Origin: Clostridiales bacterium
GTDB lineage: Bacteria; Bacillota; Clostridia; Saccharofermentanales; Saccharofermentanaceae
Reading direction: 5' to 3'
Assembly (NCBI GenBank): GCA_017617295.1
Contig: JAFZWN010000123.1
Coordinates: 1 to 33,367, forward strand
Length of the DNA stretch: 33,367 nt
A program made the position numbers and the translations under genes. This document shows positions 1 through 33,367 of the stretch, piece after piece. The notes below the pieces were generated by a model, which saw only the letters and a list, made by a program, of their open reading frames with translations, was not told the DNA's origin and searched no databases. How positions within the stretch are numbered: the stretch's first letter is position 1; every line of letters starts with the position of its first letter.

Positions 1-172
1 ACGGCATATACTGCCCCGCGGTATACTGTCTTTTTCATAAATTGTCCCCTTTAATTCCATTGTCTATATCTTTGTGACGAGACAGTTCATGTATATGTTG
101 CAAGGGATTAACCTGTGAGAGTTAAGCCGGTCATCGATCTTCCCGGGCTCTTTAGTGATAAATCGAAGAGTT
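1..172. other. left-edge intergenic sequence, nothing recognised
   Basis: No open frame here has a plausible ribosome binding site or protein-like composition. I see no RNA gene or clear promoter. The sequence runs straight into the inverted-repeat array that begins at 173. Confidence 0.5.
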
Positions 173-366
173 TTGTACCATTTTTCGATTTTCGCCTAAA
201 TGGTACAATTATTTTCATTGATTTCTGTACCATTTTCGCGTGTTTGAGACAAATGGTACACAATTTCAAAGATTTTCTGTACCCTTTTAATGATTTATAG
301 CAATTTGGTACAAAAATCTCGATGTTTTTTTGTACCAAATCTTTGATTTCGGCATTTTGGTACAAA
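173..366. repeat. array of four inverted-repeat units, 52-nt period (TTGTACCA/TGGTACAA)
   Basis: Four units start at 173, 225, 277 and 330, giving steps of 52, 52 and 53 nt. Each unit is 36-37 nt, opens with (T/C)TGTACC and closes with its inverse GGTACA. The first has perfect 11-bp arms, TTGTACCATTT and AAATGGTACAA. The eight GTAC cores lie at 175, 203, 227, 256, 279, 308, 332 and 360, so gaps alternate 28-29 and 23-24 nt. Sequences between the arms are AT-rich and not conserved. The last unit abuts the terminator of the DUF4214 gene. Function is unknown; related arrays occur near 5083, 17246 and 24133. Confidence 0.85.
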
Positions 367-403
367 AAATACTCCGGCCATCAGCCGTGCTGATAACCGG
401 AGT
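363..403 (-). terminator. intrinsic terminator of the DUF4214 protein gene
   Basis: Read on the minus strand, a CTCCGG stem (397-402) pairs with CCGGAG (372-377), with further inner pairing TATCAGC/GCTGATG, followed by TATTTTTTG. It lies 23 nt beyond the stop codon of the gene ending at 426. Confidence 0.85.
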
Positions 404-425
404 TACAGGAATAATTAAGCAATGG

Positions 426-2630
426 TTATCTTACGATCCCGTAGCTCGCGCAGATCTGACCGAACTCTTGCGACTGTGCGAACCCGTTAAATACTTCCTC
501 ACGGGAAACACCTGAATCAAGCTGGGCTACCCAGGCATCGAATCCCGAAGCGTCTGCTTCACGGCCCATGAAGGTACGGTAAAGGCGGTTGACGAATTCG
601 GCATTGGACACGTTCTGGAGGGTAAACTCTTCACTGAAGAAGAATCCCCTTGCAGCTCCCGTACCGGTATCTCGCTGATTTGCAAGCTGTCTAGCCCAGG
701 CCATGAGACCCACAGGATCGGCATCCCGTCCGAGACATGTCGTATAAAGCCTTGTGGCGAATTCGATAGTCTGGGAATTAGGGTCAACTTCTATGGAAGG
801 CGTTCCCGTTCCGCCGCTTCTGATACCGTAAAGAAGACAGAGATTCGCCCATTCGGTGGAATTGATAAAGCCTTCGATAATCTCCTGCTTGCTCCCGCCG
901 TGATCAAGGACTGCCACCCATCCGGCCAGTCCGTCGGCGTCCGCCTCACGGTTGAAGAAAGTACGGTAGAGCACGCGCACGAACTCTTCGTTAGAAACAT
1001 TCTTGTTTAAGAACTCGGGGCTGTAAAGGAACCCTCTTGCAAGATCAGCTCCGGTCTGGCCTCTCTCGGTAACAGCCGCGATCCAGTCAGCCTTGCCTAC
1101 AGGGTCAGACGCGCGTCCAAGTGCCACGGTATAAAGCCTCTCGACGAAGTCGGCAACACTGAATCCTGAAGATGACACGGCCGGTGCCGGAACGGAACCT
1201 CCCGTACCCGAAGGAGCAGAACCGCTTCCGCTGCTTCCGCCGCTTCCGCTGCTTCCGCTGCTTCCGCCCGGGCGAAGGATCGAGAAATCCGCCGTAGCCG
1301 AACCCGGATTATATATATCATCTCCAGGATATGTGGCTCTGACCGTATAGTCGCCGGCTGCTGCGGGAACGGTCGTTGAATAAGTGGAATCGTCCGCTCC
1401 CCTCTCCTTATATTCATAGATCATCGAAGCGCCCGTGGGCGGATCGGAAACCTGCGGACTACAAGGCGTCTCGCCTTCATTCCAGTCGTCTATCTCGAGC
1501 ATCAGGACGGGATCGATCTTACTCACCGTTACCATAACATAATCGAACGGGGAACTGAAATATCCGTCAGAAGCTTTGGCAAATGCAAAATAGTAAACAT
1601 AATATGTTCCGGGCATATCGGCTTTGGGAACAGCCGTGCTGAAATTCTGATAACCGCCCAAGTAGGTGGTAACGCAATAAGCCATCCTGCCATTTTGAGC
1701 CGTGCCGGGGATGACCATATCAGCCCCCGAACAGGCCGTCAGCCCCTCTACCGGAACAGGCGGCGTGACTACAACCGCATTGGGAAGTTCATAACGATAC
1801 GGATAAGTGATATGACTGAACATCCAGTCTTCCTGGTCAGTATATTGCTCATAGTTGCCGAACGTAGAGAAACATATTACCTCTTCATTTCCGGTAGATA
1901 TATCCCTTATATCCTGGCTGAAATAACATCCCGGATTAACATGCAATTGTACGCCTGCATATCCGTCCTTAAAACATCCGTTGGTATCGAGCGCAAGAGC
2001 AAGCGAAAGCTCTCCGATACAGCTGCGAAGGTTTCCGTTGTTCTCATCAGACCTGCTGATCTGCACATCTATAAGACTTGTGCAATGGCTGTTATCGAGG
2101 CGCAGATAATTGATCCTGCTGTCATACAACGCTCCGGTGCCGGATTCAAAGCACAAGCCTTCATTGACAGTACACCCTGCCATGACCAGCGTATCATTTC
2201 GATTCACTGAAACAGCGACATCGACAGTCGAATTCTCGATAGTTATCTGTCCGGGGTTCTGATCAGACCAAATTTTCAGTATGCCGTCCCCTGCGCTCCC
2301 GATGGTAGAGCCGCCGATGACAAGGTCATGTCCGTCAAGGTCAAGATAGACGATCCCTCCGTCGGTCAGATTCAGGGTAAGATCCTCAGAAGTAACGGTG
2401 ACATCAGTCAAAAGTGTGATCTCATCCTGAGCGCCTGCCGCAGCGAAAGCCTCCGCAAGCGAACTGTACTTTGGTCTGTTTTCGACAGGATACTGATTAA
2501 ATCTTCCTACGCTCGCGACCTCGCCGTCAGCCCGGACAGTCTTTCCAGCAAGGGGGATACATCCTCCGGCCAGGGCAAAGCTCAGAGCAACACTTATAAC
2601 ACGCTTGAAAAACGTTTTTCCTCCAAACAT
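426..2630 (-). CDS. secreted DUF4214 repeat protein
   Basis: Predicted secreted protein of 734 residues. I place the start at the ATG at 2630 because AAAGGAGA lies 7 nt upstream and the protein then opens with a signal peptide (Lys-rich start, hydrophobic core to about residue 30). The frame stays open to 2729, but that would put 33 residues before the signal. Order: signal peptide; about 240 residues of short beta-strand-like repeats resembling a right-handed beta-helix; two Ig-like domains (about 290-370 and 373-452); a Gly/Ser linker (about 455-485); two C-terminal DUF4214 blocks (about 492-603 and 621-731), each with paired copies of the RLYxxxLGRxADxxG pattern. DUF4214 occurs in secreted and surface proteins, often with carbohydrate-related contexts, but its function is not settled. 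The gene has its own promoter and terminator, so it is probably monocistronic. Confidence 0.85.
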   Translation of the reverse strand: MFGGKTFFKRVISVALSFALAGGCIPLAGKTVRADGEVASVGRFNQYPVENRPKYSSLAEAFAAAGAQDEITLLTDVTVTSEDLTLNLTDGGIVYLDLDGHDLVIGGSTIGSAGDGILKIWSDQNPGQITIENSTVDVAVSVNRNDTLVMAGCTVNEGLCFESGTGALYDSRINYLRLDNSHCTSLIDVQISRSDENNGNLRSCIGELSLALALDTNGCFKDGYAGVQLHVNPGCYFSQDIRDISTGNEEVICFSTFGNYEQYTDQEDWMFSHITYPYRYELPNAVVVTPPVPVEGLTACSGADMVIPGTAQNGRMAYCVTTYLGGYQNFSTAVPKADMPGTYYVYYFAFAKASDGYFSSPFDYVMVTVSKIDPVLMLEIDDWNEGETPCSPQVSDPPTGASMIYEYKERGADDSTYSTTVPAAAGDYTVRATYPGDDIYNPGSATADFSILRPGGSSGSSGSGGSSGSGSAPSGTGGSVPAPAVSSSGFSVADFVERLYTVALGRASDPVGKADWIAAVTERGQTGADLARGFLYSPEFLNKNVSNEEFVRVLYRTFFNREADADGLAGWVAVLDHGGSKQEIIEGFINSTEWANLCLLYGIRSGGTGTPSIEVDPNSQTIEFATRLYTTCLGRDADPVGLMAWARQLANQRDTGTGAARGFFFSEEFTLQNVSNAEFVNRLYRTFMGREADASGFDAWVAQLDSGVSREEVFNGFAQSQEFGQICASYGIVR

Positions 2631-2670
2631 CAGGCTATCTCCTTTCGCTGTTATCCCATCAGATATTTTC

Positions 2671-2698
2671 ATTATATCGAAAAGTGATTTTACAACAA
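2671..2698 (-). promoter_or_regulatory. candidate sigma-A promoter of the DUF4214 gene
   Basis: On the minus strand TTGTTG (2693-2698) is followed after 16 nt by a perfect TATAAT (2671-2676). The -10 element lies about 40 nt upstream of the chosen start. Confidence 0.6.
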
Positions 2699-2711
2699 CA
2701 GCTGAACCGCA

Positions 2712-2750
2712 TAAAAACACCGCCCACATCAGTCAGCGATGCAGGCGGCG
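2712..2750 (-). terminator. intrinsic terminator after the rubrerythrin reading frame
   Basis: On the minus strand a GC-rich hairpin (GGCGG paired with CCGCC, inner GATG with CATC, loop about 2731-2737) is followed by TTTTT (2713-2717). It starts 26 nt after the stop codon at 2776. Confidence 0.85.
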
Positions 2751-2775
2751 CATGATTTCACCCGGTTATATCAGA

Positions 2776-3438
2776 TCAGTAGTTCTTCTCGTTGATCTCA
2801 AAGTAGCTCTGAGGATGATTACATACGGGGCAGACTTCGGGAGCCTCGGTGCCTACTACGATATGGCCGCAGTTCCTGCACTCCCATACCTTTACCGTAC
2901 TCTTCTTGAAGACTTCCTGTGCCTCGATGTTAGAAAGGAGCGCACGGTATCTCTCCTCGTGGTGCTTCTCGATGGCGCCTACCGCACGGAACTTGGCGGC
3001 GAGATCAGCGAAGCCCTCAGCCTCGGCAGTCTTGGCAAAGTTCTCATACATGTCTGTCCACTCGAAGTTCTCGCCGTCAGCTGCAGCAGCAAGGTTATCG
3101 GTAGTCTTACCGATGAGCTTGAGCTCCTTGGCCCACATCTTGGCATGCTCCTTCTCGTTGTCGGCAGTCTTCAGGAAGATGGCGGAGATCTGCTCATATC
3201 CTTCCTTCTTGGCTACTGATGCGAAATATGTATACTTATTTCTCGCCTGGGACTCTCCTGCGAAAGCAGCCTGCAGGTTCTTCTCCGTCTGTGTTCCCGC
3301 ATAAGGATTAGCGGCGGGAGCATCAGCCTCGATAACCTCGAGATTCTCACCCGATGCCTGGCACAGAGGGCACTTAGCCTCTTCACCTGCTGCTGCCTCG
3401 AACTCGTGTCCGCAGATCTTGCATTTGTACTTAGCCAT
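2776..3438 (-). CDS. rubrerythrin (internal start within the fused frame)
   Basis: A 220-residue rubrerythrin can be translated on its own from the ATG at 3438, which has a strong AAGGAGG (3447-3453) 8 nt upstream. The protein has an N-terminal rubredoxin-like knuckle (CKIC and CPLC), a ferritin-like four-helix domain with diiron ligands visible in [16 protein letters not shown] and [11 protein letters not shown], and a second rubredoxin-like site at the C-terminus (CRNC and CPVC). Rubrerythrins reduce hydrogen peroxide in the cytoplasm of anaerobes using NAD(P)H-linked electron carriers. Two iron-sulfur-free Cys4 sites, one at each end, are more than the classical C-terminal one. The strong internal ribosome binding site is the reason to list it separately; the longer fused product may be made as well. 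Confidence 0.85.
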
Positions 3439-4896
3439 AGTTTTTTCCTCCTTGGTATGGTCATTTAATTGTGTACATGTCTGTTGCGGCTTCCCCGCAT
3501 GAGGGATGCCGGTATATTCGGCGATATCCGAATCAAGAGTAATGAGATTAGAAAGCGACAGAGCGCTCACCGAAGTTACGCCGCATACGCGCGCGAACAT
3601 CTGAAGCTCCTTTGTGCTGACGCTAAGAAAATTACCGACTCTCTGAGCAGCTTTATCGATATCGAGGCGCGCACGAAGCTTCGGGTCCTGGGTGGCGATA
3701 CCTACGGGGCACATACCTGTGCCGCAGATACGGTACTGCTGGCAGGCCGCGGCGATAAGTGCGGCCGAGGCTATGGCGACGGCGTCGGCTCCCATGGCGA
3801 TCGCTTTCGCGAAATCAGACGGGACGCGGAGTCCGCCCGTGATGATGAGTGCTATATCGGATCCTACTGAGTCGAGGTACTTACGTGCGCGGCTCAGTGC
3901 ATAGATCGTCGGAACGGAAGAACTCTCACGAAGGAACAGCGGCGAAGAACCGGTCGCACCTCCCCTGCCGTCGATAGTAACAAAATCGGCACCCGAATAG
4001 ACTATCCACGCCAGGTCGGCCTCGATGTTACCCGCCGCGATCTTGACGCCGATCGGACGGCCGCCTGAGCGGGTGCGCAGCATATCTACCATAGTCTTCA
4101 GGTCATCGCGCGAGTTGATCTCGGGAAACTTCGAGGGGCTCTGGATATCCTGACCCACCGGCCTGCCTCGGAGCGCAGCGATATCCTCCGTCACCTTCTC
4201 GCCAGGGAGATGCCCTCCCATGCCGGGCTTGGTGCCCTGCCCTATCTTGATCTCGATCGCGTCGACCTTGGAAAGGTTCTCGTCGGTCACGCTGTATTTG
4301 TTCGGTACATACTCGAAAATGTACTTATATGCATTCTCGTACTCGTCAGGAAGGATGCCTCCCTCGCCGCCTGCGATAGCCGTTCTCGCATACGATGCGC
4401 CGCGCGCCAGAGCCGTCTTGATCTCCTTTGAAAGAGCACCGAAAGACATATGAGAAATGAATACGGGACTCTCGAGCACCATGGGCCTGGCGGCATTCTT
4501 GCCGATGACGGTCGTTGTACTCACGGGCGCTCCGTCATCCAGAGGTGCCGGATCGAGCTGGTTGCCCTTAAAGAGGATGCTGTCCCACGAAGGAAGAGGC
4601 ATCTTGGTGGACATCGCAGCGTGGATGGTCTTGCCCGAGACCGCCATCTCGTGGATCTCTTTCATATATCTCTCGGAAGTATCGGTCCTGGAATAAGTGC
4701 TGTCGTAAGCAAGCCCGGAAGGAGAAGCGGAAGACGAAGCTGCAGCTTCCGAAGTCCCTGCCTCATCCTCTTCTATCTTCTCAAAGACTTCAGACGGCTG
4801 CCCGCAGACCGGGCACTTCTCAAGTTCGGAAAAGGGCTTTCCTTCTTTCTCTTCATCGTATACGTATCCGCATACGGAGCATCTGTACTTAGCCAT
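2776..4896 (-). CDS. rubredoxin / FMN glutamate-synthase-like / rubrerythrin continuous reading frame
   Basis: One uninterrupted 706-codon frame. Residues 1-40 are a rubredoxin-type iron site (C6, C9, C28, C31). About 90-465 is the FMN-binding domain of glutamate synthase, with the [12 protein letters not shown] cluster motif typical of GltB; the amidotransferase domain is absent, as in the stand-alone clostridial and archaeal type. Residues 487-706 are a complete rubrerythrin. Stand-alone relatives normally end near the [11 protein letters not shown] segment. Here there is no stop there; about 20 junction residues, partly encoded by the next gene's Shine-Dalgarno region, lead straight into rubrerythrin. 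Either the frame is a true fusion, or a stop was lost by mutation or base-call error. A GCGG/CCGC hairpin (about 3493-3505) sits at the junction. Likely role: redox or peroxide defence with reduced rubredoxin as electron carrier; the exact reaction of the synthase part is uncertain. Confidence 0.85.
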
Positions 4897-5082
4897 GGGA
4901 TTCCCCCTCTCCGATATAATATGGACTATTTAATTGTCACTTACAAACTGGTATTTGTCAATTAAAAAATATAATTATTTTAGAATGCTTCTAAAAATAA
5001 TCAAATGTCAGGAGAGCACCCAAAAAGACTCTTCACGGAAACCTTGTGAGACCGAACCAAACCTTAAAATCGCTCTCAATTC
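4897..5082. other. upstream region of the redox locus, AT-rich, with dyads
   Basis: This stretch lies upstream of the fused redox gene. On the minus strand there is a perfect TTGACA (4956-4961) and a TATTAT (4916-4921), but they are 34 nt apart, so they are not one promoter; a GTGACA (4935-4940) lies only 13 nt from the TATTAT. TTAATTG (4930-4936) and CAATTAA (4959-4965) form an inverted pair around this region. The gene's ribosome binding site is the purine-rich GGAGAGGGGGA before the ATG. No ORF is convincing in 4990-5082. Confidence 0.4.
4980..4994. promoter_or_regulatory. candidate operator, 15-bp palindrome (PerR-box-like)
   Basis: TTAGAATGCTTCTAA is a near-perfect dyad, extended outward by ATTATT on one side and AAATAAT on the other. 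Its 7-1-7 layout resembles the PerR box TTATAATnATTATAA, and PerR is known to control rubrerythrin genes in clostridia. It lies about 85 nt upstream of the redox gene. It has no GC-rich stem, so it is not a terminator. The match is only partial, so the regulator is a guess. Confidence 0.35.
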
Positions 5083-5196
5083 AATTCCCCCGTAAAACAA
5101 CACTAAACCGACAAATTGGTATGAAAATGGGGTATATAGAGTTAAATTCCCCATAAAACTACATGAAGCTGCAAACTCTGTATATTTATGGGGAAT
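5083..5196. repeat. two-unit inverted-repeat array, 62-nt period (AATTCCCC/GGGGAAT)
   Basis: Two units begin at 5083 and 5145, 62 nt apart, each opening AATTCCCC and closing ATGGGG about 50 nt later. The second has perfect 12-bp arms, ATTCCCCATAAA (5146-5157) and TTTATGGGGAAT (5185-5196). Both share TAAAAC just inside the left arm; the interior otherwise diverges. Confidence 0.7.
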
Positions 5197-5223
5197 ATCG
5201 ATCGGCCGTATGAAGTTCTTCAC

Positions 5224-5324
5224 TTCAACCTTTTTCAAGATTTCAAAACCATACTTCAACCTTTTTTCTTAGTTCAGACCCCCTATTTCAACCTTTTTTC
5301 GATTTTTGGGGAAAAAGGTTGAAA
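5224..5324. repeat. TTCAACC motif array with 31/32-nt steps and a 13-bp inverted repeat
   Basis: TTCAACCTTTTT starts at 5224, 5255 and 5287, steps of 31 and 32 nt (63 in total). The third copy is paired with its exact inverse: TTTCAACCTTTTT (5286-5298) and AAAAAGGTTGAAA (5312-5324), a 37-nt unit like those in the array at 173. It lies just beyond the 3' end of the lipoprotein gene ending at 5365. No U-tract follows the hairpin on the minus strand, so it does not look like an ordinary terminator. Confidence 0.7.
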
Positions 5325-5364
5325 TCCTCTTATATGCCGGCCTTTGTCATATTATAAAGATCTG

Positions 5365-7749
5365 TCAGCCCCTCTCGTTTGCGAGCGTGGAAAGCCTGTC
5401 CTCGATCAGATCCGCTATCTCCTCCGGCGTCTTCTGATCAGCAAAATAAGCTCCCATCTCCTCACGGATTATTATCTCCTGCTCAGTGTCTATGCAGCCG
5501 ACCCCGTTACACCTGTCGATCATAGCTTCATACACTTGAACAAATACATCAGGATCCATGTATTCGGTATCATATCCAAAGTCGATCATGGTCTCCGGAA
5601 AAATCAGATTGTGTGCATATTCGGCAAGACGGTTATAACTCTCGGCTACCTCCCTTATCTGAGTCTCGACCCCGGATCTGCTTACGGGGCAGTAGTCCCC
5701 CATCCGGTAACGGTCCTGCAGATCAGGACTGATAAGAAGCGAGATAAATTCCCTGCATTGCTGCTCGTAAGCCGTGGAGGCGGTAACAGCGACAGAATGC
5801 ATGATCCGTATATTGGGACCGGTCGCGCCGGTGCTCGGCAGTCCCATCAGGACCATATCATCGATCACGCCATCACAAGCCTCCGCCAGGCAGTAAGGAT
5901 GATCCATATCAAAGTATTTGACTCTCGAAGCACCCTGTGCCCAATAATCATATACTGTCATATCGTCGGCAAATGCCGGCTCCAGATACCTGTCCCTGGA
6001 GTATTCAGCTAGCTCCCAGAATTCATCGGATCTGAAATCTGTGATCCCGCTTTGGCTCAGACATCTGATAAAGAAACTTTCCCTGGGGATCGCCGTCGGA
6101 TCTCTCCCGTTACAGATATCATGCACCATCTCGTCATACTGATCGAAAGTAAATCCGACCCGGCCGTTCTCAGTATCCCCGCTTCGCATGACAAGACCAT
6201 GAGGAATGAACGCCAACGGGATATTATAGAGCTTACCGTCTGTTCGAAGTGCCTCAAAGACATTGGAAAAGGCATCGTCAGGAAGGGTAAGATCGGACAG
6301 ATCGATCAGATACTGATCATCACACAGCTGCAGGAGGCCATATGCATCGAATATAATATCAGGACCGTCTCCCGACATCAGGTCGATCATCAATCTGTTA
6401 TATACGATACTCTCGTTGCTCAGATCAGTTCCGGCCCCTATCAGGCTGCCGGTATCGGGATCATACATATTGTATCGCGGATCGAAGATTATACGGTGAG
6501 TAGTACTTCGCGCATTATATTCACTGACCCCCTCTGCCACGATATAGCTGACAGGGGTCAGAGAAGCGGCTCTTATTATCTCCTTTCCTTCATTCGGATT
6601 ATTCTCGGACCTCGTAAGCACGAAGACACGATGAGTGTCCCTCTCCACATCAAACATATTGTTCCCGAGAGGAATATCTCCGGACATGATGATCGTATCG
6701 CTGTCAACATAGTCTACATAAAGATCCTGAAGGAGCATCATATTCATATTGCAGCAGTTATAATCAAAATACGTACTGACAGTCCCTTCTGTCAGGTCAA
6801 CTGTCTTGATCTCATAGTCTGAACTGATAATGTTGCCGATGCCTTCGATATAAAATCCCTGATAAAAAGAGAGATCATCAAGAAAGGAAAGATCCGCATC
6901 ATAATAAGACAGTTCTTTGCTGTCAAGATCGAGCTGTACATATCTGACCCAGTCATAGTTATCAATTCTCATGAGTATACAGTTTTCGGAAAGCCTGAAC
7001 AGAACGCTTACTGAGCTGTCGCATAAATTTCTGTCAAAATCGTAAAACGAGACCGTCTCAGTCTCCCCCGAAGGATCCGTAATATCGACTTTCACGTCGC
7101 GATCGTTAAATTCTCCCAACCCGTAATCAAGATAAACATGTACATAATGACCGTCACACTTTGCCGATATTATGTCAAGGGAATCAATAAAGCCATCTGT
7201 GATCTCTTCCAGTTCATCCAGGTCGGTCACGGAACCATCGGCGGGGTCAAAAATGACACTGTATCCGTTAAGACCGGATCCCCCTATGTCAGTATAGGAA
7301 AAATCTATCTTAATCTTATCGCCTTTGGACTCGACATTATCATAAAGCCTAAGATGACTTACAGTCCTCGGGTATTGAGCATCTATAAGATCATTAAGAT
7401 CTACAGTCTGCTCATGATTCCCCTGCTTGTCAAATATAAGCATATAATCATGCGACTCTTCTAATATATAAGAGGTACCTTCTTCCCTTAGGATCTTCGT
7501 CCCGTGAAAAAAGAAAGCCAGCTTTTCGCCCACGACCCCCAGGAACTTATATCGGGAATAACCCGCGTCAAATTCATCGAGATCGATATAATCTCCTATC
7601 GAAATGCACTTATACTCATACCAGCAGTCACTGACTTCATACCCAGCTGAAGTTTCCGGCCTTTTTGAGCATCCTGCCGTAAAAATGTGTGACATTGTCA
7701 TAACCACCGCCAAAAGCGCGGCCGCCGCTCGCTTTGATCCCTGTCCCAT
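5365..7749 (-). CDS. lipoprotein with C-terminal extracellular solute-binding-protein-like domain (paralog 1)
   Basis: A 794-residue predicted lipoprotein. The signal peptide ends in a lipobox with Cys27 (TAGC). The start at 7749 has AAAGGAG upstream. Residues about 40-390 form a domain I do not recognise, rich in beta-strand and acidic residues, with a conserved NCCN motif near residue 331. Residues about 395-794 resemble family 1 sugar-binding proteins of ABC transporters: the GDGPDIIFDAYG segment, and the C-terminal KTPEEIADLIEDRLS typical of that family. It is about 45% longer than an ordinary binding protein, and no permease or ATPase gene is nearby. It lies 20 nt downstream of a close full-length paralog, so the two are probably co-transcribed products of a tandem duplication. 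A sensory or surface sugar-binding role is possible; transport is not shown. Confidence 0.85.
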   Translation of the reverse strand: MGQGSKRAAAALLAVVMTMSHIFTAGCSKRPETSAGYEVSDCWYEYKCISIGDYIDLDEFDAGYSRYKFLGVVGEKLAFFFHGTKILREEGTSYILEESHDYMLIFDKQGNHEQTVDLNDLIDAQYPRTVSHLRLYDNVESKGDKIKIDFSYTDIGGSGLNGYSVIFDPADGSVTDLDELEEITDGFIDSLDIISAKCDGHYVHVYLDYGLGEFNDRDVKVDITDPSGETETVSFYDFDRNLCDSSVSVLFRLSENCILMRIDNYDWVRYVQLDLDSKELSYYDADLSFLDDLSFYQGFYIEGIGNIISSDYEIKTVDLTEGTVSTYFDYNCCNMNMMLLQDLYVDYVDSDTIIMSGDIPLGNNMFDVERDTHRVFVLTRSENNPNEGKEIIRAASLTPVSYIVAEGVSEYNARSTTHRIIFDPRYNMYDPDTGSLIGAGTDLSNESIVYNRLMIDLMSGDGPDIIFDAYGLLQLCDDQYLIDLSDLTLPDDAFSNVFEALRTDGKLYNIPLAFIPHGLVMRSGDTENGRVGFTFDQYDEMVHDICNGRDPTAIPRESFFIRCLSQSGITDFRSDEFWELAEYSRDRYLEPAFADDMTVYDYWAQGASRVKYFDMDHPYCLAEACDGVIDDMVLMGLPSTGATGPNIRIMHSVAVTASTAYEQQCREFISLLISPDLQDRYRMGDYCPVSRSGVETQIREVAESYNRLAEYAHNLIFPETMIDFGYDTEYMDPDVFVQVYEAMIDRCNGVGCIDTEQEIIIREEMGAYFADQKTPEEIADLIEDRLSTLANERG

Positions 7750-7769
7750 AAATCTTCTCCTTTGAAGTC

Positions 7770-10142
7770 TTATCCTCTCTCGTTAGCCATCGTGGCAAGC
7801 CTGTTTTCGATAAGATCCGCGATCTCATCAGGCGTCTTCTGCCCCGCAAAATAAGCTCCCATCTCTTCTCTGATTATGATCTCCTGCTCACTGTCAAGAC
7901 AGGGAGCACCGCTGCAGGAATCGATCATGGACTCATAGACAGATATGAATGTATTGGGATCCATTTCATCCTCGGTAAATCCCATTCCGCCTGCCAGCGA
8001 TGACATACCAATACTGTCGAGATATTCCATGTATCTGTTATAGCTTTCTGCCGTTTCTGAAACAACGGTCTCAACTCCCGAATGGCTTATCGGATTACCG
8101 TCACCTAAAGTATAGCTTCCCTGAACCTCCGGGCTTAGGAGCAATTCCACGAACTCCCTGCACTGCTCCGTATATTCCGTACCTGCAGATATCGCGACCG
8201 AATCCGTGATGAGAAGATCAGAGCCGCGTCCGTCGCTGCTGGGAAGAGCCGTTAGCACCAGATCATCGAAATCGGCACCGAACGCGTCGATCAACCAGAA
8301 AGGATGATCAAGTTCCGCATATACGATCCCCGGTACAACGGATGTATAGGGACGGTAACTGTCTTCCGCATCATCATGATCCGTGACAGATTCCAGATAT
8401 CTGTCTCTGGAATATTCTGCGATCTCCCAGAACTCATCGGATCTGTAATCGGTTATGCCGCTGAGCTTCAGACAGTTGATAAAGAAGTCTTCACTAGTCA
8501 TGGCAGTGGGATCCGAGCCGTTACATACTCCGTGAACGAACTCGTCATATTGGTCGAAAGTAAATCCTGCCCTTTCAGTTTCCATATCGCTCCTCCTTCC
8601 GAAGATACCGTGAAGATCGAACGCCAGAGGCACTATATACAACTTTCCGTCCGTGACGGCAGAATCAAACACGTTCATAAAGGCATCATCAGGAAGAGCG
8701 ATATCTGACAGATCCATAAGATACTGATCATTGCACAGCTGGGTAAGTCCGTATGCATCGAAGATGATATCGGGTCCGTCACCATTCATGATATCCATCA
8801 TGAGACTGTTATAAGTCAGGCTCTCCGCGCTAATGTCGGCGCCGGAGTTCGGCGTGTTATATCCCGCACTGTACATGTTGTATTTTGGATCCACGATGAT
8901 ACGGTGCGTCGTACTCTGTTCGTTGAACCTGCATATACCTTCAGCGGCGACATAGTCGATCCCGGATAGTGCGGCTGCCCTTATGATCTGTTTTCCTTCA
9001 TTCGGATCGGCATCCGATCTTGTCAGCACATAGATCAGAAGATCTTGGCGCGTCACATCGTAAATATCATTCGTCAGAACAGGCGTACCCGACATAACTA
9101 TGATGTCGCTGTCGATATGATCGATATCCAGGTAGTTCATCAGCGCCATGTTGAGATTACAGCAGTTGTAATCAAAATAGTCGCTTATACTTCCCGCTTC
9201 CAGATCGACAAGCTTGAGGTCGAACCCCGTGGAGATGATATTGCCTATACCTTCGACATATTGACCATTATTGTAATAGACCGTATCCAGTACCGACACG
9301 TCGCCGCTATAGACCGACAATGCCTTTGAAGCAAGATCGACCTGCACAAATCTCGATCCTTCGTAATCGAGAAGTTCCAGGAGCATCATATTTTCGGAGA
9401 GCCTGAACAATGATCCTACACTGCAATAAGTGAACCTGGAATCCAGTTCTGTTACCGACAGAACAGTTGTCTGACCGTCAGGGTCAAGAACAGACACAGC
9501 CAGCTCGTCATAGTCGGAAGAGATATCGGAATAGATCATCTTTACCGATACTCCATACCCGTCACACTTGGAAGACACATAGGTATATCCGTTAGTTACG
9601 CCCTCCGAATAACTGTTTTTCTGTGTCAGTTCCGAAAAGAGTTCAGTCGCGGGATCGTAATACACATAATAGTAGCCCGACGAGCGTGACGAGCTTACAG
9701 TCATATCGATCCTTATCCTGTCACCTTCAACGGTAATATAGTCGACAAACCTGCCGCTTCCGCTGATCTCCTGAAGCTGTTCATCCATAAGTTCGTCCAG
9801 CGACAGGACTTCCGGGTTATTGCCAGTCTTGTCATATGCGATAAGCTTGATCTTTTCGTTATATGTCGAGAGGGGGGTGCCGTGCGACTGTTCGGAACCG
9901 AAAAAGGCCACCAGGATCCGGTCTCCCACGACACCGATCAGTTTGGATGACGTAGTACCCGCTGCATACTCGGAATAATCGATAACATCTTGTATGTCAA
10001 GCCTGGTGTATTCATACCATGAAGCGCTCTCATTACCGCCCTGAGCGTCTCCCTTTTTGGAACATCCCGGTATCATAATGATCGATACCGCCACCGTTAC
10101 TGCCGTTATTCCGGCTGTCAGTCTTCTAAATACGTGTCTCAT
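7770..10142 (-). CDS. lipoprotein with C-terminal extracellular solute-binding-protein-like domain (paralog 2)
   Basis: A 790-residue paralog of the gene that follows it, collinear over its whole length. The lipobox is IPGC with Cys27. The unrecognised N-terminal half again carries the FDYNCCN motif, and the C-terminal half carries the binding-protein signatures GDGPDIIFDAYG and KTPDEIADLIENRL. The start at 10142 is preceded by GGGGTAG, a modest ribosome binding site that overlaps the stop codon (10146-10148) of an upstream remnant frame. As the first gene of the pair it probably drives both. Some positions differ strongly, mainly in the N-terminal half, so the copies may recognise different ligands. 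No transporter partner genes are present in the window. Confidence 0.85.
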   Translation of the reverse strand: MRHVFRRLTAGITAVTVAVSIIMIPGCSKKGDAQGGNESASWYEYTRLDIQDVIDYSEYAAGTTSSKLIGVVGDRILVAFFGSEQSHGTPLSTYNEKIKLIAYDKTGNNPEVLSLDELMDEQLQEISGSGRFVDYITVEGDRIRIDMTVSSSRSSGYYYVYYDPATELFSELTQKNSYSEGVTNGYTYVSSKCDGYGVSVKMIYSDISSDYDELAVSVLDPDGQTTVLSVTELDSRFTYCSVGSLFRLSENMMLLELLDYEGSRFVQVDLASKALSVYSGDVSVLDTVYYNNGQYVEGIGNIISTGFDLKLVDLEAGSISDYFDYNCCNLNMALMNYLDIDHIDSDIIVMSGTPVLTNDIYDVTRQDLLIYVLTRSDADPNEGKQIIRAAALSGIDYVAAEGICRFNEQSTTHRIIVDPKYNMYSAGYNTPNSGADISAESLTYNSLMMDIMNGDGPDIIFDAYGLTQLCNDQYLMDLSDIALPDDAFMNVFDSAVTDGKLYIVPLAFDLHGIFGRRSDMETERAGFTFDQYDEFVHGVCNGSDPTAMTSEDFFINCLKLSGITDYRSDEFWEIAEYSRDRYLESVTDHDDAEDSYRPYTSVVPGIVYAELDHPFWLIDAFGADFDDLVLTALPSSDGRGSDLLITDSVAISAGTEYTEQCREFVELLLSPEVQGSYTLGDGNPISHSGVETVVSETAESYNRYMEYLDSIGMSSLAGGMGFTEDEMDPNTFISVYESMIDSCSGAPCLDSEQEIIIREEMGAYFAGQKTPDEIADLIENRLATMANERG

Positions 10143-10145
10143 GAT

Positions 10146-10370
10146 CTACCCCATAAATGTGAAGTTATCTTTTTCTACACACAAATGACGACCTGAAAGA
10201 TCAAAATGTTGCAAAGATTTTTGATTAATTCCGGTTAGTTGATAAACAGGGTTGTCAGAGAGGTCAAACATACGAAGATCATTGAAAATTCCGGGTATTA
10301 TATCTATATAAGGTAAATGCCCCGATAGATTAGGAGTGTTTACGTAGTCATCTCCAACATCGATCTTAAC
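10146..10370 (-). pseudogene. remnant frame, leucine-rich-repeat-like
   Basis: A 74-codon open frame with no usable start codon ends at a TAG (10146-10148) just before the next gene's ATG. Its translation contains LRMFDLSDN and LQHFDLSG, two short segments that look like leucine-rich-repeat units, and VNTPNLSGHL. A shorter relative of the first part (VNTPNLSGHL) lies at 11202-11250. I read both as 3' remnants of a lost gene; a short real gene using an internal ATG is less likely. Confidence 0.45.
10312..10360. repeat. 49-nt repeat, copy 1
   Basis: About 80% identical to 11202-11250 (shared blocks GTAAATGCCC, GATAGATT, GTGTT, GTCAT). On the minus strand both translate to xVNTPNLSGHL, so they are copies of one coding fragment. 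Each follows the 3' side of a DUF6273 family gene. Confidence 0.7.
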
Positions 10371-10374
10371 TCAG

Positions 10375-11107
10375 TCAATCCGGGCTTATCCAAATGGCCG
10401 GCCGTACCCCGATAAGGACATTGCTGCCGTTTTCTCCTCTGCCGCCGCTGCCCGCGCGGTCTCTGATGTAGCGCTCGGAGAAGGCGGGGCCGAGACTGTA
10501 GCCGTCAGAAGAAGTGATCCACCAATAGTATGGAACTCCCGATCTGTTCGTACCAACGCATATGTCATCCGGCAATCGTTCGACCCGGCTTTGATCCAGC
10601 AGGAACACACGATCTCCGCCCTCTTCTATCCGCATTTTTTCTTCTTCCGTAAAAGAATCATTATAGAACTCGCCATTGAGCCATTCCCTCAGGCTGCAGT
10701 CCTCCCACTTATCCGTATCCTGATCATTGTCAAAAGGCTGCGAGGTCAAAACATATCTTGGTGCTCAAAAGACAAACACCGTCATCTTCCGTAAAAACGA
10801 CAAACCACTCGATCGGCTCACCTTCAAACTTCCCGAACTCGAGCGTCATCCCCTCCTGCATATATTCCGTATGCCGCAAGAGCACATCTGTCAACATCTT
10901 CCGGCTGTCCTTATAGTCGTCCAGCGAGACCAGCATCTGAACCGCCTGATCGTACTTTTCTTTTCGCACAAGGCTCTTCGCGATATTATATTTGGCGAAA
11001 GGGACTACGAACAAAAGGCACAGAACGATCACCGCCGCAGCGGCAACAAGACTGGCTGCAATGCGGATAATACGGCTGTTCACTTTGGATGTCTTTGACA
11101 CTGACAT
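10375..11107 (-). pseudogene. DUF6273 membrane protein, disrupted by one frameshift
   Basis: Two frames together form one protein like the intact copy at 11471-12535. The first (from ATG 11107) gives a short cytoplasmic start, one membrane helix, a single repeat unit (KYDQAVQMLVSLDDYKDS) and the start of the DUF6273 domain. The second supplies LREWLNGEFYNDSF, the Trp-rich core and the GVRPAIWI end. The break is near 10745-10760: reading AAG-A-TAT-GTT, one extra base, restores SKYVL-like sequence matching SRYVL of the intact copy. No slippery heptamer is visible, so a mutation or a base-call error is more likely than programmed frameshifting. It carries fewer repeats than its paralog. Confidence 0.8.
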
Positions 11108-11201
11108 ATACCACCTCGAAAAAAAAAATGAGTCTGATCATCCGCCTTTGCTCATAATCTGATTATAACAATGGCGGGTACTGAAGACTGCCCCTTATAA
11201 T

Positions 11202-11250
11202 GCAGTAAATGCCCTGATAGATTCGGGGTGTTCACGTGGTCATGTCCAAT
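11202..11250. repeat. 49-nt repeat, copy 2
   Basis: Partner of 10312-10360. On the minus strand it encodes HVNTPNLSGHL and then diverges, so it is a shorter remnant of the same lost gene. Confidence 0.65.
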
Positions 11251-11316
11251 ATTTTTCTGTTCGCCAAACCGGTAAATTAATAGGTTTACTCATCGTATCG
11301 ATCATTGCACTTTGTT

Positions 11317-11367
11317 AAAAAGCAAAGAAATAAGCCGCCACAATTTGCCCCCTTGCGCGCGGCTTAT
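11317..11367 (-). terminator. intrinsic terminator of the intact DUF6273 gene
   Basis: On the minus strand ATAAGCCGC (11359-11367) pairs perfectly with GCGGCTTAT (11330-11338), followed by TTCTTTGCTTTTT. It is about 100 nt beyond the stop at 11471. The long 20-nt loop is unusual. Confidence 0.65.
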
Positions 11368-11470
11368 AAACCAAGCTCGAGGACAACCGCCTATAGGCAG
11401 TGCCTCTTTATGTCTATATTTTTCCGCCGCACAGGCAGGCGATCAAGGCGAAAAGCCATATAAGAACGGA

Positions 11471-12535
11471 TCATTCCAGGCTTATCCAGATGGCGGGACG
11501 AACGCCGAGATTACTACTGTTATGATAGTTGACAACGAAGCCGTTCTTGAGGACGTTGCCGCTTAAGTCGACGAAGCCCGCGTTCCTACTGTGGCTGCCC
11601 GGAGAGCGGAGCCACCAAAGGTGCTGAACACCAGCCCTATCAGTACAAGATCTAATCTCATTTGGCAAACTTAAAAATTCTGAAGTGCTTAAAAGGAACA
11701 CATTATCAGAGCTTTCTATTATCAGTTCCTTTTCATTTTCAGAAAAAGAGGTTTCATAAAACTCTCCGTTTAACCATTCTCTAATCTCACTTGTATCCCA
11801 TCCACCCGGGTTAGCATCGAACCTTCTCTGTTCCAAAACATAACGACTTAACAAGAGAGCTCTGTCATCTTCTATAGAAACTACATACCATTCTATTATC
11901 TCGCCGTTGTATTCGCCAAGAGGGTAGATCATACCTTCTTCCAAATATTCTCTATGTTCTAATGCTAACGCAACTATTCTATCGCTACAGTCCTCATAAT
12001 CCCCCAATGATCTAAGCAGCATGATTCCATTATCTATTTGATTTTCCCTAATCAACTCAAGGGCATCATCATATATATACCGAGATATATTTTCATCTTT
12101 ATCAGACTGATCATACCATTCAATAGCCTGCTCATATTCTTCATCGTCAATCAACGAAGAAATAATACCGATCTCACACTCTGATATTCGAGATTGTGAA
12201 TCCTCATATTCTCCAAGCTCGGAAAACACTGATATCGCTTCTTCATATAGACCGTTATTCATTAGTTGTGTTGCATATTCATAATGAGACTGCTTCACCA
12301 GTTCAAAACTATCTCCAAAATCTCCAAGACTCTCAAAGATCTCACAAGCTTCCAGATACTGCCCATTCTCAAACAACTTTTCCGCCTTGTTATACTTAAA
12401 CAACGGCTCTAATATTTTTATATATATGACTATAGACAAAACAACAAACAACACACTTGCAACAACAATAATCGTTACATTCTTTTTCTTTCGCTTATCA
12501 TTATATTCCGCGAGTTTGCATTTAAGTGTTGACAT
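11471..12535 (-). CDS. single-pass membrane protein with TPR-like repeats and DUF6273 domain
   Basis: A 354-residue protein, the intact member of a local three-copy family. The order is a basic cytoplasmic start, one transmembrane helix (about 20-43), about four repeats of roughly 35 residues containing xxF(E/S)xLG(D/E)(Y/F)xDS, and the DUF6273 domain from about residue 205 to the end (IREWLNGEFYETSF, WWLRSPGS, GVRPAIWI). DUF6273 is a common clostridial extracytoplasmic domain without a known function. The start at 12535 follows GGGGGA. The gene is visibly more AT-rich than its neighbours, in contrast to the GC-richer damaged copy to its left, so it may have arrived from elsewhere or be evolving differently. 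Confidence 0.85.
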   Translation of the reverse strand: MSTLKCKLAEYNDKRKKKNVTIIVVASVLFVVLSIVIYIKILEPLFKYNKAEKLFENGQYLEACEIFESLGDFGDSFELVKQSHYEYATQLMNNGLYEEAISVFSELGEYEDSQSRISECEIGIISSLIDDEEYEQAIEWYDQSDKDENISRYIYDDALELIRENQIDNGIMLLRSLGDYEDCSDRIVALALEHREYLEEGMIYPLGEYNGEIIEWYVVSIEDDRALLLSRYVLEQRRFDANPGGWDTSEIREWLNGEFYETSFSENEKELIIESSDNVFLLSTSEFLSLPNEIRSCTDRAGVQHLWWLRSPGSHSRNAGFVDLSGNVLKNGFVVNYHNSSNLGVRPAIWISLE

Positions 12536-12649
12536 ACAAATCCCCCAATCGAATAAGTCTTTTCAAGCTAACCTATTTAGTACATTTCCAGACATTTCAA
12601 TATTATTCTCAGTCATGTCGGTCAAGGTAAAAAGACTTCTTAAAGCGGA

Positions 12650-12862
12650 GCATTCCAGGCTTATCCAGATGGCGGGACGAACTCCGATCGTGTCGCTTGC
12701 TGCGTCGATACCGCGGATATTGACCGTGCCGTAACTACAGGCATGAGCAAAATGACCATTTTCTTCGATCTTGAGTATTTCAAACCTGTACCTATTATTC
12801 CTTGATCCGTTTCTATTATATCCCTTTTCCGGAGAGTGCGGACCATATTCGTCTGAACACAA
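12650..12862 (-). pseudogene. C-terminal remnant of a DUF6273 gene, stop codon lost
   Basis: Only the last 70 or so codons remain, ending in GVRPAIWISLE exactly as in the intact copy. The codon that should be the stop is TGC (12650-12652) where the intact gene has TGA, so the frame runs on to 12563. The upstream four-fifths of the gene are absent; the hppA terminator lies directly before it. Confidence 0.8.
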
Positions 12863-12889
12863 TAACGCACAGTCTCCCCCCCTACATAC

Positions 12890-12917
12890 AGAAACTGCCC
12901 CGGAAATTCCGGAGCAG
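12890..12917 (-). terminator. intrinsic terminator of hppA
   Basis: On the minus strand CTGCTCCGGAA pairs with TTCCGGGGCAG over 11 positions (one G-U), followed by TTTCTGT. It lies 37 nt beyond the hppA stop codon. Confidence 0.8.
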
Positions 12918-12953
12918 CCTCTGCAGTAAGTCGGTATAAAATAGTCTTTTTAC

Positions 12954-15065
12954 TTAGAAAATATGGAATGTCTTGAAGAGCACCGCGAGGGTTACTGCTA
13001 CAGTGGACATGAGCTTGATCGCGATATCGAGTGCGACGCCGACGACGTCCTTTCTGGTATCACCGATCGTATCACCGGCAACGGCTGCCTTGTGAGCGGA
13101 AGAACCTTTGCCGAAGCCTTCGAGCATTCCGGACTCGATATATTTCTTAGCGTTATCGAATGCACCGCCCGAGTTACCCATGAAGATAGCTCTGGGGATG
13201 GCAACGATCGTGGCACCTATGAGAAGTCCGCCGACGAACTCGGCACCGAAGAGGAAGCCTCCGATGACGGGAACAACGAGTGCGAGGACTGAAGGAGCGA
13301 TCATCTTCTTAAGAGCAAGAGTAGCAGCCATGGAGATTACCTTCTCGTAGTCGGGCTTTACAGTTCCTTCAAGAACGCCCGGGATACTGAGCTGTCTGTC
13401 ACCCTCGTCGGCCATCTTGTATGCTGCGTCGATGGTGTTGTCGGAAAGCATCGCGATAAAGAACTCGATGATGGCCGCACCGAAGATGGCGCCTGCGATA
13501 ACGATGAAGTTCGCGATGTTTAAGTCAGGCATGCCCTCAGAGTAAGAACCTACATAAGAGAAGATAAGGGATACAGTCGCGAAAGCGGCAGAACCGATAG
13601 CGAAGCCCTTACCGATAGCGGCTGTCGTGTTACCTACTGCATCAAGGTTATCGGTGATGACACGGATGTCGTCGCCGAGGTGGCAGCTCTCAGCGATACC
13701 GCCGGCATTATCGGCGATGGGACCGAAAGCATCGATCGATACTGTGGTTCCTACGAACGAGAGCATTCCGAGAGCGGCGATGGCAATGCCGTAGATGCCG
13801 CAGACGATACCCGAGATAACAAGAGACAGGCAGATCGTACCGATGGGAAGAAGGCAGGATCTGGAACCGATGGCGTCACCCTTCGTAACGACGAAGGCTT
13901 CACCTTCGGTGGCCATTTTCGCGAGCCTCTTAACGGGATTGAAATCGGTGCCCGTGTAGTATTCGGTGATCTTACCGATGGCGACACCGCTTATGATCCC
14001 GAAGATGGCGGCGATCCAGGGAGATACCCAGCCACACTTGAATACTTCGTAGAGATCCATGTCGGAGAAGAGGAGCTTCGATGCGAAGAAAGCAGCCACG
14101 ATGACGACTCCGGCAGAGATATAAGTAGTAAGATCAAGCTCCTTGGAGGGCTTGTCGGTAGCCTTATGAAGAAGAGCGAAAGCGATACTTATAACTGATC
14201 CGAGAAGTCCGGCACCTGCGATGACTATCGGATAGATAGCCATAGCGCTGAAGATGGCATCGGAACCGTTATACTCTGTAGCTATGGTAAGCGCGATCAG
14301 AAGACATGCGGAGATCGTGGCAACAAAGCTCTCGAGAAGGTCTGAGCAGTTACCTGCGATATCGTTTACGTTGTCACCGATGAAGTCAGCGATGGTGTTT
14401 GGCATCCTGCTGTCATCCTCGGGCATGTCGTGACGGATCTTCGCGACGATATCAGCCGAGATGTCAGCTGCCTTAGTGTAGTTACCGCCGGCAACACGGT
14501 TGAAAAGGGCAACCAGAGAGCAGCCAAGCGAGTAAGTGGTGAATCTCATTACCGTGGGATTGACGGGTGTATTTGTAAGGAAACCCGTTCCTTCGACGCC
14601 GTTTTTAACGCCGCCCGTTATGATGCAGATCAGGACAAGACCGAACAGTCCGAAAGCGGGAACCGACAGGCCGCTGATGCTTCCGCCTCGAAGCGCTGTC
14701 TGTGTCGTCTTTCCGACATTCTTTGTCAGTGCCGCCGTGTTGGCTGTTCTTACGTTGGCATAGGTCGCACTTCTCATTCCGATGATGCAGGCAAGCGAAC
14801 TCATCGTCGCGCCGAGCACAAACGTCAGTCCGCATGTCTTTTCGATAAACAGGGAGATCAGTATACCAACAACAACAATTGCCGGGACGATCCTCTTATA
14901 CTCCTCGCGCATGAATGTGCGGGCGCCTCTGCGGATTATGCCGGCGATCTCGATCATGTCGGCATTGCCTTCCTCCATCGCACGTAACTTGAAGAAGTTC
15001 AGCGCGACGAAGCCTAATGCAACTGCCGCAATGACAATTACCGCTATGTACACAGCGTACATCAT
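12954..15065 (-). CDS. hppA: membrane-bound ion-translocating pyrophosphatase
   Basis: A 703-residue, highly hydrophobic protein of the usual length and with about 16 membrane helices. It hydrolyses cytoplasmic pyrophosphate and pumps Na+ or H+ across the membrane. Signatures: DISADIVAKIRHDMPEDD (about 201-218), GDNVNDIAGNCSDL (about 230-243), TKGDAIGSRS, GNTTAAIGKG and GGAFDNAKKYIE near the C-terminus. The Ala in GNTTAA, where K+-independent enzymes have Lys, marks it as K+-dependent. Which ion is pumped cannot be settled by eye. The first catalytic motif differs from the textbook DVGADLVGKVE: Gly is Ala and the last Glu is Arg211. The start at 15065 follows AGGAGG by 9 nt. It is transcribed alone, divergently from the GH3 gene. 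Confidence 0.95.
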   Translation of the reverse strand: MMYAVYIAVIVIAAVALGFVALNFFKLRAMEEGNADMIEIAGIIRRGARTFMREEYKRIVPAIVVVGILISLFIEKTCGLTFVLGATMSSLACIIGMRSATYANVRTANTAALTKNVGKTTQTALRGGSISGLSVPAFGLFGLVLICIITGGVKNGVEGTGFLTNTPVNPTVMRFTTYSLGCSLVALFNRVAGGNYTKAADISADIVAKIRHDMPEDDSRMPNTIADFIGDNVNDIAGNCSDLLESFVATISACLLIALTIATEYNGSDAIFSAMAIYPIVIAGAGLLGSVISIAFALLHKATDKPSKELDLTTYISAGVVIVAAFFASKLLFSDMDLYEVFKCGWVSPWIAAIFGIISGVAIGKITEYYTGTDFNPVKRLAKMATEGEAFVVTKGDAIGSRSCLLPIGTICLSLVISGIVCGIYGIAIAALGMLSFVGTTVSIDAFGPIADNAGGIAESCHLGDDIRVITDNLDAVGNTTAAIGKGFAIGSAAFATVSLIFSYVGSYSEGMPDLNIANFIVIAGAIFGAAIIEFFIAMLSDNTIDAAYKMADEGDRQLSIPGVLEGTVKPDYEKVISMAATLALKKMIAPSVLALVVPVIGGFLFGAEFVGGLLIGATIVAIPRAIFMGNSGGAFDNAKKYIESGMLEGFGKGSSAHKAAVAGDTIGDTRKDVVGVALDIAIKLMSTVAVTLAVLFKTFHIF

Positions 15066-15236
15066 AACTTTGGGCCTCCTTTTGGGACAGATATAGACAA
15101 AGTAATTGTATCAATAATTCCTTTTGTATCGTGCATAAATACTTATCGAAAATATAGTGAAAAAAACAATAGGAATAAAGAATATATATCTGTAAAATAT
15201 TTAAACCGAAAAATCGAAGGAATAAGGAGCAGTTAT

Positions 15237-17150
15237 ATGAAAAAGATCAAGATCACCGCGGTCATCCTTGCCGCAGCCTTTTCTTTGCCGGCATGTTCCG
15301 GCACTGTCCCTGCCGAATCAACTTATAATGAATCCGTTCCATCATTGATAGCGGATGCTGTCGGAGATCAATCAGGAAACGGCGGATCCGCCTCAGGATC
15401 GGGCATCGGGAGATACGCCGGCCTTACGGCTGAAGAGATAGTATCCATGCTGACCCTCGAGCAGAAAGCCGCTCAGATGATGCAGCCGACGCTATATAAT
15501 GTAGATCCCTCAACGATGGCTGATACAGATTACGGCTCTATCCTCTCGACGATCGCTGACTGGCCGATGCCTTCCGACGAGGACTGGTTCAGCATAGTGA
15601 CCGGGTACCAGCAGTATGCTCTTCAGTCTGATGCCGCGATCCCTTTCATCTACGGCAATGACAGCGTTCACGGTGTTAACTGCGCATCGGGATGCACGAT
15701 CTTCCCGCATAACATCAATATCGGCGCCGCAGGCGATCCCGAACTTACTGAGGAGTATGGACGTCTGGTCGGATCCGACATAGCCCACACCGGAATGCTC
15801 CTGAACTTCTCCCCCTGCGTGGCAGCTGCTCAGGATCCCAGGTGGGGAAGGACCTACGAGTCTTACTCTTCAGACAACGGTATAGTCGCCGAGATGGCAA
15901 CGGCTTATGCAAGAGGTCTTCTTTCCGAGAATGTACTCGTCTGCCCCAAGCATTTTTTCGGTGACGGTTACACTGTCTACGGCACCGGAGAAGATCCCAT
16001 GACCATGCTGATCGACAGAGGCGACGCGCAGATGTCGCAGGAACGGATCGACGAGCAGCTTGCCGTCTACCAGGCCCTCATAGACGAAGGAGTTCAGTTC
16101 ATAATGCTCTCGCACTCATCCCTTAACGGTGTCAAGATGCACGAGAACGCCGAATTCATAAGTATCCTGAAGGATGATATGGGCTTTCAGGGCATTGTAT
16201 TGACAGACTGGGACTCCATACTGAACTGTTCGGGCGATTCTTTCGAGGAGAACGTCATCAACTGCGTCAATGCCGGTATCGACATGATCATGCAGGACAC
16301 TGACCACGAAGGCGTTATGGAAGTGATCATTGACGCTGTCAACGACGGAACGATCAGCATGGACCGAATCGACGACGCCGTCACGAGGATCATACGCGTA
16401 AAGCTCGAGGCTGGTCTTTTCGACGACCCTTATCTCTCCGGGCTCTCCCCTTCATACGACTACGGAAGCGAAGAATCGCGTGAAGTCGCAAGACAGCTGG
16501 CCGCCGAGTCGTTCGTTCCATTAAAGGTCGGCGATTATATGACGATCGAGCCCGGCATGAAAGTATTTGTCATGGGTCCCGCTTCTGATGACATAGGCGT
16601 TCAGTGCGGCGGATGGACCAACTGGTGGCAGGGCAGTACCGACGCCGACATGTACGGTGAGCACTTTGTCGAAGGAACTACCATCCTTGAAGGTCTCACG
16701 GCTGCCGCCGATGAGATCGGCTTTGAAGTAATAACGGAGTCTTCACGCCTTGGCGAGTGCGACATGATCGTCCTCTGCGTCGGCGAGATCCCTTATGCAG
16801 AATGGTACGGCGATACCGAGGACCTCTCGATCACGGGCGAACTGGCTCTGTACGGGAACAACAGCGCCATCGCAGAAGCCGCCGACACGGGGATACCCAC
16901 AGTCGCAGTCATCCTCGCCGGACGTAATGTGATCGTCGACGGCTATATCAATGCCTGGGATTCATGCCTCATGTGCTATCTCCCCGGTTCCGAAGGCGGC
17001 AATGCCGTGGCTGACGTTCTCACAGGACAGGTAACTCCCACCGGCACGCTCCCCATGCCTTACTATTCCTCGGTAGATCAGATAGGAACCGGCGATTGCT
17101 GGCACGATGTCGGCTGGAGCGCATTGCTTGAGACTCAGACCGTCGATTAA
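15237..17150 (+). CDS. glycoside hydrolase family 3 lipoprotein (beta-glucosidase/exoglucanase-like)
   Basis: A 637-residue predicted lipoprotein; the lipobox is LPAC with Cys20. The N-terminal (beta/alpha)8 domain carries the GH3 segments YGNDSVHG, KHFFGDG and SHSSLNG, and the nucleophile Asp324 in VLTDWDS. The C-terminal alpha/beta domain contains GEIPYAEWYGD; its Glu522 aligns with the acid/base Glu of barley exoglucanase ExoI. This two-domain layout fits the ExoI-like branch of GH3, which releases glucose from beta-glucans and cello-oligosaccharides. It would act on the outer membrane-anchored face of the cell. AAGGAG sits 8 nt before the ATG, and a strong terminator follows, so the gene stands alone. 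Exact sugar specificity is not visible. Confidence 0.93.
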   Translation: MKKIKITAVILAAAFSLPACSGTVPAESTYNESVPSLIADAVGDQSGNGGSASGSGIGRYAGLTAEEIVSMLTLEQKAAQMMQPTLYNVDPSTMADTDYGSILSTIADWPMPSDEDWFSIVTGYQQYALQSDAAIPFIYGNDSVHGVNCASGCTIFPHNINIGAAGDPELTEEYGRLVGSDIAHTGMLLNFSPCVAAAQDPRWGRTYESYSSDNGIVAEMATAYARGLLSENVLVCPKHFFGDGYTVYGTGEDPMTMLIDRGDAQMSQERIDEQLAVYQALIDEGVQFIMLSHSSLNGVKMHENAEFISILKDDMGFQGIVLTDWDSILNCSGDSFEENVINCVNAGIDMIMQDTDHEGVMEVIIDAVNDGTISMDRIDDAVTRIIRVKLEAGLFDDPYLSGLSPSYDYGSEESREVARQLAAESFVPLKVGDYMTIEPGMKVFVMGPASDDIGVQCGGWTNWWQGSTDADMYGEHFVEGTTILEGLTAAADEIGFEVITESSRLGECDMIVLCVGEIPYAEWYGDTEDLSITGELALYGNNSAIAEAADTGIPTVAVILAGRNVIVDGYINAWDSCLMCYLPGSEGGNAVADVLTGQVTPTGTLPMPYYSSVDQIGTGDCWHDVGWSALLETQTVD

Positions 17151-17169
17151 TCGAATATGATCACTTTGC

Positions 17170-17204
17170 AAAGGCCGGCATCGCATGGTGCCGGCCTTAT
17201 TGTT
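17170..17204 (+). terminator. intrinsic terminator of the GH3 gene
   Basis: AAGGCCGGCA (17171-17180) pairs perfectly with TGCCGGCCTT (17189-17198), then ATTGTT. It begins 20 nt after the stop codon. Confidence 0.85.
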
Positions 17205-17245
17205 CCAAAGAAATATAAGAAATGAGCAAACCGGCTCTAATCCGG

Positions 17246-17361
17246 TTGTCCCTACCTTGGTACATAAAAACTACAGTTTTTGCAGTAAACCAGGGACAAA
17301 GGCGGGTTTGTCCCTACCCATGTACACAAATCTTCGGTTTCAACTACAAAATCAGGGACAA
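17246..17361. repeat. two-unit inverted-repeat array, 62-nt period (TTGTCCC/GGGACAA)
   Basis: Two 54-nt units at 17246-17299 and 17308-17361, exactly 62 nt apart. Each opens TTGTCCCTACC, has GTAC at the same internal position (17260 and 17322), an inner hairpin (AAAAAC-TACA-GTTTTT in the first; AAATC/GGTTT around TTC in the second) and closes CAGGGACAA. The inner sequences differ but both keep a hairpin, which suggests selection on structure. The array lies between convergent genes. Confidence 0.8.
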
Positions 17362-17412
17362 CTCTGATCCGACAAATATCTTCCGCCACATACTCTCTAT
17401 AATGAAATATGA

Positions 17413-17430
17413 TCGCCGCAAACAGGGCGA
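17413..17430 (-). terminator. weak candidate terminator after iorB
   Basis: On the minus strand TCGCC (17426-17430 side) pairs with GGCGA, followed by TCATATTTCATT. The stem has only five pairs, so termination may be inefficient. Confidence 0.35.
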
Positions 17431-17441
17431 AACCGTAATAC

Positions 17442-18026
17442 TTACACTTCCGCGAACTCGAGGGCTTTGATATTCATTTCCACGAACTGCGGCTTGACCT
17501 TTCTTTTCATGGCTTCGATTATGTCTTCGTGGGTGATCGATCCGAGAAGACCTGCGCGGGACGCGGCACCAAGGAGCACCATGTTCATCGCCTTGGGATT
17601 ACCGATAGACCGGATAGCCTCGTCTGTATCAACAGTGACGAGCCTTCCTATCCGTGAACATGACTTAAGGTAAGATATCATCTCTGTTCCGTTATAGGAT
17701 GAGCCGCTCAGCGCAGCAGTTACGGGCATCACAGGACGGATCGCCGTTATGACGGCTCCGCCTTCACGGAGGTACGGGAGCATGCGGACCGTCTCAGAGG
17801 GTTCGAAGCCTATTATAAGATCGGCCTCGCCTTTACTTATCATGGGAGATACCGTATCGTCGCCGACTCTTAAGTGACTGAAGACACTGCCGCCCTTCTG
17901 TGCCATTCCGATAGTCTCGGCTGACATAACTTTGGACCCTGCTTTCATAGCCGCGGAAGCGACGAGCTTTGATGCGAGGACGGTACCCTGCCCTCCGACG
18001 CCGCAAAGGATTATGTTAGTACTCAT
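17442..18026 (-). CDS. iorB: indolepyruvate ferredoxin oxidoreductase, beta subunit
   Basis: The 194-residue gamma-type subunit of 2-oxoacid:ferredoxin oxidoreductases, beginning STNIILCGVGGQGTVLASKL, with GMAQKGG and GFEPSE following. With IorA it oxidises arylpyruvates from aromatic amino acids to aryl-CoA, reducing ferredoxin. I choose the ATG at 18026 over the one at 18035: AAGGAGG lies 9 nt before 18026 but directly abuts the earlier ATG. With this choice the iorA stop codon lies 1 nt before the iorB start, so the two are translationally coupled. Confidence 0.93.
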   Translation of the reverse strand: MSTNIILCGVGGQGTVLASKLVASAAMKAGSKVMSAETIGMAQKGGSVFSHLRVGDDTVSPMISKGEADLIIGFEPSETVRMLPYLREGGAVITAIRPVMPVTAALSGSSYNGTEMISYLKSCSRIGRLVTVDTDEAIRSIGNPKAMNMVLLGAASRAGLLGSITHEDIIEAMKRKVKPQFVEMNIKALEFAEV

Positions 18027-18027
18027 A

Positions 18028-19845
18028 TCAGGCATCCTCCTTTTTGATGGCCCCGACGGGACATACTTGAGAACAAAGACCGCAGCCGTTACAGAGCGAA
18101 TCGTCTATCGTGACGGCACCGTCTCTGAAAGACAGTCCCGGGCATCCCAGTTCCTTAATACAGAGCTTACAGCCGATACATCTGTCAGTATCCACGCTCA
18201 CGGGCTTCTCAGGCTTAAAGAGCATCGCGCAGGGACTCTCGAAGATTATCGCCTTCACACCCTCCTTCATCGCTGTCTGCTTTACGGCAGCAACCGCCTC
18301 TGAAAGCTTAAGGGGATCGACATGGACGACAGCCTCCACTCCGACGCCGCGAAGAACGGCCTCTATATCGACCTTATTGCCGATATCGCCCATCATGGTC
18401 TTTCCGGTACCGGGGTGCGGCTGGTGTCCCGTCATCGCAGTCGTTGAATTATCAAGCACCACGAGGGTCATATCGGCTCCGTTATATACGGCATTTACGA
18501 CACCTGTTATAGCCGATGCGAAAAATGTGGAGTCTCCTACAAAAGCAAAGCACTTGGTATCAGGCTTGATGCGGCCCACACCCTGGGCGATATTGACTCC
18601 GGCGCCCATACAAAGGCATGTATCCACCATATCAAGAGGCATGGCGTTACCGAGCGTATAGCAGCCGATATCACCCGCATATATCGTTTCGATACCTTTC
18701 ATGGCCTTCTTGACGGCATAGAAAGAGGCACGGTGCGGACATCCCGCGCAGAGAACAGGCGGACGCACGGGAAGTTCCGGAGCGTCATTTCCGGGTAAAG
18801 AAGACGGAACGTCAAGGTCATCGGTCCCCTTTACAAACCTGTTTATATATCTCCTGACATCGTCCTTGGTTATCTCGCCGCTTCTGGCTATATCCCCCGT
18901 CATCTTTCCTCTTATCTTAACGGACAGGCCGTACTTACCGCATACCTGTAAGAGAGCGCGCTCGATAACGGGATCAAGCTCCTCGATACAGAGAACTTCG
19001 GTCTTATCTTTTAGAAATGACAGAGCCAGCTTCTCCGGAAACGGAAAAGGTGTAGCTATCTTAAGGAGCGAAGGAGCATCCTCCAAGCCTCTGATGATCT
19101 CACAGGAATTCGAGAAGCTGATACCGCCGGAGGCAACGCCGAGCGTTCGTGACCCATTTATAACAGAATTATAAGAAAGCTCTGAAAAATCATCCGACAT
19201 CTCATCATTACGCTTCTCGATCGCCGCATGGTTCTTGAACGAGAGCTTCGGGAATATGACCCAGCGTGAGGAATCCTTTACAAAACCCTCGGGGATGTTG
19301 ATCTTATATGCGGCTTCGTCATCTAATGTGACCGATGAATAAGCATGACATATCCTGGTCGTGGGACGGAAGAAAACGGGGGTTTTGTACCTCTCCGAAT
19401 ATTCATAAGCCGTTTTTATCATGTCGTAAGCTTCCTGCGGAGACGCGGGATCAAAGCACGGGAGCTTCGAGAACATGGAAAAAGTCCTTGTATCCTGCTC
19501 TGTCTGGGAGGAGATCGGCCCCGGATCGTCAGCGACCATAACCACCATACCGCCCTTGATGCCGACATATTCCAGGCTCATGAGCGGATCTGAAGCAACG
19601 TTCAGTCCTACCTGCTTCATGGTAACGAGAGTTCTTGCGCCTGAATAAGATGCTCCTGCGGCGACTTCCATAGCCGCTTTTTCGTTGACTGACCATTCCA
19701 CATATATGCTGCCGTCGTTCTCTTTCGCCACAGTCTCAAGGACTTCCGTCGAAGGCGTTCCGGGATATCCTGCCACCAGATTAACTCCTGCGGCTATGGC
19801 TCCCAGAGCGATGGCTTCGTTGCCCATCAGGAATCTCGTTTCCAT
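18028..19845 (-). CDS. iorA: indolepyruvate ferredoxin oxidoreductase, alpha subunit
   Basis: A 605-residue thiamine-diphosphate enzyme of full family length. The N-terminal pyrimidine-binding part starts LMGNEAIALGAIAAGV and GYPGTPST; the C-terminal half has the ThDP pattern GDSTFFAS followed by VLDNSTTAMTGHQPHPG, the last being characteristic of IorA. Two 4Fe-4S clusters close the protein, with Cys556/559/562/568 and Cys585/588/591/595; the spacing in the first (CIGCKLCIKELGC) is longer than a standard ferredoxin motif, which is usual for IorA. It works in the cytoplasm with IorB in aromatic amino acid fermentation, or in reverse for synthesis. ATGAGG precedes the ATG at 19845. Confidence 0.95.
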   Translation of the reverse strand: METRFLMGNEAIALGAIAAGVNLVAGYPGTPSTEVLETVAKENDGSIYVEWSVNEKAAMEVAAGASYSGARTLVTMKQVGLNVASDPLMSLEYVGIKGGMVVMVADDPGPISSQTEQDTRTFSMFSKLPCFDPASPQEAYDMIKTAYEYSERYKTPVFFRPTTRICHAYSSVTLDDEAAYKINIPEGFVKDSSRWVIFPKLSFKNHAAIEKRNDEMSDDFSELSYNSVINGSRTLGVASGGISFSNSCEIIRGLEDAPSLLKIATPFPFPEKLALSFLKDKTEVLCIEELDPVIERALLQVCGKYGLSVKIRGKMTGDIARSGEITKDDVRRYINRFVKGTDDLDVPSSLPGNDAPELPVRPPVLCAGCPHRASFYAVKKAMKGIETIYAGDIGCYTLGNAMPLDMVDTCLCMGAGVNIAQGVGRIKPDTKCFAFVGDSTFFASAITGVVNAVYNGADMTLVVLDNSTTAMTGHQPHPGTGKTMMGDIGNKVDIEAVLRGVGVEAVVHVDPLKLSEAVAAVKQTAMKEGVKAIIFESPCAMLFKPEKPVSVDTDRCIGCKLCIKELGCPGLSFRDGAVTIDDSLCNGCGLCSQVCPVGAIKKEDA

Positions 19846-19938
19846 AAAAACCTCATTTTAGTCGAAAATTTCTTTCACAAGTATAGCACAATGCGTTTGT
19901 TGTATAATATCTAAGCAAATTTTTTACGGGGTATATCT

Positions 19939-20583
19939 ATGAATATAATCTTTGATATAGACGGAACTCTCTGGGACACGACATCCTGGGTCGCCAAAGC
20001 CTGGCAGAAGGCAGCCGACGAGAAGGTTCCGGGAAGCGGTCTCATTACCGGGGAGATCCTTAAGGGACAGTTCGGTAAGCCTATGGATGTTATCGCGAGA
20101 AATCTCTTTCCTCATGTGACGGATCCGGACGAACTGGACAGCATTATGGATATATGCTGTATCTACGAGAGTGACATACTCGAGAGCCTTACAGAAGAGA
20201 ATGTCGATTCAATAGTCTTCGACGGGGTACGCGATACGCTTAAAGAGCTCTCCGAAAAGCACAGCCTTTATATCGTCAGCAACTGTCAGATCGGCTATAT
20301 CGAGCTGTTCATGAGAAAGACCGGGACTACTGATCTTTTCAGGGATCATCTTTGTTTTGGGCAGACTCTTACAGATAAGGGCACCACGATCCTGACGTTG
20401 ATGGAAAGAAACGGCATGAGAAAAGAAGACACCGTATATGTGGGTGACACTCTTGGAGATCTGGAATCAACCAGGAAGGCCGGACTTCCGTTTATCTTCG
20501 CAGCATACGGATTCGGCGAGAGCATCGATCCCGACTATACCGTAAATGAGTTCAGGGAGCTGATATCTTTACCAATTCTTTAA
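19939..20583 (+). CDS. HAD-superfamily phosphatase (phosphoglycolate-phosphatase-like)
   Basis: A 214-residue hydrolase with all four HAD motifs: FDIDGTLWDT with Asp6 as nucleophile and Asp8 as acid/base, SNCQ (motif II), the Lys of TDKG (motif III) and VGDTLGDLEST (motif IV). The cap between motifs I and II is alpha-helical (subclass IA), as in phosphoglycolate phosphatase and beta-phosphoglucomutase. The substrate cannot be inferred. A perfect TATAAT (19903-19908) lies 30 nt upstream of the ATG without a clear -35. GGGG serves as ribosome binding site. Confidence 0.9.
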   Translation: MNIIFDIDGTLWDTTSWVAKAWQKAADEKVPGSGLITGEILKGQFGKPMDVIARNLFPHVTDPDELDSIMDICCIYESDILESLTEENVDSIVFDGVRDTLKELSEKHSLYIVSNCQIGYIELFMRKTGTTDLFRDHLCFGQTLTDKGTTILTLMERNGMRKEDTVYVGDTLGDLESTRKAGLPFIFAAYGFGESIDPDYTVNEFRELISLPIL

Positions 20584-20649
20584 TCTTTCAGTGTGGATAT
20601 TTTACCTGAAAGCATTAATATATAGTGGTAAAGATATGGAGGGATATTT

Positions 20650-21639
20650 ATGGAAAGATTAAGCACGCAGGAAAGATGGCAGGTTTGGAAAGGAGTCGTA
20701 CTTCAGGTCTTCTCTGTCCTGCTCCTTCTTTTTGTAGGTTATGCGATGCAGGTCAAATGGGGAATGCTCGGACTCGCTCTTACCGAGCTCATGTTCCTTA
20801 CACTGGCCGTAGTATATGTTTTAGTCCAGAAGACTCCCCTTAAGGAAGTATTTCCGATCAGGTTGCCTTCTATAAAGGACGTTCTCGGCACTTTAGTACT
20901 CTGGTTCGGCTCAGTCCTTATCGGAATGGCATCGCTCGGACTGATGATGTGGATCATGCCGTCAGCCTTTGAGGCAACGACTGAGGGCATGAGCGAGATA
21001 CTGGGTTCAGTTAATCCCTTTCTCACTTTCCTGATCGCGGCAGTCATGCCGTGTATATGCGAGGAAGCTATCGAGAGAGGCGCCGTCCTGTCACACTTCA
21101 GGACGATAAAAAAGGATTGGGTCATCGTTCTTATCATGGGCATCTTTTTCGGGATATTCCATCTCGATCCCGTGCGTTTCCTGAACACTGCCATACTTGG
21201 CGCAGCACTCACATATGTCATGGTCAAGAAGAACAACTTTATTCTCCCTATGCTCTTTCACTTCACCAACAACGCCTTCTCGGTGATCGTGTCAGTCTTT
21301 GCTTCAAATACTTATGATGCCGAGGCCTTATCTGAGGCTTCCCAGCAGGCTGCTGCAAGCGGCTCGATGACTTTCGCCGCATACCTTGTGATCGGATTTA
21401 CGGCTCCCCTTATGATCGTCCTGGCCATCTGGCTTCTGACCGGAAAGAAAAAGGAAGAGCTTACAAGAGATCAGTTCAAGGCCGAACAGAAAAAGAATTC
21501 GAGAAGGATCGTTATCGCCGTCATCACATCTGCCGTGATGTTATTCACAGGACTCTGCCTCATGATCTCCAACCCTGCCTTCAAGGAGCAGTATGCCGAA
21601 GCGATGGAGGAATATACCGTCTCAATGGAGCAGCAGTAA
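20650..21639 (+). CDS. CPBP-family intramembrane metalloprotease
   Basis: A 329-residue membrane protein with about eight helices. The CPBP (Abi, CAAX-protease and bacteriocin-processing) motifs are present in order: Glu138-Glu139-x3-Arg143, the FGIFH motif with His171, and HFTNN with His204 and Asn208. These bind zinc and catalyse cleavage inside the membrane in characterised relatives; roles include bacteriocin immunity and membrane-protein processing. A last helix and a Lys-rich, Glu-rich tail follow. GGAGGG is 7 nt before the ATG. Target and role here are unknown. Confidence 0.9.
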   Translation: MERLSTQERWQVWKGVVLQVFSVLLLLFVGYAMQVKWGMLGLALTELMFLTLAVVYVLVQKTPLKEVFPIRLPSIKDVLGTLVLWFGSVLIGMASLGLMMWIMPSAFEATTEGMSEILGSVNPFLTFLIAAVMPCICEEAIERGAVLSHFRTIKKDWVIVLIMGIFFGIFHLDPVRFLNTAILGAALTYVMVKKNNFILPMLFHFTNNAFSVIVSVFASNTYDAEALSEASQQAAASGSMTFAAYLVIGFTAPLMIVLAIWLLTGKKKEELTRDQFKAEQKKNSRRIVIAVITSAVMLFTGLCLMISNPAFKEQYAEAMEEYTVSMEQQ

Positions 21640-21724
21640 TGATTTCTTCAAAAGGATCAAAGGGACTGAATGTTGAACCCCGGTATAACGCAACGCGGCG
21701 GGGTCACACGTCGTCCTATAAGAG

Positions 21725-22090
21725 ATGAATAAGAGCAAGCTTAAGAAAAAGATCAGAAGTGCCGCGGAGTTTCTTTTCAACCCGCGACTTCTTTTGTGCC
21801 TCGCGGCAGGATGGTTCATAACAAACGGCTGGAGTTATGTACTCCTCGTCCTGGGCACCTTGCTTCACAATGCCATAATGATCGCTGTAGCGACAGGATA
21901 TCTGACATTTCTCTGGATACCGTTTACCCCCGAGAAGATCGTGACCGTCGCCATAGCCATATTCCTTCTGAAGCTGATCTTTCCTTCCGATACCAGGACT
22001 CTTGGGAAGCTCCACGCTCTGCGCGATAAGATAAGGAAGGACTTCACTTCCCAAAAGGAAAAGTTCTTCGGCAGGAGCACAGCGAACTGA
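21725..22090 (+). CDS. small membrane protein of unknown function
   Basis: A 121-residue protein with a Lys/Arg-rich start, three hydrophobic stretches (about 20-37, 40-66 and 70-86) and a basic C-terminal helix. I do not recognise the family. The ribosome binding site is weak (AAGAG). It lies 85 nt after the CPBP gene on the same strand, so it may belong to that transcript. Its composition is protein-like and the helices are well formed, so I believe it is real. Confidence 0.65.
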   Translation: MNKSKLKKKIRSAAEFLFNPRLLLCLAAGWFITNGWSYVLLVLGTLLHNAIMIAVATGYLTFLWIPFTPEKIVTVAIAIFLLKLIFPSDTRTLGKLHALRDKIRKDFTSQKEKFFGRSTAN

Positions 22091-22100
22091 TAAACTGATA

Positions 22101-22262
22101 TCAGGTATTACCGATAACGTTTTCGAGGAACCTTACCAGATCCCCGACCGTATAGGCCTGGTTCAGAGCCTGATACATGGCATCCTTTTCAAAGAAATTC
22201 AAAGGTCTGTTATAGTTGGCATTAAGCCAGTTGATTATCTTGATGAGCTGTTCTTCCGTCAT
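22101..22262 (-). CDS. 53-residue small protein of unknown function
   Basis: A short frame on the minus strand begins at the ATG at 22262, with GGAGGG at a good distance upstream, and ends in TGA at 22101. The product starts MTEEQLIKIINWLNANY and ends VRFLENVIGNT: soluble, predicted helical, amphipathic. It has no recognisable family, but the good ribosome binding site and protein-like composition make it more likely than a chance frame. It is convergent with the gene ending at 22090 (10-nt gap) and divergent from the transglutaminase-like gene. Confidence 0.7.
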   Translation of the reverse strand: MTEEQLIKIINWLNANYNRPLNFFEKDAMYQALNQAYTVGDLVRFLENVIGNT

Positions 22263-22327
22263 TATCTGTCCCTCCGTTTTTTCTTGAGTCTAATTATAGT
22301 ACAATGATTGGCGGAGGTAGATATATT

Positions 22328-23383
22328 TTGCGCAAGTTATTGTCATTGATCCTTATAGCAGCATTGGTTTTCTCGCTTTGCTCGTGCTTTGTAAGTTCTG
22401 TAATCCCTGAAGATGCGCTCGTGATCGATTATTCGGGAGATGAAGATAAGCTCAGGGATGATTTTTATGATGCTCTCTGCGATATGCAGAATTCTGTCGC
22501 CGTCCGCGGGACTTCCGAAAGGTTTGCCATGGAGGATCTTCTGGAGATGGACTACGGAGCATTCTGGGTCAAGAGCTTCTCGATGAAGACCTACGGAAAG
22601 ACTACGGTCTACGATCTCGAATACTGGGATATAAGTTCCGAAGAGCTTTTGACCATGAAACAGGAGATCGATGATGAGATCAACGCCATAATCCTCACTA
22701 TCCCCGCCGGAAGCACGACTTGGGATAAGCTTCTGCGCGTGCATGACCAGCTGATAATCCGTATAAAGTATGACAAGAGCGAGACCGCTTCCCACTGCAA
22801 GGACTGTTACGGAGCCCTGGTTAACAGATCGGCCACCTGCAGCGGTTATGCATCCGCATTCTATCTCATCACTGCAAAGCTCAATATCCCCTGCCCGCTC
22901 GTTTATTCCGAGACACATACATGGAACAAGATGCTGATCGCTTCCGAAGAGCGGTATATAGATGTCACATGGGATGATCCCGACGAGAACTCTTCGGGAG
23001 GTATACCTTATATCTGCCATGACTATTTCGGTGTCACTGAAGCTGATCTCGAGAATGTCCCGCAGCATACTATAATCCGTAACAACGATAGCGCACTCAT
23101 TTATGATTCCGGGATGGTCGGAAACTACCATAAGCACTACAACCTTATGCTAAGCTCAGCAGACGGCACGACGATCGTAAATGCCCTCACCAGGCAATAC
23201 AGCTCGGGATGTAACGTCCTGACCATCAGGTTTTACGATCACGGTGATTATCTGGCGACACTTAACGCCTGGACCGCCGACGAAGGTGAAGAACTGCTCC
23301 AGACTCTTGTTTCCGCGGGTATAAGAGGAGACATTACCCTCTGGTATAACGACGAACTCAATATCATTAATATAGGGTTATGA
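22328..23383 (+). CDS. transglutaminase-like lipoprotein
   Basis: A 351-residue predicted lipoprotein. The frame opens at an ATG at 22304, but GGAGG lies inside that extension, 10 nt before a TTG at 22328; starting there gives a clean signal peptide (RKLLSLILIAALVFSLCSC) with lipobox Cys20. The transglutaminase-like core carries the expected triad: Cys171 in ATCSGYA, His197 in ETHTWNKM and Asp212 in YIDVTWDD. Bacterial relatives act as cysteine proteases or peptide cross-linkers outside the cell. About 100 residues after the core form an unrecognised C-terminal part. Substrate unknown. Confidence 0.88.
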   Translation: MRKLLSLILIAALVFSLCSCFVSSVIPEDALVIDYSGDEDKLRDDFYDALCDMQNSVAVRGTSERFAMEDLLEMDYGAFWVKSFSMKTYGKTTVYDLEYWDISSEELLTMKQEIDDEINAIILTIPAGSTTWDKLLRVHDQLIIRIKYDKSETASHCKDCYGALVNRSATCSGYASAFYLITAKLNIPCPLVYSETHTWNKMLIASEERYIDVTWDDPDENSSGGIPYICHDYFGVTEADLENVPQHTIIRNNDSALIYDSGMVGNYHKHYNLMLSSADGTTIVNALTRQYSSGCNVLTIRFYDHGDYLATLNAWTADEGEELLQTLVSAGIRGDITLWYNDELNIINIGL

Positions 23384-23432
23384 GGTCGTCCTTCGTCTTT
23401 CGTAAGCTAAAGATCTGTGGTATCATTAGACC

Positions 23433-24089
23433 ATGGAAACATCAAAAAAAATATATAAATTTTCTCTGTATTTCCAGCTCGCACTCGGGCTCTTTTTTCT
23501 GGCCGCATTCCTTCTTGTCTTCGCGTCCACTTTCGGAGCCCTCGCCCTATTATTCCTTCTTTGGGGAGGCATCCGGTATCTCTTTGCCAAAAAGGGAAAG
23601 TATCCCAAGCTTCTTACCGAGCAGACGATACTAAGTACTATCATCACCATATTACTGTCACTTTATATCGGGTTATCATCGGCTTTTATCATCTCGCCCT
23701 TAAAATATCAGTATCCGCTTCAGATCAGATATGAGAGTCACTTTAACCATCCCGGAGAACAGTTCCCTGCTAAGCTTCCAAAAGGAGCATCTGATTACAG
23801 ATTCGAAGCCGTCCCAACGATCTTACAGGGACAGGGCTATGTGGTAGTATCGTTCCACGCGCCTTCGGACTTCATCTCGTCTGAGAGGGCAAGGTTCTGT
23901 TCTTCCGCGATCCGTACATTCAAACTCGGAGAACGGTATAATAACGAAGTCGATCTTCCCTACAGCGAAGTCTTTGAAGAACATCCGGATGCCGACGTTT
24001 ATGTCGTACAGGCTGCGATCGATCAGAATCATCCTCATTCCGAGGCAGTCATAATCGACGGCGACTTCATAGCTTACTCATCACTCTGA
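23433..24089 (+). CDS. membrane protein of unknown function
   Basis: A 218-residue protein with three predicted membrane helices in the first 90 residues, followed by an extracytoplasmic region of about 130 residues. I do not recognise the family. The ribosome binding site is weak. It follows the transglutaminase-like gene by 49 nt on the same strand and may be co-transcribed. The array at 24133 begins 43 nt after its stop. Confidence 0.7.
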   Translation: METSKKIYKFSLYFQLALGLFFLAAFLLVFASTFGALALLFLLWGGIRYLFAKKGKYPKLLTEQTILSTIITILLSLYIGLSSAFIISPLKYQYPLQIRYESHFNHPGEQFPAKLPKGASDYRFEAVPTILQGQGYVVVSFHAPSDFISSERARFCSSAIRTFKLGERYNNEVDLPYSEVFEEHPDADVYVVQAAIDQNHPHSEAVIIDGDFIAYSSL

Positions 24090-24132
24090 CAGACCGGTCC
24101 TCTTTCAAGGCTTCGGATCATCCACACCGGCG

Positions 24133-24440
24133 GATGTACCACATTTCCCTTCTCAATTGAGTTTATATGGTACAGGTATATGGTACATCAAGGCAGATGT
24201 ACCACATTTCCCCTCTCAATTGAGTTTATATGGTACGGGTATATGGTACATCCGGGCATGACGGGCGATGAACGGCGAAGAGTATCGATCCATGGACAGC
24301 AATAATTTTGGCAAAAAGCAGATGTACCACTAAAGGCGCTAAAATACCGATTTACTGGTACCAACCTCTGGTACATTCAGGCAGATGTACCACTAAATCC
24401 ACAAAAATACCGATTTACTGGTACCACTTAGTGGTACATC
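24133..24440. repeat. four-unit inverted-repeat array, 63-nt period (GATGTACCA/TGGTACATC)
   Basis: 57-nt units start at 24133, 24196, 24321 and 24384, that is steps of 63, 125 and 63 nt; 125 is about twice the step, as if one unit were missing. Each unit has GTAC at +3, +37 and +50, so the internal spacing 34 and 13 nt is fixed in all four. Units 1 and 2 are near-identical and contain the palindrome CTCAATTGAG; units 3 and 4 share ATACCGATTTACTGGTACC. Units are joined by an AGGCA-type linker. It lies between convergent genes. Confidence 0.85.
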
Positions 24441-24535
24441 CGGGCATTTACACCTCAAAAAAGCATCATAACCCGACCGCACATGTCCCTCCCCCAAAAC
24501 CAGGAGCAACTTCAGGTGACTTGACAGAGGACAAA

Positions 24536-24563
24536 CGAAAAACACCGCCCCATAAGGCGGTGT
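24536..24563 (-). terminator. intrinsic terminator of the aconitase-citrate synthase operon
   Basis: On the minus strand ACACCGCC pairs with GGCGGTGT around a TTATGG loop, followed by TTTTTC. It begins 28 nt after the citrate synthase stop. Confidence 0.9.
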
Positions 24564-24590
24564 CTTAAATCTTTAGTAACGATCCGGGTA

Positions 24591-25946
24591 TCAGCGCTCA
24601 TCCATTGATGTATAAGGACGTCTCTTGTTAACGTTCTTATATGCGGGGCGCATGATCCTGCCGCCCGAGACGAGCTCCTCGATCCTGTGTGCGCTCCAGC
24701 CCGAGATCCTTGCCGTGGCAAAGATAGGCGTAAAGAGCTCCGGCGGGATACCGAGCATCGAATAGACAAAGCCGGCGTAGAAGTCAACGTTGGCGCAGAC
24801 TATCTTGTCATTCTTCTTGATCTCGTGGAAGACATCGGGAGCCAGACGCTCTACATTCTCATAGAGAGCAAGGATATCCTCCATACCCTTCTCTTTCGCG
24901 AGTTCACGCGAGAGTTTCTTGAGGAGTACGGTCCTGGGATCGGAAAGCGTATAAACGGCATGTCCGATACCATAGATCAGTCCGGATCCGTCGAAAGCTT
25001 CCTTTCGGATGATCCTGGCCAGATAATCCCTTATCTGTGATTCGTCGTTCCAGTCCTTAACCTCGGAGCGGAGTTCCATCATCATGGAGAATGCCTTATT
25101 GGATGCACCGCCGTGCTGAGGGCCCTTGAGCGCTCCTACAGCGGCCGCCATTACCGAATATGTATCGGAACCTGCGGATGAGATGGCGTGTGTTACAAAG
25201 CTCGAGTTGTTACCGCCGCCGTGCTCCGCATGAAGAACGAGGGCCAGATCGAGGACTCTCGCCTCGAGCTCGGTGAACTTTCCGTCGGGTCTTATAAGAT
25301 GAAGGATATTCTCCGATGTCGAGTACTGAGGCACGGGATCGTGCAGGAAAAGGCTCTGGTGCTCGACATAGTGTCTCCTGGCCATATAGCCGTAGGAGAT
25401 CAGTACAGGGAATCTGGCGATCAGCTCCACGCACTGGCGGACAACGTTATTAAGCTCGATGGAATCGGGGTTATGGTCATAGGAATACAGGGCCAGAACG
25501 GATCTGGCGAGCTTGTTCATGACATCGGGACTCGGAGCCTTTAAGATCATGTCCTCAGTGAAGCCTCTGGGAAGCATCCTGCAGGACGAGATGAGCTCGT
25601 TATATTCCTTGAGCTGCTCTTCCGTTGGAAGTTCACCCATAAGAAGGAGATAGGATATCTCTTCATAACCGAACCTCTTACCGTAGAATCCGTTTACGAG
25701 GTCAGAGACCTCATAGCCTCTGTAGAAGAGCTTGCCTTCGACAGGCACTCTCTCCGCATCATCCACGATATAGCTCATGACCTCACCGACTTCGGTAAGG
25801 CCTACGAGAACACCGGTACCGTCGTTATTACGGAGTCCGCGCTTTACGTTATATCTCGAATAAAGATCGGGATCGATCTTTGCTTTTGCTTCAGCAAGCC
25901 CTGTGAGCTTGCTGATCATTTCACTTTTTGTTTCTTCGTTAAACAT
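24591..25946 (-). CDS. gltA: citrate synthase
   Basis: A 451-residue enzyme that condenses acetyl-CoA with oxaloacetate. The frame stays open to 26000, but the start is the ATG at 25946: it overlaps the aconitase stop as TGATG, and GAGGGAG precedes it. Family signatures include HAEHGGGNNSSFVTHAISS, GPQHGGA, GIGHAVYTLSDPR with the catalytic His, and VDFYAGFVYSMLGIP containing the catalytic Asp. This HGGGN-bearing, relatively long form is common in clostridia. Sitting directly after aconitase, it is probably tuned to make 2-oxoglutarate precursors for glutamate. No isocitrate dehydrogenase gene is in the window. Confidence 0.95.
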   Translation of the reverse strand: MFNEETKSEMISKLTGLAEAKAKIDPDLYSRYNVKRGLRNNDGTGVLVGLTEVGEVMSYIVDDAERVPVEGKLFYRGYEVSDLVNGFYGKRFGYEEISYLLLMGELPTEEQLKEYNELISSCRMLPRGFTEDMILKAPSPDVMNKLARSVLALYSYDHNPDSIELNNVVRQCVELIARFPVLISYGYMARRHYVEHQSLFLHDPVPQYSTSENILHLIRPDGKFTELEARVLDLALVLHAEHGGGNNSSFVTHAISSAGSDTYSVMAAAVGALKGPQHGGASNKAFSMMMELRSEVKDWNDESQIRDYLARIIRKEAFDGSGLIYGIGHAVYTLSDPRTVLLKKLSRELAKEKGMEDILALYENVERLAPDVFHEIKKNDKIVCANVDFYAGFVYSMLGIPPELFTPIFATARISGWSAHRIEELVSGGRIMRPAYKNVNKRRPYTSMDER

Positions 25947-27880
25947 CAGGAACGCTCCCTCGTATAGTTCAACAATCCGCCTGCCAGGAGCATTCCGCAC
26001 TGACGCTCGGAGATGGCAAGGACTGTCTCAAAATCATAGCCCTGAGTCTTGTTAGTTACAATTACAGGCTTGCCGGATACGGCTGCCTCGACCTGAGCTC
26101 TGGCATCCCTGATGATAAGCTCATCGAGCATACCGAGCTTATCGTAATCAGCCGCATCCTTGAATGTCAGGGGAAGGATACCGTTGTTGATGAGGTTAGC
26201 CATGTGGATCCTGGCGAAAGAAACCGCGATAACGCCCTTGATACCGAGCTGAAGAGGTGCAAGAGCAGCGTGCTCACGGGAAGAACCCTGACCGTAGTTG
26301 GCACCGCCGACGATGAATCCGCCGCCGTTCTCCTTTGCTCTCTCAGGGAACTTCTCGTCACAGGGTGTAAGGCAGAAGTTAGCCAGATGAGGAACGTTGG
26401 ATCTGAAAGGCAGGAGCTTGCTGTTCGAAGGCATGATGTGGTCTGTCGTGATATTGTCCTCGAGCTTGATCAGTACCTTGCCGTCAACCTCATCCTTAAG
26501 AGCGGTGTTAACGGGGAAAGGCTTGATGTTCGGACCACGTACTACCTCTACCTCGGAAGGATCCTCGGAAGGCATGATGACCATATTATCGTTGACCTTG
26601 AAGGAATCAGGCATTGTTACTACCGGCGGCTCGCCGAAGTCAGCGGGATCCGTGATGACGCCTGTAATAGCAGCAACTGCAGCAACCTCGGGGCTTACGA
26701 GATAGATGGAAGCGGAAGCGGTTCCGGATCTCGCATAGAAGTTTCTATTATTTGTACGGAGGGAAACAGCATCCGTCTTGGGACTCTGGCCCATACCGAT
26801 ACAGGGTCCGCATGCACACTCGAGGATACGGGCGCCTGCTGCGATCATATCTGCAAGAGCGCCACACTCGGCGAGCATATTAAATACCTGCTTGGATCCG
26901 GGTGCGATCGCAAGTGATACATCGGGATTTACCGTGTGACCCTTGAGGATAGCTGCTACCTTGAGCATATCGAAAAGAGAAGAATTCGTGCAAGAACCGA
27001 TGCAGACCTGATCAACCTTGATACCTGCGATCTCCTTGACCGTTACTACCTGGTCAGGCATGTGAGGCTTGGCGATAAGAGGCTTCAGTGTGGAGAGGTC
27101 GATCTCTATCTCCTCATCGTAAACAGCATCCTCGTCAGCCTTGATCTCAGTCCATACGTCTTCCCTGTCCTGAGCCTTGAGGAAAGCCTTCGTCACATCA
27201 TCAGAGGGGAAGATGGAAGTCGTGGCACCGAGCTCGGCACCCATGTTGGTGATCGTTGCTCTCTCGGGAACCGTAAGGAATTCGAGACCGTCACCTGCAT
27301 ACTCGATGATCTTGCCAACACCGCCCTTAACGGTCATGATGCGGAGCACCTCAAGGATGATATCCTTGGCAGATGTCCAGGGAGCGAGCTTATTCTTCAG
27401 AGTGATCCTGACCATCTTGGGCATAGTGATATAGTAAGGTCCGCCGCCCATGGCAACTGCTACATCAAGTCCGCCGGCACCGATAGCGAGCATTCCGATA
27501 CCGCCGCATGTGGGTGTGTGGGAATCTGAACCGAGAAGTGTCTGTCCGGGAACGCCGAATCTCTCGATATGTACCTGATGGCAGACACCGTTACCGGGAC
27601 GGCTGAATCTGATACCGTGCTTACTTGTAACTGTCTGGATGTATTTGTGGTCATCGGCATTTTCAAAGCCGGTCTGAAGCGTATTGTGATCGATATAAGC
27701 TACGGAAAGCTTTGTCTTTACTCTGGGAACCCCGATAGCCTCAAACTGAAGATAAGCCATAGTACCCGTGGAATCCTGGGTTAGTGTCTGGTCGATCCTG
27801 ATCGAGACTTCTTCTCCTGCCTTCATTTCACCTGACAGAAGGTGATCCTTGATGATTTTCTGTGATATCGTATATCCCAT
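25946..27880 (-). CDS. acnA: aconitate hydratase
   Basis: A 644-residue aconitase that isomerises citrate to isocitrate. The [4Fe-4S] ligands are Cys in the segments CIGSCTNSSLFDML and CACGPCIGMG. The C-terminal swivel domain has the GGANYGQGSSREHAALAP motif. The length fits the single-chain clostridial type, shorter than the 890-residue E. coli AcnA. The start is ambiguous: the frame opens at 27904, GGAGG lies 3 nt before an ATG at 27889 and 12 nt before the ATG at 27880; I chose 27880 because relatives begin MGYTISQKI. It is translationally coupled to citrate synthase by a TGATG overlap. Confidence 0.93.
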   Translation of the reverse strand: MGYTISQKIIKDHLLSGEMKAGEEVSIRIDQTLTQDSTGTMAYLQFEAIGVPRVKTKLSVAYIDHNTLQTGFENADDHKYIQTVTSKHGIRFSRPGNGVCHQVHIERFGVPGQTLLGSDSHTPTCGGIGMLAIGAGGLDVAVAMGGGPYYITMPKMVRITLKNKLAPWTSAKDIILEVLRIMTVKGGVGKIIEYAGDGLEFLTVPERATITNMGAELGATTSIFPSDDVTKAFLKAQDREDVWTEIKADEDAVYDEEIEIDLSTLKPLIAKPHMPDQVVTVKEIAGIKVDQVCIGSCTNSSLFDMLKVAAILKGHTVNPDVSLAIAPGSKQVFNMLAECGALADMIAAGARILECACGPCIGMGQSPKTDAVSLRTNNRNFYARSGTASASIYLVSPEVAAVAAITGVITDPADFGEPPVVTMPDSFKVNDNMVIMPSEDPSEVEVVRGPNIKPFPVNTALKDEVDGKVLIKLEDNITTDHIMPSNSKLLPFRSNVPHLANFCLTPCDEKFPERAKENGGGFIVGGANYGQGSSREHAALAPLQLGIKGVIAVSFARIHMANLINNGILPLTFKDAADYDKLGMLDELIIRDARAQVEAAVSGKPVIVTNKTQGYDFETVLAISERQCGMLLAGGLLNYTRERS

Positions 27881-27920
27881 TTTTTGCATAAGCCTCCACT
27901 TCATTATTTATAATAAAATA

Positions 27921-27949
27921 AATAATAATAAGTGCTTATGCTTTTGTCA
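27921..27949 (-). promoter_or_regulatory. sigma-A promoter of the acnA-gltA operon, with a dyad in the spacer
   Basis: On the minus strand TTGACA (27944-27949), 17-nt spacer, TATTAT (27921-27926), with AT-rich sequence after it. The spacer contains the dyad ATAAG-CA-CTTAT, which could be an operator. The -10 is about 40 nt upstream of the chosen acnA start. Confidence 0.8.
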
Positions 27950-27956
27950 ATTCATA

Positions 27957-28736
27957 TCATTTGAGCAAAGATAACGAATATCCTATGATCGACGCGGCTG
28001 AAGCGGCATTAAGGGACTCTGCCCTGCCGGGCATCGGTATTGTGATTTTCATATCACATTTATCGATCGTGCAGGATTTAAGTCCGTTTCCTTCATTTCC
28101 GATAAAGAACGCAGCAGGCAGCTTAACATCCGCCTCATTAAGAGGAGATCCGTGAAGTTCTGCCGCCACAGTGGTTATATCTTTGTTTTCCAGAAGCCCA
28201 AAAGCCTCATCGCTACCAGAAACCGTGATAAGAGGCACCTTCCATACGGACCCCATCGAAGACCTCAGTACCTTCTCGTTATACGGGTCAACCGTACTTT
28301 TGGTCATTATGACCGCCGACATATCGAATGCATCGGCGAGTCTGATCATGGTCCCGAGGTTACCCGGATCCTGTATATCCTCGAGCACCATATAGATGTC
28401 CTTGCCCCGTATAGGAAGTTCTTTTATAAGTTCCGGCATTGGAAGTATCATCGCGACTCCCTGAGGGTTAACGGTCGACGATACCTTACTGAAGCATTCT
28501 TCCGTCATAACGGCAAGCTGCGCATTAAGACCGTACTCCGAGATCCACTTCCTTACGAGTTCCTCCCTCTCGGGCGTTACGGCGATGAGCTCCGGCTTCT
28601 GCCCCGATATCAGGGCATCTTCGCAGATCCGGACTCCCTCCGTAAAGACACAATGATCCCGGGCTGCCTTCTTTCTGTCGTGAAGCAGTGCCAGTCTTTT
28701 TACAAGTTTATTGTCTTTAGACCTGATTATCTCCAT
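27957..28736 (-). CDS. SpoU/TrmH-family rRNA or tRNA 2'-O-methyltransferase
   Basis: A 259-residue SpoU methyltransferase with the trefoil-knot motifs FIGNEGNGL and IPMPGRAESLNAASAASI near the C-terminus and an N-terminal substrate-binding domain (about 1-95). It transfers methyl from S-adenosylmethionine to a ribose 2'-OH. The start is the ATG at 28736; the frame reaches a TTG at 28751, but the family begins MEIIRSKDNK. There is no Shine-Dalgarno sequence, and a -10 element ends 7 nt before the ATG, so the mRNA may be leaderless. The gene follows the infC-rpmI-rplT block, a neighbourhood also seen in Bacillus (ysgA). Confidence 0.9.
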   Translation of the reverse strand: MEIIRSKDNKLVKRLALLHDRKKAARDHCVFTEGVRICEDALISGQKPELIAVTPEREELVRKWISEYGLNAQLAVMTEECFSKVSSTVNPQGVAMILPMPELIKELPIRGKDIYMVLEDIQDPGNLGTMIRLADAFDMSAVIMTKSTVDPYNEKVLRSSMGSVWKVPLITVSGSDEAFGLLENKDITTVAAELHGSPLNEADVKLPAAFFIGNEGNGLKSCTIDKCDMKITIPMPGRAESLNAASAASIIGYSLSLLK

Positions 28737-28742
28737 GACAAA

Positions 28743-28771
28743 AAGATACAATACCCGGGATTAAAGGACAA
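28743..28771 (-). promoter_or_regulatory. candidate promoter of the SpoU methyltransferase gene, possibly leaderless
   Basis: On the minus strand TTGTCC (28766-28771), 17-nt spacer, TATCTT (28743-28748). The usual start of transcription 7 nt downstream coincides with the ATG at 28736. Confidence 0.5.
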
Positions 28772-28786
28772 GTATAATATTACTTA

Positions 28787-28987
28787 TCAGTCGTTACCCC
28801 AAACGTTGCCGTCCTTGTCGGTGAACTTGCCCATGCAGACCATGATGAAGTCAATGAGCCAGCCGATACCGAGGCATCCGCCCGTAAGAAGCCATACAAC
28901 GCCTGTACCGATCTTGCCGGCCATAAAACGGTGAACACCGAGACCGCCAAGGAAGAATGTAATAAGAATAGCAGGTACTTTACCCAT
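28787..28987 (-). CDS. TM2-domain membrane protein
   Basis: A 66-residue protein with two hydrophobic helices separated by a short loop and the TM2 signature GGLGVHRFMAGKIGTGV. The start is the ATG at 28987, preceded by AAAGGAGA at 9 nt; the longer frame to 29053 has no ribosome binding site. TM2 proteins are small membrane proteins of no assigned function. It ends 50 nt before the SpoU methyltransferase start. Confidence 0.85.
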   Translation of the reverse strand: MGKVPAILITFFLGGLGVHRFMAGKIGTGVVWLLTGGCLGIGWLIDFIMVCMGKFTDKDGNVWGND

Positions 28988-29082
28988 AACACCAATCTCC
29001 TTTTCAATTAGATTTGATAAATTTATTTTATATCTATCTTTCTTTTTTGTCATCAGTCAAAAGTATTATTCTGTATCTTCAA

Positions 29083-29117
29083 CAAAAAAACGGCTGTCCG
29101 CCTGGGACAACCGTTTT
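29083..29117 (-). terminator. intrinsic terminator of the infC-rpmI-rplT operon
   Basis: On the minus strand AACGGTTGTCC pairs with GGACAGCCGTT over 11 positions (one G-U), followed by TTTTTTT minus strand U-tract (29084-29090). It starts 24 nt beyond the rplT stop. Confidence 0.92.
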
Positions 29118-29140
29118 AAATATCCGTTATCTGAAGTATA

Positions 29141-29494
29141 TCAGAGAGCTGCCTTAGCCTGCTCAACCAGAGCAGCGAAAGCCTTGGGATCAGCAATAGC
29201 GATCTCGGACAATACCTTTCTGTCAAGCTCGACGCCTGCCTTCTTGAGGCCATTCATGAACTTGCTGTAGGAAAGACCGTTCTGACGGGAAGCTGCATTG
29301 ATCCTGGCGATCCAGAGCTTTCTGAAATCCCTCTTCTTCTGTCTTCTGTCTCTGTATGCATAGTTACCGGACTTAAGTACAGCCTGGTTAGCTACCTTGA
29401 AGAGCTTGCTCTTCTTACCGAAATATCCCTTAGCCTGCTTTATGATCTTGTGGTGACGTGCCCTTGTTCTTACGCCTCTTTTTACTCTTGACAT
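29141..29494 (-). CDS. rplT: 50S ribosomal protein L20
   Basis: A 117-residue protein of standard length with the basic start [18 protein letters not shown] and the segment [20 protein letters not shown] typical of L20. It binds 23S rRNA early in assembly of the large subunit and, in Bacillus, represses its own operon through the leader RNA. AGGAGG lies 8 nt before the ATG; rpmI ends 37 nt upstream. Confidence 0.98.
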
Positions 29495-29531
29495 ATCTTT
29501 TTCCTCCTAGTATTTAATTCCGGTCACCCTA

Positions 29532-29729
29532 TTACATATAAGGGATCATCTTCCTGATTACCTTAGCGTTGGCATCGGAAGCAACCATGTTGTGACGAAG
29601 ATGTCTCATTCTCTTGGTAGGTCTCTTGGAGAGAATATGACGGCGGAAAGCCTGGGCGCGAAGCACCTTACCGGTACCTGTTACCTTGAATCTCTTCTTG
29701 GATGAGCTGTGTGTTTTCTGCTTAGGCAT
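29532..29729 (-). CDS. rpmI: 50S ribosomal protein L35
   Basis: A 65-residue protein with the L35 pattern [17 protein letters not shown] and [11 protein letters not shown]-like basic centre. GGGAGG precedes the ATG. It lies between infC and rplT, the standard order in Firmicutes. Confidence 0.98.
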
Positions 29730-29751
29730 AAATTAATCCTCCCTGCATTTA

Positions 29752-30276
29752 TTACTTGTTCTTTTTCGGTACAAGGTACATAACCATGTTACGACCTTCT
29801 ATCTTCGGTTTTTTGTCGATCTGTCCGAATTCCTCGATACCCTCGGCGAACTTCTCCATTACGGCGTAGCCCTGCTGCTGGTAGGCCATCTCACGGCCGC
29901 GGAAGCGGATATTGATCTTGACTCTGTCTCCGTTCTTCAGGAACTTGATAACGGCTTTCTGCTTTACCTCGATGTCATGCACGTCTGTTGTGAGCTTGAT
30001 ACCGATCTCTTTTGTCTCGGTCTCCTTCTGCTTCTTGCGCGCTTCCTTCTCTCTCTTACCCTGCTCGAAAAGGAACTTACCGTAGTCCATTACCTTGCAA
30101 ACGGGATTCTCGGGATTGGGCGAAATGCATACAAGATCCAGATCTGCATCATCTGCTGCTTTCTTCGCATCGGCCAAAGGTACTACTCCTACCATTGTGC
30201 CGTCTGCATCTATCAGTCTGACCTTCTCAAACTTGATGTCGTCGTTGATCATCTGATTGCCGTTTGGTTTAGCGAT
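29752..30276 (-). CDS. infC: translation initiation factor IF-3, probable AUC start
   Basis: A 174-residue IF-3 with both domains: N-domain with VRLIDADG and MDYGKFLFEQGKREKEARKKQ, linker, and C-domain with KVKQKAVIKFLKNGDRVK-like core and RFRGREMAYQQQG. IF-3 binds the 30S subunit, blocks 50S joining and checks the start codon. A GTG at 30285 keeps the frame open but lies inside the Shine-Dalgarno sequence AGGAGG, so it cannot start. The next codon with proper spacing (8 nt) is ATC at 30276. Rare starts (AUU, AUC, AUA) are known for infC and let IF-3 limit its own translation. The promoter is at 30424-30452 and an attenuator precedes the gene. Confidence 0.95.
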   Translation of the reverse strand: MAKPNGNQMINDDIKFEKVRLIDADGTMVGVVPLADAKKAADDADLDLVCISPNPENPVCKVMDYGKFLFEQGKREKEARKKQKETETKEIGIKLTTDVHDIEVKQKAVIKFLKNGDRVKINIRFRGREMAYQQQGYAVMEKFAEGIEEFGQIDKKPKIEGRNMVMYLVPKKNK

Positions 30277-30417
30277 ATTAATCACCTCCTGACCATAAAA
30301 AAAGAACGGTTAGAATACCGTTCCACACACACTGCACAGGCTAAAGAGCCGGGTTTGCAATAATATGGACCTTTTCGCCTGGGCTTAAGGTGAGAAACGG
30401 AGTTCTGCTTTATTGAC
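30277..30417 (-). promoter_or_regulatory. leader of infC-rpmI-rplT, probable L20-type autoregulatory attenuator
   Basis: The transcript from the promoter at 30424 has a leader of about 140 nt. Near its 5' end, CCGTTTC (complement of 30394-30400) can pair with GGAACGG (complement of 30318-30324), which is the first arm of the terminator at 30297-30323; this forms an antiterminator. Such a layout matches the L20 leader of Bacillus, where L20 favours termination. I inferred the L20 identity from context and alternative pairing, not from a consensus match. Confidence 0.65.
30297..30323 (-). terminator. attenuator terminator upstream of infC
   Basis: On the minus strand GAACGGT (30317-30323) pairs with ACCGTTC (30304-30310) around a 6-nt loop, followed by seven T (30297-30303). 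It ends 6 nt before the infC Shine-Dalgarno, so premature termination would switch the operon off. Confidence 0.85.
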
Positions 30418-30423
30418 CTGCAT

Positions 30424-30452
30424 ATAATACCCATTGAAAGAATAATTGTCAA
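30424..30452 (-). promoter_or_regulatory. sigma-A promoter of infC-rpmI-rplT
   Basis: On the minus strand TTGACA (30447-30452), exact 17-nt spacer, TATTAT (30424-30429). Transcription should start near 30417. Confidence 0.85.
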
Positions 30453-30478
30453 GGGGTATCGTTTTGCACACATCAGAG

Positions 30479-30484
30479 TATAAT
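30479..30484 (+). promoter_or_regulatory. candidate -10 element of the aminotransferase gene
   Basis: A perfect TATAAT lies 34 nt upstream of the ATG. No good -35 is found at 16-18 nt, so strength is doubtful. Confidence 0.45.
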
Positions 30485-30517
30485 TACTTTGAATAAATAC
30501 TTCAAGGAGCAATATCT

Positions 30518-31702
30518 ATGATTTCCACAAATATAAAGGCGAAGCTCGCCGGCGGATCAGCCATCAGAAAGATGTTCGAGGAAGGAAACCGCAGAAAGGC
30601 TATCTACGGAGAAGACAACGTATATGACTTCTCTATAGGAAACCCTGACCTCGAGCCTCCCAAGGAGGTATCCGAAGCGCTTTTGCAACTTGCATCCAAT
30701 CCCACGCCCGGCATGCACGGCTATATGAGCAACAGCGGTTACGAGTCGACGCGTGCACTCATCGCCAAAAAGCGCGGCGACGAGAGCGGTCTTACTATCG
30801 GTCCCGACGCCGTCTGCATGACTGTCGGAGCTGCCGCGGCACTTAACGACGTTATGCATTCTCTCCTCGATCCCGGAGATGAAGTCATCGTACTCGCTCC
30901 CTACTTCATGGAATACAACAACTATATCGAGAACCATAACGGCAAGGTAGTCATCGTTCAGACCGGCGACGACTTCATGCCGGACATCGAAGCCATCCGT
31001 AAGGCAGTAACGCCCAAGACAAAGGCTGTCATCATCAATACGCCCAACAACCCTTCGGGCGTCATTTACCCCGAGTCTGTCTTAAAGGATCTTAACGACA
31101 TGCTCGCCACACTCGACCACGTTGTCCACGTCATCTCCGACGAGCCTTATATCGATCTCGTCTATGACGGCGGCTCGGTTCCTTCCGTCCTGAAATATAT
31201 CGATAACCTTATCATCTGCTTCTCATGGAGCAAATCACTGTCGCTTGCGGGAGAACGTATCGGTTACACTCTCGTATCTCCCCGTAATGCCGACTACGAG
31301 GATCTCACGGCAGCCATCGTCCTCTGCAACAGGACTTTAGGATCCGTAAATGCACCCGCTATCTGGCAGAAAGTCATCGAGAAGTCCATCTATGCCAAGG
31401 TCGATGTTGCCAACTACGAGCACCGCCGCGACCTTCTCTACAGTAACATCGTTGATGCCGGCTTTGACGCGGTCAAGCCTTCCGGCGCCCTCTATATCTT
31501 CATGAAGACGCCTTCGGGACTCTCAGACACGGAATTCCAGGATATCTGCGCCGAAGAGAACCTTCTCCTGGTCCCGGGCGCAGGCTTCTCGCGAAGCGGC
31601 TATATGCGCCTCGCGTTCTGCGTATCCGAATCGTCTATCATCAATTCGAGAAAGGCTTTCTACGCCATAGCAGAGAAACTTAACATCCCACACAGAGCCT
31701 GA
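30518..31702 (+). CDS. class I/II pyridoxal-phosphate aminotransferase
   Basis: A 394-residue fold-type I aminotransferase. Visible PLP residues: Asn178 in NTPNNPSG, Asp208 in ISDEPYID, Tyr211, and Lys239 in SWSKSLSLAGERIGY, with Arg247. The substrate-carboxylate arginine is probably in the C-terminal SGYMRLAFC segment. It resembles clostridial enzymes annotated as aspartate or alanine-type aminotransferases; the exact amino acid is not visible. AAGGAG precedes the ATG by 9 nt, and a terminator follows, so the gene is single. It is divergent from infC. Confidence 0.9.
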   Translation: MISTNIKAKLAGGSAIRKMFEEGNRRKAIYGEDNVYDFSIGNPDLEPPKEVSEALLQLASNPTPGMHGYMSNSGYESTRALIAKKRGDESGLTIGPDAVCMTVGAAAALNDVMHSLLDPGDEVIVLAPYFMEYNNYIENHNGKVVIVQTGDDFMPDIEAIRKAVTPKTKAVIINTPNNPSGVIYPESVLKDLNDMLATLDHVVHVISDEPYIDLVYDGGSVPSVLKYIDNLIICFSWSKSLSLAGERIGYTLVSPRNADYEDLTAAIVLCNRTLGSVNAPAIWQKVIEKSIYAKVDVANYEHRRDLLYSNIVDAGFDAVKPSGALYIFMKTPSGLSDTEFQDICAEENLLLVPGAGFSRSGYMRLAFCVSESSIINSRKAFYAIAEKLNIPHRA

Positions 31703-31766
31703 TAACATATCTTTTTATCTGAAACATGCATAAGGGCTTTTAACCCAAATACCGGCATAAAATAGA

Positions 31767-31806
31767 AGGGGCTGTCGCAATTTGTTTTGTGACAGCCCCT
31801 GTTTTC
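31767..31806. terminator. bidirectional intrinsic terminator between convergent genes
   Basis: AGGGGCTGTC (31767-31776) pairs perfectly with GACAGCCCCT (31791-31800). The plus strand continues GTTTTCG and the minus strand TTCTATTTTA, so it can serve both the aminotransferase gene and the surface-protein gene ending at 31816. Confidence 0.8.
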
Positions 31807-31815
31807 GTCAAAATA

Positions 31816-33367
31816 TCACTGTTCCCTCTTTTTACGGGTCAGGAAGATCATGCCGGAAAGAGATACAACAGACAGTGCTATTACCGCAAATGCTGCAATA
31901 CGTGTTCCGCTTATGCCCTCACCCGTAGCGGCTACCACATCTCTCGTAACAGTAGCATTTGAAGCGGCAGTTGACGGGGCGGAATTGACGGTGGCCGTAG
32001 TGACAACAGCAGCGTCAACGGCAGAGTCTGTGACGGCATTATCTGAATGCCTTGCTTCACTTAATACTCTGTCTTGAAATGAAGAATCAGTTGCCGATGT
32101 ATCTGTAGCAACAGGAACAGATGACCCGGTTGCTGAAGTATCAGATGACGAATCAGTTACCGAAGTATCAGAAGATGACACGGTTGCCGAAGTATCAGAT
32201 GATGACTCTGACGCCGCAGTCTCCGAAGGCGTTGTCTCTGAAGGCACGGAAGATTCCGTAACCGAAGGCTCCGTTGACTCGGAAGGAGCAGTCGATTCGG
32301 AGGACTCGGAAGATTCGGATGTTTGAGAAGATTCCGTAGTCGAGGTAACAGGAACATCATAACAGTTAATGATATTGATCCTGTCATCGGTATCTGCATC
32401 AAGATTCATTACCGTAAACTGTTCAGAGGTCGATACAATATTAGTGGCGTCAGACCTGACAAAATAGCAGTTATCACCAAAATTGGCTACATCTTCCCCA
32501 ATAGTCACCTGAAAGTAATGAGTGGGGAATCCGTGAAGGGAAACAGTCTCATTAGCATGAAGAACAAAAGAAAAAGTTCCCTGATCATCGGTTGTATATG
32601 TCTCAGAAGAATTATCCGATCTGACGACAGTAAAAGGCTCGCCTTCTACGATCCTCTGGTCGAGAGTATTAAAGATACTGACTTCAACCGTAAATCCGTT
32701 ATCATCGGTACCGTTAAAAGTAACGGGATCGCCATTTCCGTCAACTACTGTCTTTGTAATCTCAACAACCTGTTCATCCGTCTCAAATACGGCACCGAGA
32801 ATAGGCTGGTAATAGGAATTTTCCGGAATATACACATAAGCATCGTGCCCGGGAACAGAAGGACAGGTGTTTCTCAAATACTCAAACACGGGGACATAAA
32901 GCTGATTCCAAAGTGAATTTGGATCATTCAGGGGATCATCAGAAGCAACACCGTATTTTTCAGCACGACGGGCAAAGCCCGAAGTCTCATAATACTCTGA
33001 TCCCGTCGTATTCGAGGCACGGAAAGTGATCGCCCACATGATCATCTGAACATCATAATAATCATGAGAATACGCACCTCTGTTCTCATCAATAAACATT
33101 TGGACGCAATTTCTTGTCTGGGCAAGCTGATCGAGGAACTCAACTACACCCTGAGGATTAGAAGCAATACTCATGAGAAGGATCTTCTCATCATCAGTGA
33201 ACCTCGTATACTCCGACAGAACACTTCTCCTGTAAAACGCAGTCGTTTGCGGTGACCCCTTTGTGGAATCAAGACAAAAACCTACACCGGGTATCCGGTT
33301 AAAGTTAGAATCAAAAATGTTATCATTGTCGCAGAAGCTTTTAATATGATAAACCTCATTATCATCC
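31816..33367 (-). CDS. thioester-domain surface protein with Cna-B-like domain, 5' end outside window
   Basis: The frame is open through the right edge, so the true start and signal peptide lie beyond 33367; 516 codons are visible. The first part fits a thioester domain: Cys in VGFCLDSTKGSP (codon 33274-33276) and Gln in DVQMIMWAIT (codon 33046-33048), the pair expected to form the internal thioester that attaches to host or surface targets. A Cna-B-like segment follows (about 32400-32760), then a Ser/Thr/Glu-rich stalk with SSSDTS repeats, then a C-terminal tail of VAATGEG (31915-31935), hydrophobic helix and RKKREQ. This tail is laid out like a sortase signal but with VAATG where LPxTG is expected. 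It probably is a cell-wall anchored adhesin. Confidence 0.8.
   Translation of the reverse strand, partial: DDNEVYHIKSFCDNDNIFDSNFNRIPGVGFCLDSTKGSPQTTAFYRRSVLSEYTRFTDDEKILLMSIASNPQGVVEFLDQLAQTRNCVQMFIDENRGAYSHDYYDVQMIMWAITFRASNTTGSEYYETSGFARRAEKYGVASDDPLNDPNSLWNQLYVPVFEYLRNTCPSVPGHDAYVYIPENSYYQPILGAVFETDEQVVEITKTVVDGNGDPVTFNGTDDNGFTVEVSIFNTLDQRIVEGEPFTVVRSDNSSETYTTDDQGTFSFVLHANETVSLHGFPTHYFQVTIGEDVANFGDNCYFVRSDATNIVSTSEQFTVMNLDADTDDRINIINCYDVPVTSTTESSQTSESSESSESTAPSESTEPSVTESSVPSETTPSETAASESSSDTSATVSSSDTSVTDSSSDTSATGSSVPVATDTSATDSSFQDRVLSEARHSDNAVTDSAVDAAVVTTATVNSAPSTAASNATVTRDVVAATGEGISGTRIAAFAVIALSVVSLSGMIFLTRKKREQ

Follow-up and report, generated by a model that had tools for sequence, protein, structure and literature searches.

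An array of helix-phased inverted repeats in a Clostridiales genome and its probable partnership with a family of nuclease-like proteins

Results

The array and its surroundings

The DNA analysed here, referred to as the window, is a stretch of 33,367 nucleotides from a Clostridiales bacterium and represents one entire contig (C47) of a 2.96-Mb assembly of 156 contigs. Close to its left end, next to the 3' end of a gene with four DUF4214 stretches, positions 173-366 carry eight arms in alternating orientation that form four inverted TGTACC/GGTACA pairs (Table 1). The initial annotation had described a four-unit inverted-repeat array beside a terminator, and indeed all four pairs were found, and the terminator is that of the neighbouring gene. 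One correction concerns unit 3, whose inverted arms are imperfect. GTACC starts at 175, 227, 279 and 332, which gives the reported steps of 52, 52 and 53 nt; these hold for the left arms, while GGTAC starts at 202, 255, 307 and 359 and the right arms step by 53, 52 and 52 nt. Symmetry centres within and between units (190.5, 216.5, 243, 269, 295, 321.5 and 347.5) are 26-26.5 nt apart. A comparison with shuffled DNA had been proposed, and it supported the array: GTACC-N22/23-GGTAC pairs occur four times in window positions 1-425, whereas 4998 of 5000 dinucleotide shuffles contained none and the other two contained one. This confirms that the array is real and well above chance.

Table 1. Features of the window
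Feature	Position	Strand	Description	Basis
Left flank up to contig end	1..172	.	contains AAGCCGG	
Array unit 1	173..208	.	arms 173-180 and 201-208 (TTGTACCA / TGGTACAA)	sequence
Array unit 2	225..261	.	arms 225-232 and 254-261	sequence
Array unit 3, imperfect	277..313	.	left arm TGTACCC opposite TTTGGTACA; right arm 306-313	
Array unit 4	330..365	.	arms 330-337 and 358-365	sequence
Terminator stem-loop of gene 426-2729	about 371..403	-	adjoins array	minus-strand fold and sequence
Neighbouring gene	426..2729	-	four DUF4214 stretches; 3' end towards array	
Second related array family (B)	24129..24446	.	two plus two 63-nt units, between ends of two genes	

A paralog of the neighbouring gene on contig C66 likewise adjoins a matching array. 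The two arrays align over 197 nt without an indel; all 48 arm-core letters are identical, compared with 124 of the 149 other letters. The conserved interiors expected from a simple tandem duplication were thus not seen, in agreement with the initial annotation. The claim that only the arms are kept was nevertheless too strict, because the interiors are not fully free: A-type units have a weak asymmetric, GATTTnCGGCA-like core in common. Array interiors in other species tend towards an A-run on one strand.

A flank bearing GGATCTG / AAGCCGG precedes several arrays and modules of the window's genome (window 124-130, L361, L407, L406 and L110) and adjoins a large GTCAAGG...CCTTGAC palindrome at several loci. 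Possibly this flank belongs to a longer element.

Sister arrays in the genome and the genus

We searched the window's genome with a 50-position model (R1) and obtained matches of the same architecture on contigs C66, C33, C140, C92, C7, C20, C97, C142, C144, C99 and others. The arm words of these sisters are TGTACCA, TGCACCA or GTATACCA, and TTCTACTAAA on C108. A second related family (B) was represented by 37 model matches with E below 1e-10, that in the window among them, and carries three GTACC/GGTAC arms per 63-nt unit. B arrays were also seen on contigs C5, C6, C7, C28, C35, C63, C67, C76, C84, C104, C129 and C138; their units are 63/64 nt long, and two of one subtype often adjoin two of another. 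By eye only, A interiors read on the reverse strand resemble B interiors. A further 62-nt tandem repeat with AGTACCGCGCACAGTACAC (L031:2685-2800) adjoins a single A unit on C128.

R1 also matched eight other genomes, all of the same genus (9 of 118 counting the window's own). Several of these were single and weak matches, and those in G074 and G075 did not look array-like. The clear arrays of other genomes keep the 52-nt register, and their words include TTGTATCAAA, TTTTCTATCAAA and TTTTACACCA. In 19 hand-listed arrays from six genomes (G000, G005, G012, G014, G029 and G077), which differ in their arm words, 52 steps measured 52.10 +/- 0.60 nt. The earlier proposal that the spacing is under selection is therefore well supported. 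A two-unit model (R3), built on 30 dimers, matched 37 of 148 relatives, 36 of the same genus and one of the same family; among 299 genomes of the phylum it had no match outside the window's own genome. We conclude that the array system spans the genus and that arm words vary by locus and species while the geometry is constant. Eight arms are the commonest size, with four and with twelve or more also seen. Solitary arrays adjoin unrelated housekeeping genes, often between convergent genes, and were found in convergent, tandem and divergent gaps.

Passive extragenic repeats of the REP or MITE type, which copy themselves and inherit their spacing without a partner protein, would leave dispersed near-identical copies. 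Such copies exist, on C97/C142/C144 in the window's genome and in G124, where 20 copies lie in 19 stretches, mostly inside longer shared repeats, and some (e.g., L289) share scarcely more than the array itself. However, each G124 copy has eight arms, 159 of the 160 arms are perfect, and in the 18 copies of equal length 1 of 88 arm columns is variable versus 58 of 105 elsewhere. Invariant arms in a variable remainder, a register held constant across species with unrelated arm words, and the linkage to one protein family described below make a purely passive origin very improbable.

Some other repeats came up outside this set. A long array with TGTCATACCA arms and 64-nt steps (L144:1383-1760) lies in G059, a genome without an R3 match. 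In the Bacillota MAG Tb.RUG.186 (L202:825-918 and other contigs) we noted TGCACCAAA...TTTGGTGCA hairpins, one pair of them 63 nt apart. Doublets of the same type at 53, 53 and 55 nt (L156:3711-3795, L221:6092-6176 and L226:4174-4261) directly precede ATPase_2 genes; two of the MAGs concerned are from Chlamydiae and one is gammaproteobacterial. They prompted us to consider ATPase_2 (PF01637) as a partner, which was dropped because the window's genome contains only a single, sub-cutoff match.

A family of nuclease-like proteins adjoins the arrays

Comparison of array-adjoining proteins across genomes yielded one family of about 265 aa, with members in G000, G005, G019, G032, G124, G130 and G132. 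Eight members align at 59% mean column identity, and no Pfam or NCBIfam family scored above its cut-off. PADLOC profiles hit the C-terminal half, PDC-S68 in all eight members and HEAT_CxxC_PDDEXK in four, and in tblastn searches plasmid-borne AAA/RecD-like proteins matched the same half through segments of C-terminal type. Judged from these matches the C-terminal domain is of PD-(D/E)XK type and nuclease-like, with cutting only inferred. Acidic residues are kept at E163 (42/42 proteins), D193 (42/42) and E208 (41/42), which we take to be the PD-(D/E)XK active-site motif; the usual lysine two residues past E208 is absent and position 212 is variable. Family matches were present in 83 of 148 relatives, with up to 11 paralogs per genome and nine in the window's genome, eight of them near full length. 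Viral contigs contained no relatives of the protein; phage records contained two, one at 97% query cover and 31.6% identity.

The family gene was recognised by motif at 42 of 50 loci. At least two symmetry steps of 24.5-27 nt within 420 nt upstream were found for 27 of these 42 genes, compared with 1 of 122 upstream regions of other genes. When 14 genes placed from search coordinates were added, 52 of the 56 genes had one 9-mer four or more times in the adjoining DNA, as did 6 of 56 shuffled upstream sequences. In this test real genes could use either side and shuffles only one, and for a few genes the top word differed from the phased arm; the repeats lie downstream instead of upstream in a few genes (L336, L353, L378 and L410). 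In the window's genome, repeats of differing periods lie upstream of every one of the eight near-full-length paralogs (C140, C89, C39, C63, C2, C143, C93 and C114). Across the genus, a strong family member (E < 1e-90) was present in 31 of 36 genomes with model-detected arrays and in 12 of 49 without (Fisher 1.4e-8), and direct inspection of these 12 found arrays beside several of the genes. G072, G004 and G118 have array matches and no family match at 1e-10. Since the genomes are related, gene and array counts are not independent.

Array words are mostly private to one gene. Of the solitary arrays, 26 of 40 have a word in common with a gene array of their own genome, each with one module; counted by pairs of solitary and gene arrays, words are shared in 26 of 168 same-genome pairs versus 54 of 1192 pairs from different genomes. 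The word of the window array matches the module of the paralog on C140, where both TGCACCA and TGGTACA arms occur in the array, and also a G130 module in another genome. A same-genome module match was lacking for the solitary arrays of G012 (4/4 examined) and G029 (2/2), where some paralogs remained unexamined, for three of five G019 arrays, and for G007 and C128. The window's B array matched none of eight gene modules examined in the same genome, and no partner gene was identified for the B arrays in general. Protein distance and arm similarity were uncorrelated (Mantel rho -0.02, 32 gene-array pairs, a similarity measure with a high floor), and near-matching arms occurred only in the six pairs above 70% protein identity. 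A tblastn search against window positions 1-430 and a scan of the flank found no fragment of a nuclease-like gene. The window array is most likely one of the solitary copies of an array for cooperative binding, binding itself being inferred, and the C140 paralog is the best candidate for its partner.

Ordinary operators offer another account of these arrays: the protein would then act as a transcription factor, with the solitary arrays as its regulon. The position upstream of the family's own genes fits this, as does the best -35-like hexamer, which overlaps the last arm in a few of them (L333, L109, L369 and L334). A promoter between array and gene was found in 12 of 33 cases versus 8.0 expected, overall not significant. 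We consider a regulon of this kind unlikely, because solitary arrays stand by unrelated housekeeping genes, often in convergent gaps, and the conserved C-terminal domain is nuclease-like.

Array periods follow the helical repeat

The initial annotation had also noted that 52 nt is close to five turns of B-DNA. Sister arrays bear this out, since those before other paralogs have periods of about 32, 41 or 63 nt, and periods overall cluster near 32, 41, 52 and 63 nt, that is, at 3, 4, 5 and 6 helical turns. Same-strand steps numbered 8 at 31-32 nt, 12 at 41-42, 147 at 50-53, 10 at 62-64 and 11 at 103-106, and were scarce at 33-38, 46-49 and 54-59. With one period per gene (50 genes) the resultant was 0.83 at 10.5. 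For the 12 that lie outside 49-54, with doubtful cases retained, the resultant was 0.635, a value reached by 137 of 20000 uniform draws. Three sister arrays at 32 nt (C143, C93 and C114) are direct repeats.

DNA sites rather than RNA hairpins

Either a protein binding in phase or RNA hairpins had been suggested as the cause of the spacing. If the arrays acted as RNA, they would be tandem hairpins upstream of the nuclease-like gene, for example a type III antitoxin or structured 5' leaders. The predicted folds are strong (z about -9 on either strand), and the array stands before a nuclease-like gene as repeats stand before ToxN/CptN (PMC4627078). However, arms of neighbouring units are as complementary to each other as arms of one unit: over 30 aligned dimers, covariation scored 0.315 within units and 0.302 between neighbouring units. 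All arms in an array match one another, and hence the hairpin is not singled out. Re-pairing arms within arrays indeed costs little complementarity, the observed value being reached by 2081 of 20000 permutations; an exception is G077 C36, with a unit-specific excess (0.90 within versus 0.73 across units). Arm mismatches are strand-symmetric, with 16 G.T and 21 A.C. On C63, TGTATTCCA-like left arms stand opposite TGGCATACA-like right arms in units 1-3, with the order reversed in unit 4, as expected for independently read half-sites; that such variants face each other speaks against a hairpin. So do the direct-repeat arrays of sister genes, the occurrence of solitary arrays in convergent, tandem and divergent gaps alike, and the lack of any Rfam match at gathering threshold in the window. 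Together, these points leave an RNA function highly doubtful. On the mismatch and covariation patterns we favour double-stranded DNA sites, and of the two earlier suggestions phased protein binding is preferred, by inference.

Weak sub-threshold Rfam matches of the window were taken as chance. A strand-specific RNA role was rejected, as array orientation relative to neighbouring genes showed no consistency.

Discussion

We propose that the window array consists of eight double-stranded half-sites for cooperative protein binding and that its partner most likely belongs to the ~265-aa PD-(D/E)XK-type family, a reading to which we assign a probability of about 0.7. The array, its phasing, the genus-wide sisters, the linkage of genes and arrays and the shared words of 26 of 40 solitary arrays are observations; no binding or cutting by the protein was observed. 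Other points that weigh against the proposal are the missing Mantel correlation, genomes that have arrays without a detected family gene or the gene without a model-detected array, solitary arrays lacking a module match in their own genome, and the non-significant promoter scan. In the proposed mechanism, units repeat every five turns and the protein would bind the arms in phase. An array before a family gene might control that gene or seed assembly on it, and solitary arrays would be copies of gene-control arrays that the protein perhaps spreads or maintains. A tentative extension, possible rather than probable, is a two-part genetic element of a new class: each PD-(D/E)XK-type protein would have an array private to it, paralogs would diversify their words with spacing locked to whole helical turns, and the protein would nick or cut the arrays and so copy or homogenise them across the genome, as an analogue of the REPtron with an unrelated enzyme.

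Arrays and gene family are apparently an undescribed partnership of protein and DNA site; searches of the open-access PMC literature brought up no description of it. Anonymous intergenic repeats would thereby be tied to a protein family, and one genus offers dozens of natural protein-word pairs in which the code is testable. The arrays, with periods at 3, 4, 5 and 6 turns, would be one of the few natural cases showing that helix phase constrains a binding array. Paralogs of the same architecture with differing arm words also pose a concrete question on the evolution of specificity. Should the nuclease-like domain prove active, this is possibly a new route for the spread of short repeats in bacteria.

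Among known systems, REPIN/RAYT comprises species-specific dispersed extragenic inverted repeats with the gene of a cognate DNA-processing enzyme near some copies (PMC3116915 and PMC8266576). The likeness to dispersed arrays with an enzyme gene beside some copies is one of layout only. The array-linked protein is PD-(D/E)XK-like, and there are mostly eight helix-phased arms where a REP is a doublet. The Y1 HUH transposase (PF01797) had no match in the window's genome, which is 92% complete, while 5 of 14 control genomes were positive. REPs are described as carrying a GTAG-type foot tag; none was noticed in the array alignments, without a formal search.

Type III toxin-antitoxin systems (ToxIN, CptIN) resemble ours in having tandem repeats upstream of a nuclease gene; PMC4627078 describes CptN as a ribonuclease and ToxN as distantly homologous to the Kid-family toxins. 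The arrays differ in that conservation is limited to short arms, the protein has a PD-(D/E)XK-like domain, the symmetry is of DNA type and solitary arrays exist. In type III systems the RNA repeats are processed into pseudoknot antitoxins; for the arrays, the evidence against RNA pairing bears on this indirectly. The family did not qualify as a ToxN/CptN/TenpN-type ribonuclease, having no Pfam family above cut-off and PADLOC matches of PD-(D/E)XK type.

With the PD-(D/E)XK domains of AAA/RecD-like proteins and of the PADLOC PDC-S68 and HEAT_CxxC_PDDEXK profiles, the ~265-aa family shares its C-terminal domain, by profile and tblastn. It differs in being stand-alone, with an N-terminal half of its own and no Pfam family at cut-off. 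Finally, iteron or operator arrays of autoregulated DNA-binding proteins place in-register half-sites upstream of the gene. The system described here departs from them in its up to 11 paralogs per genome, mostly private words, periods of several turn numbers and solitary copies throughout the genome.

Follow-up and report, generated by a model that had tools for sequence, protein, structure and literature searches.

A paired three-box intergenic repeat dispersed in the genome of a Clostridiales bacterium as a candidate non-autonomous mobile element

The array of 63-nt repeats at positions 24133 to 24440 of the window, that is, the whole 33,367-nt stretch of Clostridiales DNA that was analysed, belongs to a set of repeats found at 13 loci of the same genome, and the three short boxes in each of its units are nearly invariant. 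We consider it somewhat probable (about 0.55) that this array represents a single copy of a non-autonomous repeat of the REP/BOX/MITE-like kind, dispersed between genes, and that its boxes are bound by a sequence-specific protein, probably of the recombinase or transposase type. Here, the evidence for this reading is summarized, known systems and other explanations are compared with it, and related repeats with different boxes are described.

The four units of the window array start at 24133, 24196, 24321 and 24384, and each carries GTAC at +3, +37 and +50, as a sequence-only reading of this DNA had claimed. Its further observations, a distance of 125 nt between the starts of units 2 and 3 (24196 to 24321) and a middle stretch free of the motif, were also confirmed, there being no GTAC in that stretch. 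The GTAC sites are parts of longer boxes, TGTACCA, GGTAC and TGGTACA, of which the first has the opposite orientation to the other two. Two 63-nt arrays were detected at this locus by TRF. With up to one mismatch allowed, the window contains 8 occurrences of the core GATGTACCAC, where 1.43 would be expected, and none of 100 shuffles reached this number. Two A-type units on the + strand (24133 to 24189, 57 nt, TGTACCA..GGTAC..TGGTACA; 24196 to 24252) precede two B-type units on the same strand (24321 to 24377 and 24384 to 24440), the last of which terminates in the conserved trailing spacer TCCGGGCA, extending to about 24446. The identity is 92% between units 1 and 2 and 83% between units 3 and 4, which supports the earlier proposal of local duplication and divergence. 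To the left of the array a + strand gene ends at 24089, and to its right lies a - strand citrate synthase gene (24591 to 26000); both genes are therefore convergent on the array.

A sequence model built from 34 units was used for a search of the whole genome, a draft that is 92% complete and consists of 156 contigs. In this search, 13 loci were found to hold 37 units that score 44 bits or more, and the next score was 17 bits. All of these loci are intergenic, and their neighbouring genes are convergent, co-directional or divergent. Applied to 114 further genomes of the family and 187 others of the order, the model gave no strong unit, and among the sampled relatives the element is confined to one genome. 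The units can be categorized into three types. In the A type, box 1 is followed by ATTTT, and TATA precedes boxes 2 and 3; in the B type, the corresponding sequences are TAAAA and CAC or CTC; the third type, C, is smaller. The layout AA-linker-BB occurs on the window contig (C47) and on C5, C63, C76 and C7, the last of which has three A units. The other layouts are pairs of one type (AA, BB, CC), single C units and mixtures that include decayed remnants; decayed B remnants lie at C138 and C84. Between the copies on C47 and C7 the identity amounts to 86% across 319 bp, linker included, and the homology ends at the ends of the array.

These copies also bear on the stretch between the A and B pairs of the window (24254 to 24320), in which the sequence-only reading had seen a unit that decayed while the frame of spacing was kept. 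This idea did not hold. Comparison of the 67-nt middle with the units gave 24 matches, the mean of the shuffles being 23.1 and 176 of 500 shuffles scoring at least as high. The stretch is a linker that is shared with C7, where it lies inside the 86% identical match, and partly with C63, where a shortened form is present; on this homology and the shuffle-level resemblance to the units, a decayed middle unit was ruled out. The distances between A and B starts in the five AA-linker-BB copies, calculated from their coordinates, are 125, 122, 91, 133 and 91 nt, and given this variation it is a coincidence that the distance in the window falls close to a multiple of 63.

Between units of the same type the mismatch is 0.3% inside the boxes and 26% outside, a contrast that is inflated because the units compared were first picked by a pattern favouring intact boxes. 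In the independent model search, only 3 of the 37 strong units fell outside the pattern set, each with AGTACCA instead of TGTACCA as box 1. The fixed box spacing noted earlier is supported as well: in tandem pairs, the distance from box 2 to box 3 is always 13 and that from box 3 to the next box 1 always 16, and the distance from box 1 to box 2 is 34 or 35. The columns before boxes 2 and 3 mostly equal each other within a type (A/A, C/C, G/G), as would be expected if one protein reads both. The possibility of protein binding, raised by the sequence-only reading, is likewise supported.

The fixed spacing, the boxes kept invariant in both orientations, the pairing of units and the copying of whole arrays together suggest a sequence-specific protein that acts on paired sites. 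A full copy is AA-linker-BB, with AA-only, BB-only, CC and single-unit copies also occurring; in the mechanism proposed here, the three near-invariant boxes of 6-8 bp in each unit, at fixed spacing, would be putative sites for one sequence-specific protein, and this protein would work on paired units. It may be a recombinase or transposase by which copies of the element were spread through the genome, in the way of REP/BOX/MITE-type repeats, and paralogous proteins with changed specificity may lie behind other box families. Profile searches of the 92% complete draft gave no match to PF01797 (Y1 transposase, RAYT), for which the E. coli control was positive, and none to PF00665 (rve); PF01695 had a single match, over the cut-off, in a 453-aa candidate frame. 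In a draft of this completeness and of 156 contigs, a multi-copy partner gene could be missing. A search with the TGTACCA direct repeat matched only these elements and one coding-looking repeat on C42, and the draft may lack the parent transposon. When seven near relatives were compared for empty sites, they had the two flanking genes next to each other at none of the 13 loci.

Several known systems resemble this element in part. The BOX elements of Streptococcus pneumoniae are modular intergenic repeats with distinct modules and variable internal copy number. The window element is likewise modular, dispersed, variable in internal copies and devoid of a gene of its own, but each of its modules has the same three-box plan. 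Bacterial MITEs are also small, non-coding and dispersed, with inverted terminal boxes, and at 13 of 13 loci the outermost boxes are TGTACCA..TGGTACA; however, the window element has internal tandem units, no parent transposon was found for it in the draft, and no target-site duplication was detected, the sharing between flanks being 44 against 44.2 in permuted flanks (p = 0.60), on which ground a classical MITE with target duplication was rejected. The sequence-only reading had allowed that the region might be a degraded known MITE; it is indeed a dispersed repeat, but no known MITE was matched and the boxes are not degraded. REP, BIME and REPIN elements are short, intergenic, palindrome-bearing, multi-copy and species-specific, are often found in pairs or arrays and downstream of genes, and exist as several families per genome. 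The window element is similar, with all 13 loci between genes and inverted boxes in every unit, whereas a REP-type repeat is a single palindrome of 20-40 bp and the units here are 57-64 nt long with three boxes. RAYT-REPs are defined by a GTAG/CGTC tag at the foot of the palindrome (PMC3733652). The unit alignment contains no such tag, its invariant ends being TGTACCA/TGGTACA, and with neither the tag nor, in the 92% complete draft, a Y1 transposase (PF01797), the assignment to RAYT-REPs was rejected. The element works like REP/BOX/MITE-type intergenic repeats but lacks features that define RAYT-REPs (tag, transposase) and classical MITEs (target duplication).

Near-invariant boxes in a rigid spacing at 13 loci would also be expected of host operators or chromosome-architecture sites, at which a species-specific regulator or nucleoid protein would bind paired three-box units and selection in place would keep the boxes. 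The boxes are more intact than those of old inert insertions would be, which could mean such selection, and the earlier idea of a spacing in helical turns fits cooperative binding. We nevertheless regard host sites as unlikely: the copies have no consistent place relative to genes, with every orientation of neighbours and often a long way to the nearest start, none of the other genomes sampled from the order contains them, and AA-linker-BB was copied as a block that includes the linker. An RNA element, in which the paired units would form hairpins on transcription and so affect mRNA stability or termination, is a distinctly improbable explanation. The pairs in the window do fold better than shuffles on both strands (z from -3.7 to -7.1), but this is a trivial consequence of the inverted boxes; the positions flanking the inter-unit hairpin, read from the unit alignment, lack covariation, box 2 is invariant though the hairpin needs none of it, and the whole window has no Rfam match at gathering thresholds. 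A weak hint for an RNA element is that, by reading, it is antisense to transcripts in 6 of 6 co-directional loci (two-sided p of about 0.03), so that the same strand would always be transcribed, but among 15 pairs no more than 10 fold more strongly on the reverse strand.

IS21/Tn7-type ends also carry several short transposase sites each, with the left end different from the right, and the two direct repeats in IS21 ends are required by the transposase (PMC10122671). The array could accordingly be read as what an internal deletion has left of an IS21- or Tn7-like transposon, the A pair being its left end and the B pair its right end, each with several transposase sites. This would account for the difference between AA and BB, for the short linker that they flank and for the outermost TGTACCA..TGGTACA as termini. 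Against this stand the missing target duplication and the frequency of AA-only, BB-only and single-unit copies, that is, of free single ends and single units; with no rve-domain (PF00665) gene in the 92% complete draft of the same genome, this reading was rejected and retains very little probability.

The dispersed repeat, as preferred here, was also sought outside the order. The exact three-box pattern gave 30 scattered single matches in 84,980 genomes (species), against a rough chance estimate of about 20, and 24 matches in viral contigs, where two control motifs gave 8 and 0; among the exact-pattern matches and viral contigs the best score with the element model was 18.9 bits. No match to the element was found in the phages, plasmids and viral contigs searched, and among the papers listed by a literature search for the box string none was relevant. 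Several of the exact-pattern matches belong to TGTACCA arrays that have no relation to the element and adjoin a P4-type integrase gene or replication genes. In Yersinia, Rahnella and others, four-box TGTACCA arrays (L057, L060, L064, L067, L083) lie next to yicC, a P4-type integrase gene or both, and these are possibly integrase arm sites. TGTACCA-rich arrays are also present on phage- or satellite-like contigs (L068 4221-4520, L085 7849-8140, L086 1473-1763 and L090 1226-1560), the one on L068 beside a primase/helicase-like gene.

Arrays with other boxes were collected by a de novo scan for a 7-mer and its reverse complement occurring at least four times in 140 nt. Such arrays, intergenic and with inverted boxes, numbered 24 in 580 kb of the same genome, 12 in 200 kb of the sister species G005, 2 in 200 kb of G017 and none in 230 kb of G001, G012 and G006; another family gave 2 in 400 kb of three genomes, and simulated sequence none in 740 kb. 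Part of these arrays are ordinary sites, for example the parS-like TGTTCCACGTGGAACA. The arrays of G005 (L184, L187, L188), at about 6 per 100 kb, have quite different boxes, TTACGTACTAAAA, TTGACTGAAA and TGTATCGAAAA. A partial census of other box families, covering 810 kb of the same genome, revealed a T family (TGTCCCT..AGGGACA, with an internal GTAC) at 8 loci: one pair in the window (17247 to 17360) and further loci at L153 7580, L154 17986, L156 8005, L196 7180, L271 2114, L274 15169 and L284 4754. Its units are exactly 52 nt long and always paired, 62 nt apart with a spacer of 10 nt, and the order is either direct or inverted. In the N family (TAACCCA-N5-GAACCCA..TGGGTTA), the units are 50 nt long, apart from two variants of 44 and 51 nt. 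Both the T and the N (AACCCA) families repeat the three-box plan of the window element. With the most divergent N unit left out, the interiors of N units align to those of A units with a score of 7.74, against a mean of 4.70 (sd 0.30) for permuted columns, none of 300 permutations reaching it; with the B/C interiors no clear alignment was obtained (5.01 against 4.55; 38 of 300 permutations). All three boxes thus differ on an apparently common backbone, and between N and A units the boxes appear, from these alignments, to have been exchanged on it.

Other arrays were noted during this survey. Four two-box units, TGTACCA-N20/21-TGGTACA, one with a box variant and with a period of about 52, lie at 174 to 364 of the window; they are hairpin-like, share the box of the window array and are situated downstream of a - strand gene (426 to 2729). 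TTCAACC arrays have 3-4 boxes in one direction and one inverted at the opposite end, as in the window (5224 to 5323, three direct boxes and one inverted) and at L199 1829-1959. Long arrays of ATATACGG/CCGTATAT, with 8-11 boxes at a regular period, occur at L151 7102-7500 and L163 19675-19935. A TCCCTTA array at L153 96-177 lies immediately upstream of the start of a Fic-like gene and looks like an operator.

The larger set of look-alike repeats may represent mobile DNA of a poorly known kind. More tentatively, and with a likelihood that we rate as low, many repeat families of the genus might share one mechanism, in which the recognition boxes carried by a backbone of paired three-box units (TGTACCA, TGTCCCT, TAACCCA/TGAACCCA and probably further ones) are swapped together. 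A putative, diversifying family of DNA-binding recombinases or regulators would drive this exchange, and the repeats would then constitute a new class of sequence-specific intergenic element. A change of boxes with backbone, spacing and pairing kept would show shifts of specificity in selfish or regulatory elements inside one genome, and the 13 natural copies together with the sister families provide a handle for finding the protein that reads the boxes.
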